Positions 1 through 64,000 of a DNA stretch of 64,000 nucleotides are shown here, one piece after another. The notes under the pieces are model-generated. The model was not told where the DNA came from, did not search any database, and worked only from the letters and a program-made list of their open reading frames with translations. A program made the position numbers and the translations under genes. Every line of letters starts with the position of its first letter. Within the stretch, counting starts at the first letter, position 1. Origin of the DNA: Pseudomonadaceae bacterium (GTDB lineage Bacteria; Pseudomonadota; Gammaproteobacteria; Pseudomonadales; Azotimanducaceae); NCBI GenBank assembly GCA_024743175.1, contig JANSXA010000010.1:62001-126000 (forward strand). Direction: 5' to 3'.

Positions 1-935
1 AGGTAGATTTTGAAGACATCGACGATGATGGTCCGATGGATGAAACTTTAACGGGTGGCTGGATTGCATTTCTGCAACACTATTTTCTGTCTGCATGGAT
101 TGCACCCACCGAGCAAACAAACCGGTTCAGTGCCCGTCGCAGTGCAGATGGTACTTACCTGTTTGGTTTTACCAGCCCTCTGCAGCAGATCGCGCCTGGT
201 GGCACAGGGGTCTGGGACGCGCAGTTTTATGCTGGACCCAAAAATCAGAAACGCCTGGAAGAGATTGCCGAGAACCTGAATCTGACTGTGGATTACGGAT
301 TCTTGTGGTGGATTGCTGTGCCGCTGTTTTATCTGCTGGATTTTCTGCACGGTCTGGTGGGTAACTGGGGTCTTGCAATCATTCTGCTGACCGTTGTGGT
401 CAAAGTAGTGCTGTATCCGCTATCAGCGGCTGGATACAGGTCCATGGCAAATATGCGTCGCGTGGCGCCGTTAATGAAGCGTCTGCAGGAACGCTATGGC
501 AGCGACCGCGAAAAATTGTCTAAAGAAATGATGGCGCTTTACAAAAAGGAAGGGGCGAATCCGCTGGGTGGCTGTCTGCCTATGTTGCTGCCGATGCCTA
601 TATTCATTGCCCTGTACTGGGTGTTGTTCGAATCGGTAGAGCTGCGCCAGGCACCGTTTTTCCTGTGGATCGATGATCTGGCGGTGATGGATCCGTTTTT
701 CATTCTGCCCTTATTGATGGGTGCCAGTATGTACTGGATGCAGACGCTGAATCCCCAGGTTGGTGATCCGTTACAGGTTAAGATGATGAAAATGATGCCC
801 ATCATGTTCACCGTCCTGTTCCTGTTCTTCCCGGCAGGATTGGTGTTGTACTGGTTGGTCAACAACGTGTTGTCGATAGCACAGCAGCAATACGTCTACA
901 AAAAAGTAGAAAAAGCCCAAGCCGCTAAGTCTTAG
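1..935 (+). CDS. yidC: YidC membrane protein insertase, C-terminal part (5' truncated by window)
   Basis: YidC inserts inner-membrane proteins with or without SecYEG. The reading frame is already open at base 3 and runs to TAG at 933-935, so only the C-terminal ~310 residues are present. The visible part starts in the end of the periplasmic P1 domain (VDFEDIDDDGP) and continues into the conserved 60KD_IMP core: a first core helix (GLAIILLTVVVKVVLYPLS), the cytoplasmic hairpin loop with MANMRRVAPLMK, and four further hydrophobic segments ending in VLYWLVNNVLSIAQQQYV. This is the family's expected C-terminus. It sits 8 bases before mnmE, as in most gammaproteobacteria. Confidence 0.97.
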   Translation, partial: VDFEDIDDDGPMDETLTGGWIAFLQHYFLSAWIAPTEQTNRFSARRSADGTYLFGFTSPLQQIAPGGTGVWDAQFYAGPKNQKRLEEIAENLNLTVDYGFLWWIAVPLFYLLDFLHGLVGNWGLAIILLTVVVKVVLYPLSAAGYRSMANMRRVAPLMKRLQERYGSDREKLSKEMMALYKKEGANPLGGCLPMLLPMPIFIALYWVLFESVELRQAPFFLWIDDLAVMDPFFILPLLMGASMYWMQTLNPQVGDPLQVKMMKMMPIMFTVLFLFFPAGLVLYWLVNNVLSIAQQQYVYKKVEKAQAAKS

Positions 936-943
936 AGGATGCA

Positions 944-2314
944 GTGGCGACCTCCCTGCACGATGACCTGATAGCAGCAGTAGCCACCCCTCCTGGCCAG
1001 GGTGGCATTGGTGTCATTCGATTATCTGGCAACGGTGCTGCAGACGTCGCCAGAATAATCTGTAATCAGAACCTTGTTCCCAGACATGCCACTTACTGCA
1101 AATTCAGCGACGGCGATGAAGTTCTGGATGAAGGCATTGCCATCGCTTTTGCACATTCGGCGTCTTTTACCGGTGAAGAGGTGGTTGAACTGCAGGGGCA
1201 TGGCGGACCGGTTGTGTTGCAGAGGCTGCTTGATCTGGTTTGCCGTCATGGTGCCCGCCTGGCTCGGCCTGGCGAATTCAGTGAACGTGCATTTTTGAAT
1301 GGCAAACTTGACCTGGCTCAGTCTGAGGCGATAGCAGATCTGATTTCCAGTTCTTCCGTTGCCGCCGCTCGTGCTGCAGTGCGTTCCCTGCAGGGAGACT
1401 TTTCCAGACAGGTTCATCACGTTACTGAACACCTGGCCAAACTCAGAGTGCTGGTAGAAGCCTGTATCGATTTTCCCGATGAAGACGTTGAGTTCCTGCA
1501 AACGGGTCAGGTTGCATCGCGTCTGCAGCAGGGCATCGATCAGTTACAGCAGCTGAGAAGTGATTCCGTGCAGGGACAGCTGCTGAATGAAGGTGCTTCG
1601 GTGGCGCTTCTGGGTGTTCCAAATGCAGGAAAATCCAGTCTTCTGAATGTGCTGTCCGGGGAAGAAGCTGCAATTGTCACAGATATTCCGGGCACTACCC
1701 GTGACCTTCTGAAGGTCGATTTGTTACTCGATGGCCTGCCTCTGCGCCTGGTCGACACGGCAGGCTTGCGTGACAGTGGGGACAAAGTAGAGCAACTGGG
1801 GGTAGCGCGAGCAAAAACCCAGGCTCAGCAGGCGGATCTGTTACTGATTGTTGTTGACGCCACCGCGGTTGCCGCAGCGGACCTGGACAGCTATGTATCT
1901 GGACTGCTTGATGGGATAGGTGTGGAACGGGACCAACTGCCCACCATCGTGGTGTTCAACAAAATTGACCTGCTGCCAGCATTAAACGTAGGCATTTCCA
2001 GTGAATTCACCGTTGTGCCGGTTTCAGCGCTGCTGGGCACAGGGCTTGAGGATCTGCGGGGAATAATAAAAAGCAGTCTGGGTTTTAATCAAAGTGAGAG
2101 CGGTTTCATTGCGCGGGCCCGCCATGTCGCTGCTCTGGAGCTGGCGCTTGGACATCTGATTGAAGCAAAACAGCTGATAGACCTGGGTGAAGCCACGGAA
2201 ATTGCCGCAGAAGAAATGCGCTTTGCGCACAATGCCCTGGGCGAGATTGTTGGCACCGTCACGCCTGATGATCTGTTGGGCCGGATTTTCAGTGAGTTCT
2301 GTATAGGCAAGTAA
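944..2314 (+). CDS. mnmE: tRNA uridine-5-carboxymethylaminomethyl modification GTPase MnmE
   Basis: MnmE works with MnmG to put the (carboxymethyl)aminomethyl group on C5 of wobble U34 in certain tRNAs. The product has 456 residues, normal for the family. The N-terminal domain binds the folate one-carbon donor. The inserted Ras-like G domain shows G1 GVPNAGKS at 224-231, the TDIPGTTRD switch near 246-254, DTAG at 271-274 and an NKID G4 motif near 340. The C-terminus is FCIGK, with the Cys needed for modification chemistry. The start is GTG with an AGAGGA ribosome site upstream. It lies directly downstream of yidC and upstream of its partner mnmG. Confidence 0.97.
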   Translation: MATSLHDDLIAAVATPPGQGGIGVIRLSGNGAADVARIICNQNLVPRHATYCKFSDGDEVLDEGIAIAFAHSASFTGEEVVELQGHGGPVVLQRLLDLVCRHGARLARPGEFSERAFLNGKLDLAQSEAIADLISSSSVAAARAAVRSLQGDFSRQVHHVTEHLAKLRVLVEACIDFPDEDVEFLQTGQVASRLQQGIDQLQQLRSDSVQGQLLNEGASVALLGVPNAGKSSLLNVLSGEEAAIVTDIPGTTRDLLKVDLLLDGLPLRLVDTAGLRDSGDKVEQLGVARAKTQAQQADLLLIVVDATAVAAADLDSYVSGLLDGIGVERDQLPTIVVFNKIDLLPALNVGISSEFTVVPVSALLGTGLEDLRGIIKSSLGFNQSESGFIARARHVAALELALGHLIEAKQLIDLGEATEIAAEEMRFAHNALGEIVGTVTPDDLLGRIFSEFCIGK

Positions 2315-2410
2315 ACCGGCATCTGCATGTCTGGCTTATTTCAGCGCTTCCAATCAGACTAACAGTCACTATACTTTGCGGCCGATTTTACCCCGGTAGT
2401 CAGGCACGTA

Positions 2411-2456
2411 TTAGCTAGACACATTTTAGTTAGACACACTTTATTAGTTAGACAGA
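2411..2456 (+). repeat. Three imperfect 13-bp direct repeats in the mnmE-mnmG gap
   Basis: Three copies of TTAG(C/T)TAGACA(C/G)A start at 2411, 2426 and 2444 (spacing 15 and 18) and end two bases before the mnmG start codon. The 144-base gap otherwise holds a possible -10 box (TATACT, 2370-2375) without a convincing -35. The repeats may be slipped-strand duplications or a leader element; no function can be assigned. Confidence 0.7.
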
Positions 2457-2458
2457 TT

Positions 2459-4312
2459 ATGCAATACCCAGACCATTTTGAAGTGATTGTTGTCGGCGGC
2501 GGCCATGCCGGCACGGAAGCTGCTGCCGCTGCTGCGCGGATGGGTGCCCGTACTCTTCTGTTGACTCAGAACATAGAAACTATTGGTCAGATGTCCTGTA
2601 ACCCGGCTATTGGCGGTATTGGCAAAAGTCATCTGGTGGCCGAAATTGACGCCATGGATGGTCTGATGGGTAAAGCCACAGATCGCTCAGGCATACATTT
2701 TAAAGTGCTCAACGCCAGCAAAGGACCCGCGGTAAGGGCTACTCGCGCACAGGCGGACCGTGCACTGTACAAAAATGCCATACGTGATCTGTTAGAGCAC
2801 CAATCGAACCTGCATATTTTCCAGCAGTCGGTGACTGACTTCGTCATTGAAAATGGGTGCGTAAAAGGTGTCGACACACAAATGGGATTACGCTTTTCCT
2901 GTGACAGCATTGTGCTGACAACAGGGACCTTCCTGGGTGGAAAAATCCACATCGGTACCCAGAATCATGCGGGAGGTCGCGCTGGTGATGCACCGTCGAT
3001 CGCGTTAGCCGAGCGCTTGCGTGCGCTACCTTTCAGGGTGGGACGTTTAAAAACGGGCACGCCTCCTCGTATTGATGGTCGCACCGTAAACTTCAGCGAA
3101 CTGCAGGCACAACCGGGCGATGATCCCAGACCAACAATGTCGTTGTTGGGTGATGCCACTATGCACCCGAGACAGGTCGCCTGCCATATCACTGAAACAA
3201 ACGCACAAACACATGATGTTATTCAAAGTAACATCGAAAAATCTGCAATGTACAGTGGTGCTATCGAGGGTGTAGGACCTCGTTACTGTCCGAGTATTGA
3301 AGATAAGGTGGTACGCTTTGCCGATAAAACTTCACACCAGATATTCATTGAACCCGAAGGGCTGAATACCACTGAACTTTATCCTAATGGTATTTCCACC
3401 AGTCTTCCGTTTGATGTGCAGTTGCAGTTTGTGCGCAGCATTAAAGGCTTCGAAAAAGCACATATTTCCAGACCGGGTTATGCCATTGAGTACGACTACT
3501 TTGATCCTCGAGACTTGAAGTATTCGTTAGAAACGAAAGCGATCAGCGGTTTGTTCTTCGCGGGTCAGATCAATGGCACCACCGGTTACGAAGAAGCCGG
3601 CGCCCAGGGTTTGCTGGCAGGTATCAATGCTGCTCGAAGTGTGCGTGGCGAATCCCCCTGGGAGCCACGTCGAGACGAAGCCTACATTGGCGTGCTGGTC
3701 GACGATCTGATTAACCTGGGTACCACGGAACCCTATCGCATGTTTACCAGTCGCGCGGAATTTCGCCTGCGATTAAGACAGGACAATGCGGACCAACGAC
3801 TGACTGCAACCGGCATCGAACTTGGTGTTGTTGGCGCGCAGAGAGCGCAGCTGTTCGATAAAAAACTGGCCGGTTTAGGTGCTCTGCATAAAAGTGTCAG
3901 CACTACCCGTGTAGCGCCTGGATCAGATGAAGAAAAACTATTGGGTGTTTCACTTAACAAACACACAGAGCTGGCGGCGCTGTTGAGAAGACCGGAAGTA
4001 ACAAGCCAACACTTCGTTCAGCTTTTTCCTCAGATCAACAGCGCTCTCATAGAACAGGTCATGATAGAAACCAAATACGCGGGTTATATTTCTCGTCAGG
4101 AAGATGAGATTGCAAAGATACGGCGTCACGAAGGGATGGTCATTCCTTCCGGTATGCGTTATGACGGCATCGATGGGTTATCCAATGAGCTGCGCCAGAA
4201 GCTGGAGCACAACCAGCCTGCTACGCTGGCGCGTGCAGCCAGAATACCGGGGATGACACCGGCAGCGTTGTCTATCCTGTTAGTCCATGCAAAGAAAGCG
4301 GCAGCCTCCTGA
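2459..4312 (+). CDS. mnmG: tRNA uridine-5-carboxymethylaminomethyl modification enzyme MnmG (GidA)
   Basis: This is the FAD-dependent partner of MnmE in U34 wobble modification. The product has 617 residues, slightly shorter than the ~629 of E. coli. The FAD-binding Rossmann motif GGGHAG is at 13-18, followed by the family signature with [14 protein letters not shown] near residue 50. The central region has the [18 protein letters not shown]-type signature (here [18 protein letters not shown]), and the C-terminal helical MnmE-binding domain is complete. It starts at ATG 2459 just after the short direct repeats. It is followed after 17 bases by rsmG, the usual gidA-gidB pair. Confidence 0.97.
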
Positions 4313-4329
4313 ACGCTCCGCTCAAGCAG

Positions 4330-4962
4330 TTGTCAGCAGGGCTTACGCAACTGGGCGTGGCTTTAAGCGCAGATCAACAGGACCAGCTGCTAGCATATGC
4401 GGCTCTGGTAGAAAAGTGGAACAAAACCTTCAATCTGGTTTCGCGACAGGATATCAAGCGGCTTCTGCCACGACACTTACTCGACTCACTGGCTGGTGCG
4501 GCGCTATTGAATGGACAACAGATATTAGACCTGGGTTCAGGCGCAGGTCTGCCGGGCGTGCCGCTGGCTATCTCAGCCCCCGAGCGAAGCTTCATGCTGC
4601 TGGACCGCAGCAGTCGTCGCGTACGTTTTCTGCAACAGGTGGCTCGCAATCTGTCCCTGCATAATGTGGAGGTCGTTGAAGGTGACTTCGCTCAGGTGAT
4701 TGGGCCGGGTGATCTTTATGACACGGTAACCGCCCGGGGTGTAACGACAGGCCCTGAGGTTTGGGCTATGGTGGGCAGAAATATCTCAGCAACCGGTCGG
4801 GTCTTAGTCTATGAGAGCACGCAGATGAGTATGGAAGAAGATGAACAATCTCCCGTAGAGCCAAATCAGACAGACTCTGCAAACGTTACCGTTGAGCGTC
4901 ACGTTTATTCAGTAGCTGGGCTTGAGCACAATCACAGCATTTTAATCATGGCACACGCATGA
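4330..4962 (+). CDS. rsmG: 16S rRNA (guanine-527-N7)-methyltransferase RsmG (GidB)
   Basis: RsmG methylates N7 of G527 in the 530 loop of 16S rRNA using S-adenosylmethionine. The product is 210 residues. The SAM-binding motif LDLGSGAGLPG is at about 66-76, preceded by the family's KWNKTFNLVS and HLLDSL motifs. The start chosen is TTG at 4330; no in-frame ATG lies near the expected N-terminus, so the start is the uncertain part. The stop overlaps the parA start in an ATGA arrangement, so rsmG and parA are probably translationally coupled. Confidence 0.94.
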   Translation: MSAGLTQLGVALSADQQDQLLAYAALVEKWNKTFNLVSRQDIKRLLPRHLLDSLAGAALLNGQQILDLGSGAGLPGVPLAISAPERSFMLLDRSSRRVRFLQQVARNLSLHNVEVVEGDFAQVIGPGDLYDTVTARGVTTGPEVWAMVGRNISATGRVLVYESTQMSMEEDEQSPVEPNQTDSANVTVERHVYSVAGLEHNHSILIMAHA

Positions 4963-5738
4963 CCAGAGTAGTGGCTGTTGCCAATCAGAAAGGTGGCGTG
5001 GCGAAGACCACAACCAGCGTCAATCTGGCCGCATCGCTTGCTTTGTCAGGAGGCAAAGTGCTGCTCGTAGATCTGGACGCTCAGGGCAACGCCACGATGG
5101 GATGTGGTATCGACAAGAACGCTGATCTTGCAACAACTTATGAATGGCTGGTGGATGATAAATCTGCTGCTGAAATCGTGGTGCATTGTCAGGGTGGGTT
5201 TGATGTGTTGCCGTCTAATCTGGATTTAACCGCAGCAGAAGTGCACCTGATGCAGGTCGAGCGGCGCGAGTTTCAGATACGGGAACGCCTGCAGGCTCAA
5301 GCTCAAACTTACGATTACGTGATTATCGATTGCCCGCCCAGCTTGAGTATTCTGACCGTTAACGCATTGGTCGCAGCAGATGGTGTGCTGATTCCGATGC
5401 AGTGTGAATACTACGCACTGGAAGGTCTGTCCGCTTTACTTGAAACGGTAGAAGGTATTCAGAGCGGTCCAAATCCGGACCTGGTGGTTGAGGGGATTCT
5501 GCGCACCATGTACGACCCGCGTAACTCCCTGACGCGGGATGTGTCCCGGCAGTTGATCAAGTATTTTGGTGATCAGGTGTTTCGCACGGTTATCCCTAGG
5601 AACGTGCGGTTGGCGGAGGCGCCCAGTCACGGCCTGCCGGCTATTCTTTATGATCGAACCTCCAGGGGTGCCGTGGCTTATATGGCGCTGGCAGGGGAGT
5701 TTCGGCAGAAACATCAACGCAGCGCGTTGCCGCACTAA
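4959..5738 (+). CDS. parA: Chromosome partitioning ATPase ParA (Soj)
   Basis: ParA is the ATPase that moves and positions the ParB-parS centromere complex during chromosome segregation. The 259-residue product has the deviant Walker A box KGGVAKTT at 11-18 with both signature lysines, a Walker A' region VLLVDLDAQGN, and a Walker B segment VIIDCPPSLS. It overlaps rsmG by 4 bases and precedes parB by 45 bases, the standard chromosomal parAB position next to gidAB. Confidence 0.96.
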   Translation: MTRVVAVANQKGGVAKTTTSVNLAASLALSGGKVLLVDLDAQGNATMGCGIDKNADLATTYEWLVDDKSAAEIVVHCQGGFDVLPSNLDLTAAEVHLMQVERREFQIRERLQAQAQTYDYVIIDCPPSLSILTVNALVAADGVLIPMQCEYYALEGLSALLETVEGIQSGPNPDLVVEGILRTMYDPRNSLTRDVSRQLIKYFGDQVFRTVIPRNVRLAEAPSHGLPAILYDRTSRGAVAYMALAGEFRQKHQRSALPH

Positions 5739-5783
5739 TTCAGCCGCATTTATAGTGCTGTACGAAATGAGTAGACGGATCAG

Positions 5784-6710
5784 ATGAGCAAAAAAAGATT
5801 GGGCCGCGGTTTGGATGCGTTGCTGTCAGAGCGTAAACCGAGCGCTACCCCGGAAAATCAGGACAGCCAGGATAAATCTGCCGCGAAAGAACCTCTTGGA
5901 TCGAATCAAACAGATCCATCGTCGGTTGAAACCGGTATTGATATAGAGGCGATTACACCCAGCCCTTACCAGCCGCGCCGGCAGTTTGCAGAAGAGGCGT
6001 TGCAGGATCTGGCCAACTCCATTTCCCGACAGGGCCTGTTACAGCCGATTGTGGTGCGAAAAAAGGCCAACGGCGGCTATGAGTTGATTGCCGGTGAACG
6101 TCGTTGGCGTGCAGCAAAACGCGCCGGTTTCACAACAATCCCCGCGGTGATCAGAACCGTATCTGATGAACAGGCCTCTGCGCTTGCGCTGATTGAAAAC
6201 ATGCAGCGCGAGGACCTCAACGCCATGGAAGAAGCCCTCGGGCTGGCCCGGCTGCGCGATGAGTTCAACCTGACCCAACAGGAAATTGCAGATTCAGTAG
6301 GTAAATCCAGGGCCGCGATCGCTAACCTGCTGCGCCTGACGAACCTGGGTTCGGTAACCCGCGGCCTGCTGGAGCGTGGCGCGTTGGAAATGGGTCATGC
6401 CAGAGCTTTACTTGCGCTGGACGGACTGACTCAGGACCAGACGGCGGCCCATGTGGTGGACAAAAGCCTGTCCGTCCGACAAACAGAAACACTTATACGC
6501 AGTCTGTCCCAGGAAAATAAAACTTCTGGATCCGCTGCACCTGTTCGACAGGACCCCGACACAGCGCGACTGGAGCGCCGTATTACGGAGCAGGTAGGCG
6601 CGCCGGCGCGAATCAAGCACGCCTCTCAGGGCGGCGGTGAGCTGATCATAAAATACTCAAACCTCGACGAACTCGACGGCGTTTTAAAACACCTCGGCAT
6701 AGACGAATAG
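5784..6710 (+). CDS. parB: Chromosome partitioning protein ParB (Spo0J)
   Basis: ParB is the centromere-binding CTP switch that loads on parS and spreads on DNA. The 308-residue product starts MSKKRLGRGLDALL, the conserved ParA-interacting tail. An acidic/polar linker follows, then the ParB/Srx catalytic domain with the GERRWRA CTP-binding motif, the ENMQREDLN segment, a helix-turn-helix (LTQQEIADSVGKSRAAIANLLRL, motif split for reading) and a C-terminal dimerisation domain. No parS palindrome was found within this window. Confidence 0.96.
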   Translation: MSKKRLGRGLDALLSERKPSATPENQDSQDKSAAKEPLGSNQTDPSSVETGIDIEAITPSPYQPRRQFAEEALQDLANSISRQGLLQPIVVRKKANGGYELIAGERRWRAAKRAGFTTIPAVIRTVSDEQASALALIENMQREDLNAMEEALGLARLRDEFNLTQQEIADSVGKSRAAIANLLRLTNLGSVTRGLLERGALEMGHARALLALDGLTQDQTAAHVVDKSLSVRQTETLIRSLSQENKTSGSAAPVRQDPDTARLERRITEQVGAPARIKHASQGGGELIIKYSNLDELDGVLKHLGIDE

Positions 6711-6759
6711 AATCAGGACAGCGCGTTGTCAAAATCGGACATTTTATTCACGCTTTTCA

Positions 6760-6788
6760 TTGAATGGTTTCTGCTGCGTCACTATAAT
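6760..6788 (+). promoter_or_regulatory. Sigma-70 promoter of the atp operon
   Basis: A -35 box TTGAAT (6760-6765) and a perfect -10 box TATAAT (6783-6788) are separated by exactly 17 bases in the parB-atpI gap, 44 bases before the atpI start. This is the best promoter match in the first 20 kb and is placed to drive the whole ATP synthase operon. Confidence 0.8.
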
Positions 6789-6831
6789 ACGCGCCGCCTG
6801 ATTTGGCCTCGTTAGCAGGATTTATCTGCAG

Positions 6832-7155
6832 ATGAGTCACCCAGGGCGGATTGTCGCGTTACAAGCAGTGATCGGATTGGTGTGTATAGGTGCTTTCTCA
6901 GCCTTCCACCTCGATCAGGGACGATCCGCACTACTGGCAGCATTGTCGGCCCTGCTACCTACCGCGTATTACGCCTGGGTGGTGGGACGCACTTTAAACG
7001 CTCCGCGCCTGGTCTTTCACGGTGTGTTGCGGAGTGTTCTGACAATGTCGGCACTGGCGCTGTGTATTGTTCTGACGGAGATTGAGCCGCTGGGATTTTT
7101 CAGCACATTTGCCTTGATGCAGTTGAGCTTCTTTGCGCCTCGAAAGGCCAAGTAG
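6832..7155 (+). CDS. atpI: ATP synthase protein I (AtpI)
   Basis: AtpI is a small membrane protein encoded first in many atp operons, thought to help c-ring assembly or Mg2+ supply; it is not part of the finished enzyme. The 107-residue product has about four hydrophobic segments (roughly 8-26, 33-52, 64-82 and 85-101) and ends in a basic tail RKAK. Sequence conservation of this family is low, so the call rests mainly on size, topology and position between the atp promoter and atpB. Confidence 0.88.
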   Translation: MSHPGRIVALQAVIGLVCIGAFSAFHLDQGRSALLAALSALLPTAYYAWVVGRTLNAPRLVFHGVLRSVLTMSALALCIVLTEIEPLGFFSTFALMQLSFFAPRKAK

Positions 7156-7176
7156 CACAGAACAAGTAGCACAGAA
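7150..7176 (+). repeat. Tandem 13-bp duplication at the atpI stop codon
   Basis: AAGTAGCACAGAA occurs at 7150-7162 and again at 7164-7176 (period 14). The first copy contains the atpI stop codon TAG, so the second copy is an untranslated duplicate lying between atpI and atpB. It looks like a recent slipped-strand duplication. Confidence 0.8.
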
Positions 7177-7188
7177 ATTGGAAAATAA

Positions 7189-8363
<1,175 letters not shown>

Positions 8364-8434
8364 AGCGCCTGATACGCGCTACGCAGCGTAATCAGTCGCT
8401 GTAAGAACACCACGTTAACAACTAGAGAATTGCG

Positions 8435-8905
8435 ATGAATCTAACCGCAACCTTAATTGGCCAATCACTGACTTTTGGTGTCTTTGTCTGGTTCTGTATG
8501 AAGTACATATGGCCGCCTGTAACCACCATGATGCGCGAGCGTCAGGAGGCTATTGCAGCGGGTTTGCGTGCTTCAGAAGAGGCAGACAAAAAGCTGGCGG
8601 ATGCGGCCAGCGGCGCTGAAGCAGAACTGGCACGAGCCAAGGAAGAGGCGGCCGGCATTATTGAGCAGGCTCGCGCTCGTGCTAACCAGATGGTTGAAGA
8701 AGCAAAAGGCGGCGCTCGCACAGAAGGCGAACGCCTGATCGAGGCAGCGCGTGCTGATATCGAGCAGGAAGTAAACCGCGCTAAAGAAACCCTGCGTACA
8801 CAGGTATCCACGCTGGTCATTGCCGGTGCGGAACGTGTACTGGAAGACAGCATTGATGCCTCAAAGCACGAGGACATGTTGAAGCGCCTCGCAGCAGAGC
8901 TTTAA
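8435..8905 (+). CDS. atpF: F0F1 ATP synthase subunit b
   Basis: Subunit b is the peripheral stalk that holds F1 against F0. The 156-residue product has one N-terminal membrane helix (about 5-25, ending near MKYIWPPV) followed by a long alanine- and charge-rich helix typical of the b dimer. Length equals the usual gammaproteobacterial b subunit. It ends 3 bases before atpH. Confidence 0.97.
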   Translation: MNLTATLIGQSLTFGVFVWFCMKYIWPPVTTMMRERQEAIAAGLRASEEADKKLADAASGAEAELARAKEEAAGIIEQARARANQMVEEAKGGARTEGERLIEAARADIEQEVNRAKETLRTQVSTLVIAGAERVLEDSIDASKHEDMLKRLAAEL

Positions 8906-8908
8906 GCC

Positions 8909-9448
8909 ATGGCTGAATTAGCAACAATTGCCCGCCCATACGCCAATGCCGTTTTTGATATGGCCAAGCGTGATGCAAGCCTTGATGTCTGGTCAAAGAC
9001 GCTGGCATTGCTTGATGACATCACCCGGGACGAGCGGGTTGAGCTGTTACTTGATGACCCGGGGACAACAGCCGCTGCCAAAGCGCAGAAGCTGGCTGAT
9101 ATCTGTGGCGACGAAATCCAGGTGTCGGGTCGGTTGTTTCTGCAATCGCTGGCGGACAATGATCGTTTGCAGTTGATTGGCGAGGTGCGTGAGCAGTTTG
9201 AAGAGTTGCGCGCTGAAGAGTTGCGTAGTCTGGAAGTTGAAGTGACGTCCGCTTTCCCGCTCACTGAAGAACAGAGTGCTGAGCTTAAGAGCGCGCTTAA
9301 CCGTCGCTTCAATAAAGACATAACAATTGTCGCAAGTGTCGATAAGACACTGCTCGGCGGTGCGCGTATCCGCGCCGGCGATGTGGTGATTGATGGATCT
9401 GTGCGGGGCAAATTGACGAAATTGGCCGAAACCCTGGTGCAGGTGTAG
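8909..9448 (+). CDS. atpH: F0F1 ATP synthase subunit delta
   Basis: Delta links the b stalk to the top of the alpha3-beta3 hexamer. The 179-residue product begins MAELATIARPYANAVFDMA, the conserved N-terminal start of the OSCP/delta family, and ends with the GGARIRAGDVVIDGSVRGKL signature region (positions ~150-170). It sits between atpF and atpA as expected. Confidence 0.97.
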   Translation: MAELATIARPYANAVFDMAKRDASLDVWSKTLALLDDITRDERVELLLDDPGTTAAAKAQKLADICGDEIQVSGRLFLQSLADNDRLQLIGEVREQFEELRAEELRSLEVEVTSAFPLTEEQSAELKSALNRRFNKDITIVASVDKTLLGGARIRAGDVVIDGSVRGKLTKLAETLVQV

Positions 9449-9526
9449 TCCGGAGCGACCGGTCACAACCTTCCCAACATAAAACGTACGAAAGACGTAA
9501 GAAAAGATTTTTAAAAGGAATCCACC

Positions 9527-11071
9527 ATGCAGCAACTGAAGCCCTCGGAAATCAGTGACATCATCAAAAACCGTATTCAAGGTTTGGATGTTAAGGCAGA
9601 AGCGCAGAACGAAGGCGCGATTGTCGGTGTATCTGACGGTATTGTGCGCATCCACGGCCTTGCTGAAGCACAGTACGGCGAGATGATTGAATTTGACGGC
9701 GGCCTCTATGGCATGGCGTTGAACCTGGAGCGTGACTCGGTCGGTGTCGTTGTCCTTGGCGACTACGAGGGTTTAACGGAAGGCATGACCGCCCGTTGTA
9801 CCGGTCGAATTCTTGAAGTACCTGTTGGTCCTGAGTTGTTGGGCCGGGTCGTCGACGCCCTGGGTAATCCCATTGATGGTAAAGGCCCGCTTAACGCATC
9901 ATTAACCGCCCCGATAGAAAAAGTTGCTCCGGGTGTAATTTCCCGCCAATCCGTTGACCAGCCGGTGCAGATCGGTCTGAAGTGTGTGGACGCGATGGTG
10001 CCGATTGGTCGTGGTCAGCGTGAGCTGATCATCTCAGACCGTCAGATTGGTAAAACAGCCATTGCCATTGATGCAATCATCAACCAGAAGCGCAGTGGTA
10101 TTAAGTGTGTGTACGTCGCTATAGGACAGAAGATGTCGACGGTAGCCAACATTGTGCGCACACTGGAAGAGTATGGTGCGATGGAATACACCACGGTTGT
10201 GGCAGCCGGCGCCGCAGACCCCGCATCCATGCAGTTCATCGCCCCTTATTCCGGCTGTTCAATGGGTGAGTACTTCCGTGACCACGGCGAAGATGCGCTG
10301 ATTATTTATGATGACCTGACCAAGCAGGCCTGGGCTTATCGCCAGATTTCACTGCTGTTGAAGCGTCCGCCCGGTCGAGAAGCTTATCCTGGTGACGTTT
10401 TCTATCTGCACTCTCGTCTGCTTGAACGTGCTGCGCGCGTTAACGCGGACTATGTTGAGCAACAGACCAACGGTGCGGTGAAAGGTCAAACCGGTTCTCT
10501 GACCGCACTGCCGATTATTGAAACCCAGGCAGGTGATATTTCCGCGTTTGTACCTACCAACGTGATCTCCATTACTGACGGCCAGATCTTCCTCGAAACC
10601 CAGGCGTTTAACTCAGGTCTGCGTCCGGCCATGAACCCGGGTACGTCTGTATCACGGGTGGGTAGTTCGGCCCAGGTTCCGTTCATTAAGAAAATCTCCG
10701 GCGGTATTAAGCTGGCGCTTGCCCAGTATCGTGAACTGGCTGCGTTTTCGCAGTTTGCATCCGACCTTGATGATGCAACCCGCCGTCAGTTGGAACACGG
10801 TGAGCGCGTTACTGAGTTAATGAAGCAGAAGCAGTACTCGCCGATGTCAGTTGCGGAAATGGGTACCTCTCTGTTTGCCGCCAACGAAGGTTTTCTGCAG
10901 GACGTGCCTGTCGATAAGGTGCTTGATTTCGAGGAGGCGCTGCTCAGCTATATGCGCTCTGAACATGCCGACTTTATGAATGACATCGACGAAAACGGTA
11001 CCTACAACGATGACGTTGTGGCGACGCTGAAATCAGCCATCGAAAAATTCAAAGCGACTCAATCCTTCTAA
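9527..11071 (+). CDS. atpA: F0F1 ATP synthase subunit alpha
   Basis: This is the non-catalytic nucleotide-binding subunit of the F1 hexamer, 514 residues. It starts [14 protein letters not shown] and contains the alpha signature [22 protein letters not shown]. The P-loop at 170-177 reads SDRQIGKT, where nearly all homologues I know have Gly as the first residue (GDRQTGKT or GDRQIGKT). The Lys and Thr that contact phosphate are intact, so binding is probably retained. The rest is canonical. Confidence 0.97.
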
Positions 11072-11084
11072 GCAGGACGCACTC

Positions 11085-11945
11085 ATGGCAGTCGGAAAAG
11101 AAATTAAGACAAAGATCAAAAGCGTTGGTAATACGCAGAAGATCACCAGCGCCATGCAGATGGTTGCAGCCAGTAAAATGCGTCGTACGCAGGATAAGAT
11201 GGCTCAAGGTAAGCCTTACGCTGAGCGCGTCAGCGCAGTTATAGGCCACCTGGCAAACTCTAACCCTGAGTACAAACACATTTATATGGAAGAGCGCGAG
11301 ATCAAACGGGTCGGCTATATCGTCGTCTCTACCGACCGCGGCCTCTGTGGTGGCCTGAACGTAAACCTGTTTCGAGCCGTTGTTAAAGACATGGCGCAGT
11401 GGCATGCCAAAGGCATTGAAGCTGACATGGGTCTGATTGGTAACAAAGCCCAACCATTTTTCCGCACAGTGGGCGGCAATATCAAAGCGGTAATGTCGAA
11501 CGTTGGTGAAAAACCCGAGTTGGGAGACCTTATTGGTGGTGTGAAAGTCATGCTGGAAGCCTACGAAAACGGCGAAATTGATCGCCTGTTCCTGGCCAGC
11601 AATGATTTTGTTAACACCATGACGCAATCGCCAGAGATCAGACAGTTGTTGCCGCTGCATCCGGAGGATGATGAGTCTTACCAGCACCGCTGGGACTACA
11701 TCTACGAGCCTGATGCCAAACAGCTTATTGAAGGTCTGGTTATGCGATTTATTGAATCGCGCGTTTATCAGGCCGTTATTGAAAATGGTGCGTGTGAGCA
11801 GGCAGCGAAAATGATTGCCATGAAAAATGCGACAGACAACGCAGAGAAGATGATTGATGAGTTGCAGTTGATTTATAACAACGCGCGACAGGCAGCAATT
11901 ACCCAGGAAATTGCAGAAATTGTGGGTGGTGCCGCAGCGGTCTAA
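11085..11945 (+). CDS. atpG: F0F1 ATP synthase subunit gamma
   Basis: Gamma is the central rotor shaft. The 286-residue product has the N-terminal coiled-coil helix with [21 protein letters not shown], a central globular domain with [12 protein letters not shown], and the C-terminal helix with the family signature [13 protein letters not shown]. It follows atpA by 13 bases. Length is typical. Confidence 0.97.
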
Positions 11946-11976
11946 CCGTAGCTAAGCACTGAACAGAACGCATTAG

Positions 11977-13383
<1,407 letters not shown>

Positions 13384-13413
13384 GTTAGCCGCTTAGAGCT
13401 TTAAGGATAAATT

Positions 13414-13833
13414 ATGGCCACCATGCATTGTGAAATAGTGAGCGCGGAACGGCAGCTCTTTTCAGGCACCATCACCAAGCTCAGTGCGGTAGGTACAATT
13501 GGTGGCCTGGGCATTTACCCCGGCCACGCGCCTCTGCTCACAGGTATTCAACCGGGTCCGGTCACATTGTCCATGGAAGATGGTGAGGAAGAGGTTTTCT
13601 TTGCTTCTGGCGGCTACCTTGAAATTCAGCCGGGTGTGATTACCCTGCTTGCTGATACCGCTGTGCGTGCAGATGATATCGACGAGGCTCAAGCTGCAGA
13701 GGCTCGTGAACATGCGGAGAAAGTCTTCGCAGATCGTACAGCTGACTTTGATTATTCTGCAGCAGCGGCAATGTTGGCTGAAGCTGTGGCACAGCAGCGG
13801 ACGCTTGAAGAATTACGCAAGCTGCGCCGCTAG
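13414..13833 (+). CDS. atpC: F0F1 ATP synthase subunit epsilon
   Basis: Epsilon binds gamma and the c ring and can inhibit ATP hydrolysis. The 139-residue product starts with the conserved beta-sandwich (MHCEIVSAERQLFSG, LGIYPGHAPLLTGIQPG) and ends in a two-helix C-terminal domain ending LRKLRR. It is the last gene of the operon; a strong intrinsic terminator follows 14 bases downstream. Confidence 0.97.
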   Translation: MATMHCEIVSAERQLFSGTITKLSAVGTIGGLGIYPGHAPLLTGIQPGPVTLSMEDGEEEVFFASGGYLEIQPGVITLLADTAVRADDIDEAQAAEAREHAEKVFADRTADFDYSAAAAMLAEAVAQQRTLEELRKLRR

Positions 13834-13846
13834 AAACATTTCATTA

Positions 13847-13877
13847 CAAAAGGGGGTGAGTTCATCACCCCTTTTTT
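13847..13877 (+). terminator. Rho-independent terminator of the atp operon
   Basis: AAAAGGGGGTGA and TCACCCC(TTTTT) form a stem with a short GTTCA loop, followed by a run of T. The AAAA at the 5' side also pairs with the T run. It directly follows atpC and is the clearest intrinsic terminator in the window. Confidence 0.92.
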
Positions 13878-13932
13878 GTGCCTACCTCCCTATAATTGGC
13901 TTTTCCTTTCTCGGTGAAGGTCCCGTTTATTC

Positions 13933-15303
13933 ATGAATACAGATGTTGTTGTGCTGGCTGCTGGCAAAGGCACGCGTATGCGTTCGGATCGGGCAAAAAT
14001 TCTGCATCAGCTGGCGGGCAAAAGCCTGTTGCAACATGTGCTGGACACGGCGCAGAGCGTAAATCCAAGGGAAATCGCAGTTGTGGTGGGCCATCAGGCT
14101 GAGCAGGTACAGGCATCTATTGCACCGGGGCCTAAATGGGTCATGCAGGAAGAGCAGCGTGGCACCGGCCATGCCGTGCAGCTGGGTCTATCAGCCTTGC
14201 CGGATGATGGTGTGGTGCTGGTATTGTACGGGGACGTTCCACTGGTCACCCAGGACACCCTGACTCGCACAGTAGAGGCCGCTGCAGAAGGTTCAGTAGC
14301 GTTAGTAACCGCTCACTTCGATGATGCGGCTCAGCTCGGAAGAATTGTCCGGGATGAAAACGGCAACATCCGTGAGATTGTTGAATTCAAAGATGCCAGT
14401 GAAATCCAGCGCGAGATCAAAGAAATTAACTCCGGCATTCTTGCCGCGCCGACCCGTCTGCTGGCGCCGTGGCTGGCAGCACTGCAGCCCAATAACGCAC
14501 AGGGTGAACTGTACCTGACTGATGTGATTGCCATGGCGGTTGCGGATGGCGTGGCGGTGACAGGTATTGAGGCACACGCACCCGTTGAAGTTGCAGGTAT
14601 CAATGATCGTGCTCAGCTGGCCGAGTTGGAACGCATTTATCAGCAGAATCAGGCGCAACAACTCATGGCACAAGGCGTCAGTCTGGCAGATCCCAGCCGA
14701 TTCGACCTGCGCGGCAAAATCACAGCAGGTGAAGACTGCTTTATCGACGTTAACGTCGTCTTTGAAGGTGAAGTTGCGCTGGGTCGCGGTGTCCGGATCG
14801 GTCCAGGCGCAGTTATTTCAAACAGCGTGCTTGGGGATAACGTCGAAGTTCATGCGCATACCGTAATCGAAGGTGCTGTTGTTGCAGCGGACTGCTCAAT
14901 GGGTCCGTTTGCCCGGATCCGCCCCGGTACCCGCCTCGACAATGGGGTCAAAATAGGCAACTTTGTAGAAGTTAAAAAATCCCACCTGGGCGCCGGCACC
15001 AAGGCGGGCCATCTGGCTTATCTGGGAGATGCGACCATCGGTGCAGACTGCAATATCGGTGCTGGTACGGTGACCTGTAACTACGACGGCATAAACAAGC
15101 ACCCCACTCACATCGGAGACGATGTTTTTGTTGGCACAAATTCCACCCTCGTTGCACCGATCGAAATCGAATCGGGTGCATTCATTGCTGCAGGCTCTTC
15201 GATCACAACCAAAGTGTCCAGCGGTGATCTGGCAGTTGGCCGCGGCAAACAACGCAATATCAAAGGCTGGGTTCGTCCCGATAAGCGCAAAGGAAATCAG
15301 TAA
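13933..15303 (+). CDS. glmU: Bifunctional UDP-GlcNAc pyrophosphorylase / glucosamine-1-P acetyltransferase GlmU
   Basis: GlmU acetylates GlcN-1-P and then uridylates it to UDP-GlcNAc, the precursor for peptidoglycan and lipid A. The 456-residue product has the nucleotidyltransferase motif LAAGKGTRMRS at 8-18 in the N-terminal half. The C-terminal left-handed beta-helix has hexapeptide repeats (about 250-440) with the acetyl-CoA-site segment NYDGINKHPTHIGD. A TATAAT box at 13891-13896, just after the atp terminator, may be its -10. glmS follows after 2 bases. Confidence 0.97.
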   Translation: MNTDVVVLAAGKGTRMRSDRAKILHQLAGKSLLQHVLDTAQSVNPREIAVVVGHQAEQVQASIAPGPKWVMQEEQRGTGHAVQLGLSALPDDGVVLVLYGDVPLVTQDTLTRTVEAAAEGSVALVTAHFDDAAQLGRIVRDENGNIREIVEFKDASEIQREIKEINSGILAAPTRLLAPWLAALQPNNAQGELYLTDVIAMAVADGVAVTGIEAHAPVEVAGINDRAQLAELERIYQQNQAQQLMAQGVSLADPSRFDLRGKITAGEDCFIDVNVVFEGEVALGRGVRIGPGAVISNSVLGDNVEVHAHTVIEGAVVAADCSMGPFARIRPGTRLDNGVKIGNFVEVKKSHLGAGTKAGHLAYLGDATIGADCNIGAGTVTCNYDGINKHPTHIGDDVFVGTNSTLVAPIEIESGAFIAAGSSITTKVSSGDLAVGRGKQRNIKGWVRPDKRKGNQ

Positions 15304-15305
15304 AG

Positions 15306-17138
15306 ATGTGCGGAATTGTCGGCGCGGTAGGTGATAGGAATGTGCCACCCATACTGTTGGAAGGTTTAAAACGGCTGGAATATCGCGGTTATGACTCCGC
15401 TGGGCTTGCTGTTATTGAGAAAAACGGCAACCTCTCGCGTCGACGTAAGGTAGGCAAAGTTCAGGAACTGGTTAACGAGCTGAAGCGTTCGCCAGTGCGC
15501 GGACAGATTGGCATTGCGCATACCCGCTGGGCGACTCACGGCGTACCCGCTGAAAATAACGCCCACCCTCACGCCTCCGGTGACCGTGTGTGTATCGTGC
15601 ATAACGGCATCATCGAGAACTATGAAAGTTTACGCGATGAGCTGAAAGCGCAGGGTTACAAGTTCGAATCTGAAACCGATTCAGAAGTGGTTGCGCATCT
15701 GGTTGACAGATATCTGCAAAAAGGTCTTGATCTGCTCGATGCTGTGCGCGCTACAACTAAAGAGTTAGAAGGCGCTTACGCGATTGGAGTTGTGGCCAGA
15801 GACACACCGGATCGTATCATTGCTGCTCGCGCGGGCAGCCCTCTGGTGGTCGGTAAAGGCATCGGTGAAAACTACATTGCCTCTGATGTCCTGGCGTTAA
15901 AACCCGTTACAGACCGATTCATATTTCTGGAAGAAGGCGACCTGGTAGAGATACGCAAAGACAGTATTTCCATCTGGAATTTGGATAACGAGTCTGTTGT
16001 GCGATCAGATGTACACGTTGAGATGGCGCACGATGATGTGGATAAAGGCAACTATCGCCACCACATGCAGAAAGAGATATTTGAACAGCCGCGTGTCATC
16101 CACGACACCCTGGAAGGCCGCCTCGGGCGTACCCAGGTATTGGAAGGCGCCTTTGGCGTGGCTGCAAAAAGCATATTTGATCAGGTGCAGGGTGTCACGC
16201 TGGTGGCCTGTGGTACCAGCTTCTACGCCGCCTCGGTTGCACGCTACTGGATCGAAGAGCTGGTTGGTATCCCCTGCCAGGTAGAGATTGCCTCCGAGTT
16301 CAGATATCGGAAAGTCTCGGTACCTAAAGATACTCTGTTTGTCACGCTGTCACAGTCTGGTGAAACTGCAGACACCCTCGCCGCGCTTAGAATTGCGAAA
16401 AAGCTTGGTTTTTATGCCACTTTAACAATCTGTAATGTTCCAACAAGCTCCATGGTTCGCGAAAGCGATCTGGCGCTGATGATTCAGGCGGGTACAGAAG
16501 TCGGCGTGGCGTCAACCAAGGCGTTTACTGCACAACTTACAGACCTGATGTTGCTGACGCTGCTGCTGGGGCGTCGACACGGGTTAAGCGCCAAGCTGGA
16601 AAAAGAACTGGTACAGGGTCTGCACGAGTTGGGAGGTGTGATTGAAGCGGTGTTATCTCTGGATGATCCAATCCACGATCTGGCAGAGCGCTTCATGGAC
16701 AAACACCACGCCCTGTTTCTCGGGCGCGGCACAATGTTTCCAGTAGCGATGGAAGGCGCGCTGAAACTTAAAGAAATTTCTTATATTCATGCCGAAGGTT
16801 ATCCTGCGGGAGAACTCAAACACGGCCCCCTTGCCCTTGTAGACGACGACATGCCGGTGATTGCGGTTGCCCCTAATAATGACTTGTTAGAGAAACTGCA
16901 GTCTAATCTGCAGGAGGTGCGGGCACGTGGAGGAGAGTTGTTTGTTTTTGCTGATCAGAACAGTGGGTTTCGTGAAGAACCAGGTGTGACGGTCATTCCC
17001 TTACCGCATGTTCATCCGATCCTGGCGCCGATTGTTTATGTGGTGCCGCTGCAATTATTGTCGTATCACGTTGCGGTGCTGAAGGGTACGGATGTAGACC
17101 AACCTCGTAATCTGGCTAAGTCGGTAACTGTGGAGTGA
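15306..17138 (+). CDS. glmS: Glutamine--fructose-6-phosphate aminotransferase (isomerizing) GlmS
   Basis: GlmS makes glucosamine-6-phosphate from fructose-6-phosphate and glutamine, the first step toward UDP-GlcNAc. The 610-residue product starts MCGIVGAVG, with the N-terminal nucleophile Cys2 and the HTRWATHG glutaminase motif. Two SIS sugar-isomerase domains follow (SQSGETADT near 350; the second near 460-600) and the C-terminus is LAKSVTVE. It forms a two-gene operon with glmU. No glmS ribozyme is expected, because there is no leader space. Confidence 0.98.
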   Translation: MCGIVGAVGDRNVPPILLEGLKRLEYRGYDSAGLAVIEKNGNLSRRRKVGKVQELVNELKRSPVRGQIGIAHTRWATHGVPAENNAHPHASGDRVCIVHNGIIENYESLRDELKAQGYKFESETDSEVVAHLVDRYLQKGLDLLDAVRATTKELEGAYAIGVVARDTPDRIIAARAGSPLVVGKGIGENYIASDVLALKPVTDRFIFLEEGDLVEIRKDSISIWNLDNESVVRSDVHVEMAHDDVDKGNYRHHMQKEIFEQPRVIHDTLEGRLGRTQVLEGAFGVAAKSIFDQVQGVTLVACGTSFYAASVARYWIEELVGIPCQVEIASEFRYRKVSVPKDTLFVTLSQSGETADTLAALRIAKKLGFYATLTICNVPTSSMVRESDLALMIQAGTEVGVASTKAFTAQLTDLMLLTLLLGRRHGLSAKLEKELVQGLHELGGVIEAVLSLDDPIHDLAERFMDKHHALFLGRGTMFPVAMEGALKLKEISYIHAEGYPAGELKHGPLALVDDDMPVIAVAPNNDLLEKLQSNLQEVRARGGELFVFADQNSGFREEPGVTVIPLPHVHPILAPIVYVVPLQLLSYHVAVLKGTDVDQPRNLAKSVTVE

Positions 17139-17306
17139 AGCCTGGTAGGCCTTGTTGAAGGTCTCGTCAATCCCACCGTCCAATTCAGCACGAGCCAAAA
17201 TACTAATTAAAACCAGATAGAGCATTTTACGAAACTGTTTGTCATAGTCCTGTGGTGCTATAACACGACACAACACTTAAAGATCTGCAGACGAAAGCTG
17301 GGGAAC

Positions 17307-17765
17307 ATGGAGCATAACGAATCAGTTAGTCTAATTGCAGGGGTAATTCAACTTGCGGTAGCGCCGGTGTTTCTTCTTGCGGGTATCGGAGCTTTTTTAT
17401 CGGTGCTCTCCATGCGTCTTGGACGCATCACTGATCGGGCCAGACTGCTGGAAGCGCGTATTCCCAACCTGAAAGAGACGGATGCACTAGGCCCACGGGC
17501 CGAAGCGCGACTTTGTTGGCGGCGAATACGGCTGATTTATTGGGCGATTCGATTGGCGGTTACGTCCGCGTTACTCGTGTGTATTGTGGTTATCTGCCTG
17601 TTCGTAGGCGGCTTCATCGACACCGAAATGGGCAGAGTGATAGCTGTTCTCTTTATCTCCGCGATGTCACTCATCAGTGCCGCGCTACTATGTTTGTTGT
17701 TTGAGGTATCCATCTCAACCAATCGATTGCGCCAGGAGCTGGAGCACCGAATCTCGCCCACCTGA
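17307..17765 (+). CDS. DUF2721-family membrane protein
   Basis: This is a 152-residue integral membrane protein of unknown function. The N-terminal VSLIAGVIQLAVAPVFLLAGIG and the following MRLGRITDRARLLE match the DUF2721 pattern as I remember it. There are three hydrophobic segments (about 8-35, 72-95 and 102-125), with a charged cytoplasmic stretch between the first two. It stands alone, convergent with the lipoprotein gene to its right. The 168-base gap on its left shows no clear promoter or conserved gene. Confidence 0.7.
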   Translation: MEHNESVSLIAGVIQLAVAPVFLLAGIGAFLSVLSMRLGRITDRARLLEARIPNLKETDALGPRAEARLCWRRIRLIYWAIRLAVTSALLVCIVVICLFVGGFIDTEMGRVIAVLFISAMSLISAALLCLLFEVSISTNRLRQELEHRISPT

Positions 17766-17858
17766 GTGTGTCCGAAGTCGCCGCCCTGAGTCTGTGCGCC
17801 ACAAATATCCCAGGCTGGTGTCGTCTGCACACTATGGCTGTGTGCAGTAGGCCTGGTC

Positions 17859-19415
17859 TCAGTCTGGTATCGCAACAAACAGAGCGTTATGCCACTGGCT
17901 GCCCTTGCGCAGACGACCTGAAAAAAAGGTGGCGCCTGAGTCGTCTATAAGGCGGTTGCGTCCACCTTGGGTGCTGTGCATTTTCGGCTCATGAGATTGG
18001 TTGGTGGTATCGATACGCTCTATGGTTTGATCCTCTCTGTCCGCCAGCGGTTGACCTGCAAACGCCAGGCGAAAAGGGTCCTGGTTGCGTGCAGAAAACC
18101 ACAGCTCCTGCTGGTAAGTGCCGCCTGTGGGGCCGTCATCAATATAGCTGGTGAAGACCACATCGCCTTTGCGATTAACATGACCATCACCAATCCTTGC
18201 CGCCACCTGCTCATCTACGCTCGTGCCAGACCTGGCAATGACGCGATGTGAAATCTCATCATCAATGTCAGTACGCAGGATGATTCTATCTCGATTGCTT
18301 TTCACAAAATGAATCAGCTCACTGTCGTTAACAGGCGCAAGACCATCCCCCAGAATAGTGTGGGTCAGGGTGATATCAGGTGCATCGGTTAGAGGCGTGA
18401 GTTTGTCGATCAGTGCGCGGCTTCTGTCGCTGCCCTGTATTTGCAACAAGGTCACCTCTTTTGCTCCGGATGCGCTGGCACTGTTGGAATAGACGTTGGC
18501 ATGCAGCGCTATATGGCTTTCATCAGTGACCCTCGGGTCACCGGTAATCGATTGAAAGTAGAGGTCTGAACCCGCTTCAAGCGGTGTTCTATGAAGAGCA
18601 ATTGGAACAAGCTGGCTTGAGTCGCCGTCCCAGGCAACGACGCCCCCGCGGGCACAGTCGTTACCACCCATAGTCATTCGAAACACACCAAAACCTTTGT
18701 TATTAAGGTCGACAGTGGTACTGGCAACGGAACGGACAACGCACTGGTTGGAACCGATGCTAACCGGCGTATCATCTACGCTGACCAGTTCCAGGTCTGA
18801 GTAGTCCCAGAACCACAAGCCGGATTGGCGTCGATTCACTTTACCCATAAAAAGCACGCCTTCGTCCGACATCGCAAACTGGCTGATGCTTTGCAAAGGT
18901 GCTTCACCGTTGGGCAAGGGAACGGTGTCACCGGTAGCAATCACTTTTTCAAGTTCGCCATCGTCGTGGATCAGCAACGCCTGGGGTAAACTGCCCGTTG
19001 GTGAGTGCGAGGTTTGCACCACAAAACCAAGCCGTCCTGATTCTGTAATGACTCTGGGTGTTGTCTGAAATCCGCTGATTAAAACCGCTTCATCACCTCC
19101 AGGGGCGGGCTGCCCGACTGTTACGATGGGTGTGAGCTCATCAACCGGACCAAACCAGAGCGCATGTTGTCTGTCACGCGGGCCGCCGTGGTTGATGTTA
19201 GCAGTGGCCGAAAACGCGATTTCTCCGGATGCCCCCATTGCATAGTTGGGATCAAACCCCTCATACAGATATCCATCAGGAAGACCGGCGGCGGGTTCAC
19301 CGGCGGCGGCAACAACGACTACTTCGGAAGCATGGTTATCTGACGAGGAACAGCCGGCGAAGCCAGGCATAGCCATCAGAATGAACAGGGTGATTGCGGT
19401 GCGTGATTTATTCAT
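17859..19415 (-). CDS. Secreted lipoprotein with NxxGxxAF-type beta repeats
   Basis: The 518-residue product has a lipoprotein signal: a hydrophobic N-terminus, then GFAGC with the lipidated Cys at 22 and a Ser/Asp-rich tether. The body repeats a unit of the form (N/S)xxGxxxF...ALW/LWF...(hydrophobic)GQPxP, seen at least six times (for example GEIAFSATA, GRLGFVVQT, GVLFMGKVN, GFGVFRMTM, GDVVFTSYI, GATFFSGRL). This resembles the choice-of-anchor NxxGxxAF tandem repeats and is likely a beta-propeller-like surface or periplasmic protein. Function unknown. Its start overlaps the cupin stop by 4 bases (ATGA), so the two are co-translated. Confidence 0.72.
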   Translation of the reverse strand: MNKSRTAITLFILMAMPGFAGCSSSDNHASEVVVVAAAGEPAAGLPDGYLYEGFDPNYAMGASGEIAFSATANINHGGPRDRQHALWFGPVDELTPIVTVGQPAPGGDEAVLISGFQTTPRVITESGRLGFVVQTSHSPTGSLPQALLIHDDGELEKVIATGDTVPLPNGEAPLQSISQFAMSDEGVLFMGKVNRRQSGLWFWDYSDLELVSVDDTPVSIGSNQCVVRSVASTTVDLNNKGFGVFRMTMGGNDCARGGVVAWDGDSSQLVPIALHRTPLEAGSDLYFQSITGDPRVTDESHIALHANVYSNSASASGAKEVTLLQIQGSDRSRALIDKLTPLTDAPDITLTHTILGDGLAPVNDSELIHFVKSNRDRIILRTDIDDEISHRVIARSGTSVDEQVAARIGDGHVNRKGDVVFTSYIDDGPTGGTYQQELWFSARNQDPFRLAFAGQPLADREDQTIERIDTTNQSHEPKMHSTQGGRNRLIDDSGATFFSGRLRKGSQWHNALFVAIPD

Positions 19416-19888
19416 GGTTTCTCAGGTAATACTTCAGTGAACTCGTAAGCGTCCGGATCAAAGGCTGCCGGATCGCCGCCGGGGGCCCACCAGGCCCAGA
19501 CGGTGACAACCGGCTCGTCATGGGCATTAACCATTCTGTGCACTGTGTCTGCTGGTGTGTAGATGGTTGTCCCGGCTGTTGCTTCAAAGGTGTCCTTGCC
19601 CACTGTCCACATTGCGCGGCCGGAAATAACGTAATACAGCTCCGGCGCTGCATGACGGTGGCCGGGGTAGACTGTGTGCCCAGGTATTTCCAACATACCG
19701 AAGCGCAGGTCCTGTTGTGGAATCTGTCCCGGTCCATCAGCACCAATCAGATCTTTCCAGCGGACGCCGAAGCTGTTGGTTGACCAGGGTACGGCGTCTG
19801 CCTCGGTGTGGGTTAACGTCGGCGCAACAGGGTCAGCCAGCGCAGATGTTGTGCTCAGTAATACTGATAAAAAGACCAACTTTTTCAC
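19412..19888 (-). CDS. Periplasmic cupin-domain protein
   Basis: The 158-residue product has a signal peptide (MKKLVFLSVLLSTTSALA, cleavage about 18/19) and one cupin barrel. The metal-binding motif 1 is H77-x-H79-xxx-E83-x6-G90 and motif 2 carries His117. A metal-dependent enzyme or sensor acting in the periplasm is likely, but the substrate cannot be read from sequence. Similarity in layout to DMSP-lyase cupins was considered but is too general to use. It is divergent from the amine dehydrogenase cluster and co-translated with the downstream lipoprotein. Confidence 0.75.
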   Translation of the reverse strand: MKKLVFLSVLLSTTSALADPVAPTLTHTEADAVPWSTNSFGVRWKDLIGADGPGQIPQQDLRFGMLEIPGHTVYPGHRHAAPELYYVISGRAMWTVGKDTFEATAGTTIYTPADTVHRMVNAHDEPVVTVWAWWAPGGDPAAFDPDAYEFTEVLPEKP

Positions 19889-19961
19889 AAAGATACTCCC
19901 TGAAAACTCTGTCCCGTGCGCTTACGTCTCCCGGTAAAGAGGTTTACGAGCGCTACCTTGT

Positions 19962-19998
19962 TGCTGGGGCCAGCACCGATGCTATATCGTTGAGCATC
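19962..19998. promoter_or_regulatory. Two adjacent inverted repeats in the divergent cupin / aauE control region
   Basis: TGCTGG-GG-CCAGCA (19962-19975) is followed by GATGCT-N9-AGCATC (19978-19998). A weak + strand promoter, TTGCTG (19961-19966) and TATATC (19983-19988) with 16-base spacing, lies across both. The arrangement would let a dimeric regulator control the amine dehydrogenase genes, but no regulator gene is adjacent. Confidence 0.4.
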
Positions 19999-20042
19999 AA
20001 AGATCACACCCTCATCCATTCGTGAATACTTCAGGCGTTTAT

Positions 20043-20561
20043 ATGGATTCAGCTTTCAGCCTCGTTGCGGTTACCGTTATTGGTCTGCTGTTTACGGCAT
20101 CGGTCCTGCACAAGCTGTTCAACTTTTCCGCGTTTACAGAATCTGTCCGGGGCTATCGCCTGTTCGGGTCAGGCCTGACCCAGCCGGTTGCCGGGTTGTT
20201 GGTGTTGTTGGAGTTGATGGTGGTGTTCGCTCTGGTGCAGGCAGACACCAGAGAGGTGGGCGCAATTTTAGCCATCCTGCTGCTGCTGCTCTATGCCGGG
20301 GGCATTGGCATTAATCTGCTGCGTGGTCGTACCTCACTTCACTGCGGCTGTAGCTGGGGTAACGGGCAACAGTTGATTAAACCTGGGCAGGTGCTGAGGA
20401 ACATAAGTCTCGCTGTGGTGGCTGGGATTATTCTGCTGCCTGGCAACGGGCGGGAATTGCTCTGGCTTGATTGGGTATCCGTGATTGCAACAACGGTCAT
20501 TTTTGCTTTTGCATATCTGGCCGCAGAAAGGCTCACAAGTTTTTCGGTGAACCTGCGATGA
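20043..20561 (+). CDS. aauE: MauE/AauE-type membrane protein for amine dehydrogenase light-chain maturation
   Basis: MauE is a DoxX-like inner-membrane protein needed, with MauD, to export/fold the disulfide-rich small subunit of TTQ amine dehydrogenases. The 172-residue product has four to five membrane helices. The motif HCGCSWG with Cys101 and Cys103 after GRTSLH is the typical MauE thiol site. ATG 20043 was chosen because an AGG lies at the right distance; an upstream GTG at 20022 has no ribosome site. Its stop overlaps the aauD start (ATGA). Function is inferred from family and from the light and heavy chain genes downstream. Confidence 0.82.
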   Translation: MDSAFSLVAVTVIGLLFTASVLHKLFNFSAFTESVRGYRLFGSGLTQPVAGLLVLLELMVVFALVQADTREVGAILAILLLLLYAGGIGINLLRGRTSLHCGCSWGNGQQLIKPGQVLRNISLAVVAGIILLPGNGRELLWLDWVSVIATTVIFAFAYLAAERLTSFSVNLR

Positions 20562-21169
20562 GTGATCTTACGGTGGCAATTAGCTTTGTGTTGTTGTGGC
20601 TGGTTGTTGTTGTCATGGCTCTGGTCATCTGGGTTCTGGCCAGGCAGATCGGCGTGTTACACGAACGTATTGCACCCGCGGGTGCCCTGTCCCTGCGCAA
20701 TGGCCTGTCCATTGGTGATGCAGCGCCGCAGGTGACGGTAGAAATGGTATCCGGCAGCCAGCGCACAATTGGCGCAGCAAACCCTTCTGGTCGTTCCACC
20801 TTGCTGTTCTTCTTTTCCCCCACCTGCCCTGTCTGCAAAGAACTTCTGCCCATCATCAAACACAGCTCACAGTCTGAGCAGGACTGGATAGATGTTGTGC
20901 TGGCCGGCGATGGTGACCCTGCTGAACACCAGAAGATTCTGCAGTCCGCGCAGATGCAGGCTTTCCCTTTGACGTTGTCCGCTGCGTTGGGCATTGCCTA
21001 TCATGTTGGCAAATTGCCTTATGCCGCGTTAATCGATGAACAGGGTCTTTTGCAATCTGCCGGGCTGGTCAACTCCCGTGAACACATCGAAAGCCTGTAT
21101 GAAGCCAAAGAAATGGGCGTCAAAGATTTGCAGACTTATCTCAGCCACAACGCGGCTGAGCGGCGTTAG
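20558..21169 (+). CDS. aauD: MauD/AauD-type membrane-anchored thioredoxin-like protein
   Basis: MauD helps form or shuffle the six disulfides of the amine dehydrogenase light chain in the periplasm. The 203-residue product has one N-terminal anchor helix (about 6-28) followed by a thioredoxin-like (peroxiredoxin/ResA type) domain. The redox site is Cys90-Pro-Val-Cys93 in FFSPTCPVCKELLP, and the cis-Pro region is KLPYAAL. It overlaps aauE by 4 bases and is followed closely by the cytochrome gene. A longer open frame upstream lies within aauE and is not used. Confidence 0.85.
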   Translation: MSDLTVAISFVLLWLVVVVMALVIWVLARQIGVLHERIAPAGALSLRNGLSIGDAAPQVTVEMVSGSQRTIGAANPSGRSTLLFFFSPTCPVCKELLPIIKHSSQSEQDWIDVVLAGDGDPAEHQKILQSAQMQAFPLTLSAALGIAYHVGKLPYAALIDEQGLLQSAGLVNSREHIESLYEAKEMGVKDLQTYLSHNAAERR

Positions 21170-21175
21170 TTGCAG

Positions 21176-21601
21176 ATGTTTGCCCATCTGAAAAACTCAA
21201 TACCTGTGCTGTTCAGTGTCTTGTCAGCTGTATACATCGCGCCTGTCTGGCCAAACACGTCTGCATTTGACTACCGAATGAACTGTGAAGGCTGCCATGC
21301 GGTGGCGGGGGCTGGTGTGGAACCGCATGTACCTGCACTAAAAAACAATCTTGCGCCTTTCCTTCGCACACCTGCAGGTCGCGAGTATCTGATCCGGGTG
21401 CCAGGTGTCAGGCAGATCTCAATCAGCAATGCAAAAGTTGCTGATCTGCTCAATTATGTTGTGTTTACCTTGAGCGACATTGAAGAAACCCAGGGTGTGC
21501 GACCCTTCAGCGAAGCCGAAGTCGCGACCTATCGGCAACGAGCCTTTCTTGATGTGCCCGCCGCTCGCGCACGTGCGATGGATGCTTATGAATCACTTTG
21601 A
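21176..21601 (+). CDS. Small periplasmic monohaem c-type cytochrome
   Basis: The 141-residue product has an N-terminal hydrophobic signal segment and one haem c motif CEGCH (37-41). Helix-like C-terminal text VADLLNYVVFTLSD resembles the last helix of class I cytochromes. No obvious Met axial ligand follows the haem motif except one at the extreme C-terminus; a second His (EPHVP) could serve. By analogy with the Alcaligenes faecalis aau cluster, which also carries a small monohaem cytochrome, it may take electrons from the dehydrogenase or serve cofactor maturation. The start may instead be TTG at 21170. It overlaps aauB by 14 bases. Confidence 0.72.
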   Translation: MFAHLKNSIPVLFSVLSAVYIAPVWPNTSAFDYRMNCEGCHAVAGAGVEPHVPALKNNLAPFLRTPAGREYLIRVPGVRQISISNAKVADLLNYVVFTLSDIEETQGVRPFSEAEVATYRQRAFLDVPAARARAMDAYESL

Positions 21602-22733
21602 GATCGGGCGGGGCTGCCTGCTGACGTGCATTGCCATCACTACGCTGTTGCCTACTGGTGCTGTTGCTGAGTTTAAACCCGAGCGACCGACCTTATCGAA
21701 ACTTGAAAACCCTTCCCCCAACTGGGTCTGGATCGGTGGCGCTGGATCCAGCGTGACTTTGATGGATATCGAAAGTGATCGTTATCTGGCGCAGTTCAAC
21801 AACGGTGTCAGCACACTGAAACTCGCAATACCGAAGCGAAACAACGAGTTTTATTCCGTAGAAACCTACATGACAAGGATGTACCGCGGCGCGCGCACAG
21901 ATGTGGTGACGGTACGCAGCAAAGATACGCTGGCTGTGATTGATGAGATTGCGATGCCTGCGAAGAGCTATGAAGGCATGTCTATTTTACACGCCGCCGC
22001 CCTTACCGATGACGATCGCTTTCTGCTTGGATTTAACATGACGCCGGGTCAGTCGGTTTCTATTGTTGATATGCACGACAGGCGGTTTATCGAAGAACTT
22101 GATACAACGGGCTGCGCACTTGTCTACCCAACGCTGCAGCGACGCTTCCATCTGCTGTGTGGTGATGGCAGCGTTGCTACTTTACAGTTGGATGCGTCGG
22201 GCCAGTTGTTAACACGTGCGCGCACGGCGAGCTTTTTCAATCCAGACACAGATCCTGTGATGGAAAAGGGCGCGCGCCACGGCGACGACTGGTACTTCAC
22301 TTCGTTCAACGGCCTGATTTACAAAGTAGCTGTCGTGGATGGTGAAACGCAAATTACGAGCCCCTGGGCGCTGGTCTCAGCGGATGAGCTGAACCTGCAG
22401 TGGAAACCTGGTGGTATGGTGCCTCTGGCCGTACACGACAGGGATAACAGCCTCTACGTGTTAATGCATCGAGGTGGTGCAGACACACACAAACAGGCAG
22501 GCACCCAGGCCTGGGTATTTGATCTTGGGAGCAACTCGCGTAAAAAAGTTATCCGTTTAAAGCACCCCACCCAGTCTCTACACCTGACTCAGGGTAAAAC
22601 ACCCTATCTGCTGGCGCTTTCGGAAGAAGGGGAGAGAATTGATGTATACCATGCCGGCACGGGAGAATGGTCTCACGTGATTGAATCGTTTGGTGACATG
22701 TACCCGGCGCTGTTTCATAACTACATCCGGTGA
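21588..22733 (+). CDS. aauB: Aromatic amine (methylamine-type) dehydrogenase heavy chain
   Basis: This is the large, seven-bladed beta-propeller subunit of a periplasmic TTQ amine dehydrogenase. The 381-residue precursor starts at ATG 21588, giving a clean signal peptide ending near TGAVAEF. Family-like segments are YSVETYMTRMYRGARTDVV, the KPGGM...AVHDRDNSLYVLMHRG blade, HKQAGTQAWVFDL, and TPYLLALSEEGERIDVYHAGTG, in the same order as in AADH and MADH heavy chains. An upstream in-frame ATG inside the cytochrome gene would spoil the signal peptide. The light chain follows after 9 bases. Confidence 0.87.
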   Translation: MNHFEIGRGCLLTCIAITTLLPTGAVAEFKPERPTLSKLENPSPNWVWIGGAGSSVTLMDIESDRYLAQFNNGVSTLKLAIPKRNNEFYSVETYMTRMYRGARTDVVTVRSKDTLAVIDEIAMPAKSYEGMSILHAAALTDDDRFLLGFNMTPGQSVSIVDMHDRRFIEELDTTGCALVYPTLQRRFHLLCGDGSVATLQLDASGQLLTRARTASFFNPDTDPVMEKGARHGDDWYFTSFNGLIYKVAVVDGETQITSPWALVSADELNLQWKPGGMVPLAVHDRDNSLYVLMHRGGADTHKQAGTQAWVFDLGSNSRKKVIRLKHPTQSLHLTQGKTPYLLALSEEGERIDVYHAGTGEWSHVIESFGDMYPALFHNYIR

Positions 22734-22742
22734 GGAGTTTTT

Positions 22743-23291
22743 GTGTCTCACAGTAATTTCAAACCTGTAACGATAGATTCTCTTGCTGAAAAAGTATTGC
22801 GCCACGTTGCCCGCTCATCTTCGCGTCGTGGTCTGCTCAAACGTGTTGGCGGTCTCTTGTTGGGCGCCGCGTCGATTCCTTTGTTACCCGTGTCGCGCAC
22901 AATGGCTGCGGCGGATATTCCCGATGATGCGCTGATCAGCGGTGATGGTGGTGATCCGGAAAGTTGTAATTACTGGCGCTACTGCGGCATCGATGGTAAT
23001 CCCTGCTCCTGTTGCGGCGGCGGTGCAAACAGCTGCCCTCCAGGAACTGAACTGTCACCCATCGGCTGGATCGGCACCTGCAAACACCCGGTTGATGGAC
23101 GTGACTACCTTGTTGCTTATTACGACTGTTGTGGCACCACAAGTTGTGGTCGGTGTTTCTGCACAAGTAATGAGGGCGACCGACCAGTTTATGTGCCGTT
23201 CAAGAACAATGATATTGTCTGGTGTTTTGGTACTGAGAGTAATACCTACCATTGCACTTTAGCCTCGGTTATTGATGTTGCTCCGCAGTAA
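22743..23291 (+). CDS. aauA: Aromatic amine dehydrogenase light chain, TTQ-bearing
   Basis: This is the catalytic small subunit whose tryptophan tryptophylquinone oxidises primary amines to aldehyde and ammonia. The 182-residue precursor starts at GTG 22743 behind GAGGAG. A twin-arginine-like signal SSSRRGLLKR is at about 25-34. The mature part is Cys-rich (CNYWRYCGIDG, CSCCGG, CPPGTELSPIGWIGTC, YYDCCG, CGRCFC). Trp109 (in IGWIGTC) and Trp160 (in DIVWCFG) are the TTQ pair; Asp128 (YYDCCG), Asp84 and Thr172 also fall where the AADH active site has them. CSCCGG and WIGTC look closer to AADH than to methylamine dehydrogenase. Natural substrate unproven. Confidence 0.92.
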   Translation: MSHSNFKPVTIDSLAEKVLRHVARSSSRRGLLKRVGGLLLGAASIPLLPVSRTMAAADIPDDALISGDGGDPESCNYWRYCGIDGNPCSCCGGGANSCPPGTELSPIGWIGTCKHPVDGRDYLVAYYDCCGTTSCGRCFCTSNEGDRPVYVPFKNNDIVWCFGTESNTYHCTLASVIDVAPQ

Positions 23292-23298
23292 AGTGAAT

Positions 23299-24015
23299 AT
23301 GGATCCAACATACAAAGTGCAGAAAAGATTTTCTGATGACGGCTTTCTTTCCATGCCGGGCTTCATAGATAAAGAATCGGTCACGGTTTTGCGCAACGCA
23401 TACGATGAGCTGCTTGCGGGTAGAGTTTCCATAGATGCAAAGGATGATCGCTGGCTGGGTGGCGTTACCCGACAGATTGAACACCCATCTGATTATCATC
23501 CCGTTTTCGCGGACAATGCGGCGTTGCGGGCAGGATATGAAGTAGCGCACTCGATAGCGGGCACACATGTGAAAATCAAACACGTCTATGACCAGCTGCT
23601 GTTCAAGCCACCACAACACGAATACGATACACCCTGGCATCAGGACCTGTCTTATTTGAAAGAACCGTTTGCGCCTGCGGGCTATCACCTGCCCAATGAC
23701 AGTGTGCTGCAGTTCTGGGTTGCGCTGGATGATGCTGATGAATCAAATGGCTGTATGCAGTTCATCCCGGGCGCCCACAACGAGCCACTTCTACCGCATT
23801 ATGTCGCGTCCGGTGATCCACAGCAGCCCAGCAGACTGCTTGCCATAGAAAATGTTGAACAGCATCTGAACCTGCAATCCGCTTGTGCCTGTCCGCTATC
23901 TGCCGGCGGCGCGACGGTGCACGGTTATCTGACGCCACACTACACAGGCCCTAATCAAACACGGGATAAACCCCGTCGGGCCTATATCTTTACCTTTGCA
24001 GTAACGCCGCGCTAG
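23299..24015 (+). CDS. Phytanoyl-CoA dioxygenase (PhyH)-like Fe(II)/2-oxoglutarate oxygenase
   Basis: This is a 238-residue cytoplasmic protein with no signal peptide. The iron-binding motif H114-x-D116 is in DTPWHQDLSYLKEP, and the distal His (208 or 214) and the 2-oxoglutarate arginine are in VHGYLTPHYTGPNQTRDKPRR. QFWVALDD and GCMQFIPGAHN are typical PhyH core segments. It begins 7 bases after aauA (frames open further upstream would overlap aauA), so it is likely in the same transcript. The substrate is unknown; a link to amine catabolism or to light-chain maturation is only an inference. Confidence 0.8.
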   Translation: MDPTYKVQKRFSDDGFLSMPGFIDKESVTVLRNAYDELLAGRVSIDAKDDRWLGGVTRQIEHPSDYHPVFADNAALRAGYEVAHSIAGTHVKIKHVYDQLLFKPPQHEYDTPWHQDLSYLKEPFAPAGYHLPNDSVLQFWVALDDADESNGCMQFIPGAHNEPLLPHYVASGDPQQPSRLLAIENVEQHLNLQSACACPLSAGGATVHGYLTPHYTGPNQTRDKPRRAYIFTFAVTPR

Positions 24016-24062
24016 CGTCTCTACTAACAGGTTCGTATCGCCTGCGGCATCTGTGCACCCTC

Positions 24063-24080
24063 CTGACATAACACTGTCAG
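24063..24080. promoter_or_regulatory. Inverted repeat upstream of SnoaL-like gene
   Basis: CTGACA-N6-TGTCAG is a perfect 6-base inverted repeat, 45 bases before the next start codon, in the 109-base gap after the PhyH-like gene. It could be an operator or a weak hairpin; no T run follows, so it is not a standard terminator. Confidence 0.3.
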
Positions 24081-24124
24081 CAGAACAGGTGTACAGTGGG
24101 CGTTCACCATTCAAAGGATAAATC

Positions 24125-24502
24125 ATGAGTGCATTGGAACTGGGTCAGAAAATGGTCGAAATGGTTAACCAGGGTCCTGCAGGCGAAGCGGATTTTGTGT
24201 CTCAGTACTACGCAGATGATGTCATCAGTATAGAAGGCCAGGGTAGTGATGAAATGCCTGCACGAATTGAGGGATTAGATGCGATCCGAGCCAAACACGC
24301 CTGGTGGTACGACAATAACGACGTCCACAGCACGGTGCTGCAAGGCCCTTATATTGGTCATCGGGATGACCAGTTTGTTGTGCACTTTACGATGGAAATG
24401 ACGCCCAAAGGTGGTGAACGTACGCAGATGGTAGAAGTTGGTCTGTACACGGTGAAGAACAACAAAATTGCTCAGGAAGAGTATCTTTATCTTATGGGCT
24501 AA
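24125..24502 (+). CDS. SnoaL-like / NTF2-fold protein
   Basis: This is a 125-residue soluble protein of the NTF2-like superfamily. The pattern of an N-terminal helix (QKMVEMVNQG), FVSQYYADDVISIEG, a GLDAIRAKHAWWYD helix and the final beta strands (FVVHFTMEM, MVEVGLYTVKNNKIAQEEYLY) is that of the SnoaL/ketosteroid-isomerase group. Such proteins bind small hydrophobic ligands or act as isomerases or cyclases; no substrate can be assigned. AAGGA precedes the ATG. The gene is convergent with the thioesterase, and the stops overlap. Confidence 0.7.
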   Translation: MSALELGQKMVEMVNQGPAGEADFVSQYYADDVISIEGQGSDEMPARIEGLDAIRAKHAWWYDNNDVHSTVLQGPYIGHRDDQFVVHFTMEMTPKGGERTQMVEVGLYTVKNNKIAQEEYLYLMG

Positions 24503-24975
24503 CCGGGTTCCACCCGATAGGCGTCAACAAAAACATCCGGCATCCGCTGTGGTCGCCCGGATTCAACGTTGATGCAAATGTAGTCAATGTCAGCACGCAT
24601 CACACAGGCTTCATCAGCTTCGCGCAGGATCTGAAAATGCCGAGTTGCGCGTAGACGACCATCGTTGTGGCTGAGCCAATCGCCAACCCAAAGCTGATCC
24701 CCGGCGAAAGTTGCGCTGAGATACTGCATCCGCACATCACGTACCGCCATCGCGCAGCCGGTGGCTAACATCGCATCGGGCGGCAGACCCACTGCGGTGG
24801 AGTGTTGCCAGGTGCACGTGAGCAGCCAATCGAGATAATGCACATTGTTTGTATGACCTAACTCGTCGATGTGCCGTTGTTCGACTTTGATTGGTACAAC
24901 AAATGGATCCGGGTGATCCCAGAGCTGGATCAGGTTGTCAGGTGGTTTCTGCATATTGCTTTGCTGGTTTAACAA
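24499..24975 (-). CDS. Hotdog-fold acyl-CoA thioesterase (4HBT/YbgC-like)
   Basis: The 158-residue product has the 4-hydroxybenzoyl-CoA thioesterase pattern: VEQRHIDELGHTNNVHYLDWLL with the catalytic acid and N-terminal helix of the hotdog fold, then RDVRMQYLSATFAGDQLWVGDW, and RATRHFQILRE. It hydrolyses acyl-CoA thioesters; chain length is unknown. The start may be ATG 24975 or the internal ATG at 24954. Transcribed leftward, with the LysE gene upstream on the same strand. Confidence 0.78.
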   Translation of the reverse strand: MLNQQSNMQKPPDNLIQLWDHPDPFVVPIKVEQRHIDELGHTNNVHYLDWLLTCTWQHSTAVGLPPDAMLATGCAMAVRDVRMQYLSATFAGDQLWVGDWLSHNDGRLRATRHFQILREADEACVMRADIDYICINVESGRPQRMPDVFVDAYRVEPG

Positions 24976-24997
24976 CGGTGAGTCGCCTGAACGTCAG

Positions 24998-25585
24998 TCA
25001 GATGATCATGAACAAGCTCAATAACAAGGCGATGGCCATTATAGCGTTAAACCAGCGCAGTCTTGAAGGCGAAGCAATGTACTGATGGATCTGTTGGCCG
25101 AGCGCAGTCCAACTGCAGATACAAGGCAGATTGATCACTCCAAAGATGGCAGCCACCCAGAGCACCTCAGCGACACTGTGCTGTGATGTGTAAACGCTGA
25201 TTGCAGTGATGGCCATCGCCCATGCTTTGGGGTTCACCCACTGAAACAGAGCGGCTTGCATAAAGTTGAGTGGCTGACCGCCCCTGCTGTTTGTTGATGT
25301 CGGCGCGGCTGTGGCGATACGCCAGGCCAGATAAACAAGAAAGACAACGCAAACAACCTTGAGTGCATCGTAAGCGATGGGATAGCTGGAAAAGACCTGC
25401 GCAAGCCCCATACCAACCAGAAAAATCATCATCATGAATCCCAGCGTCACACCGAGAATGTGTTGCACACTCCGGCGCACGCCAAAGTTAGCACCGGATG
25501 CCATCAGCATGAGGTTGTTAGGTCCGGGGGTGATGGAGCTGACAAATGCAAACAACATCAGCGCACTGATCATTTCAATATTCAT
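24998..25585 (-). CDS. LysE-family translocator (amino-acid exporter type)
   Basis: The 195-residue inner-membrane protein has about six hydrophobic segments. The LysE/RhtB signature is visible at the N-terminus: SSITPGPNNLMLMASGANFGVRRS followed by HILGVTLGFMMM (motif split). NPKAWAMAITAISVY is the conserved second-half motif. It probably exports an amino acid or related metabolite; the substrate is not readable. It is divergent from the GST gene and upstream of the thioesterase. Confidence 0.85.
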   Translation of the reverse strand: MNIEMISALMLFAFVSSITPGPNNLMLMASGANFGVRRSVQHILGVTLGFMMMIFLVGMGLAQVFSSYPIAYDALKVVCVVFLVYLAWRIATAAPTSTNSRGGQPLNFMQAALFQWVNPKAWAMAITAISVYTSQHSVAEVLWVAAIFGVINLPCICSWTALGQQIHQYIASPSRLRWFNAIMAIALLLSLFMII

Positions 25586-25716
25586 TACATCGATATCAAC
25601 AAAATGTTTGTGAAGGCTGCCTGATTTGGTGCTTGCCGGGTGCCGCTCGAAGGATAACTGCCTTATGCTAGGGTTGAAATTAGAAATCTGATCTTAAACC
25701 CTGCTGGATACCCACT

Positions 25717-26337
25717 ATGAAACTTTATGATGTTACCCAGGCTCCCAATCCCCGTCGTGTACGCATGTTTGCTGCTGAAAAAGGCATCGATCTCGAATGT
25801 GTGCAGGTCGATATGGCCAAAGGTGAACACAAGACGCCTGAATTTCTGCAGAAGAACCCCAGCGGCAAAATACCGGTGCTTGAACTGGATGATGGTACCT
25901 GCATTGGAGAATCCGTAGCCATCTGTCGCTATCTTGAAGCCATTCACCCCGAACCCAATTTGTTTGGCGAAGCGCCCGTTGAGCTGGCAAAGGTAGAAAT
26001 GGTGCACCGGCAGATTGAGCTGGAACTGTTTTCTCAGGTGGGCACGTCCTGGGTGAATGGTCCGGTGGTCGGAAAACTGTTTGCCGGGCGGATTGAGCAG
26101 ATACCCGCGGCTAAAGACAAAAGTGACAAGTTAACCCACGCATTCTACGAGCGGCTGAACCGGCAGCTTGCAGAAGCGCCGTATATCGCAGGAGACCGGT
26201 TTACTATTGTGGATATCACGACGCTTATCATTGTTGATTTTGCAACAGCCATGGTGGGATTGAAGCCGGCAGAAGATCTGCAAAACCTGTGGCGATGGCA
26301 CGCGCTGGTCAGTGCGCGTCCAAGTGCTGCTGCTTAA
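25717..26337 (+). CDS. Glutathione S-transferase family protein
   Basis: The 206-residue cytosolic protein has an N-terminal thioredoxin-like domain (MKLYDVTQAPNPRRVRMFAAEKG, NPSGKIPVLELDDG with the cis-Pro) and ESVAICRYLEA, where the Glu-Ser pair binds the glutathione gamma-glutamate. A helical C-terminal domain follows with APYIAGDRFTIVDITT, the N-capping box. There is no Cys or Tyr at the usual catalytic spot of beta/alpha classes; the Ser/Asn near PNPRR may serve. The end overlaps the convergent GyrI-like gene. Confidence 0.88.
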   Translation: MKLYDVTQAPNPRRVRMFAAEKGIDLECVQVDMAKGEHKTPEFLQKNPSGKIPVLELDDGTCIGESVAICRYLEAIHPEPNLFGEAPVELAKVEMVHRQIELELFSQVGTSWVNGPVVGKLFAGRIEQIPAAKDKSDKLTHAFYERLNRQLAEAPYIAGDRFTIVDITTLIIVDFATAMVGLKPAEDLQNLWRWHALVSARPSAAA

Positions 26338-26825
26338 GCGTTCTGCTGGGCAGTAATCGGGATCCAGATGTCTTCTTCAGCATCCGGGTCCATCGGCTGG
26401 TAGTGCTCCGGCAGTACTTCGAAATGCTCACGGTCATCCAGGTTGTAAGCAGAACCCGGCAACCAGGTGCCAAAGGCATACATGAAGGTTGAAATGTCTG
26501 TGGCCGGTCCCTGATGGTGAAACACAGCATAAAGCCCGCCGGCTAACTTATATCGCTGCATACCTTCGGGCAGATTACTGTCGGCAGACACCTCTACTGC
26601 AGCCCACTTGGTGAATGTCGCCTCCGGATCAGCAACCTGTGCCGGTCCCTGCGGAAAAATCTGCATCGAGATGAAGTTTGTATTGCTGCGCTGCGAGATT
26701 TCACCGCGCCGGGGCATAAATGACCGCCACAACGCCGGGGTTGAGTCAGCGCTGCGTGACATATCGCTGTGCATCCCCACCAGATGAGTCTCAGCCAGCT
26801 CGATGATTTGTGGCTCAACAGTCAT
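26334..26825 (-). CDS. GyrI-like / AraC effector-binding domain protein
   Basis: The 163-residue protein has no DNA-binding domain. The layout (PQIIELAETHLVGMHS at the N-terminus, ALWRSFMPRRGEI, VSADSNLPEGMQRYKLAGGLYAVF split over two strands, and the C-terminal REHFEVLPEHYQPMDPDAEEDIWIPI) is that of a stand-alone GyrI-like small-molecule-binding domain, as in SbmC/Cass2 proteins. Likely a ligand-binding or hydrolase protein; ligand unknown. Confidence 0.72.
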   Translation of the reverse strand: MTVEPQIIELAETHLVGMHSDMSRSADSTPALWRSFMPRRGEISQRSNTNFISMQIFPQGPAQVADPEATFTKWAAVEVSADSNLPEGMQRYKLAGGLYAVFHHQGPATDISTFMYAFGTWLPGSAYNLDDREHFEVLPEHYQPMDPDAEEDIWIPITAQQNA

Positions 26826-26844
26826 TGTGGAGAGCTAACCGAAT

Positions 26845-28095
26845 TTATCCACCGGCGCCGGTGCTGACCACCGCGTTGGCAACAGCCTCAAACAGCGCCG
26901 GAGTTGGGAAACCATCCGCAACATATTCATGGTCGCTCTGGAAGTTCTGAATCGCTCGTCGTGTTGCCGGGCCCATCACGCCGTCTGGTTCGCCCGCTTC
27001 AAAGCCAAGGGCAACCAGATTTTCCTGCAGCTCGAGTAATGCTGCAGTGGACAACTGGGTGGCTTCAACACTCGGCAGCGTTTGGGCCAGCTTGCCTGCG
27101 CCGGCAATTCTGTCTGCAAGGCGTCCAACAGAAAGCGCATAAAACTCAGAGCGGTTCCACTTCATGATGATGCGGAAGTTGGGATACACCAGAAACGCAG
27201 GGCCGGTATGGCCGGTGGGCACCAGCAGTGCACTCTGCAGAGGCATTGATTCAATCGGGCGCCCGGCGGTATCAGTGACGCCCATTGCCGCCCACTGCGA
27301 CAGCGGCCGCCATTCATCTGAACCTGTCAGGGTGTAATCAAAATTCTGAGGTAGCTTCACTTCCCTGCCCCAACGATAGCCCGGCTCCCAGCCCATGCTG
27401 GCAAGGTAGCTGCCACCGGAATAGAGTGCATCCGAAATGCTGCCCAGCAGATCGCGCCGTCCATCACCGTCTTCGTCTCTGGCGTGCTGCAGGAAGGTTG
27501 TGGGCATGAACTGCATATGGCCGATCGCGCCTGCCCAGGAGCCCAGCAACTCATCGGAGGCGATATCACCGGCATCAACAATCTCCAGGGTGGCCATCAG
27601 TTCCCGGGTAAAAAACGCAGACCGGCGGGAGTCACATGCCAGTGTGGCCAGCGCGCTGGGAATCGGTAATTTGCCGAAGTAACTGCCGAAGTTGGTTTCC
27701 AGACCCCAGAACGCCACCAGGTACTGTGGCGGGACACCAGTCCTTTGCTGGATGCGTTCGAGCAGAGTGGCATGGGTGGCGAGCAGATTTCTGCCTTTGG
27801 ACACCCGGAAATCGGTCACGCGTTTGTTGTAGTACTCGGTGAAGGTCTGGGTGAATTCAGGTTGTGAGCGATCGCTGGCGATAACCCGGGGGAGCTGGTT
27901 GACGTTGGCAAACACATCTTTCACCGTTGCTTCGCTGATACCGCTCTGTAACGCTGTCTGCTTCAGCTCACTGACACAGCTTGCCCAGGCTTCGGGTGTG
28001 GCCTGGGCATGCCCCTGCTGACTCCAGCTCAGGCAGGCCAGACCCACCCCCAGGGTAAACAGACCGATTAGCGATTTATGGGACAGCATATCCAT
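26845..28095 (-). CDS. Lytic murein transglycosylase (MltB family) with peptidoglycan-binding domain
   Basis: The enzyme cleaves the MurNAc-GlcNAc bond with formation of 1,6-anhydro-MurNAc in the periplasm. The 416-residue product has a signal peptide ending near QGHAQA. The SLT_2 domain has the catalytic Glu in FWGLETNFGSYFG and the GAIGHMQFMPTTF motif. A C-terminal peptidoglycan-binding domain 1 follows (LQENLVALGFEAGEPDGVMGP). The start at 28095 gives a normal signal peptide; an upstream ATG at 28140 would add 15 residues. It stands alone, divergent from uvrD. Confidence 0.9.
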   Translation of the reverse strand: MDMLSHKSLIGLFTLGVGLACLSWSQQGHAQATPEAWASCVSELKQTALQSGISEATVKDVFANVNQLPRVIASDRSQPEFTQTFTEYYNKRVTDFRVSKGRNLLATHATLLERIQQRTGVPPQYLVAFWGLETNFGSYFGKLPIPSALATLACDSRRSAFFTRELMATLEIVDAGDIASDELLGSWAGAIGHMQFMPTTFLQHARDEDGDGRRDLLGSISDALYSGGSYLASMGWEPGYRWGREVKLPQNFDYTLTGSDEWRPLSQWAAMGVTDTAGRPIESMPLQSALLVPTGHTGPAFLVYPNFRIIMKWNRSEFYALSVGRLADRIAGAGKLAQTLPSVEATQLSTAALLELQENLVALGFEAGEPDGVMGPATRRAIQNFQSDHEYVADGFPTPALFEAVANAVVSTGAGG

Positions 28096-28283
28096 ATACT
28101 TCACACTCGTTGATTGGCAGCGGTTGCTGGGATGAATCATGGCAACTCTTAAGCGCCTTGGCTAGATCCTGTGCGGGTATCAACGTTAGACTGGTGTTTC
28201 AATGCCGGCGCAAAGTTCCCAGGAAACCCCCGCAAAATCTTTCGAAAAGTTTCTCCTGACGAAAAGGACGTAAGAGAACGCTA

Positions 28284-30479
28284 TTGGATATCACACACAT
28301 ATTAGACGGGCTGAATGAAGCCCAACGTCAGGCGGTCTCCGCTCCGAACGCCAACATGCTGGTGCTGGCGGGTGCCGGCAGCGGCAAAACCCGCGTTCTG
28401 GTGCATCGTATTGCCTGGCTGGTAGACGTTGAAGGCGTCTCACCCCACAGCATCCTGGCGGTAACTTTCACCAACAAAGCCGCTGCAGAGATGCGCCTGC
28501 GTATTGAAGAAATACTCAATATGTCCGCCCGCGCCATGTGGGTGGGTACTTTCCATGGTCTGGCTCATCGTCTCCTGCGCATGCACTGGCAGGAAGCCAG
28601 GCTGCCGCAGAATTTTCAGATCCTCGACAGCGATGACCAGCTGCGCCTGGTCAAGCGGGTCATGCGCAGTATGGATATTGATGAGCAGAAATGGCCGGCG
28701 CGGCAGGCGGTCTGGTTCATCAACGGGCAGAAAGATGAAGGCAAGCGAGCTAAAGATGTGCCTGCCAGTGATGACCTTTTTCAGATAACTCACAAACGTA
28801 TTTATCAGAGTTATGAAGAAGTGTGTGATCAGGGTGGCCTGGTCGACTTTGCAGAGTTGTTGCTGCGCTCCCATGAGCTGTGGCTGAATAACAAGGACCT
28901 TCTGGCTCACTATCAGGGGCGTTTCAGTCATGTGCTGGTGGACGAGTTTCAGGACACCAACACCATACAATATGCCTGGTTGCGGGTGCTGGCTGGAAAA
29001 AGTGCAACGGTCATGGCAGTGGGTGACGACGATCAGTCTATTTATGGCTGGCGTGGTGCCAAGGTTGAAAACATTCACCAGTTTTCCTCTGATTTTGCCA
29101 ATGTCACAACAGTGCGTCTGGAACAGAACTATCGTTCAACGCAGAATATTCTTGATGCCGCGAACGGACTGATTCAGCGCAATACTGACAGGTTAGGCAA
29201 ACAGCTCTGGTCAGACGGGCCGGTGGGGGAGCCGATTCGTGTTTATTCCGGTTACAACGACCTGGACGAGGCGCGATTCATTGTTGAGACAACCCAGCAA
29301 TGGCTGGAAGAAGGCGGCAGCGCTGATGAGGTTGCCGTGCTGTATCGCTCCAATGCGCAATCGCGCGTCATTGAAGAAGCTTTGCTGCGAGCCAACATTG
29401 CCTATCAGATATACGGCGGCCAGCGATTTTTTGAACGTGCAGAGATCAAGAACGCGCTGGCCTATATGCGTCTGATGGAAGATCCACATTCAGATACCGC
29501 TTTTGAGCGGGTGGTGAATACACCACCACGAGGCATTGGCGAAAAATCTATTGAGGCTGTGCGGCAGTATGCCCGGGAGCATAACGTGTCTTTATGGCAG
29601 GCGGCCAAAGACGGCATTGCATCCGGTGCGTTCAAAGGTCGTGTGCAGACCACGCTGGGTGGCTTCCTTGCGCTGATCACCGATATGAGTGAAGCCGTAG
29701 CTGACATGCCGATGCACGAGCTGGCCGACCACTGCATTGATGCCAGTGGTCTGATGACTTATCACCGACAGGAACGCGGTGAACGCGGCCTTGCGCGCAA
29801 AGAGAACCTGGAGGAACTGGTCAGTGCCTGTCGCCAGTTTTCCGGAGAAACACTGTTTCCCCTGGCAGACAGCGACCAGGCTGAAGTATCTGAACTCACA
29901 GAATTTCTTGACCAGGTGGCACTGGATGCCGGTGACCGGCAGTCGCAACAGGGTCCCTGTGTGCAGATGATGACGCTGCACTCTGCCAAAGGGCTGGAGT
30001 TTCCGCTGGTATTTTTAGGTGGTTTGGAAGAAGGCTTGTTTCCCCATCGCATGTCTGCTGAGGAGCCGGGTCGCCTGGAAGAAGAACGGCGTCTGGCTTA
30101 TGTAGGTATCACCCGGGCAATGAGCCAGCTTTACCTCACCTATGCCGAATCGCGTCGCCTGCATGGACAGGACAGCTACAATCGTCCCAGTCGTTTTCTG
30201 ATGGAAATACCCCAGCATCTGGTTGCTGAAGTACGTATGAATGGCGCTGTACAAAGGCCTTACGGAACCACCAGCAGCAGCGCCTCAAGCAGCCTGTTTG
30301 AAGAAAATCATGAGCTGGGTTTTCGCATGGGCCAGCGAGTTGCTCACGGTAAATACGGTGAAGGGGTGATTCTGCAGATTGAAGGCGGCGGTGAGCGTGC
30401 CAAAATCGAAGTTAACTTCCCGGAAGTGGGGTCTAAATGGCTGATGGTCGGTTACGCCAACCTGCAGCCACTGGATTAA
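28284..30479 (+). CDS. uvrD: DNA helicase II UvrD (Rep/PcrA superfamily 1)
   Basis: UvrD is the 3'-5' helicase of nucleotide excision and mismatch repair. The 731-residue product, start TTG at 28284, has the Q motif (LNEAQRQAV), Walker A AGAGSGKT at 29-36, motif Ia TFTNKAA, motif II DEFQDTN at 220-226, motif III GDDDQSIYGWRGA, motif IV QNYRST, motif V TLHSAKGLEFP and motif VI EERRLAYVGITRA. The C-terminal Tudor-like tail (GQRVAHGKYGEGVIL...) is typical of UvrD/PcrA and argues against Rep. No LexA box was found in the 188-base divergent gap. Confidence 0.95.
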   Translation: MDITHILDGLNEAQRQAVSAPNANMLVLAGAGSGKTRVLVHRIAWLVDVEGVSPHSILAVTFTNKAAAEMRLRIEEILNMSARAMWVGTFHGLAHRLLRMHWQEARLPQNFQILDSDDQLRLVKRVMRSMDIDEQKWPARQAVWFINGQKDEGKRAKDVPASDDLFQITHKRIYQSYEEVCDQGGLVDFAELLLRSHELWLNNKDLLAHYQGRFSHVLVDEFQDTNTIQYAWLRVLAGKSATVMAVGDDDQSIYGWRGAKVENIHQFSSDFANVTTVRLEQNYRSTQNILDAANGLIQRNTDRLGKQLWSDGPVGEPIRVYSGYNDLDEARFIVETTQQWLEEGGSADEVAVLYRSNAQSRVIEEALLRANIAYQIYGGQRFFERAEIKNALAYMRLMEDPHSDTAFERVVNTPPRGIGEKSIEAVRQYAREHNVSLWQAAKDGIASGAFKGRVQTTLGGFLALITDMSEAVADMPMHELADHCIDASGLMTYHRQERGERGLARKENLEELVSACRQFSGETLFPLADSDQAEVSELTEFLDQVALDAGDRQSQQGPCVQMMTLHSAKGLEFPLVFLGGLEEGLFPHRMSAEEPGRLEEERRLAYVGITRAMSQLYLTYAESRRLHGQDSYNRPSRFLMEIPQHLVAEVRMNGAVQRPYGTTSSSASSSLFEENHELGFRMGQRVAHGKYGEGVILQIEGGGERAKIEVNFPEVGSKWLMVGYANLQPLD

Positions 30480-30506
30480 ACCAACAATATAAATAAGAGA
30501 TAGTGG

Positions 30507-31610
30507 ATGAAAAAGTCTGGATTGTGTTTGGCAGGTCTCATCGCGACCTTGCTCCTGACGGGTTGTGGTCCAAATACTTCGAGTGGACCGGCGGACGGGG
30601 CCACTGCTGGCGTCGACACTCAGAAGGTTTATCGCTGGAAGCTGATTACAACCTGGCCTAAAAATCTGCCGGGTCTCGGGATGGCGCCGGAACGGATGGC
30701 GCAGAATCTGCGCGTCATGAGCAACGGCCGCCTGGATATCAAAGTTTATGGTGCTGGCGAGCTGGTGGGTGCTTTTGAAGTCTTTGACGCGGTTTCTCAG
30801 GGCACCGCTGAAATGGGTCATGGCGCGGCGTATTACTGGCGTGGGAAAATTCCCATCGCGGCGATGTTTGCCACAGTACCTTTTGGCATGAACGCCCAGG
30901 AGATGAATGGCTGGCTGCATTATGGTGGTGGTCTGGAGCTGTGGCGCGAGCTTTACGAGCCTTTCAATCTGTATCCCATTGCTGCGGGCAACTCTGGTGT
31001 GCAGATGGCGGGTTGGTTTAACAAGGAAATCAACAGTGTGGCGGATTTACGGGGTCTGAAGATGCGCATACCGGGGCTTGGTGGCGAGGTTCTGAAGCGA
31101 GCCGGCGGCGTGCCGGTATCTCTGCCGGGCAATGAGGTGTTCACCAATCTGCAGTCCGGTGTTATCGATGCAACCGAATGGGTCGGACCCTACAACGATC
31201 TGGCTCTGGCACTGCATACGGTGGCGAAGTATTACTACTATCCAGGTTGGCATGAGCCCGGCCCGACACTGGAAGCGATTGTTAACAAAGACGCCTGGGA
31301 CAGTCTGCCCCCTGATCTGCAGGCCATGATCGAAACCGCATCGCGTGCCATCAACGAAGATATGCTCAGTGAGTTTACCGCTCGCAATAACAGCGCCCTG
31401 CAGACGCTGATTGATGAGCACGGTGTGGAACTGCGCGCATTGCCGGATGATGTCATTGCGGCGTTACGTGCAGCGGCAAAAGATGTGGTTGCAGAAGCGG
31501 CTGACGAAAACGAGTTGTCCAGACGGATTTACGACTCCTACATGGGCTTTTTAGAAGATGTGCGCGCGTATCATGAGATCAGTGAAAAAGCCTATCTGAA
31601 TATGCGGTAG
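30507..31610 (+). CDS. TRAP transporter substrate-binding protein, TakP-like DctP family
   Basis: This is the periplasmic binding protein of a TRAP secondary transporter. The 367-residue precursor has a lipoprotein signal with LTGC (Cys20), so it is membrane-tethered. WKLITTWPKNLPGLG, VYGAGELVGAFEVFDAVSQG, GNSGVQMAGWFNKEI and IDATEWVGPYNDL are hallmarks of the TakP-type group, which binds 2-oxo acids with a cation; a 2-oxo acid or related carboxylate is the best guess. The membrane subunits are about 2 kb away on the opposite strand. It follows uvrD by 27 bases and precedes the enoyl-CoA hydratase by 5. Confidence 0.9.
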   Translation: MKKSGLCLAGLIATLLLTGCGPNTSSGPADGATAGVDTQKVYRWKLITTWPKNLPGLGMAPERMAQNLRVMSNGRLDIKVYGAGELVGAFEVFDAVSQGTAEMGHGAAYYWRGKIPIAAMFATVPFGMNAQEMNGWLHYGGGLELWRELYEPFNLYPIAAGNSGVQMAGWFNKEINSVADLRGLKMRIPGLGGEVLKRAGGVPVSLPGNEVFTNLQSGVIDATEWVGPYNDLALALHTVAKYYYYPGWHEPGPTLEAIVNKDAWDSLPPDLQAMIETASRAINEDMLSEFTARNNSALQTLIDEHGVELRALPDDVIAALRAAAKDVVAEAADENELSRRIYDSYMGFLEDVRAYHEISEKAYLNMR

Positions 31611-31615
31611 CCAAT

Positions 31616-32440
31616 ATGGAACTTAAAAACACGGAATACGAAGTCCACGATGGCATAGCCACAATATGGCTTAATCGTCCGCATCGGATGAACGCCTGGA
31701 CTGGCCGGTTACATACGGAATATCGGCATCTGTTAGCCAGAGCAAACGATGACCAGGCCGTGCAGGCCATTGTTGTCACGGGTCGGGGACGTGGATTTTG
31801 TGTGGGTGGTGATTCAGAAGCCCTGCAGGGCCATTCAGCACGGGGTGGTTATGACCCGGGGACAGCTGCGGATATCGCCCGCCCGGGTTATGGCGTTGCA
31901 AAAGAATTTGACGCATCTTTTGCCTACCATTTTGGTTTGCAGAAGGTGGTGGTGGCGGCCATTAACGGCCCGGCTGCCGGCGTTGGTCTGGCCCTGCCCT
32001 GCTTTGCCGATATTCGCTTTGCAGTGCCGGGTGTGAAGTTCACCACCGCGCATGGCAAATTAAACCTGCCCGCTGAATATGGCTTGTCCTGGATGTTACC
32101 CAAAATTGTCGGCCTGGGTCGCGCCAATGATCTGCTGCTCACCAGTCGGGTGTTTACTTCAGATGAGGCGTATGAACTGGGGTTTGTGAACGCGCTGTTT
32201 GAGCCGGAAGCCCTGCTGTCCGAAACCTATGCTTATGTGCAGAACATGATCAGCACGGTGTCCCCCAACTCGCTGCGGCAGACCCGCTGGCAGATATATC
32301 GTGATCTGCATCGTGACGTGGCCAGCAGCGTCAAGGAGTCTGAAACGCTCCTGAACCAGATGATGGGTGAACCGGACTATGCGGAAGGCATCAGCGCGTT
32401 TGTGGAAAAACGTGCACCAGACTGGCCTTCCCTCAAATAG
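31616..32440 (+). CDS. Enoyl-CoA hydratase/isomerase family protein
   Basis: The 274-residue crotonase-fold enzyme has an oxyanion-hole region GRGFCVGGDSEAL, the signature AAINGPAAGVGLALPCFADIRFA (split, ~110-135), KLNLPAEYGLSWMLPKIVG with a candidate catalytic Glu, and a C-terminal trimerisation helix. Reactions of the family include hydration and isomerisation of acyl-CoAs; substrate unknown. It is 5 bases after the TRAP binding protein and ends 9 bases before the convergent amidohydrolase. Confidence 0.87.
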   Translation: MELKNTEYEVHDGIATIWLNRPHRMNAWTGRLHTEYRHLLARANDDQAVQAIVVTGRGRGFCVGGDSEALQGHSARGGYDPGTAADIARPGYGVAKEFDASFAYHFGLQKVVVAAINGPAAGVGLALPCFADIRFAVPGVKFTTAHGKLNLPAEYGLSWMLPKIVGLGRANDLLLTSRVFTSDEAYELGFVNALFEPEALLSETYAYVQNMISTVSPNSLRQTRWQIYRDLHRDVASSVKESETLLNQMMGEPDYAEGISAFVEKRAPDWPSLK

Positions 32441-32449
32441 AGCCCTGGT

Positions 32450-33628
32450 TCATGCAGTGACCTGGCGTCCGGCGCAGAAGACATGTACCGGATTTGCCAG
32501 CGCAGCGAGGTCGCTCAATGGATCGCCGTCAACAATCAGCAGATCAGCAGATTTGCCCACCTCAATGTTCCCTGTGATGTCAGAAATGCCCAGCCCCAGT
32601 GCAGCGGCGGAGGTTGCACTTTTTAACGTTGCGCTCTGATCAAGCTGCGCAATACCCGCAAACACCTTCAGTGCATGCGGTAAATCAGCGTGGTAAACGC
32701 CGGGTATGCCGGCATCGGTAGAGGCCATCATGGGAATGCCTTTGTCCACCATCTGTTGGTAAGCGGAACGCACGCGGCCCAGAACCTTGCCGGACGGATT
32801 GTCGAGCATCCGCTGCCACCCTTTGTTCACCGTCGGCGAGACCCAGACTTTGTTCTCAAGAATTATCTCAGCCACTTCAGCCTGATAATCTGACGCCCAG
32901 CCTTCCGGTCCCACCCAGGAACAGTGCTCGATGCTGTCGACGCAGGCGTGGGCAGCGCGTCTGATGCCTTCAGTGCCATGACAATGGGCTGCAACGGGTA
33001 GCGCCTGCTGATGTGCTGCTGCAACCAGAGAGGATAACGTCGCCTGGGAAAACTGTGCATCCGTCGGCTGGCTGCCTTTGGTCATACGACCGCCGGTGGC
33101 CATGATCTTGATCAGATCAACGCCATGCTCAACCTGTCTTTTCAGAACGGCGTGTGCTTCGCCTGCGCTGGCGGCCTGGCCACCCCAGAAATGACAATGT
33201 CCCGAAGGTGTTGTGATGGGCTGTCCCGCGCAGATCAGGCGGGGACCAGGCGTCTGCCCGGCCGCAATCTCGTCACGCAACGCCAGTTCAAACCAGGCGC
33301 CACCGCCCAGGTCTCTGGCCGTAGTAATTCCGGCAGCGGCCATCTTAGCGGCCCGTTCGCGCATCAGCGGAATCACCTCAGGTCGAGTTTTGTCCGGCGG
33401 ATCTTTCTCGTCAGGATTGAGTTCCAGATGCACGTGGGCATCAATAAGACCGGGTAACAGCGTCAGGCCGCTGCAACTGATAGCTGGATCTGAAATCCGC
33501 GCTTCTTCGCCTTGGCCGATAAAGGTAATGACTCCAGCGCACAACTGCAGCGTATCCGCGTCGATCAATCTATCGCCGTCCCAGATGCTCAGATCGGTCA
33601 GCGTTACAGTTTCATTAAAGTCAGGCAA
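32450..33628 (-). CDS. Amidohydrolase (imidazolonepropionase-like)
   Basis: The 392-residue TIM-barrel metal hydrolase has the HVH metal motif in GLIDAHVHLELNPDEKD, the bridging Lys in DLIKIMATGGRM, His residues in VAAHCHGTEGIRRA and SIEHCSWVG, and the catalytic Asp in MASTDAGIPGVYH. These match the subtype related to imidazolonepropionase and Xaa-Pro dipeptidases. The small N- and C-terminal beta domain (LLIVDGDPLSDLAAL) is complete. It probably hydrolyses a cyclic or linear amide. It is last in the ubiA-DctQ-DctM operon, 5 bases after the DctM stop. Confidence 0.87.
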   Translation of the reverse strand: MPDFNETVTLTDLSIWDGDRLIDADTLQLCAGVITFIGQGEEARISDPAISCSGLTLLPGLIDAHVHLELNPDEKDPPDKTRPEVIPLMRERAAKMAAAGITTARDLGGGAWFELALRDEIAAGQTPGPRLICAGQPITTPSGHCHFWGGQAASAGEAHAVLKRQVEHGVDLIKIMATGGRMTKGSQPTDAQFSQATLSSLVAAAHQQALPVAAHCHGTEGIRRAAHACVDSIEHCSWVGPEGWASDYQAEVAEIILENKVWVSPTVNKGWQRMLDNPSGKVLGRVRSAYQQMVDKGIPMMASTDAGIPGVYHADLPHALKVFAGIAQLDQSATLKSATSAAALGLGISDITGNIEVGKSADLLIVDGDPLSDLAALANPVHVFCAGRQVTA

Positions 33629-33633
33629 AAGGC

Positions 33634-35004
33634 TTATCCATAAATAACGTTGGGCAGCCAGGTGGCAAGGGACGGCCAGGCCAGTAACACGCCAAGCAGA
33701 CCAAGCTGCATGACGATAAACGGCACAACGCCGCGATAAATTGCTGTTGTTGGGACCTCAGGCGGTGTGACGCCACGCAGGTAAAACAGCGCAAAGCCGA
33801 ACGGTGGTGTCAGGAACGAGGTTTGCAGATTAACGGCAATCAGCACACCCAGCCAGACAGGATCAATACCCATTGCCAGGAGAACAGGTCCGACAATAGG
33901 TACTACAACAAAAGTAATTTCAATGAAATCCAGGATAAACCCGAGCAGGAATATCACCAGCATGACAATGGCAAGTGCACCCCACATACCGCCAGGCATG
34001 TTTTCGAACCAGGTGTGCACCAGGTCGTCACCCCCATAACCACGGAACACTAACGAAAAGATAGAGGCGCCGATCAGAATGAAAAACACCATGGCGGTGG
34101 TTGCCAGAGTTGAGTCGCATACTTCTCCCAGCATTTTGATGGTGCAGCGCCGATAGGCAAGGGCGAGGACAAGCGCGCCGACCGCACCGACGCCAGCAGC
34201 TTCGGTAGGTGTAGCCCAGCCACCCAGAATTGAACCCAGCACGGCGACAATCAGTGCAAGTGGCGGTAACAGGCTGGTGAAAGTCTGTACCAGATTAATC
34301 TCAGGCGCATCGTCGTCGGCAGCAGCGGGCATGGATTGTGGAGCAAACAAACCCCTGCCTATGATGTACAGCAGATAAAACACGACCAGCACGAGACCCG
34401 GCAATAGCGCACCGGCAAACAGATCGCCCACGGACACCGCCTTGGGTGCAAAGATACCCATGCTGAGCTGTGCCTGCTGGTAAGCGTTGGACAATACGTC
34501 ACCCAGCAGCACCAGAGCTATGGAAGGCGGAATTATCTGTCCCAGCGTGCCGGTGGCGCAGATAGTGCCGGTAGCCAGCGATGGCTGATACCCCTGTTTG
34601 AGCATGGTTGGCAACGACATCAATCCCATGGTGACCACGGTTGCCCCGACGATACCGGTACTGGCGGCCATCAACATGCCAACCAGAATAACGGTTATCG
34701 CAAGCCCGCCGCGGAAGCGTCGCAGCAGGCTGGACAGGCTTTCCAGCAGCCCTTCAGCCAGGCGTGTTTTTTCCAGCATCACGCCCATAAACACAAACAG
34801 CGGCACCGCCACCAGGGTCTGGTTGGTAATGGTGCCGAACAGGCGGCCCGGCATGAAACCCAGATCACCAACGGAAAAAGCGCCGGTAAGAATGCCAACC
34901 AGAGCAAACAGCAATGCGACACCACCCAGTGTTAAAGCTACGGGATAACCGGCCAACAAGGCAGCAAACGTCACTGCAAACATGGCAATCGGCGTGTAAT
35001 CCAC
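33634..35004 (-). CDS. TRAP transporter large permease (DctM family)
   Basis: DctM is the 12-13 helix transport subunit that couples substrate uptake to sodium or proton entry. The 456-residue product contains VPLFVFMGVMLEKTRLAEGLL, STGIVGATVVTMGLMSLPTML with the conserved glycine-rich loop, CATGTLGQIIPPSIALVLLG, and a C-terminal LQTSFLTPPFGFALFYLRGV, all DctM hallmarks. It starts 1 base after the DctQ stop. It should partner with the TakP-like protein encoded at about 30.5 kb. Confidence 0.93.
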   Translation of the reverse strand: MDYTPIAMFAVTFAALLAGYPVALTLGGVALLFALVGILTGAFSVGDLGFMPGRLFGTITNQTLVAVPLFVFMGVMLEKTRLAEGLLESLSSLLRRFRGGLAITVILVGMLMAASTGIVGATVVTMGLMSLPTMLKQGYQPSLATGTICATGTLGQIIPPSIALVLLGDVLSNAYQQAQLSMGIFAPKAVSVGDLFAGALLPGLVLVVFYLLYIIGRGLFAPQSMPAAADDDAPEINLVQTFTSLLPPLALIVAVLGSILGGWATPTEAAGVGAVGALVLALAYRRCTIKMLGEVCDSTLATTAMVFFILIGASIFSLVFRGYGGDDLVHTWFENMPGGMWGALAIVMLVIFLLGFILDFIEITFVVVPIVGPVLLAMGIDPVWLGVLIAVNLQTSFLTPPFGFALFYLRGVTPPEVPTTAIYRGVVPFIVMQLGLLGVLLAWPSLATWLPNVIYG

Positions 35005-35005
35005 C

Positions 35006-35506
35006 TCAGTGCTTTCCGGCAGACGGCAGCAGACGTTTAGCTATTTCACTGAGCCCCTGTAAAAACAGGAGAACCGCCATCAGCGGCATCAGGGTTTTCA
35101 GCAGAAAAACAGCAGGTACACCGCCTACTTCACTGCTGCCTTCGAGCACCCGCCAGCTTGCGGACACATAAGGCAGACTTGTGACAAAGATAAACACACT
35201 TACCGGTAGCAGCAGCAGCACATGGCCGCCTGCATCAATCCAGTTTTTGTGTTTTTGACTGAGTCGACTGTAAATCAGGTCAACCCGCACATGCCCATCT
35301 GCACGCAGCGTGAACGGTATAGCCAGCATGAACAGGATGCCATGCATATACATGACGCTTTCCTGTAGAAAGATTGCGCCAACGCCGAACAGATAGCGCA
35401 GGATAACGATGGTCACCGTGACCAGCACCATAAACAGTGCCAGCCAGCGGATAACCTGTGCCGTGCGCTGGTTAAGCCCGTCAATGGCGCGTATCAGCAA
35501 CAACAC
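35006..35506 (-). CDS. TRAP transporter small permease (DctQ family)
   Basis: DctQ is the four-helix small membrane subunit that pairs with DctM. The 166-residue product has four hydrophobic segments and the conserved motif HGILFMLAIPFTLRADGHVRVDLIYSRLS (key part FTLRADGHVRVD). It lies 7 bases after the ubiA stop and 1 base before dctM, so all three are probably on one transcript. Confidence 0.9.
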   Translation of the reverse strand: MLLLIRAIDGLNQRTAQVIRWLALFMVLVTVTIVILRYLFGVGAIFLQESVMYMHGILFMLAIPFTLRADGHVRVDLIYSRLSQKHKNWIDAGGHVLLLLPVSVFIFVTSLPYVSASWRVLEGSSEVGGVPAVFLLKTLMPLMAVLLFLQGLSEIAKRLLPSAGKH

Positions 35507-35513
35507 GGTGTGT

Positions 35514-36386
35514 TTATAAACCTGGCTGATGTAAGACCAGCTCTAGTACAGTTCCCGCAAACAGGGCAAAGCCAGCGCTGATGTTGTTTTTGAAAGCCGC
35601 AAAACACGCATCGCGGTCGCGGTTGCGAATAAGAAACTGCTGATAGCCAAACAGCCCCGCACAAACCACCAATCCCAGGTAGTAGAAATGCTGGTAACCC
35701 AGCTGCAACCCCACCAGCAGAAATGACACGAGAGCGCTGATCTGCAGAATGCCAATCATGAAACGATCAAGGTCGCCAAAGAGAATAGCCGTGCTTTTGA
35801 TGCCAACTTTAAGGTCGTCATCGCGGTCGATCATGGCGTACATCGTATCGTAAGCGACAATCCATAACAGGCTGCCAACAAACATCACCCCGGCGGTTGT
35901 GGTCAAACCCTGGCCGGTGGCGGTCCAGGCCATCAGAATGCCCCAGCTGAATGCAATGCCCAGTACAACCTGAGGCAGATGAGTCCAGCGTTTCATAAAC
36001 GGATAAGCAGCCGCGACCAGGAGCCCACCCACCGCGAGCAGCTGCGTCGCCCGATTGAGAAACAACACCAGCAGACCCGCAGTCAGACATAAACCGGCAA
36101 ACAGTATCAATGCATCACGCTGTTTGATCTGACCGGTAACTAAAGGGCGGTTGCGGGTTCGTTCAACTGACCCGTCAACCTCTCTGTCGGCGTAGTCGTT
36201 GATCACACAACCGGCTGAACGCATCAGAAATGTACCCAGGGTAAACACAATGATCAGAGAAACCGGTGGCACGTCTCCGGCGGCCATCCATAGCGCAGCA
36301 AGTGTCGGCCACAGCAACAACAGGCTGCCAACCGGACGGTCGAGACGCATGAGTTTGAGGTAGTCCTGCAGATTAATCGAAAGCAT
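35514..36386 (-). CDS. ubiA: 4-hydroxybenzoate octaprenyltransferase UbiA
   Basis: UbiA prenylates 4-hydroxybenzoate in the second step of ubiquinone synthesis, in the inner membrane. The 290-residue product starts at ATG 36386 with MLSINLQDYLKLMRLDRPVG; a longer open frame of 62 residues upstream is low in family character and was not used. The Mg-diphosphate motifs are NDYADREVDGSVERT and YDTMYAMIDRDDDLKVG. About eight membrane helices are present. It lacks a neighbouring ubiC and instead heads the TRAP permease genes. Confidence 0.93.
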   Translation of the reverse strand: MLSINLQDYLKLMRLDRPVGSLLLLWPTLAALWMAAGDVPPVSLIIVFTLGTFLMRSAGCVINDYADREVDGSVERTRNRPLVTGQIKQRDALILFAGLCLTAGLLVLFLNRATQLLAVGGLLVAAAYPFMKRWTHLPQVVLGIAFSWGILMAWTATGQGLTTTAGVMFVGSLLWIVAYDTMYAMIDRDDDLKVGIKSTAILFGDLDRFMIGILQISALVSFLLVGLQLGYQHFYYLGLVVCAGLFGYQQFLIRNRDRDACFAAFKNNISAGFALFAGTVLELVLHQPGL

Positions 36387-36444
36387 CTTTCGGTTACAAA
36401 GGTGAATCGTGAAGCGGCAGTGTAGATCTTTCCCCGCGCTCAAT

Positions 36445-36487
36445 CTATTGCGGGGACAACCGCCTGAACCATCAGGTCGGTCAATAG
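36445..36487. repeat. Nested inverted repeat in the ubiA-rubredoxin divergent gap
   Basis: CTATTG (36445-36450) pairs with CAATAG (36482-36487), and between them CCTGA-ACCA-TCAGG (36463-36476) forms a perfect hairpin. The structure lies in the 184-base divergent gap and could be an operator pair or an RNA leader element for either gene. No matching known motif is recognised. Confidence 0.35.
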
Positions 36488-36570
36488 CCTGTCGCGCATT
36501 GATTTTTGCAGGCCCAGCAAGTAGTTTACTGCGCCTTGTGCAATCGGTAGGCGGAGCTAAAGAAGCGTCC

Positions 36571-36738
36571 ATGAAGAAGTGGCAATGTATTGTCTGTGGC
36601 TGGATTTATGATGAAGCCGAAGGCTGTGAAGAAGAAAGTATTGCACCAGGTACCGCCTGGGAAAACGTACCCGAAGACTTTGTCTGCCCTGAGTGTGGGG
36701 TTAGCAAAGAAGACTTCGAAATGATAGAAGTGGGGTAA
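36571..36738 (+). CDS. Rubredoxin
   Basis: Rubredoxin is a small iron electron carrier. The 55-residue product binds one Fe through Cys6-x2-Cys9 (CIVCG) and Cys39-x2-Cys42 (CPECG), with the conserved WIYDEAEG and PGTAWENVPEDFVCP segments. ATG 36571 is the start; the frame is open upstream but has no rubredoxin-like sequence. In Pseudomonas, rubredoxin genes also lie near ubiA. Partner reductase or hydroxylase is not in the window. Confidence 0.95.
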   Translation: MKKWQCIVCGWIYDEAEGCEEESIAPGTAWENVPEDFVCPECGVSKEDFEMIEVG

Positions 36739-36770
36739 TCTGGCGATACGATCTTTGTGCTGAAATCGCA

Positions 36771-36782
36771 TTCTGATCAGAA
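36771..36782. promoter_or_regulatory. Perfect 12-bp palindrome upstream of the symporter gene
   Basis: TTCTGATCAGAA is a perfect palindrome 42 bases before the symporter start codon, in the 86-base gap after the rubredoxin gene. Candidate operator; no cognate regulator identified. Confidence 0.35.
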
Positions 36783-36824
36783 CATCACGCCGGCACCTGT
36801 TTCCAACACCCGCGGAGCGACCGT

Positions 36825-38108
36825 ATGAACCTGACTTCACGTATTCTGATAGGCATGGGTTCAGGCCTGCTGCTGGGCGCTTTTCTGCAGTGGCTAAGTC
36901 TGCCGGCTGACCACTTTATCAGCACATTTTTTACCTTTGGCCTGATTGATGCTGGCGGCGACCTTTTCATAACCCTGTTGAAAATGATGGTTGTGCCGCT
37001 GGTGCTGGTGTCGCTGACCTGTGGTTCAGCCAGCCTTGGCGCTACCGGTAAGGTCGGCCGGCTCGGCGGGAAAACAATCGGTCTGTATCTGCTGACGACT
37101 GCCGCTGCGGTGACCCTTGCATTGAGTCTTGCTCTGATTATCAACCCGGGTTTAAGCGCCAGCGACCAGGGCGTAGCAGAATCAACGGGTTTTGTGGCTA
37201 ACGAAGCGCCAAGCATTAAAGATACGCTGGTTAACATCATTCCAAGCAACCCGATCACGGCGATGGCTGAAGGTAAAATGCTTCAGGTTATTGCGTTTGC
37301 CGTTTTGTTGGGTCTGGCGATGAGCAAAGCCGGCGAGGCGGGCGCCAGAGTGCTTGCGGTGTTCGACGACCTCAACAGCATTGTCATGAAGCTGGTGACC
37401 ATGTTGATTCAATTAGCCCCCTACGGGGTGTTCTGTCTGATGGTTACGCTGGGTGTCACTGTTGGCCTGGAGGAAATTACCAAGCTCCTTACCTACTTTG
37501 TTACCGTTGTGTTGGCACTTCTGTTACACATGACGCTGGTTTACCCGGCGCTGTTGCGCTTCCTTGCTGGTCTGAATCCGATCACCTATCTGAAAAAAAT
37601 GCGTGAGCCCATGCTGGTGGCGTTCTCAAGTTCATCCAGTGGCGCAACCCTGCCGGTGACGTTACGCACGGTGGAAAAGCGCGTTGGTGTCAGTAACAAC
37701 GTTGCGTCATTTGCCGTACCTCTCGGGGCGACCATCAACATGGATGGCACCGCCATCATGCAAGGTGTCGCGACAGTGTTTATCGCCCAGTTTTATGGGT
37801 TTGCTTTGGGCCCTGAGCAGTTACTGATGGTCATCCTTACCGCAACACTAGCCTCTATTGGTACAGCAGCTGTTCCCGGCGTTGGTCTGATCATGCTGGC
37901 TATGGTGCTGGGTCAGGTAGGCTTACCGCTGGAAGGTATCGGTCTCATCATTGGCGTCGACCGTTTACTGGATATGCTGCGCACAGCGGTAAATGTCACC
38001 GGTGATGGTGCGGTGGCAACGATTGTTGCGAAGAGTGAAGGTGAACTTGACCTGGACGTATTCCACGACCCGGAAGCAGGCTGGGTGGTTGAGCCTGATC
38101 ACCACTGA
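36825..38108 (+). CDS. Dicarboxylate/amino acid:cation symporter (DAACS family)
   Basis: This secondary transporter carries acidic amino acids or C4-dicarboxylates with Na+ or H+. The 427-residue product has eight membrane helices plus two re-entrant hairpins. The serine-rich hairpin SSSSGATLPVT and the ion/substrate-site segment VPLGATINMDGTAIMQG are unmistakable, as is the second hairpin ASIGTAAVPGVGLI. Which substrate and cation cannot be decided from sequence. It is convergent with the HDOD gene. Confidence 0.93.
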   Translation: MNLTSRILIGMGSGLLLGAFLQWLSLPADHFISTFFTFGLIDAGGDLFITLLKMMVVPLVLVSLTCGSASLGATGKVGRLGGKTIGLYLLTTAAAVTLALSLALIINPGLSASDQGVAESTGFVANEAPSIKDTLVNIIPSNPITAMAEGKMLQVIAFAVLLGLAMSKAGEAGARVLAVFDDLNSIVMKLVTMLIQLAPYGVFCLMVTLGVTVGLEEITKLLTYFVTVVLALLLHMTLVYPALLRFLAGLNPITYLKKMREPMLVAFSSSSSGATLPVTLRTVEKRVGVSNNVASFAVPLGATINMDGTAIMQGVATVFIAQFYGFALGPEQLLMVILTATLASIGTAAVPGVGLIMLAMVLGQVGLPLEGIGLIIGVDRLLDMLRTAVNVTGDGAVATIVAKSEGELDLDVFHDPEAGWVVEPDHH

Positions 38109-38128
38109 TCAGGCCATCTGTTGGTCTC

Positions 38129-39418
38129 TTACTGTCCCAGTGAAAGCGCCAGGTCGCTGAGCTCATTCTGTGCAGACAATATGACCTCCGCAACGTCGTT
38201 GATACCCTCCTCGCTGATACCCATCTGCGTCGCTGTTTGCTGTGAATCTTCGTGCAAACCCTGGGGTCCGTAACAGAGCAGATCCTGAGACAGCCGCAGC
38301 AGGGCCACGTAGTCCTGATGTTCGCCAACGTAGTTGCCAACATTCTGAAAGCGAACGGCGGTGGTGATTTCTTCCGGTAAATCCCAGAGTTCAAGCAGGC
38401 CTGCAGCCAGCACTTCCCGATTCACCTGCAGCACATGCTGATCAATTTCGGGATAGCCGACATTTGGATTGGCTTCCTGGATACGGCAGATGTTGGCATA
38501 TTGAGGTGGGAACACGTGCCCGACGACCAAAGTACCAAAGTTGCTTAACAGCCCTGCCAGATAACCTGTGCCGGGGTTGATCTGTTTGTTCTTGGTAGCC
38601 TGTCTGGACAACGCTTCAACGGTGGCTGCGCTATACACGGCGTCGAGCCAGTAGGGACTGGCACCGGAGACGTGACTCTCCGGCAGGTTCAGACAGTCGC
38701 CAATCGCCATACCCAGCGCCATGTTGAATACCATGTCAAAGCCGAGCACACGCATGATGGCATCGTTTAAAGTTTTTGACGGTGTTGGTGTGCCGTAGAA
38801 CGCTGAGTTAGCCCAACCCATGATGCGTGCTGCTATGGCCGGGTCTGACTCGACAATGGTGACAATATCACTGAGATCGAACATCGGATCTTCTGCCAGC
38901 GCGATGATGCGTTGAGCAGTTTCCGGTAGAGGGGGTATTGCCAGGGTTTCGTCCAGGCGGGCTTCGATCCGTCGGGCAGTAAAGGTGTGTACCGCCTGTT
39001 CGATAGCCTGCTGGTCCTGTTCTTTAGTGGCAGGTGTACCCGTCAAAGCGCTGGTGAAATGTGTCTCGAAAGACGCATGGTTGAGGCACATCTGGTGAAG
39101 TTGCGCACCGGTAGCCCGCACATACTGACCTGGAACCTCAGTTGCGAGCGCAACCACAGACTGCTCTTTGAGCGTACTGTCGACTATTGATGGAAAACCG
39201 TAGAAACCGGGAATGGCACAGACACTGGTGTTTTCCGCCTGTGGTACGTGGCGCACCTCCCGTGCAGTGCTGACACGAATAGGTTCCGGATCAACCAGCG
39301 CAATTTCCTGCGCGACCACCTGAATCTGGCCTTTATTGTCACCGCAGAACAGGGCGCGCACGCGGTGTTCATCGGGCGGATTTGGATACAGGGGCATTTG
39401 ATCAACAGGTGTTTCCAT
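38129..39418 (-). CDS. HDOD-domain protein with N-terminal YbaK-like (aminoacyl-tRNA deacylase) domain
   Basis: The 429-residue protein has two parts. Residues ~15-150 resemble the YbaK/ProX deacylase fold (VRALFCGDNKGQIQVVAQ..., AIPGFYGFPSIVDSTL...). Residues ~160-370 form an HDOD domain (IPPLPETAQRIIALAEDP, SDIVTIVESDPAIAARIMGWANSAFYG, the HDOD signature). HDOD proteins are regulatory relatives of HD phosphohydrolases without the catalytic pair. The same domain pair occurs beside recG in Pseudomonas. Role unknown; likely signalling or stress-linked. Confidence 0.85.
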   Translation of the reverse strand: METPVDQMPLYPNPPDEHRVRALFCGDNKGQIQVVAQEIALVDPEPIRVSTAREVRHVPQAENTSVCAIPGFYGFPSIVDSTLKEQSVVALATEVPGQYVRATGAQLHQMCLNHASFETHFTSALTGTPATKEQDQQAIEQAVHTFTARRIEARLDETLAIPPLPETAQRIIALAEDPMFDLSDIVTIVESDPAIAARIMGWANSAFYGTPTPSKTLNDAIMRVLGFDMVFNMALGMAIGDCLNLPESHVSGASPYWLDAVYSAATVEALSRQATKNKQINPGTGYLAGLLSNFGTLVVGHVFPPQYANICRIQEANPNVGYPEIDQHVLQVNREVLAAGLLELWDLPEEITTAVRFQNVGNYVGEHQDYVALLRLSQDLLCYGPQGLHEDSQQTATQMGISEEGINDVAEVILSAQNELSDLALSLGQ

Positions 39419-39493
39419 AAACTCGATTCGTGAAGGCTCAGGTTTAGTATAGGAAAGCTATTTTTAAATGAAGGACCTGTTAGCGGACCTGGT

Positions 39494-41527
39494 TCACACG
39501 TTGAGATGTCCAGAGTCAGCTGGAGCCCAGGCGGACAGCAGTTGCGCCATTTTTGCGGCGTCAGATGAGCCTGGTGGCGCTGCCAGCAGGGTGTCACAGC
39601 TGCGGATGACCCTGGGCATGAGGTGAGCGTGTAATCCCAGGTCTGCAACCCTGAAGCTCTGCTCTCCGGCCTGTCGCGTACCCAGAATGTCCCCTGGACC
39701 ACGCAGTTTAAGGTCCTGTTCGGCCAGGTAAAACCCGTCCTGGCTTTCACGCATGGCGGTAAGTCGGGTTTTGGCTGCCTTGCTCAAACCCTGACTGAAT
39801 ATCAGATAGCAGTGACTGGCAATAGACCCACGCCCTACTCGACCGCGCAGCTGGTGCAGTTGGGCCAGGCCCAGCCGATCAGCGTCTTCCATTACCATGA
39901 GCGTTGCATTCGGCACATCGACACCCACTTCAACAACCGTGGTCGCCACCAGCAGATCAAGTTGATGAGCTTTGAAAGCCTGCATCACAGAGATTTTTTC
40001 GTCGCTCTTCATGCGTCCATGTAACAGACCAACCCGAAAAGCAGGCAACGCATCGCTCAGCGCCTGGAACATATGCTCAGCTGATACGGCATCCAGGTCG
40101 TCGGAATCTTCAATCAACGTGCACACCCAGTAAGCCTGTTGGCCCTGGTTCAGCGCCTTGGCCACCTGCTCCACAACCTGACCCCGTTTGTTTGCCTCGA
40201 CGGTGTGAGTAGTGATGGGCTGGCGGCCCTTGGGTAACTCGTCGATTACCGAAACATCCATGTCGGCATACAATGCCATCGTTAAGGTGCGTGGGATCGG
40301 TGTTGCTGTCATCACCAGCTGGTGCGGTTGTGTGCCGTTCAGCGCCTTGTTCTGCAGCGCCATACGCTGATGTACACCAAACCGGTGCTGTTCATCGATG
40401 ATTGAAAGCGCCAGGTTGTCGAAAGTCACCGCGCTTTGAAACAGGGCATGTGTGCCAATCACCACGCTGACCTGGCCGGATGCGATATCTGCCAGGCGTT
40501 GTTTCTGCTGTTTTGCGGTGAGCTGCCCGGTTAACAGCACCACGGAGATGTTCAGCGGCGACAGCCAGGCGGAAAAATTCAGGTGATGTTGCTCAGCCAG
40601 CAGCTCTGTGGGTGCCATCAGCGCAGTCTGACAGTTATGTTCAGCTGCACGTATCGCAGCAAAGGCGGCAATCACGGTTTTACCTGAGCCCACATCACCT
40701 TGTACCAGCCGCAGCATGGGCACCGGCTTTTCCAGGTCTGTTAAAACCTCTTTGACCACTTTTGCCTGCGCTCGGGTCAGTCGAAAGCCCAGGTTCTGCA
40801 GCAGTTGACGACCCAGGCCTGTTGTCTGGCCCAAGGCTTTAGCGCTTTCCTGCTGGCGTTTGAGGGCACGGCCTTTCATCACCAGGTAGTAGGCGCACAG
40901 CTCATCAAAAGCGACCTCTTCCTGTACCGCTTCGATTTCGTGCAGCGCAGTACCCGCTGGCGGTTGATGTAAAAATTTCAGTTTGCTGAAGGGTGTGCCG
41001 GCGATATCCGGCCACTCGAGTGTGCACAGGCTTGCCACCAGATTACGTAATCTACCCTGGCCTAATCCTGCGGTGGTTGGATAGATTGGGGTCAGCGTCT
41101 GGCTCAGTGGAGGCGGCTCATCGTTGAAGGCAACATAATCCGGATGCACCGTGGATAACTCCCGCCCGAAAAAGCGGAACTCGCCATAAACCCGCAAAAA
41201 CTGAGCCTGTTCCAGGGCGTTCTGCTGAAATTTGGAGAAGTGGAAAAAGCGCAGCTGTACTTCCCCGCTGTCGTCTCTAACAGTAACTTTGAGGCTGCGG
41301 CGTTTACCAAACTGAATATTGCAGGCGACGACAGCACCTTCTATGAGACACTCTTCACCCGCTGCGATACTTGCTATTTGGGTGATTCTGGAGCGGTCCT
41401 GATAGCGGCTGGGCAGGTGCAGCAGCAGATCGAGCAGGCGGAAGATACCAAGCTTGGCCAAAGTGGCCTCTAGCTTCGGGCCCACCCCTTTGAGCTGGTG
41501 GATACCCGCGCCGGGGTCAACGCTCAC
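39494..41527 (-). CDS. recG: ATP-dependent DNA helicase RecG
   Basis: RecG remodels stalled replication forks and branch-migrates Holliday junctions. The 677-residue product has an N-terminal wedge/OB domain, Walker A in LVQGDVGSGKTVIAAF, the DEQHRFG helicase motif II variant, the TATPIPRTL motif III, and motifs V-VI VVEVGVDVPNATLMV and QLRGRVGRG. The start is GTG at 41527 and overlaps the ridA stop (GTGA). Part of the leftward spoT-ridA-recG run. Confidence 0.96.
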   Translation of the reverse strand: MSVDPGAGIHQLKGVGPKLEATLAKLGIFRLLDLLLHLPSRYQDRSRITQIASIAAGEECLIEGAVVACNIQFGKRRSLKVTVRDDSGEVQLRFFHFSKFQQNALEQAQFLRVYGEFRFFGRELSTVHPDYVAFNDEPPPLSQTLTPIYPTTAGLGQGRLRNLVASLCTLEWPDIAGTPFSKLKFLHQPPAGTALHEIEAVQEEVAFDELCAYYLVMKGRALKRQQESAKALGQTTGLGRQLLQNLGFRLTRAQAKVVKEVLTDLEKPVPMLRLVQGDVGSGKTVIAAFAAIRAAEHNCQTALMAPTELLAEQHHLNFSAWLSPLNISVVLLTGQLTAKQQKQRLADIASGQVSVVIGTHALFQSAVTFDNLALSIIDEQHRFGVHQRMALQNKALNGTQPHQLVMTATPIPRTLTMALYADMDVSVIDELPKGRQPITTHTVEANKRGQVVEQVAKALNQGQQAYWVCTLIEDSDDLDAVSAEHMFQALSDALPAFRVGLLHGRMKSDEKISVMQAFKAHQLDLLVATTVVEVGVDVPNATLMVMEDADRLGLAQLHQLRGRVGRGSIASHCYLIFSQGLSKAAKTRLTAMRESQDGFYLAEQDLKLRGPGDILGTRQAGEQSFRVADLGLHAHLMPRVIRSCDTLLAAPPGSSDAAKMAQLLSAWAPADSGHLNV

Positions 41528-41913
41528 CCCAGCGTCATGATGGCGTCAATTTCAATACTGACGCCTTTTGGCAGTGCGCTGACTTCAACAGCAGCACGAG
41601 CGGGATAAGGGCTCTCAAAAAAACTCGCCATCACCTCGTTCACCTCAGCAAAATTGCCAAGATCGGTCAGGTAGATGGTTAATTTCACGCAGTTGGACAG
41701 GCTGCCGTTGGCAGCGGTGCAGATTGCGGCCAGGTTTCTGAATACCTGCTCAGCCTGAGGTTTGAAGTCGTCGCTGACAATCTCCATGGTGATCGGGTCG
41801 AGTGGAATTTGTCCCGAGATGTACACGGTCTGAGCTGCGCTGCTGACTACTGCCTGGGAGTAGGTGCCTATAGCTGCAGGCGCGGTATCCGTCTGAACAG
41901 GTGTGTTGGTCAT
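41524..41913 (-). CDS. ridA: RidA family enamine/imine deaminase
   Basis: RidA hydrolyses reactive 2-aminoacrylate-type enamines formed by PLP enzymes. The 129-residue product has the family pattern PAAIGTYSQAV, VYISGQIPLDP, the motif NLAAICTAANGS, and the catalytic-pocket segment PARAAVEVSALPKGVSIEIDAI with the substrate-binding Arg. Between spoT and recG, as in Pseudomonas and relatives. Confidence 0.95.
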   Translation of the reverse strand: MTNTPVQTDTAPAAIGTYSQAVVSSAAQTVYISGQIPLDPITMEIVSDDFKPQAEQVFRNLAAICTAANGSLSNCVKLTIYLTDLGNFAEVNEVMASFFESPYPARAAVEVSALPKGVSIEIDAIMTLG

Positions 41914-41944
41914 AATGGGTCCTCGGTGTTCCCTCTTTGGGCCG

Positions 41945-44149
41945 TCAGTGGCCCAGGCGCGATAGATTGATCACCGCCTGAACGTTGCGTAAACGGCGCA
42001 TCACGCGCGCCAGGTGTGAGCGGTTTTTTACCGTGATACCTATCGCCAGAGTACTGATTTCAGCATTGCGTTCCTCCACGCTGATGTTTTCCACACCCGC
42101 GTCAGCAGCAGATACTTCTGCGGCCACCTCAGCGAGAATACCCTTGCGCCGATTAACGTTGAGCACCAGAGTGGTTCGGAACTCTCCTTCGGTAACCTTC
42201 TCCCATCTGGCCGGAATAATTTCACGCGCCGCCCGGCGCCTGATTTCGCTGATGTTGGCACAGGTTTCAATGTGCACCACAAAGCCTTTGCCGGGTGTCA
42301 TGTGACCGACAATCTGATCACCTGGTACCGGCCCGCAACAGCGACCGTAGTGAATCACCAGGCCTTCGCCGCCGCGGATAGAAACCGGTCCGCCACCTTC
42401 AACGGTGACCGCTTCGTAGTCCGGATTGTCTGCCGCGAGCAGTTTCTGCGCCGCCACGTAGGCCATCAGCTCGCCATTGCCAATGGCGGTCAACAAGTCG
42501 TTCAACTTGCGGACACCCATGTCTGTGAATACTTTGCGCAGACGCCTGAAGTCGAGATCTTTAATGCTCATATTGGCATTGCCAAGTGCCCGATTCAGGA
42601 GCTTTCGACCCAGCGCAATCGACTCGCCACTCTGCTGATTTTTAAGCGCAACACGAATAGCTGAACGGGCGCGGGAGGTGACAACAAAGGTCAGCCAGTC
42701 AGGGTTCACCCGCGCATCTGACGAGGTGATGATTTCAACACTCTGGCCACTCTGAAGACGTTGTGACAGTGGCGCCAGATTTCGATCGATGCGACAGGCC
42801 ACGCAGCTGTTGCCGATATCAGTGTGCACCGTATAAGCAAAATCGATGGCACAGGCGCCACTGGGCAGCTCCATGATTTCACCCTTGGGGGTAAACACAT
42901 AAACTTCGTCAGGGAACAGGTCGAGCTTCAGGCTTTCGATGAACTCCAGCGGGTTGCCAGCCTGGCGTTGCAGTTCCAGCAGATCCTGTGCCCACTGGCG
43001 GGCGCGGCGCTGGCTGGGTTCAAAATCGCTTTTGCCTGATTTGTACAACCAGTGACCGGCGATGCCGGTTTCAGCAACGGCTTCCATCTGTTTGGTGCGA
43101 ATCTGTACTTCAATCGGTACACCGTGCATGCCGAACAGGGATGTGTGTAAAGACTGGTAGCCGTTGGCTTTTGGAATCGCAATGTAGTCTTTGAAGCGCC
43201 CTGCAACCGGGCTGAACAGGTTGTGAACCACGCCAAGGGTTCGATAGCAGGCATCCACACGGTCGACCACAATACGGAAGCCGAAAACGTCCATAATCTC
43301 ATTGAACGATTTGTGCTGACTTTTCATTTTGCGATAAATCGAGTAAGCGTGCTTTTCCCGGCTGATGACTTTTGCGTCGATGCCATCGCGATTCAGCGCT
43401 GCGGTCATGGTTGAGGCAATCTCTTCCATCAACTCCTTGCGATTGCCGCGGGCGCGGGCCACTGCTCGTTCAATGCGATCAGCGCGCAGAGGATACAGCG
43501 CTTTGAAGCCAAGTTCCTCAAGCTCCATCTTGATGGTGTTAATACCCAGACGATTAGCAATAGGTGCGTAAAACTCCAGGGTTTCTCTGGCAATTCGCTT
43601 ACGCTGCTGTGCGGACATGACGCCAATCGTACGCATGTTATGCAGCCGGTCTGCCATTTTGACCATGATCACGCGAATGTCCTTCGCCATGGCCAGGGCC
43701 ATTTTCTGAAAGTTTTCAGCCTGGGCTTCTGCGCGAGACGAGAATATTTTTGTCAGTTTGGAAACGCCGTCGACAATCTCTGCCACGGCACTGCCGAATT
43801 CATCCCGCAGGGTTGATTTGTTGGCAGCCGAATCTTCGATCACGTCGTGCAGCAGGGCAGCCATCAGGGTCTGGTGATCCATGCGCATTTCGGCAAGAAT
43901 CTGCGCCACTGCAGTTGGGTGGGTGATATAAGCGTGACCCGTGCGCCGCCATTGATCCTTGTGCGCATTCTGTGCATAAGCATGAGCGCGCCGAACATCT
44001 GCGATCTGCTCAGGTGTTAAATAAGAAATACGCTTGGTCAGCGAAGCAATTGTCGCGGGTGCGGCAACTTCGGGGCGTTTGGCAGCCTCTTCCAGCTGCC
44101 TGACAAAGTATGATTGAGTGGTGGACTCGGGCCTAACCTGGCTCGTCAT
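41945..44149 (-). CDS. spoT: Bifunctional (p)ppGpp synthetase/hydrolase SpoT
   Basis: SpoT makes and degrades the alarmone (p)ppGpp. The 734-residue product has an N-terminal HD hydrolase domain ([23 protein letters not shown] with the His-Asp pair intact), the synthetase domain ([39 protein letters not shown]), a TGS domain ([17 protein letters not shown]), and a C-terminal ACT domain ([16 protein letters not shown]). The intact HD pair and position after rpoZ identify SpoT rather than RelA. Its start overlaps the end of rpoZ by 17 bases. Confidence 0.96.
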
Positions 44150-44426
44150 CTCCTATCCTGTTCTCCCTGAAGCTTTGACTGAAGTCAAAGCTGACTTCTA
44201 CGTCTTCATCCTCTTGGGACACTTCCTGACTGTCAAGCATTTCGTGGGAGATCAGACCCTCTGCAATCTCGCGCAGAGCAATGACCGTAGCTTTGTCGTT
44301 TTCTTCCGGCACCAGTGGCTCATTACCATAGGCCCGCAGGCTGCGCGCGCGGCGGGTAGCCAGCATCACCAGATCAAAGCGGTTGTCTACATGATCCAGG
44401 CAGTCTTCAACAGTAACTCGAGCCAT
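44133..44426 (-). CDS. rpoZ: RNA polymerase subunit omega
   Basis: Omega helps assemble RNA polymerase and forms part of the ppGpp site. The 97-residue product begins [28 protein letters not shown] (start MARVTVEDC, then [14 protein letters not shown]) with the acidic, family-variable C-terminal tail. The conserved gmk-rpoZ-spoT order is kept; the tail runs 17 bases into spoT. Confidence 0.96.
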
Positions 44427-44481
44427 AGTGTTCTCGCCTCAAAGCGGGTAATTCAAATGGGGCGCGAAGTCTACAGCGCTC

Positions 44482-45117
44482 TCAACTATCTGACAAGATG
44501 TCCGCAATGGCTGGATTACCGGCAATCTGGCGCTTTCCACGCAGGCGCAGAGCGCGAAATACGCAGAGTAAGTCGGCCAGAGTCACCTCAAAATCATCAT
44601 TCACCAGGATATAGTCAAAATTGGGTGCTTTGGAGATCTCCAGTGTGGCCTGGCTCAGCCGCACCTGCATGCTTTTCTCACTGTCCTGACCGCGACTGGA
44701 GAGGCGTTGTGCAAGCACTTCGACACTCGGCGGCAGGATAAAGATGCCAATCACGTCGGGGACCAGTTGGCGCACCTGCTCTGCGCCCTGCCAGTCTATT
44801 TCGAGGATCACGTCTTTACCTTGTGCCAGCAGGAGATCCACCTGCTTTCTGGCAGTACCATAATATTGTCCGAATACTTCGGCGTGTTCCAGAAACTGTC
44901 CTTCAGCGATCATCCGGGCAAAAGTCTGCTGGCTGACAAAATGGTAGTTCACGCCGTCGGTCTCAGAACTGCGGCGCTCGCGAGTGGTGTGGGAGATACT
45001 GACCACCAGATTAGGGTCGTTTTTCAGGGCGGCATGGACCAGCGAGGTTTTACCGGCGCCAGAGGGCGCAGCTACCAGGAAAAGTTGTCCGTTGTTGGTT
45101 TCTGCATTGGCGTTCAT
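44482..45117 (-). CDS. gmk: Guanylate kinase
   Basis: Gmk phosphorylates GMP to GDP. The 211-residue product has the P-loop APSGAGKT at 17-24, the GMP-binding segments SHTTRERRSSETDGVNYHFV and FLEHAEVFGQYYGT, and DVILEIDWQGAEQV. Length is typical. Its ATG overlaps the yicC stop by 4 bases. The 55-base gap to rpoZ is short, consistent with co-transcription. Confidence 0.96.
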   Translation of the reverse strand: MNANAETNNGQLFLVAAPSGAGKTSLVHAALKNDPNLVVSISHTTRERRSSETDGVNYHFVSQQTFARMIAEGQFLEHAEVFGQYYGTARKQVDLLLAQGKDVILEIDWQGAEQVRQLVPDVIGIFILPPSVEVLAQRLSSRGQDSEKSMQVRLSQATLEISKAPNFDYILVNDDFEVTLADLLCVFRALRLRGKRQIAGNPAIADILSDS

Positions 45118-45977
45118 TCTATGTTCTGCACCTGTTCCCTGATCTGTTCGATGATGACTTTGAGGTCAACGGCGCGCTGAGAGGTTTCCGGCATGATTGA
45201 TTTGGCCCCCAGGGTGTTGGCTTCGCGGTTTAACTCCTGGGTGAGAAAATCCAGACGTCTGCCGTGAGGGCCGGGGCCCAGAGCATTGCTGCGGGCTTCT
45301 TCGACGTGGATAGCGAGTCGATCCAGTTCTTCGGCCACATCTGCCCGTTGCGCCAGTAACGCAACTTCCTGTTCCAGCCTGCCTGGTTCCAGGTTGACCT
45401 GCAGATCCCTGATGCGTTGCATCAGCTTTGTTTTCTGGTGCTGTGCGATCTGTGAGACCTGCGGCTTCAAGACTTTCAGCAACGCATCAATCTGATCCAG
45501 GCGTTCACAGATGGTCTGTTGGAGCTGGGCGCCTTCCCGGGCTCTGGCGCTGATCAGATCTGTGAGCGCCTGTTCGAAAAGCTGGCTTGCCGTTTCCTCC
45601 AGCAGGCTCTCTTCAACCGGTGTGTCGTCCAATACGCCGGGCCAGCGCATCAGATCAATTGGCGTGACCGGACCAATTTCCGGTGCATCCCGGCGCACCT
45701 GCTCAACCGCAGCCAGCAGTTGCAGCAGCACCGGTCTGTTAATGGTCACTTTGCTTTCACTGGCACCTGCTTCCAGGCGCAGGGTGCAGTCGACCTTACC
45801 TCGCTTGAGATGTTTACGCGCCAGTTCTCGCAGCGGGTGTTCAATTCCGCGCAGGGATTCAGGGATACGGAAGTGGGTTTCCAGGAAGCGATGGTTGACT
45901 GAGCGGATTTCCCATACCAGGTGTCGGCCATGGGCATCCACAGCGGCGCGTGCAAACGCAGTCATGCTGTACATCAT
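45114..45977 (-). CDS. yicC: YicC family endoribonuclease
   Basis: YicC proteins are endoribonucleases acting on some mRNAs and small RNAs. The 287-residue product has the N-terminal YSMTAFARA motif with [13 protein letters not shown], and the C-terminal DUF1732 domain [22 protein letters not shown]. The start chosen is the first ATG of an ATGATG pair at 45977, eight bases after AAGGA; the frame stays open a further 18 bases upstream. Divergent from rph by 90 bases, first gene of the yicC-gmk-rpoZ-spoT-ridA-recG series. Confidence 0.94.
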
Positions 45978-46067
45978 TGTTATTATCCTTCCCACGCAAT
46001 TAGCGGCGCAACTAAAGGTGTGATTCTAACGCGTCCACTTATAATGTGCGCAAAACAAGGAGACATT

Positions 46068-46775
46068 ATGCGTCCAAGTGGTCGAGCAACAGATGAGATG
46101 CGCAACGTGAAGTTCACTCGCGGTTTTACCAAACATGCAGCCGGGTCGGTGCTGGTTGAGTTTGGCGATACCAAGGTGCTGTGCACGGCGGCGGTAGAGG
46201 AATCGGTCCCCGGATTCATGCGTGGCCGTGGTACCGGCTGGGTGACCGCCGAATACGGTATGTTGCCTGGTGCAACCAATACCCGTAATGACCGTGAAGC
46301 CGCGCGGGGTAAACAAACCGGCAGAACAGTAGAAATCCAGCGTCTTATCGGGCGCTCACTGCGTGCGATGGTCGACATGCAGGCGCTCGGGGAACGCACC
46401 ATCCGGGTGGATTGTGACGTTCTGCAGGCAGATGGTGGCACCCGCACGGCGTCAATTACCGGTGGCGCGCTGGCTCTGGCAGATGCCATCGGCACATTGC
46501 CCGTTCAGGCGGCGTTCAAGGAGTTTGTGGCATCTATATCGGTAGGTATTTATAAAGGTACGCCGGTGTTGGATCTGGACTACGCAGAAGACTCAAACGC
46601 AGAGACGGATATGAATGTCGTGCGCATGGAAAGTGGTGGTTTTATTGAAATTCAGGGCACCGCAGAAGCGGCCCCCTTTTCCGGTGGCGAGCTTGCGCAG
46701 TTAATAGCGCTGGCCGAGTCTGGTACTGCCCAGCTGATCGAACTGCAGAAGGCGGCTTTACAGGAGGCCAGGTAA
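46068..46775 (+). CDS. rph: Ribonuclease PH
   Basis: RNase PH is the phosphorolytic exonuclease that trims tRNA 3' ends. The 235-residue product starts [20 protein letters not shown] (MRPSGR, then [11 protein letters not shown]) behind AAGGAG. It has [18 protein letters not shown], the phosphate-site arginines in [15 protein letters not shown], and [13 protein letters not shown]. The gene is full length, unlike the frameshifted E. coli K-12 copy. It ends in TAATG, overlapping pyrE by 1 base, so there is no room for the E. coli type pyrE attenuator. Confidence 0.96.
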
Positions 46776-47449
46776 TGTCTTCAGGCGCGCTCGACAAACA
46801 GGCTTTCATAGAATTCATGCTGGCCCAGAATGTCCTCAAGTTTGGCGAATTCACGCTCAATTCCGGACGCATCAGCCCCTACTTTTTTAACATGGGCAGT
46901 GTCAGTGATGGTGCCGCGTTTGCGCGTCTGGGGCAGGCTTACGCCGCGGCGATACTGGCAGCTGAGATCGATTTTGATGTGCTCTTTGGCCCGGCTTATA
47001 AAGGTATTCCCATCGCCGTTGCGACAGCAATAGCGCTGGCTGCGCAAGGCAAAAATGTGGGCGTAGCCTTTAACCGCAAAGAAGCCAAAGATCACGGTGA
47101 AGGCGGCATGCTGGTGGGCGCGCCGGTGAGCGGAAAAGTTCTACTGGTGGATGACGTGTTAACCTCGGGCAAGGCGATACGCGGTGCCGTTGAGCTGATC
47201 AGTGCCACTGGTGCACAGGTCAGTGGAGCGGTGATTGCCATGGATCGCCAGGAAGTGCTCGACCCTGATCAACCCAAGGCGGAGCAGACTACGGCTGTAG
47301 CAACGCTGGCCGAAGACCTTGATGCACCTGTGATCAGTATCGCAAAAATGTCTGACCTTGTAGGCTATCTTGCAGTGTCGGACAAGACGGCTGCACCGGA
47401 TACGCTGGCACGCATGCGCGAATACCAGGCGCTCTATTGCGTAGAATGA
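46775..47449 (+). CDS. pyrE: Orotate phosphoribosyltransferase
   Basis: PyrE joins orotate to PRPP in pyrimidine synthesis. The 224-residue product has the catalytic loop AFNRKEAKDHGEGG and the PRPP-binding motif VLLVDDVLTSGKAIR. KFGEFTLNSGRISPYF at the N-terminus is the family signature. One-base overlap with rph suggests translational coupling. Confidence 0.97.
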   Translation: MSSGALDKQAFIEFMLAQNVLKFGEFTLNSGRISPYFFNMGSVSDGAAFARLGQAYAAAILAAEIDFDVLFGPAYKGIPIAVATAIALAAQGKNVGVAFNRKEAKDHGEGGMLVGAPVSGKVLLVDDVLTSGKAIRGAVELISATGAQVSGAVIAMDRQEVLDPDQPKAEQTTAVATLAEDLDAPVISIAKMSDLVGYLAVSDKTAAPDTLARMREYQALYCVE

Positions 47450-47474
47450 TGGATGCAGATTGAGAAGGAGTCTA

Positions 47475-48095
47475 ATGTTTAATCTCACAGCCTCGAAAAT
47501 AGCAGCCATTGTGCTGGTGCTCGCAGTCAGCTTCAGTGCCTCTGCTGACTTTTTCCGCTTCAAAGATGAAACTGGCGCACTGGTATTGTCCACCACCATT
47601 CCGGCAGATCGGGTTCGCTATGGCTACGACCTGGTTGACGCTCACGGAAACCTGATTCAGCGGGTAGATCCGCAACTCAGTGATGAGGCGTATCAGCGTA
47701 AGCTTGAGCGCGAGGCACGCATCCGGGAATGCGAAAAAACCCTCGATCGGGTGCGCAAACTTTACCAGGCTGAAGAGGACATCGACTACGCAGAAGTGCA
47801 GGGTCTCGAGTCCATTGACGAGGCGATTGCCAACGTTCGAGCGAATCTGGCGGTGGTCCGCGGTCAACGTGAGGAACTGGAGGGTCAGGCTGCGCAGATT
47901 GATATTGGTGGCGGTACTATCCCGAATTCCCTGCTGGATCAGATTCAACGGGCCAAAGCTCAGGAGAAGACGTTGTCCGATGAAGTAGAGATGCGCTTCG
48001 GCGAAAAACTCCAGCTGCGAAACATGTTTGCCTTCGACCACAAAGTGTTTGCGCTGCGTAGCTGTGAAAACGGGCTACCTGACAGGGAAGGCTGA
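47475..48095 (+). CDS. Periplasmic DUF4124-like coiled-coil protein
   Basis: The 206-residue product has a signal peptide (about 1-24, ending SFSASA), then DFFRFKDETGALVLSTTIPADRV, which looks like a DUF4124-type start, and a long charged helix (about 70-165) with coiled-coil character (EREARIRECEKTLDRVRKLYQAEEDI..., VVRGQREELEGQAAQI). Two Cys residues are present (REC, RSC). Function unknown. ATG 47475 follows GAAGGAG. It lies 25 bases after pyrE, so it may be in the same transcript, and is convergent with slmA. Confidence 0.75.
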   Translation: MFNLTASKIAAIVLVLAVSFSASADFFRFKDETGALVLSTTIPADRVRYGYDLVDAHGNLIQRVDPQLSDEAYQRKLEREARIRECEKTLDRVRKLYQAEEDIDYAEVQGLESIDEAIANVRANLAVVRGQREELEGQAAQIDIGGGTIPNSLLDQIQRAKAQEKTLSDEVEMRFGEKLQLRNMFAFDHKVFALRSCENGLPDREG

Positions 48096-48112
48096 AGACC
48101 CGGCAGAGGCCC

Positions 48113-49626
<1,514 letters not shown>

Positions 49627-49633
49627 TTAAAAC

Positions 49634-52183
49634 CTAACGAAAAGACAGGTCAGGTTCGATCTGAGTCAGTTGTTGTTGAAATTCGTCCTGTATCCGATCC
49701 AGGGCACCAGGGCCGTCCGCCTCAAAGCGCAGTGACAGCACCGGGCTGGTGTTGGAAGGTCTTATCAGACCCCAGCCGTCAGCGTAGTCGACCCTAATGC
49801 CGTCAATACTGGTAATCGTACCGTCACCCCAGTCTGCCCCGGCGGCAAGTTTTTCCATAATTTCAAACTTCTCGGACTCGGTGGTGGTGATTTTGATTTC
49901 AGGAGTTGTGAAGGTAACCGGAAACTGAGCAAATATTTCGTCCACGGTTCGGCCATCGGTACCGAGAATCTCCAGCAGACGCACAGCAGAGTAAAGGGCG
50001 TCGTCAAAACCGTACCAGCGCTCACCAAAACAGATATGGCCGCTGAATTCACCGGCGAGCAGAGCGCCGGTTTCCTTTATTTTCGCTTTCATATGAGAAT
50101 GACCGGTTTTCCACATGATCGGGCGGCCACCCAGTTCGCTGATGATGTTGTTCAGGTGACGTGAACATTTCACATCGTAGATGATGTCAGCGCCTGGGTT
50201 GCGGCTCACGATATCCTGGGCAAACAGCATAATCAGTTTGTCAGGCCAGATGATTTCGCCACTGTTGGTAACCACACCGAGGCGATCACCATCACCGTCG
50301 AAGGCGAGTCCCAGGTCGGCTTTTTCAGCCTGCACCACCGTGCGCAGATCTTCCAGATTTTCTGGTTCCGCTGGGTCGGGATGATGGTTAGGGAAATCCC
50401 CATCAATGTCGCAATACAGCTCTATGACTTCACAGCCCAGTTCGCGTAACAAACGTGGCGCAATGACGCCGGCAACGCCGTTACCGCAGTCAACAACAAC
50501 CTTAAGTGGCTGTGCTAATGCAACTTCTTCAAGGACTTTATCGATATAGCTGTCGTCCAGATCAATCTCATCAACGTCGCCCTCGCCTTCACTGAGGTCA
50601 TTATTCTGCAGGCGGCGGAACAGTGCCTGGATCATATCTTCCGCCAGCGTGACACCGCCGATCATCATTTTCAGACCGTTGTACTCCGGTGGGTTATGGC
50701 TGCCGGTAATCATGATGCCGGTGCCCGTATCCAGCGCATAGGTTGCGTAATAAAGCGTCGGCGTAGGTACACGACCGATGCTGATGACATCAATACCACC
50801 TTCGGTGAGTCCTCTTGTCAGGGACGCCTGCAATGGTTCACCAGAGTGACGTCCATCGCGTCCCACAGCTACCCTGGACTGTTTTTGTGCCAGAGCTTCT
50901 GCGGCGAATGCACGCCCGATCCAATAGACAACTTCTTCTGTCAGATTGGACGTCGTGATGCCACGAATGTCGTAGGCACGAAATATACCCGGGTCGATAT
51001 CGACACCCATATCCATTGGTCCCACTTCTTCACTTACCTCAATACCAAAGTTGTCTTGTGCGCCGCTGGGCTGCACATCGAGGAAGTCTTTTTTGCTGGC
51101 AGCGGGTGCTTCTTTTTTCAGCCCTTCCAGCAGGTCATCGGCGTCATCACTGTCTTCCTCGTCGTCCTGTTGTGCGGCCTTGACCTGGGCAGCAGGGTTT
51201 TTGTCATGGGCAGCCACGGCCGCCTCAACCTCTGCCATTGCAGCGAGTTGATAAGTTCCCCTGGGCGCGCTGCGGCCTCGGGCGATGCGCGTCACATAGT
51301 CGGTCAGGGTAAGTGCATCATCTCTGACTTTGCGGCTGTACATGGAAAAGCCCAGGAATGTGCCGCCCATGATCAGCGCCAGTGCTAAAGCAAATGGGGT
51401 GAACAATGCAGCGGTGTTGTCAGTCTGCAGGACTTCGCTCTCGGCTGCAGCGAACGCCACCTTCCAGTGCGGTACAAACAGTGGTTGTTCCATTGGTGCT
51501 AGATCAGCTTCGCTGCTGCCGGCTTCCAGCACAGCTGTTGTGGGCGTACCGGCGATGGTCTGAAGAATCTGCAGGTTGCCACGCAAACCTGTGAAATGCT
51601 GCAGTGAGTCGAGCAGGAATTCAGGTTCGAACACCACCAGTAAAACGCCGGCAACGGTTCCCTCAGGGGTAATGGGCTGCGCGGCATAAAGCCTGTTGCC
51701 TTGCGCTGTGCCCGCTTCAGGGCCGACAAACTGTCGGGTTTCTGCTCGCCTGATCAGGTCCAGTGCTGCAAAAGAAACAGGCACTTGCGCGCTGAGATCC
51801 ACCTCTGCTTTGCCTTTCTCAATGATATCCACGCGAGACACATAGGGGTGTTGGGCGGCTAAAGCCGCCGCAGCTGCGGACTGCTGGTCGGGGTTGAAGC
51901 TGATCAGCGCTTCCACTGTGGCTGGGGCGGTAGCCATGGCGTCGACTGTTGCGCGCAGGTCGGCGACACGACTGTTGAACAGCTGAGCATAAACATTGAG
52001 CAGGCGTGCCTGTTCAGCCTTTTGAGCCGCCTGCTGGGGTTGAACAATGGCCTGCCACCAGACCAGGGCAAACGCTACCAGAAGGCCGAGAGCGCTGATG
52101 CCCAGGGTTACACCGCCGTGGGTGAGGAAACTGTCGGAGCCAGCTTTGTGCCGGGTTTTCTTGCTAGATTTTTTTTTCGCCAC
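49634..52183 (-). CDS. algC: Phosphomannomutase/phosphoglucomutase AlgC with N-terminal membrane sensor-like region
   Basis: AlgC interconverts mannose and glucose 1-/6-phosphates for LPS, exopolysaccharide and nucleotide sugars. From GTG 52183 it is 849 residues; GTG 52249 would add 22 and overlap coaBC. The N-terminal ~370 residues hold two membrane helices around a periplasmic, Cache-like region, followed by an Ala/Asp/Glu-rich linker. The C-terminal mutase starts near GIFRAYDIRG and has the phospho-Ser495 in TGSHNPPEYNG, DGDGDRLG for Mg2+, GEFSGH for sugar, and RPSNTSP for phosphate. A homologous long form is known in Pseudomonas. Confidence 0.93.
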   Translation of the reverse strand: MAKKKSSKKTRHKAGSDSFLTHGGVTLGISALGLLVAFALVWWQAIVQPQQAAQKAEQARLLNVYAQLFNSRVADLRATVDAMATAPATVEALISFNPDQQSAAAAALAAQHPYVSRVDIIEKGKAEVDLSAQVPVSFAALDLIRRAETRQFVGPEAGTAQGNRLYAAQPITPEGTVAGVLLVVFEPEFLLDSLQHFTGLRGNLQILQTIAGTPTTAVLEAGSSEADLAPMEQPLFVPHWKVAFAAAESEVLQTDNTAALFTPFALALALIMGGTFLGFSMYSRKVRDDALTLTDYVTRIARGRSAPRGTYQLAAMAEVEAAVAAHDKNPAAQVKAAQQDDEEDSDDADDLLEGLKKEAPAASKKDFLDVQPSGAQDNFGIEVSEEVGPMDMGVDIDPGIFRAYDIRGITTSNLTEEVVYWIGRAFAAEALAQKQSRVAVGRDGRHSGEPLQASLTRGLTEGGIDVISIGRVPTPTLYYATYALDTGTGIMITGSHNPPEYNGLKMMIGGVTLAEDMIQALFRRLQNNDLSEGEGDVDEIDLDDSYIDKVLEEVALAQPLKVVVDCGNGVAGVIAPRLLRELGCEVIELYCDIDGDFPNHHPDPAEPENLEDLRTVVQAEKADLGLAFDGDGDRLGVVTNSGEIIWPDKLIMLFAQDIVSRNPGADIIYDVKCSRHLNNIISELGGRPIMWKTGHSHMKAKIKETGALLAGEFSGHICFGERWYGFDDALYSAVRLLEILGTDGRTVDEIFAQFPVTFTTPEIKITTTESEKFEIMEKLAAGADWGDGTITSIDGIRVDYADGWGLIRPSNTSPVLSLRFEADGPGALDRIQDEFQQQLTQIEPDLSFR

Positions 52184-52235
52184 GGTTACTGCGTCCTGCG
52201 AGTGGTTGGTTAGTCGGTTTTTTCTCGAGCGCGGG

Positions 52236-53519
52236 CTATTCTGACACACTCTCGGGGTTTGTATCTGCTAACTGGGAGGCAAAAATGTCGACGATGTTAG
52301 CAATCAGACCGTGGGCCAGTTGTGTTTTAGATTGCCTGGCAAAAGCCACTTCACCATCGGCGTGAATCAGGCAGGCTGCGTTGTCTGAACTGTTGAAACC
52401 AATGCCTGGCTCGGACACATCATTCACAACCACCGCATCCAGAGCTTTGCGCTTCAGTTTCTGCCGCGCGTGCTTTTGGGTATCGTTGGTCTCCGCCGCA
52501 AAACCAATGACCAGGTTCGGTCTGTCCGTGTGTTTGGCCACGCCCGCGATAATGTCCGGGTTTTCAACCAGCTCAATTGTCAGGCGTGCGTTTTTTTCGC
52601 CGGCGCGTTTCATTTTCTGCGTAGCGGCCTCTTCCGGCCGATAATCGGCAACTGCGGCAACGCCGATAAATATATCTACACCAGCCAGGTGTTCGTGTAC
52701 GGCAGCCAGCATGTCGAGCGCGCTGATGACGTTGATCCGCTGGATGGCGGGATCGGTCACCGGTACTTTTGGCCCGGCGATAAGGATGACGTGGGCACCA
52801 GCGTCAAGTGCTGCATCTGCCAATGCAATGCCCTGCAGGCCGGAGCTGTGGTTGCTGATATATCTAACCGGATCAATGGCCTCCAGTGTTGGACCCGCGG
52901 TGATCATGACGGTTTTTTTATGCAGGTTCTGAGTACGGGTAAGTGATACAGCGGGCGCTGCGGGCATGGATGCCGCCAGCGCTGTGACGATGTCTTCCGG
53001 CTCAGTCATACGCCCGGGTCCGACCTCGCCACAGGCCTGATCGCCGGATTCCGGCCCGATTAAATGGTATCCCAGGCTCTGTACTGTGCGCAGATTGGTC
53101 TGCGTCGCGGGGTGTTGGAACATCTGCTGGTTCATCGCCGGTGCAAGCCATATGGGTGCAGAACTGGCGAGGCAGAGGGTCGTGAGCAGGTCGTCTGCCA
53201 TACCATTTGCCAGTTTTGCAAGGGTATTGGCGGTTGTCGGAGCAATCACAATGAGATCTGCCCAACGTGCCAGTTCAATATGGCTCATTGCAGCCTCTGC
53301 GTGCTCATCCCACAGATCGCGGCGCACGGGTGCGCCAGCTACTGCCTGCAGACTCGTTGCTGTTACGAAGTGGTGGGCATTGTCGGTCATGACCACCTGC
53401 ACCTCTGCGCCAGCGGCGCGCAAACCTCGCACAAGTATCGGTGTTTTGTAGGCTGCAATGCCGGCACAGATTCCGAGCAAGATACGTTTGTTGTTTAAAC
53501 CTGGATTAGAACTGGACAT
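52236..53519 (-). CDS. coaBC: Bifunctional phosphopantothenoylcysteine decarboxylase/synthase CoaBC
   Basis: CoaBC carries out two steps of coenzyme A synthesis: joining 4'-phosphopantothenate to Cys with CTP, then decarboxylation. The 427-residue product has the N-terminal flavin domain ([14 protein letters not shown], the active-site His in [17 protein letters not shown], and the proton-donor Cys in [12 protein letters not shown]) and the C-terminal CoaB domain ([21 protein letters not shown]). ATG 53519 was chosen; an open frame runs 30 bases further upstream. Divergent from radC. Confidence 0.96.
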
Positions 53520-53603
53520 GACCGTGAAATATAACGTTGACGCGCGCAAGGTTACCTTGATTTGTAGCCAACCACACCCGCCAGCAGACGCTGCAGGCGT
53601 CTG

Positions 53604-54281
53604 ATGAATTCCTGGCTGGCACAGACTGAACGACCGCGTGAGCGGCTTCTGCGCAGCGGTGCTCAGAATCTCAGCAGCGCTGAGCTGATAGCTGTCTGTT
53701 TGGGAAGCGGTCTACCCGGTGAAAGCGCGCAGCAGCTGGCCCAGCGGCTGATTGCACACTTTGGCAGCCCACTGGCCTTGCTGGCCGCTTCAACGGAGAA
53801 GCTGCTCGCCTGCCGTGGCTTGGGCACGGCGCGCACGGCACAACTCAAAGCCGTGCACGAGCTGTCCTGCCGTCACGACGAATACACCCTGGCAAAAGCG
53901 GAGCCGCTGCAGGATGTGACAGCCGTGTCTCGCTATATACGTCGGCGTATCGGTCATCGCGAACGGGAAACCTTTGCCTGTCTGTTTCTGGACACCCGCT
54001 ATCGACCGGTATGCTGGGAGGAGCTGTTTCTGGGTTCGGTGAATCGTGCACACGTTCACCCCAGGGAGGTGCTTAAGCGCGGCATTGAGCTGAACGCTGC
54101 TGCGCTGATCCTGGCGCACAATCACCCGTCGGGTATCGCGGAGCCCAGCCAGGCTGATCTGCAGCTCACCCGGGAGCTGAAAGATCTGTTGCGGCGGGTA
54201 GATATCGAAGTCATCGACCATGTCATTGTCTCGCCAACAACGTCGGTGTCTCTGGCAGCGCGCGGGCTGCTTGGGTCGTAG
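53604..54281 (+). CDS. radC: RadC family JAB/MPN-domain protein
   Basis: RadC proteins were once tied to DNA repair, but their real role is unclear. The 225-residue product has an N-terminal helix-hairpin-helix part (SSAELIAVCLGSG, KLLACRGLGTART) and a C-terminal JAMM metalloprotease-like domain with ILAHNHPSGIAEPSQADL: the two His, the Ser and the Asp of the zinc site are all there. PREVLKRGIELNAAA is the RadC signature. Divergent from coaBC, upstream of rpmB, the common order. Confidence 0.94.
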   Translation: MNSWLAQTERPRERLLRSGAQNLSSAELIAVCLGSGLPGESAQQLAQRLIAHFGSPLALLAASTEKLLACRGLGTARTAQLKAVHELSCRHDEYTLAKAEPLQDVTAVSRYIRRRIGHRERETFACLFLDTRYRPVCWEELFLGSVNRAHVHPREVLKRGIELNAAALILAHNHPSGIAEPSQADLQLTRELKDLLRRVDIEVIDHVIVSPTTSVSLAARGLLGS

Positions 54282-54336
54282 GTGCCCGTTTAACCCTGGA
54301 CGGGAGAGTCAGGCCAAGGAGAATTACACGTTAAAG

Positions 54337-54365
54337 TTGCTGTCAGCCGCTGCGTGTAGTATAAA
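54337..54365 (+). promoter_or_regulatory. Probable sigma-70 promoter of rpmBG
   Basis: TTGCTG (54337-54342) and TATAAA (54360-54365) are spaced by 17 bases, 31 bases before the rpmB start, in the radC-rpmB gap. Good placement for the ribosomal protein pair. Confidence 0.6.
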
Positions 54366-54395
54366 GCGCGTCCTTTTTTTAGGGTGCCCAGAAAG

Positions 54396-54632
54396 ATGTC
54401 GCAGGTATGCCAAGTCACCGGTAAACGTCCCATGTCGGGAAACAACGTCAGCCACGCAATGAATAAAACCCGACGGCGGTTCCTGCCGAATCTGCACAAA
54501 CACAGATTCTGGGTGGAGTCCGAGCAGCGCTATGTCAGATTGCGGGTTTCCTCTAAGGGGATGCGTATAATCGACAAGAAAGGTATCGATACGGTACTGA
54601 GCGATTTGCGCGCAGCCGGTCAGAAGGTTTAA
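54396..54632 (+). CDS. rpmB: 50S ribosomal protein L28
   Basis: L28 is a 78-residue ribosomal protein. [21 protein letters not shown] is the conserved N-terminus (short form [12 protein letters not shown]), with [17 protein letters not shown] following. ATG 54396 has GAAAG upstream; an in-frame ATG 12 bases earlier is not conserved. Pairs with rpmG 56 bases downstream. Confidence 0.97.
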
Positions 54633-54688
54633 CTCAGTCCCGAATAGAAAGCCTGAATCACAGGCGCTCACAGCAAGAGAATTGAAAC

Positions 54689-54844
54689 ATGCGTGACAAG
54701 ATTAAAATGGTGTCCAGTGCGGGTACCGGCCACTATTACACGACGGATAAAAACAAGCGCACCACGCCAGACAAGCTGGAAATGAAAAAGTACGATCCAG
54801 TTGTGCGCAAACACGTCATGTACACGGAAGCCAAAATCAAGTAA
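54689..54844 (+). CDS. rpmG: 50S ribosomal protein L33
   Basis: The 51-residue product reads [19 protein letters not shown]..., ending VMYTEAKIK, the standard L33 sequence with KMKKYDP-type text (here [13 protein letters not shown]). It has no CxxC pairs, so it is the zinc-free form. AAGAGA lies upstream of ATG 54689. Second gene of the rpmBG pair. Confidence 0.96.
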
Positions 54845-54851
54845 CCCTTAA

Positions 54852-55691
54852 ATGCCTGAGCTCCCGGAAGTCGAAACGACAAGACGGGGCATTGAGCCCT
54901 GGGTTCTCGCCCAGACCATCACCGACATTGTTGTGCGCAATCCTCATTTGCGCTGGCCGGTTGAAATACCCGAACGATTAATCGGTCAGCAGGTATCCGC
55001 CGTAGGGCGCCGCGGTAAGTACCTGCTTCTGACTACGCCTCCGGGCACATTGATCATTCACCTAGGCATGTCTGGAAGCCTTAGAATCCTGCCCACCGGT
55101 ACGGCCCCTCTGAAACATGACCACGTGGATCTGAGCCTTTCAAACGGACATCTGTTGCGTCTTAACGATCCGCGACGCTTCGGCAGTGTGGTTTTTCAGC
55201 CCGGTGAGCAACCGCAGCTGCACTGGCTTCTGCGGGATCTGGGCGTAGAACCGCTGGGTAACGAGTTTTCAGGACAGTATCTGCATGCCCGCTCCCGCAA
55301 GCGAAAGGTTGCAGTAAAAAACTTTATTATGGATTCAAAGAATGTTGTCGGTGTTGGCAACATTTACGCCGCTGAAGCGCTGTTTATGGCTGGCATACGA
55401 CCGGGCACAGGTGCAGGCCGGATCCCGCTGTATGCCTACGAGAGGTTAGCGCAGGCGATCAGGCATGTGCTGGCTCGCTCGGTGCGACAAGGCGGTACAA
55501 CACTACGTGATTTTGTTGGCTCAGACGGCAATCCTGGCTATTTCAAACAACAGCTGAATGTCTACGGACGTCAGGACAAGCCTTGCCGGGTCTGTGAAAA
55601 ACCCCTGAAACTGCAGATACTTGGGCAGCGCAGCACAGTTTATTGCCCAAATTGCCAAACCTCACAAGGATTTGTGCCACCTAAGTGCTAA
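54852..55691 (+). CDS. mutM: Formamidopyrimidine-DNA glycosylase MutM (Fpg)
   Basis: MutM removes 8-oxoguanine and formamidopyrimidines from DNA and nicks the backbone. The 279-residue product starts MPELPEVETTRRGI: Pro2 is the catalytic amine, with Glu3 and Glu6. The damage-pocket Lys is in GRRGKYLL, the helix-two-turn-helix contains NVVGVGNIYAAEALF, and the zinc finger is CRVC...CPNC at the C-terminus. It starts 7 bases after rpmG, so it is likely co-transcribed. Confidence 0.96.
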   Translation: MPELPEVETTRRGIEPWVLAQTITDIVVRNPHLRWPVEIPERLIGQQVSAVGRRGKYLLLTTPPGTLIIHLGMSGSLRILPTGTAPLKHDHVDLSLSNGHLLRLNDPRRFGSVVFQPGEQPQLHWLLRDLGVEPLGNEFSGQYLHARSRKRKVAVKNFIMDSKNVVGVGNIYAAEALFMAGIRPGTGAGRIPLYAYERLAQAIRHVLARSVRQGGTTLRDFVGSDGNPGYFKQQLNVYGRQDKPCRVCEKPLKLQILGQRSTVYCPNCQTSQGFVPPKC

Positions 55692-55723
55692 AGTGATGTC
55701 ACCGCAATGAGATTGATTTTGAC

Positions 55724-56029
55724 ATGCCAAAAACACTACTGACATGGATAACCGCAGGTGCGTTGTTGTTGAGCGCGGCGCCTGGGTTTGCTTCTGACAA
55801 TGAGCCAAGCGCCGGAGAAATGGCGGCAGATATCGTCATTGCCCGTCCTCTGGGCCTGGTAACTACGGTTTTGGGTGGCGCAGCATTTGTTGTCAGCCTG
55901 CCCTTCAGCGCTTTGGGTGGCAACGTGGAAGAGGCGGCTGATGCCTTGTTCCTGGACCCAGCCAAAGCTACTTTTGTACGCTGTCTGGGCTGCCGTGCGA
56001 CCGGCAAGTATCAATCGCCGGACGAGTAG
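55724..56029 (+). CDS. Small secreted/membrane protein of unknown function
   Basis: The 101-residue product has a signal peptide (about 1-23, ending GFASD), then IVIARPLGLVTTVLGGAAFVVSLPFSALGG, a conserved-looking hydrophobic hairpin, and a C-terminal FVRCLGCRATGKYQSPDE with two Cys. Similar short proteins occur in pseudomonads, but I do not know a function. It lies 32 bases after mutM and is convergent with coaD. Confidence 0.65.
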   Translation: MPKTLLTWITAGALLLSAAPGFASDNEPSAGEMAADIVIARPLGLVTTVLGGAAFVVSLPFSALGGNVEEAADALFLDPAKATFVRCLGCRATGKYQSPDE

Positions 56030-56047
56030 CCGAAAACCTGAGCTGAT

Positions 56048-56518
56048 TCAGCCCTGCAGCGCTTTTGCCACTGCGGGGTGAACAAAATTGGTGATATCGC
56101 CACCCAGTGTTGCGATTTCGCGCACCAGGGTGGACGAGATAAAAGAGCACTCCTTCGACGGTAGCAGGAAGACGTATTCAATGCCTGGCGCCAGAGACTG
56201 ATTCATCTCTGCCATCTGGAATTCGTAGTCGAAGTCCGTCACGGTTCTTAATCCACGCAGGATAAAACGCGCGTTTTTACTGTTGGCGTAGTCCACCAGC
56301 AGGTTGTTGAAACCTTCCACGGACACACGATCGCCAAATTCGGCGAGTACTTCATTACACAGATCAATCCGGTCAGCCAGGTCCACCTTCGGGTTCTTTT
56401 GCGCCGAGGTACCGATCGCCACAACAACGTGATCAAACAGATGAAGTGCCCGTTCCACCAAATCTGTGTGTCCGTTGGTGATCGGGTTGAACGAACCCGG
56501 ATAAACAACCACTTTCAT
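56048..56518 (-). CDS. coaD: Phosphopantetheine adenylyltransferase CoaD
   Basis: CoaD makes dephospho-CoA from 4'-phosphopantetheine and ATP. The 156-residue product starts MKVVVYPGSFNPITNGHTDLVERA (key motif YPGSFNPITNGH, with the HxGH-type nucleotide site) and has RGLRTVTDFDYEFQMA and ECSFISSTLVREIA (the ISSTxxR signature). An open frame extends 45 bases upstream but the family starts here. Confidence 0.96.
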   Translation of the reverse strand: MKVVVYPGSFNPITNGHTDLVERALHLFDHVVVAIGTSAQKNPKVDLADRIDLCNEVLAEFGDRVSVEGFNNLLVDYANSKNARFILRGLRTVTDFDYEFQMAEMNQSLAPGIEYVFLLPSKECSFISSTLVREIATLGGDITNFVHPAVAKALQG

Positions 56519-56640
56519 ACTGCCTCCCCTGTAAGCAAACCCGACCAGTTTGATGATTGACAATTCTTTTGAAAACCAAGCCGGACGCGGATCTTAGCGT
56601 TGGTATCCGTCACCTGCAAATTGCCTGCTTGAATGTGTTT

Positions 56641-57243
56641 CTAATGCGCGATCTCGAGCAACCCTGCATAGGCATCCCCGGAGCGTGTTTGTCGATGAGT
56701 GGAGATGCCGGGCGTGTTGGTAAGGCGTTCGATTAAACTCTGATCTGACGCCTCCACGTATAGACACTCACGTACCAGTTGATGTTCGAGAAGGCAGGTA
56801 ACTGCCCGGCTCAAATACTCTGGTGCCTTGAATGGAGGGTCAAGAAATACAATGTCTACCGGCTCAGCCATGTGTCGCAGAAAATCCATGGCATCAGTTT
56901 TGGTGATGGTGCACCGCTCGCTGATGTCCAGACTGGCAGCGTTAGACTTCAGCGCGGCAATGGTTCTGCCGTTGGTCTCCACAAAGGTGGCGTGGGCTGC
57001 GCCTTGCGAGAGAGCCTCGAACCCCAATGCCCCTGACCCGGCAAACAGATCGAGAACCCGTGCGCCTCTGATACGCGGGCGCAGCCAGTTGAAAAGTGTT
57101 TCCCGAGTTCGACCCAATGTCGGCCGTAGATCATTTCCTCCGTCAAAGTTCAGCTTTCGCCCACGCCACTGACCACCAATAATGCGAACCTGAGACGGGC
57201 CCGATTTTTTGCCGGTCTTAACTTTGGCTTTTTGTCCGGTCAT
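56641..57243 (-). CDS. rsmD: 16S rRNA (guanine-966-N2)-methyltransferase RsmD
   Basis: RsmD methylates G966 of 16S rRNA. The 200-residue product has VRIIGGQWRGRKL, RPTLGRTRETLFNWL, the SAM-binding motif VLDLFAGSGALGFEA and the catalytic DPPF motif in IVFLDPPFKAPEY. A Lys-rich N-terminal tail (about 1-15) is longer than in E. coli. Divergent from ftsY by 118 bases, upstream of coaD. Confidence 0.94.
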   Translation of the reverse strand: MTGQKAKVKTGKKSGPSQVRIIGGQWRGRKLNFDGGNDLRPTLGRTRETLFNWLRPRIRGARVLDLFAGSGALGFEALSQGAAHATFVETNGRTIAALKSNAASLDISERCTITKTDAMDFLRHMAEPVDIVFLDPPFKAPEYLSRAVTCLLEHQLVRECLYVEASDQSLIERLTNTPGISTHRQTRSGDAYAGLLEIAH

Positions 57244-57361
57244 GGTGGTGGCCCTGGCGAAACGGCTAGTATAGGGTTTGCACCCGGCGGGTAAACGGGC
57301 AACTCGTGTTTGCTATCCGCCGCACCCATTGTTGCAGAAGTGATGTTTCTAAGAGGATATT

Positions 57362-58378
57362 TTGAGCGATTCACCTTCACCTGATACAGCCCCTGAAGAG
57401 GATGGCAAGAGCACCGAAAAGCGTGGCGGCTTGTTTGGCCGTCTGAAAAGCGGATTGGCAAAAACCCGCACTCAATTAGCCCATGGGGTGGGCAACCTGT
57501 TGCTGGGCGAACGTGAGATCGACGATACGGTCCTTGAGGACCTGGAAACCGCTCTGATCATTACTGACGTCGGCATAGATACGACAACCAGCATCATGGC
57601 GGACCTGGCTCAGCAGGTGAAACGCAAAGAACTGAATAACACCCGTGCTCTGCATGGGGCGTTAGGTCGCTTGTTGAAAGCAAGGCTTGAACCCCTGCAG
57701 AAAGAGCTGACGCTGACAGATAAAAAGCCGCATGTGATCTTTTTTGTTGGCGTTAATGGCGTGGGCAAGACGACAACCATTGGTAAGCTGGCCAAGCAGT
57801 TACAGAATCAGGGCAAAAACGTCATGCTTGCCGCTGGTGATACATTCCGCGCAGCAGCTGTAGAACAGCTGCAGGTATGGGGTGAGCGCAACAATGTACC
57901 GGTGATCGCTCAGGCACAAGGTTCTGACAGTGCATCGGTGGCCTTCGATGCGCTGCAGTCCGCCCAGGCCCGGGGTGTCGATGTGCTGCTCGTCGATACC
58001 GCTGGCCGGCTGCAGGACAAAGCTCAACTCATGGATGAACTTAAAAAAGTGCACCGCGTAGTTAAGCGCCTGGATGAATCAGCACCCCACGATGTTGTAC
58101 TTGTGTTAGATGGTGGAGTTGGTCAGAACGCTCTCAGTCAGGTGCGACTGTTCAACGAGGCAGTAGATCTTACCGGGCTGGCGATTACCAAACTGGATGG
58201 CAGTGCAAAAGCAGGGGTTATTTTCTCCATCGCAGCATTGCAGGACATCAGTCTGCCGGTCTACTTTGTCGGTGTAGGTGAAGGTATCGATGATCTGCGC
58301 CAGTTTGTTGCTGACGATTTTGTTGAGGCCCTTTTGGATCAGGACTTTAAAGACTCCCTCGAGCGTGCTGACGCCTGA
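57362..58378 (+). CDS. ftsY: Signal recognition particle receptor FtsY
   Basis: FtsY is the SRP receptor GTPase that delivers ribosomes to the inner membrane. The 338-residue product, start TTG 57362, has a short acidic N-terminal A region (about 1-20), the helical N domain, and the G domain with GVNGVGKT at 130-137, DTAGRLQDKAQLMDEL, TKLDGSAKAG and a C-terminal GVGEGIDDLRQF. First gene of ftsYEX, 12 bases before ftsE. Confidence 0.96.
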   Translation: MSDSPSPDTAPEEDGKSTEKRGGLFGRLKSGLAKTRTQLAHGVGNLLLGEREIDDTVLEDLETALIITDVGIDTTTSIMADLAQQVKRKELNNTRALHGALGRLLKARLEPLQKELTLTDKKPHVIFFVGVNGVGKTTTIGKLAKQLQNQGKNVMLAAGDTFRAAAVEQLQVWGERNNVPVIAQAQGSDSASVAFDALQSAQARGVDVLLVDTAGRLQDKAQLMDELKKVHRVVKRLDESAPHDVVLVLDGGVGQNALSQVRLFNEAVDLTGLAITKLDGSAKAGVIFSIAALQDISLPVYFVGVGEGIDDLRQFVADDFVEALLDQDFKDSLERADA

Positions 58379-58390
58379 GCGGATTGACCT

Positions 58391-59122
58391 ATGGGACACA
58401 TTGAATTTCAGCATGTCACGAAGCGTTTTGAGAATGGCTATGAAGCACTCAGCGACGTATCTGTGGAGTTTGCAGAAGGTTCCATGTGCTTTCTCACAGG
58501 ACACTCTGGTGCCGGCAAAAGCACTTTCTTAAAGCTCCTGCTGCGCGCGGAAATGCCGACTCGGGGCCGACTGCTGGTTAATGGGGTTGATATTGTTCAA
58601 CTCCCGGACAAGCGCCTGCCGCGCTACCGGCAGAACCTGGGTGTTGTGTTTCAGGACCATCATCTGCTTGCACAGCGCAGCGTATTTGAAAACGTGGCGC
58701 TGCCGTTGCGGGTAATCGGTATGCGTGAACGTGAGGTCGGGCGTCGCGTGCGAGCCGCGCTGACCCGGGTTGAACTGTTAGGCAAAGAGAATCTCTTCCC
58801 TCGGCATTTATCTACCGGCGAGCAGCAGCGGGTTGGCATTGCCCGCGCGGTGGTGACGCGGCCAAAAATTCTGTTGGCAGATGAGCCTACCGGGAACCTT
58901 GATCCGGATTTATCCACCCACATAATGGATTTGTTTGCACGTTTTAACCAGGTAGGCACAACAGTCATTATAGCCAGCCACGATGTGCCGCTGATCGAAA
59001 GCATGGGTTTGCGGATCCTGCATCTGCAGGCGGGGCGGGTTGTTGAAGATCTACCCGCAACGCGCAGCATTGAAGAAGTCACGGGCATGACACTGGAAGC
59101 ACCTCAGGAAACGAATTCGTGA
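58391..59122 (+). CDS. ftsE: Cell division ATP-binding protein FtsE
   Basis: FtsE is the ABC ATPase that with FtsX activates septal peptidoglycan hydrolases. The 243-residue product has Walker A GHSGAGKS at 37-44, a Q-loop VVFQDHHLL, the signature LSTGEQQRVGIARA and Walker B ILLADEPTGNLD. Usual length is ~222, so about 20 residues of C-terminal extension are present. Its stop overlaps the ftsX start (GTGA). Confidence 0.96.
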   Translation: MGHIEFQHVTKRFENGYEALSDVSVEFAEGSMCFLTGHSGAGKSTFLKLLLRAEMPTRGRLLVNGVDIVQLPDKRLPRYRQNLGVVFQDHHLLAQRSVFENVALPLRVIGMREREVGRRVRAALTRVELLGKENLFPRHLSTGEQQRVGIARAVVTRPKILLADEPTGNLDPDLSTHIMDLFARFNQVGTTVIIASHDVPLIESMGLRILHLQAGRVVEDLPATRSIEEVTGMTLEAPQETNS

Positions 59123-60075
59123 CCCGCGCAGCCAAAGATCCCTGGCGCGGCAGCGGGTGGCAACCTTTTGCCTGGTTCAGAGATCACGCGCGTATCAGCA
59201 GCGAGTCGATTAATTTTATCAGCACCCGCATTGGTACCAGTTTTCTGGTCTGGCTGGTGGTGGGCATCGCGCTGGCTCTGCCCGCTGGTTTATGGATTCT
59301 GCAGATAAATATGGAGGCCATGTCGCAGGGCTGGGAGGGTCGCCCTGGACTGAGTGTTTACTTTGACACGGATGCGAGTCAGGAAGACATTGATGTTGTT
59401 GCTCAGGCCCTTGAAGGCAATAAAGATATTGCCAGCGTAGCGCTGACAACGGCTGAGCAGGCGCTGACCCAGTTTAAAGAGTACAGTGGTCTCGGTGACG
59501 CCCTGGATCTGTTGGGAGAAAACCCGCTTCCAGCCTCACTTACCGCTCGCTTTGCAGACAAGATAGACCCGCTGGCACTGGACGATCTACTGGCCTCCCT
59601 GTCGCAGCTCGCTGGTGTGTCTGAGGTGGTGGTTGAAAAAACCTGGCTGGAGCGACTGAATGATCTTTCTGCGGTGATCAGCCGCATGGGGCTGGTGCTG
59701 GCGATTATGTTTGGCGTTGGTGCGGTGCTGGTCACAGCCTCCTCTGTGCGGCTGGCGATAGAATCTCGTCTGGATGAGTTGCGTGTGCTGAAAATGGTGG
59801 GTGCAACCCAGGGCCAGATTCGCCGACCGTTTCTATATTTTGGCGCGATCTATGGTTTTGGAGGCGGTGTCATCGCCTCTATGCTGATCGCCTTTACACT
59901 GGTGGTCATCGAGCCGCCGTTACAGTCCCTGCTCGGCAGTTATCGCCAGGAGCTGCAGTTGGCAGGCTTCAATATGCTGTTTTTGCTGCTAATCTTGACG
60001 ATCGGGTGTTTTTTAGGTGTGCTGGGTGCATTACTGGCTGTTCGACAGCGGCTCAAACACCTTGAACTCTTTTAA
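59119..60075 (+). CDS. ftsX: Cell division protein FtsX
   Basis: FtsX is the membrane partner of FtsE, linking ATP hydrolysis to periplasmic amidase activators. The 318-residue product has a cytoplasmic N-tail, a first membrane helix (about 36-60), a periplasmic ECD (LSVYFDTDASQEDIDVVAQAL...), then three helices near 190-215, 240-265 and 285-310 with the conserved RLAIESRLDELRVLKMVGATQGQIRRPF. The start is GTG, coupled to ftsE. Confidence 0.95.
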   Translation: MTRAAKDPWRGSGWQPFAWFRDHARISSESINFISTRIGTSFLVWLVVGIALALPAGLWILQINMEAMSQGWEGRPGLSVYFDTDASQEDIDVVAQALEGNKDIASVALTTAEQALTQFKEYSGLGDALDLLGENPLPASLTARFADKIDPLALDDLLASLSQLAGVSEVVVEKTWLERLNDLSAVISRMGLVLAIMFGVGAVLVTASSVRLAIESRLDELRVLKMVGATQGQIRRPFLYFGAIYGFGGGVIASMLIAFTLVVIEPPLQSLLGSYRQELQLAGFNMLFLLLILTIGCFLGVLGALLAVRQRLKHLELF

Positions 60076-60097
60076 ATTCAACCGTTTATCCTGCAGG

Positions 60098-60127
60098 TTG
60101 AACTATGTGGTGGAACTTTTTTACAAT
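60098..60127 (+). promoter_or_regulatory. rpoH: Sigma-70 promoter upstream of rpoH
   Basis: TTGAAC (60098-60103) and TACAAT (60122-60127) are spaced by 18 bases in the ftsX-rpoH gap. The predicted transcription start falls inside the inverted repeat that follows, so a repressor there would block initiation. Confidence 0.65.
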
Positions 60128-60153
60128 TAGCAGTGTCGAACTGAGAGTGCTAA
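60127..60153. promoter_or_regulatory. CIRCE-like operator (HrcA-type) at the rpoH promoter
   Basis: The left arm TTAGCAGTG (60127-60135) and right arm GAGTGCTAA (60145-60153) are separated by exactly 9 bases. The CIRCE consensus is TTAGCACTC-N9-GAGTGCTAA: the right arm is perfect, and the left arm differs at two of nine positions (16 of 18 bases match). It begins at the last base of the -10 box, 33 bases before the rpoH start codon. HrcA is the known CIRCE repressor; hrcA is not in this window. Confidence 0.75.
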
Positions 60154-60185
60154 ACTTATCGCATTAGTGTTACCGGAGGTATCAC

Positions 60186-61034
60186 ATGTCCACAAATATC
60201 ATGACTTTACCCAGCCTCGCGCCGGGCCGCGATATCGATGCGTATCTGCAGACGATCAGCCATTTCCCGGTGCTCAGCGCTGATCAGGAAAAAGAGCTCG
60301 CAGAACGCTTCTACTATCAGGAAGATCTTGAAGCTGCTCGCCAGCTGGTGATCAGCCATCTGCGTTTTGTGGCGCACATTGCCCGGTCGTATAAAGGTTA
60401 TGGACTGTCCCAGTCTGACCTGATTCAGGAAGGTAATGTGGGTTTGATGAAGGCGGTGAAGCGTTTTAACCCCGAAGTAGGCGTGCGTCTGGTGTCTTTT
60501 GCCGTGCATTGGATCAAAGCTGAGATGCACGAATTTATTCTGCGCAACTGGCGCATCGTGAAGGTAGCCACCACCAAGTCCCAGCGAAAACTGTTTTTTA
60601 ACCTGCGCTCAAACAAGAAGCGTCTGGCATGGCTGACCGAGTCGGAAAGTCAGGCCATTGCTGATGATCTTGGTGTGCCGGTGGCTGAAGTCACCCGCAT
60701 GGAAGGTCGCCTCTCAGCCAGCGATATGGCCTTTGACGCAGACGATAATGATGATGAACAAGGCACCGCGCCGGTTCATTTTCTGGCCTCCGCTGCCCAG
60801 GACCCGGCAGACATCGTTGCTGCTGCAGATCTGGAGATGGAGCAGAGTGAACGCTTAACAGAAGGCTTCGCAACCCTTGATGAGCGCAGCCGCGATATTG
60901 TGCAGAAGCGCTGGCTGACAGATAAGAAAGCCACTCTGCATGAACTTGCCGCTGAGTATGGCGTGTCTGCGGAACGTATTCGCCAGCTCGAGAAGAATGC
61001 GATGAAAAAACTCAAAAAAGCCATTGCTGCCTGA
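60186..61034 (+). CDS. rpoH: RNA polymerase heat-shock sigma factor RpoH (sigma-32)
   Basis: RpoH directs transcription of heat-shock genes. The 282-residue product has region 2 ([39 protein letters not shown]), the RpoH box QRKLFFNLR that marks sigma-32, and region 4 with [27 protein letters not shown] (recognition helix SAERIRQLE). GGAGGT precedes ATG 60186. It is controlled, by inference, from the promoter and CIRCE-like site upstream. Confidence 0.97.
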
Positions 61035-61082
61035 TCCAATCTGCAGGGGCTGGCTTTTGACAGCTGGTCAAATCCGCAAAAG

Positions 61083-61460
61083 ATGCAGAGCGCTAGATTC
61101 AGTCTGACTGCCGGAGCCCTTTTTATGGGCTCCGGTGTTGTTTTGGGTGCCTGGGGTGCCCACGGACTGGAAACATTTCTTGGTCACAGCAATACCAGCA
61201 GCTGGGAAACCGGCGTTCTCTACCAGCTTGTGCATGGACTGGCACTGCTGCTCGTGGGCATTCTGCAGGGGCAACAGTATTCACAGCGGCTACGCTGGGT
61301 CAGTGTTCTTCTAACTGCGGGTGTGTTGCTGTTCAGTGGCAGTCTTTATCTGTTAACCCTTGGCGGACCGGGATGGCTGGGCCCGATCACACCACTGGGC
61401 GGTGTCTGCCTCATCAGTGGCTGGTTGTTGATGGTTTTTCTCCTGGTGCGCAAGCCATGA
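61083..61460 (+). CDS. DUF423-family membrane protein
   Basis: The 125-residue product has four membrane helices. The N-terminal GALFMGSGVVLGAWGAHGLE matches the DUF423 signature (GA...LGAFGAHxL), and YQLVHGLALLLVGIL, FSGSLYLLTLGGPGWLGPITPLGG are the other conserved stretches. Function unknown. Its first ~20 codons contain a strong hairpin (61111-61135). The stop overlaps the trmB start (ATGA). Confidence 0.85.
   Translation: MQSARFSLTAGALFMGSGVVLGAWGAHGLETFLGHSNTSSWETGVLYQLVHGLALLLVGILQGQQYSQRLRWVSVLLTAGVLLFSGSLYLLTLGGPGWLGPITPLGGVCLISGWLLMVFLLVRKP
61111..61135 (+). terminator. Strong GC hairpin inside the start of the DUF423 gene (possible rpoH terminator/attenuator)
   Basis: CCGGAGCCC and GGGCTCCGG pair perfectly over 9 bases around a 7-base TTTTTAT loop. 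The following bases (TGTTGTTTTG) are T-rich but not a pure T run. It lies 77 bases after rpoH inside codons 10-18 of the next gene, so it could attenuate read-through from rpoH or act on translation. Confidence 0.45.
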
Positions 61461-62149
61461 CAGATCAGCCTGAATATCCTGAACACAGCTACATTCGCCG
61501 CCGCGGGCGCATGACCAAATCTCAAGCGCATGGCTGGCAGGAGCTGATGCCAGATTACAGCTGCACGCCCAGCGAACTAATCGCACGAGCGGATGGCAAA
61601 GCTCTGGGTGTCGAAATTGGCTTTGGTATGGGACACGCGCTGCTGGATTGGGCTGCCGATGCAGCGGATTGGCACTTATGCGGTATCGAGCTTTATCAGC
61701 CCGGCGTAGGCGCACTCGTAACAGGGCTGCAGCGTGAGGGTTTTACCCACGTGAGCGTGGTCGAAAAACCGGCGCAGGAGGTTTTCGCGGAACTGTCTAC
61801 GAAGTCCGCAGAACCGCTGATTGATGAGGTGCGTATATTTTTCCCGGACCCCTGGCCGAAAAAGCGACACCTGAAACGCAGGCTGATTCAGCCGGAGTTT
61901 GTTCTGAGTCTGGCTGCGGTGGTGAAGCCGGATGGATTGGTAAGACTGGCCACGGACTGGACCCCCTACGCGCAATGGATGCGAGAATGTTTTGCTGGCA
62001 GCAAAGACTTTGTATCCGAAGTGGATCATATCCGTCAGGCAGATGAGCAGCTGGTTCCGGACAGCGCCCGCCAGACCACAAAATTTGAACGTCGCGGCGA
62101 AAAGCTCGGCCATGAAATCCACGACCTGATCTATCGACGCTCAATCTGA
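61457..62149 (+). CDS. trmB: tRNA (guanine-46-N7)-methyltransferase TrmB
   Basis: TrmB methylates N7 of G46 in tRNA. The 230-residue product has YIRRRGRMTKSQAHGWQEL at the N-terminus, the SAM motif GVEIGFGMGHAL, the FFPDPWPKKRHLKRRLIQ family signature and C-terminal QTTKFERRGEKLGHEIHDL (key TKFERRG). Starts at ATG 61457 overlapping the DUF423 stop. Convergent with hemW; the stops overlap by 9 bases. Confidence 0.96.
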   Translation: MTDQPEYPEHSYIRRRGRMTKSQAHGWQELMPDYSCTPSELIARADGKALGVEIGFGMGHALLDWAADAADWHLCGIELYQPGVGALVTGLQREGFTHVSVVEKPAQEVFAELSTKSAEPLIDEVRIFFPDPWPKKRHLKRRLIQPEFVLSLAAVVKPDGLVRLATDWTPYAQWMRECFAGSKDFVSEVDHIRQADEQLVPDSARQTTKFERRGEKLGHEIHDLIYRRSI

Positions 62150-63268
62150 GGTCAGAAACTCAGCCAGCACGCTATCCAGATACCGCAATCCCGTCGCCGT
62201 TGTCGCAATCCTGTCCTGTCTTACCAGGCCCTGGGAAACCAGCCGTTGCCAGGCAGGCTCGACCACCTGCCATGCCAAGCCTGTATTGCGGACAAACGTT
62301 TCGGTGTTCACGCCGTCAACCAGGCGCAACACATTCATCATGAATTCTATTGGCCGTTCAGCATCAGGGACCGGTTTCACTGACGTTGTATTCGGTGAGC
62401 CCTGATAAAGTCTGGGCTGACTGGATTTTAGTGTGCGTTCTATTGTCAGTCCGTTTGCGCTGCTGTTGCTGATTTTGCCATGGGCACCAGCACCGATCCC
62501 TATGTAGTCGCCAAACGACCAGTAGTTCAAGTTGTGCCGGCACTGAAAGCCGGGGCGTGCAAACGCAGATACTTCGTAGCGGTGATAGCCAGCTGCTTCC
62601 AAGCGCAGCAGTCCCTGAGTCTCAATGTCTGCAAGCACCGCGTCTCTGGGCAGAATCGGCGTACGTACGGCAAATTCGGTTTTTGCCTCAATTGTCAGCT
62701 GGTACCAGGAAATGTGTTCCGGCTGTAGTGCAATGGCTGTCTCCAGATCATCCAGCGCTTGCCCAACGCTCTGTTCGGGTAAGCCCCACATCAGGTCAAT
62801 ATTGATATTCTCGAATCCGGCACCGCGCGCCTGTTCGTAAGCAGCATAAGTTTCGGTGTTGTTGTGGATGCGACCGAGGCGCTCTAATTGTGCATTGCTG
62901 AACGACTGCGCGCCGATGGAGAGTCTGTTTATACCCACGTCCCGATATCCACCTAACAGGTGATGTTCGGTAGTGCCAGGATTGGCTTCCATGGTAACTT
63001 CCGCGCCATCAGAGCGCGGTAGTTTTTGCAGAACCGGTGACATCTGCTCCGGTTCAAAAAGGCTGGGTGTACCACCACCGAGGAACACGCTATCAAACAG
63101 CACATGTTCTTCTAAGGTGTGCTGTTGTGCCTGCCAGTCAATGTTCAGCGCTTGGGTATACGCGGCAAAATCATCCTGCTCGCGCAGTGGGTGTGAGTTG
63201 AAGTCACAGTACGGGCACTTACGCACGCACCAGGGAAAGTGAATATAGGCTGCTGAGTGAGGGAGCAT
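62141..63268 (-). CDS. hemW: HemW, radical SAM haem chaperone
   Basis: HemW is the relative of coproporphyrinogen dehydrogenase that binds haem and a [4Fe-4S] cluster. The 375-residue product has the radical SAM Cys motif Cys14-x3-Cys18-x2-Cys21 (HFPWCVRKCPYCDF), GGGTPSLF, EANPGTTEHH, and RLSIGAQSFSNAQLERLGRIHN (key SIGAQSF). HNLNYWSFGDYIGIGAGAHG is characteristic of this subgroup. It lies 2 bases after rdgB on the same strand, the usual rdgB-hemW pair. Confidence 0.95.
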   Translation of the reverse strand: MLPHSAAYIHFPWCVRKCPYCDFNSHPLREQDDFAAYTQALNIDWQAQQHTLEEHVLFDSVFLGGGTPSLFEPEQMSPVLQKLPRSDGAEVTMEANPGTTEHHLLGGYRDVGINRLSIGAQSFSNAQLERLGRIHNNTETYAAYEQARGAGFENINIDLMWGLPEQSVGQALDDLETAIALQPEHISWYQLTIEAKTEFAVRTPILPRDAVLADIETQGLLRLEAAGYHRYEVSAFARPGFQCRHNLNYWSFGDYIGIGAGAHGKISNSSANGLTIERTLKSSQPRLYQGSPNTTSVKPVPDAERPIEFMMNVLRLVDGVNTETFVRNTGLAWQVVEPAWQRLVSQGLVRQDRIATTATGLRYLDSVLAEFLTSD

Positions 63269-63270
63269 GG

Positions 63271-63864
63271 TTATAACCCGGCTCGGATCTCCTGCAGCAG
63301 GGTAGCGGTGGCCTGGCCTCGATGACTCAAACGGTTTTTCAATTCGCGAGGCAGTTCCGCTGACGTCTTGTTGAAGTCTTTGATGAAAAATAGCGGGTCA
63401 TAACCGAATCCCTGCTCACCTCTGGGTGAGTGCAGAATCTCTCCATGCCAGGCGGCGGTGGCAATAATGGGTGTGGGGTCCCGGTCATGGCGAAGTAGAG
63501 TGATGGCGCAATAAAAATAGGCCTGGCGTTGCTCTTTTCCCGTTAATGCTTCAATCAGTTTCTGATTGTTAGCAGCGTCATCTCCGTGTTTACCCGCGTA
63601 ACGTGCCGAATAAATACCCGGCGCGCCATCCAGGCTTGGCACCACCAGACCGCTGTCATCTGCCAGTGCGGCTAAACCGGTTGCTGCAGCTACTTCGCGG
63701 GCTTTGATCAACGCGTTTTCGATGAACGTTGTGCCGGTTTCTTCAGGCATCTCAAAGTCAGGTACAACGGCGGACAGCGCAATGACTTCAAACGGGGTAT
63801 CGGCAAGCAGCGATTTAAATTCAGCCAGCTTGCCGGTGTTGCCACTGGCGAGAACAACCTGCAT
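63271..63864 (-). CDS. rdgB: XTP/dITP diphosphatase RdgB
   Basis: RdgB clears non-canonical purine triphosphates (ITP, XTP). The 197-residue product has VLASGNTGKLAEF at the N-terminus, the ALADDSGLVVPSLDGAPGIYSARYAG active-site stretch (key DDSGL and GIYSARYAG), and GEQGFGYDPLFF and SHRGQA toward the C-terminus. Its ATG overlaps the stop of the upstream DUF4426 gene (TGATG). Confidence 0.96.
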   Translation of the reverse strand: MQVVLASGNTGKLAEFKSLLADTPFEVIALSAVVPDFEMPEETGTTFIENALIKAREVAAATGLAALADDSGLVVPSLDGAPGIYSARYAGKHGDDAANNQKLIEALTGKEQRQAYFYCAITLLRHDRDPTPIIATAAWHGEILHSPRGEQGFGYDPLFFIKDFNKTSAELPRELKNRLSHRGQATATLLQEIRAGL

Positions 63865-64000
63865 CAGCGGTCCCAGTACATTTTCTGTTGAAACTTGATC
63901 TCTGCCAGCTCGCCATCAGGCAGCACGACGTTTAACGCAACGCGCTGGAACTCTTCATCAGCGTAGCGCAGCAATGCCAGGTAATAGATGGCTTCCCCTT
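63864..64000 (-). CDS. DUF4426 protein, C-terminal part (5' end beyond window)
   Basis: The last 44 codons of a - strand gene are visible, running off the window edge, with stop TGA at 63866-63864 overlapping the rdgB start by one base. The readable text includes AIYYLALLRYADEEFQRVAL, LPDGELAEIKFQQKMY and a final WDR, which fits the C-terminus of DUF4426 proteins usually encoded next to rdgB in Pseudomonas relatives. Probably a periplasmic protein; function unknown. Confidence 0.8.
   Translation of the reverse strand, partial: GEAIYYLALLRYADEEFQRVALNVVLPDGELAEIKFQQKMYWDR

Follow-up and report, generated by a model that had tools for sequence, protein, structure and literature searches.

In the textbook model of heat-shock control in Escherichia coli, rpoH, the gene for sigma-32, is governed chiefly by translation and protein stability. 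Titration of the repressor HrcA by GroE has been described in Bacillus subtilis and in Helicobacter pylori (PMC6032397), and a link between HrcA and sigma-32 was proposed in 2004 for Geobacter sulfurreducens, where a perfect CIRCE was predicted at position −51 of rpoH and CIRCE was also placed at groESL; in the same account, no HrcA target but groESL is called constant across the deltaproteobacteria (PMC545781). Sigma-E is the other regulator that has been connected with this gene: it transcribes rpoH (fam) of Bordetella bronchiseptica in vitro (PMC3490749) and has been reported at promoter P3 of rpoH in Pseudomonas aeruginosa (PMC9866376). A report of a CIRCE lying over a sigma-E promoter of rpoH was not found in the literature searched; the study by Permina and Gelfand on the regulons of HrcA in beta-, gamma-, and epsilon-proteobacteria may already describe such sites. 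CIRCE at rpoH had been predicted and sigma-E at rpoH was known before, and the parts described here that may be new are the wide distribution of the former and the overlap of the two.

The window (the whole 64-kb stretch of DNA that was analysed) carries rpoH at 60186..61034 on the forward strand, identified by the equivalog model TIGR02392 (400.9 bits, cut-off 323.1) and by the Pfam domains for sigma-70 regions 1.2, 2, and 4. The gene stands in the order ftsY-ftsE-ftsX-rpoH, all in one orientation, with ftsX (59119..60075, forward strand; TIGR00439, 261 bits) as its upstream neighbour. Between ftsX and rpoH, 32 bases from the rpoH start codon, lies a CIRCE-like repeat, TTAGCAGTG-N9-GAGTGCTAA (60127..60153, forward strand), a predicted HrcA operator whose full sequence, by direct reading and by pattern search, is TTAGCAGTGTCGAACTGAGAGTGCTAA. 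Scored against the consensus TTAGCACTC-N9-GAGTGCTAA, with few mismatches and the exact spacer required, the repeat agrees at 16 of 18 arm positions and has the exact 9-base spacer: its right arm is perfect, both departures fall in the left arm (positions 7 and 9), and the two arms are complementary to each other at seven of nine positions. The CIRCE match with a 9-base spacer claimed in the preliminary description is thereby confirmed, and it is the only match with up to three mismatches in the 64 kb. Shuffled versions of the window contained 0.01 matches on average (1 of 100 shuffles had one), and a site of such quality is expected by chance, at equal base frequencies, about 0.1 times per 4.72 Mb or about 2e-6 times per 100 bp.

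The genome as a whole (4.72 Mb in 18 contigs, 98% complete) was searched for the corresponding regulators. It encodes one HrcA, recognized by its C-terminal domain (PF01628, 199.8 bits) and its winged-helix domain (PF03444, 25.8 bits, cut-off 21), with an apparent grpE and then dnaK read by eye downstream of it, as well as an RpoE equivalog (TIGR02939, 303.3 bits, cut-off 236.15). Exactly two CIRCE sites with up to three mismatches occur in the 4.72 Mb, one at rpoH and a perfect one beginning 97 bp before groES; the same search found none at hrcA, grpE, or dnaK. Since no CIRCE was found at dnaK, HrcA would act on that gene only via sigma-32. A sigma-32-like sequence, CTTGAAA-N13-CCATAT, was seen by eye ahead of the groES CIRCE, suggesting that groESL is under HrcA and sigma-32 together. 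Sigma-32-like sequences were also seen by eye at groES in the genus, in place of a TTGAC that lies within 40 bases before CIRCE in 16 of 20 groES loci from across the class (L320-L339); the sigma factor of groESL may have switched between lineages.

Conservation of the rpoH repeat was assessed at several depths. The window's own genus is represented by 37 genomes in the sample of relatives, of which two had no rpoH match and one (G022) had an rpoH cut at its start, leaving 34 usable rpoH starts with the window included. All 34 loci have a CIRCE with up to three mismatches in front of rpoH: 21 sites are perfect, four are one off, seven two off, and two three off, so that the site in the window is among the weaker ones of a genus in which 25 of 34 sites have at most one mismatch. 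The expectations of the preliminary description for an hrcA gene, a groESL operator, and conservation in close relatives are thus borne out by a single intact hrcA, a perfect site at groES, and a repeat retained at every genus locus examined. Three of the 34 loci are identical in sequence to those of Pseudomonadales bacterium PL25a_bin.88, an uncultured gammaproteobacterium (ERR599006_bin.59), and the K189A clade isolate AG-896-K13, which is why the source organism is taken to be a gammaproteobacterium. Among the best 80 of 593 named rpoH loci, 21 have a CIRCE with up to three mismatches, including those of Halieaceae, Luminiphilus, Ketobacter, and Alcanivorax; within the same best 80, the rpoH loci of Pseudomonas, Halomonas, Marinobacter, and Endozoicomonas have none at this threshold. 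At one locus (L202, genome G064), a CIRCE-like repeat with one mismatch starts 32 bases upstream of a perfect rpoH CIRCE and directly before it, forming a tandem operator.

The presence of the site was then compared with that of hrcA, scored separately from the stretches upstream of rpoH, in 125 genomes outside the window's genus (21 from the same order, 89 from across the class, and 15 from a phylum sample). The class sample comprised 96 genomes, no two of them from one family; in GTDB usage, Gammaproteobacteria includes the former betas. Left out before counting were the additional rpoH copies found in G039 and G083, which have no CIRCE, the genomes with no rpoH match (6 of 96 in the class sample and 2 of 58 relatives), and two of the 17 gammaproteobacterial genomes that the phylum sample newly contributed (G208 and G243), both lacking hrcA. 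A CIRCE stands at rpoH in 69 of 74 genomes with hrcA, compared with only 5 of 51 in which no hrcA was detected (Fisher p 1e-22, not corrected for shared ancestry). The exceptions are G144, G112, G078, G149, and G067, with hrcA and no rpoH CIRCE, and G052, G038, G129, G115, and G070, with an rpoH CIRCE and no detected hrcA; because G129 has CIRCE at both rpoH and groES, its hrcA may be absent from the assembly rather than from the genome. A reversed control pattern gave no match with up to one mismatch in the 96 genomes; it does match at three mismatches, making single three-mismatch sites weaker evidence, and three-mismatch CIRCE matches away from rpoH and groES were therefore set aside.

Partial sites were seen on both sides of this association. 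Genomes G239 and G235 belong to one genus; the former has hrcA and the rpoH CIRCE, and the latter gave no match for hrcA, its CIRCE being reduced to a broken remnant with a 10-base spacer, with GGAACTT and TCCAA kept. The left arm TTGGCACTC remains at rpoH in G117, where no hrcA was detected, and the right arm GAGTGCTAA alone remains in G144, where hrcA is present.

In other classes of the phylum, which were mostly Alphaproteobacteria as far as can be inferred, 44 of 75 genomes were examined, chosen as hrcA-bearing (43 of 44) and represented by their best rpoH match only. An rpoH CIRCE was found in eight of the 44 (L283, L288, L292, L293, and L300-L303), all from one family, of which ten members were examined; with the site confined to that family, hrcA and the rpoH CIRCE are not generally coupled in these classes. 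None of the eight sites has GAAC at the sigma-E place, so that rpoH may have come under HrcA on more than one occasion. In three (L293, L302, and L303), a TTGAC-like element stands in place of the sigma-E −35. The preliminary description had set HrcA on rpoH against the normal targets groESL and dnaK; the arrangement is not exceptional, given its occurrence in most hrcA-bearing genomes of the order and class, in eight of ten in the one other-class family, and, by prediction in 2004, in G. sulfurreducens (PMC545781). HrcA control of rpoH is strongly supported by these comparisons, and the arrangement is not peculiar to the source species.

The sigma-E consensus (ECF02) combines GGAACTT with TCTRA about 16 bases downstream, the spacing being somewhat tolerated. 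In the window, a −35 of this type, GGAACTT (60112..60118, forward strand), is followed by a candidate −10, TCGAA (60136..60140, forward strand), inside the operator spacer; the resulting GGAACTT-N17-TCGAA has a −10 weaker than TCTRA and a spacing of 17 instead of 16, and TCTAA, TCCAA, or TCATA stands at the matching place in some relatives. Searched on both strands, the 64 kb contain a single instance of GGAACTT-N15-18-TCNAA. Promoter elements were counted in 76 rpoH sites (64 from the class, 8 from the order, and 4 from the genus), sites with fewer than 60 bases upstream being dropped from the logo only. Aligned on CIRCE, the logo of the 64 class sites contains a single upstream signal, GGAAC-like letters spanning −16 to −12. 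The spacer tends to open with T, any base, and A, which spell TCTNA when joined to the two letters that close the left arm. Of the 76 rpoH sites, 43 have GAAC beginning at −15 of CIRCE and 54 have it beginning anywhere from −16 to −14, the latter placement being found in none of 39 groES sites. TCTNA is present in 31 of the 64 rpoH sites from the class; at groES the counts are 1 of 20 for class sites and 5 of 19 for genus sites. Judged from these alignments, the recurring signal is the sigma-E signature GGAACTT-N16-TCTRA, with its predicted −10 inside CIRCE. The rpoH gene of E. coli has GAACTT-N16-TCTGA from 120 bases before its start codon, and its 400 bp upstream contain no CIRCE, the best candidate having seven mismatches. 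A looser sigma-E score reached at least 10 of 12 in 48 of the 69 hrcA-bearing genomes with the site, where 17.1% of shuffles score as high as observed, and in 20 of 46 hrcA-lacking genomes; the latter count was discarded as weak, since shuffles equal it 47.5% of the time.

Within the genus, GAAC lies near the sigma-E place in 12 of 34 loci, including the window, and the 22 loci without it all have a perfect or one-off CIRCE. Thus, the operator is better conserved in the genus than the promoter type. A G at left-arm position 7 was observed in 10 of the 12 loci with a sigma-E −35 and in none of the 22 others (Fisher 5e-7, not tree-corrected; L113-L142 and L145-L148); possibly the left arm has yielded to the overlapping −10 in a trade-off between operator and promoter, or the loci share this letter by descent.

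A further element lies between the repeat and the coding region. The near-palindrome GTGTTACCGGAGGTATCAC (60167..60185, forward strand) is conserved in the genus and could form a hairpin containing the Shine-Dalgarno sequence GGAGG (60175..60179). Its core, GTTAC-N5-GTA, occurs up to 63 bases after CIRCE in 33 of the 34 genus loci, and the element is present in a single copy in the genome at up to three mismatches. In nine genomes, including the K189A isolate, it stands beside CIRCE and the start codon comes about 60 to 190 bases further on. It is possibly a hairpin over the ribosome site or a second operator.

The most serious alternative concerns which promoter the operator covers. In the preliminary description, the repeat began at the last base of a promoter, TTGAAC-18-TACAAT (TTGAAC at 60098..60103, TACAAT at 60122..60127, forward strand). 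On this alternative, that sequence is a housekeeping sigma-70 promoter blocked by HrcA, with a start near 60134 and no role for sigma-E in the source species. The hexamers are indeed present, with 9 of 12 matches; moreover, the 22 genus loci lacking GAAC need promoters of some other kind, and the TTGAC ahead of CIRCE at most class groES loci speaks on the same side. However, the match is near the level of chance (one in 351 bp, with shuffles giving 0.5 on average, sd 0.9), and the window is itself among the dozen genus loci with a correctly placed GAAC. Nor is it conserved at the offsets in question (−29 to −24 and −5 to −1 of CIRCE) in the 64 class sites, and as a conserved element the sigma-70 promoter was rejected because the CIRCE-aligned logo is empty there. 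The hexamers are probably secondary or fortuitous, sole dependence on sigma-70 is considered unlikely, and the promoter beneath the operator is more likely of the sigma-E type than the one first described.

Other alternatives concern the repeat itself. It could serve as an mRNA hairpin, in stability or temperature sensing, instead of a DNA operator; it does lie upstream of a coding region and beside the conserved element predicted to fold over the Shine-Dalgarno sequence. Yet across the 76 sites the letters are kept rather than the pairing, departures in one arm being mirrored in the other at 3 positions and unmirrored at 47, a pattern that fits a DNA operator rather than an RNA stem, and in the window the arms pair incompletely. 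For want of compensating changes, a hairpin role was rejected. Furthermore, the presence of the site tracks hrcA, a search of 59900..61200 against Rfam gave no match at the gathering score (one match, far below it at 20.3 bits where 50 are needed, E 0.21, was attributed to chance), and either predicted transcription start would fall inside the repeat, in which case the whole stem would not be transcribed. Such a role is accordingly regarded as very improbable. A somewhat less remote reading is that the site is a relic, decaying in the source species and leaving HrcA in control of groESL only, as the two left-arm mismatches and the remnant sites in genomes without detected hrcA might indicate; against this, hrcA is intact in the genome, the site is kept throughout the genus, and the G at arm position 7 recurs at rpoH in 10 of 34 genus loci and also in a groES site (L109, in the other arm), so that decay is improbable. 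Chance resemblance, in favour of which there are the two mismatches and nothing else, is refuted by conservation at the same place in all genus loci examined and, given the expected frequency per 100 bp, can be considered negligible.

With these alternatives weighed, it is concluded with good confidence that the repeat functions as an HrcA operator for rpoH, lying over what is most likely a sigma-E promoter. In unstressed cells, HrcA aided by free GroEL would sit on 60127..60153, an operator that spans the sigma-E −10 and the predicted start (about 60145 to 60150), and RNA polymerase would be blocked. Heat or misfolding would draw GroEL off and release HrcA, envelope stress would free sigma-E, and rpoH would be transcribed; sigma-32 would in turn act on groESL and dnaK, and fresh GroEL would restore HrcA, closing the loop. 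Computation shows the site along with its conservation, coupling to hrcA, and fixed distance to the sigma-E −35 in many relatives; we infer HrcA binding at rpoH, promoter use in the source species, the GroEL step, and the order of events. The earlier proposal that sigma-32 is an HrcA target joining the two classical circuits is supported in part, and its form as a simple cascade has to be revised: since HrcA sites are found at both groESL and rpoH, and groESL also has a sigma-32-like promoter, the arrangement would rather be a coherent feed-forward loop.

On balance, though only slightly, the data favour the hypothesis that Gammaproteobacteria ancestrally transcribed rpoH from a composite gate (sigma-E AND NOT HrcA) with its sigma-E −10 within CIRCE, which would fire fully only when envelope stress coincides with GroEL shortage, and that control in E. 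coli is what remained after loss of hrcA, with ghosts of the operator persisting in some hrcA-lacking lineages. A genuine composite promoter would mean that many Gammaproteobacteria with hrcA set sigma-32 transcriptionally, with GroEL supply sensed by a repressor and the envelope by a sigma factor, and that the scheme of E. coli is a derived state, perhaps arising by later loss. In the order and class sample, rpoH is a near-constant HrcA target (69 of 74), as opposed to the deltaproteobacteria, where groESL is described as the only constant one (PMC545781).

Among described systems, the Geobacter arrangement is close in that HrcA stands above sigma-32 and CIRCE is found at both rpoH and groESL (PMC545781). 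It differs in belonging to a deltaproteobacterium, in being itself a prediction, and in having CIRCE also at hrcA-grpE-dnaK-dnaJ, where the source genome has none; in addition, no mention of a sigma-E promoter was found in that account (PMC545781). HrcA/CIRCE control of the B. subtilis type is matched in the consensus, the 9-base spacer, the position of the operator at the promoter or start, and the expected GroE feedback (PMC6032397). However, the B. subtilis type controls groESL and dnaK, whereas in the source genome a sigma factor gene is targeted and CIRCE is missing from hrcA-grpE-dnaK. H. pylori, with HspR and HrcA, likewise places two heat-shock regulators on one promoter and has HrcA sites near or overlapping the −35 and −10 (PMC6032397). 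Both of its regulators are repressors, in contrast to the window, where a repressor is predicted to be combined with an alternative sigma factor and the gene they control itself encodes a sigma factor. Finally, the rpoH promoters of E. coli, P. aeruginosa (P3), and B. bronchiseptica (fam) are of the GGAACTT-N16-TCTRA type, like the candidate promoter of the window, but the E. coli and named Pseudomonas rpoH loci are without CIRCE, whereas the candidate −10 of the window lies inside a predicted HrcA operator.
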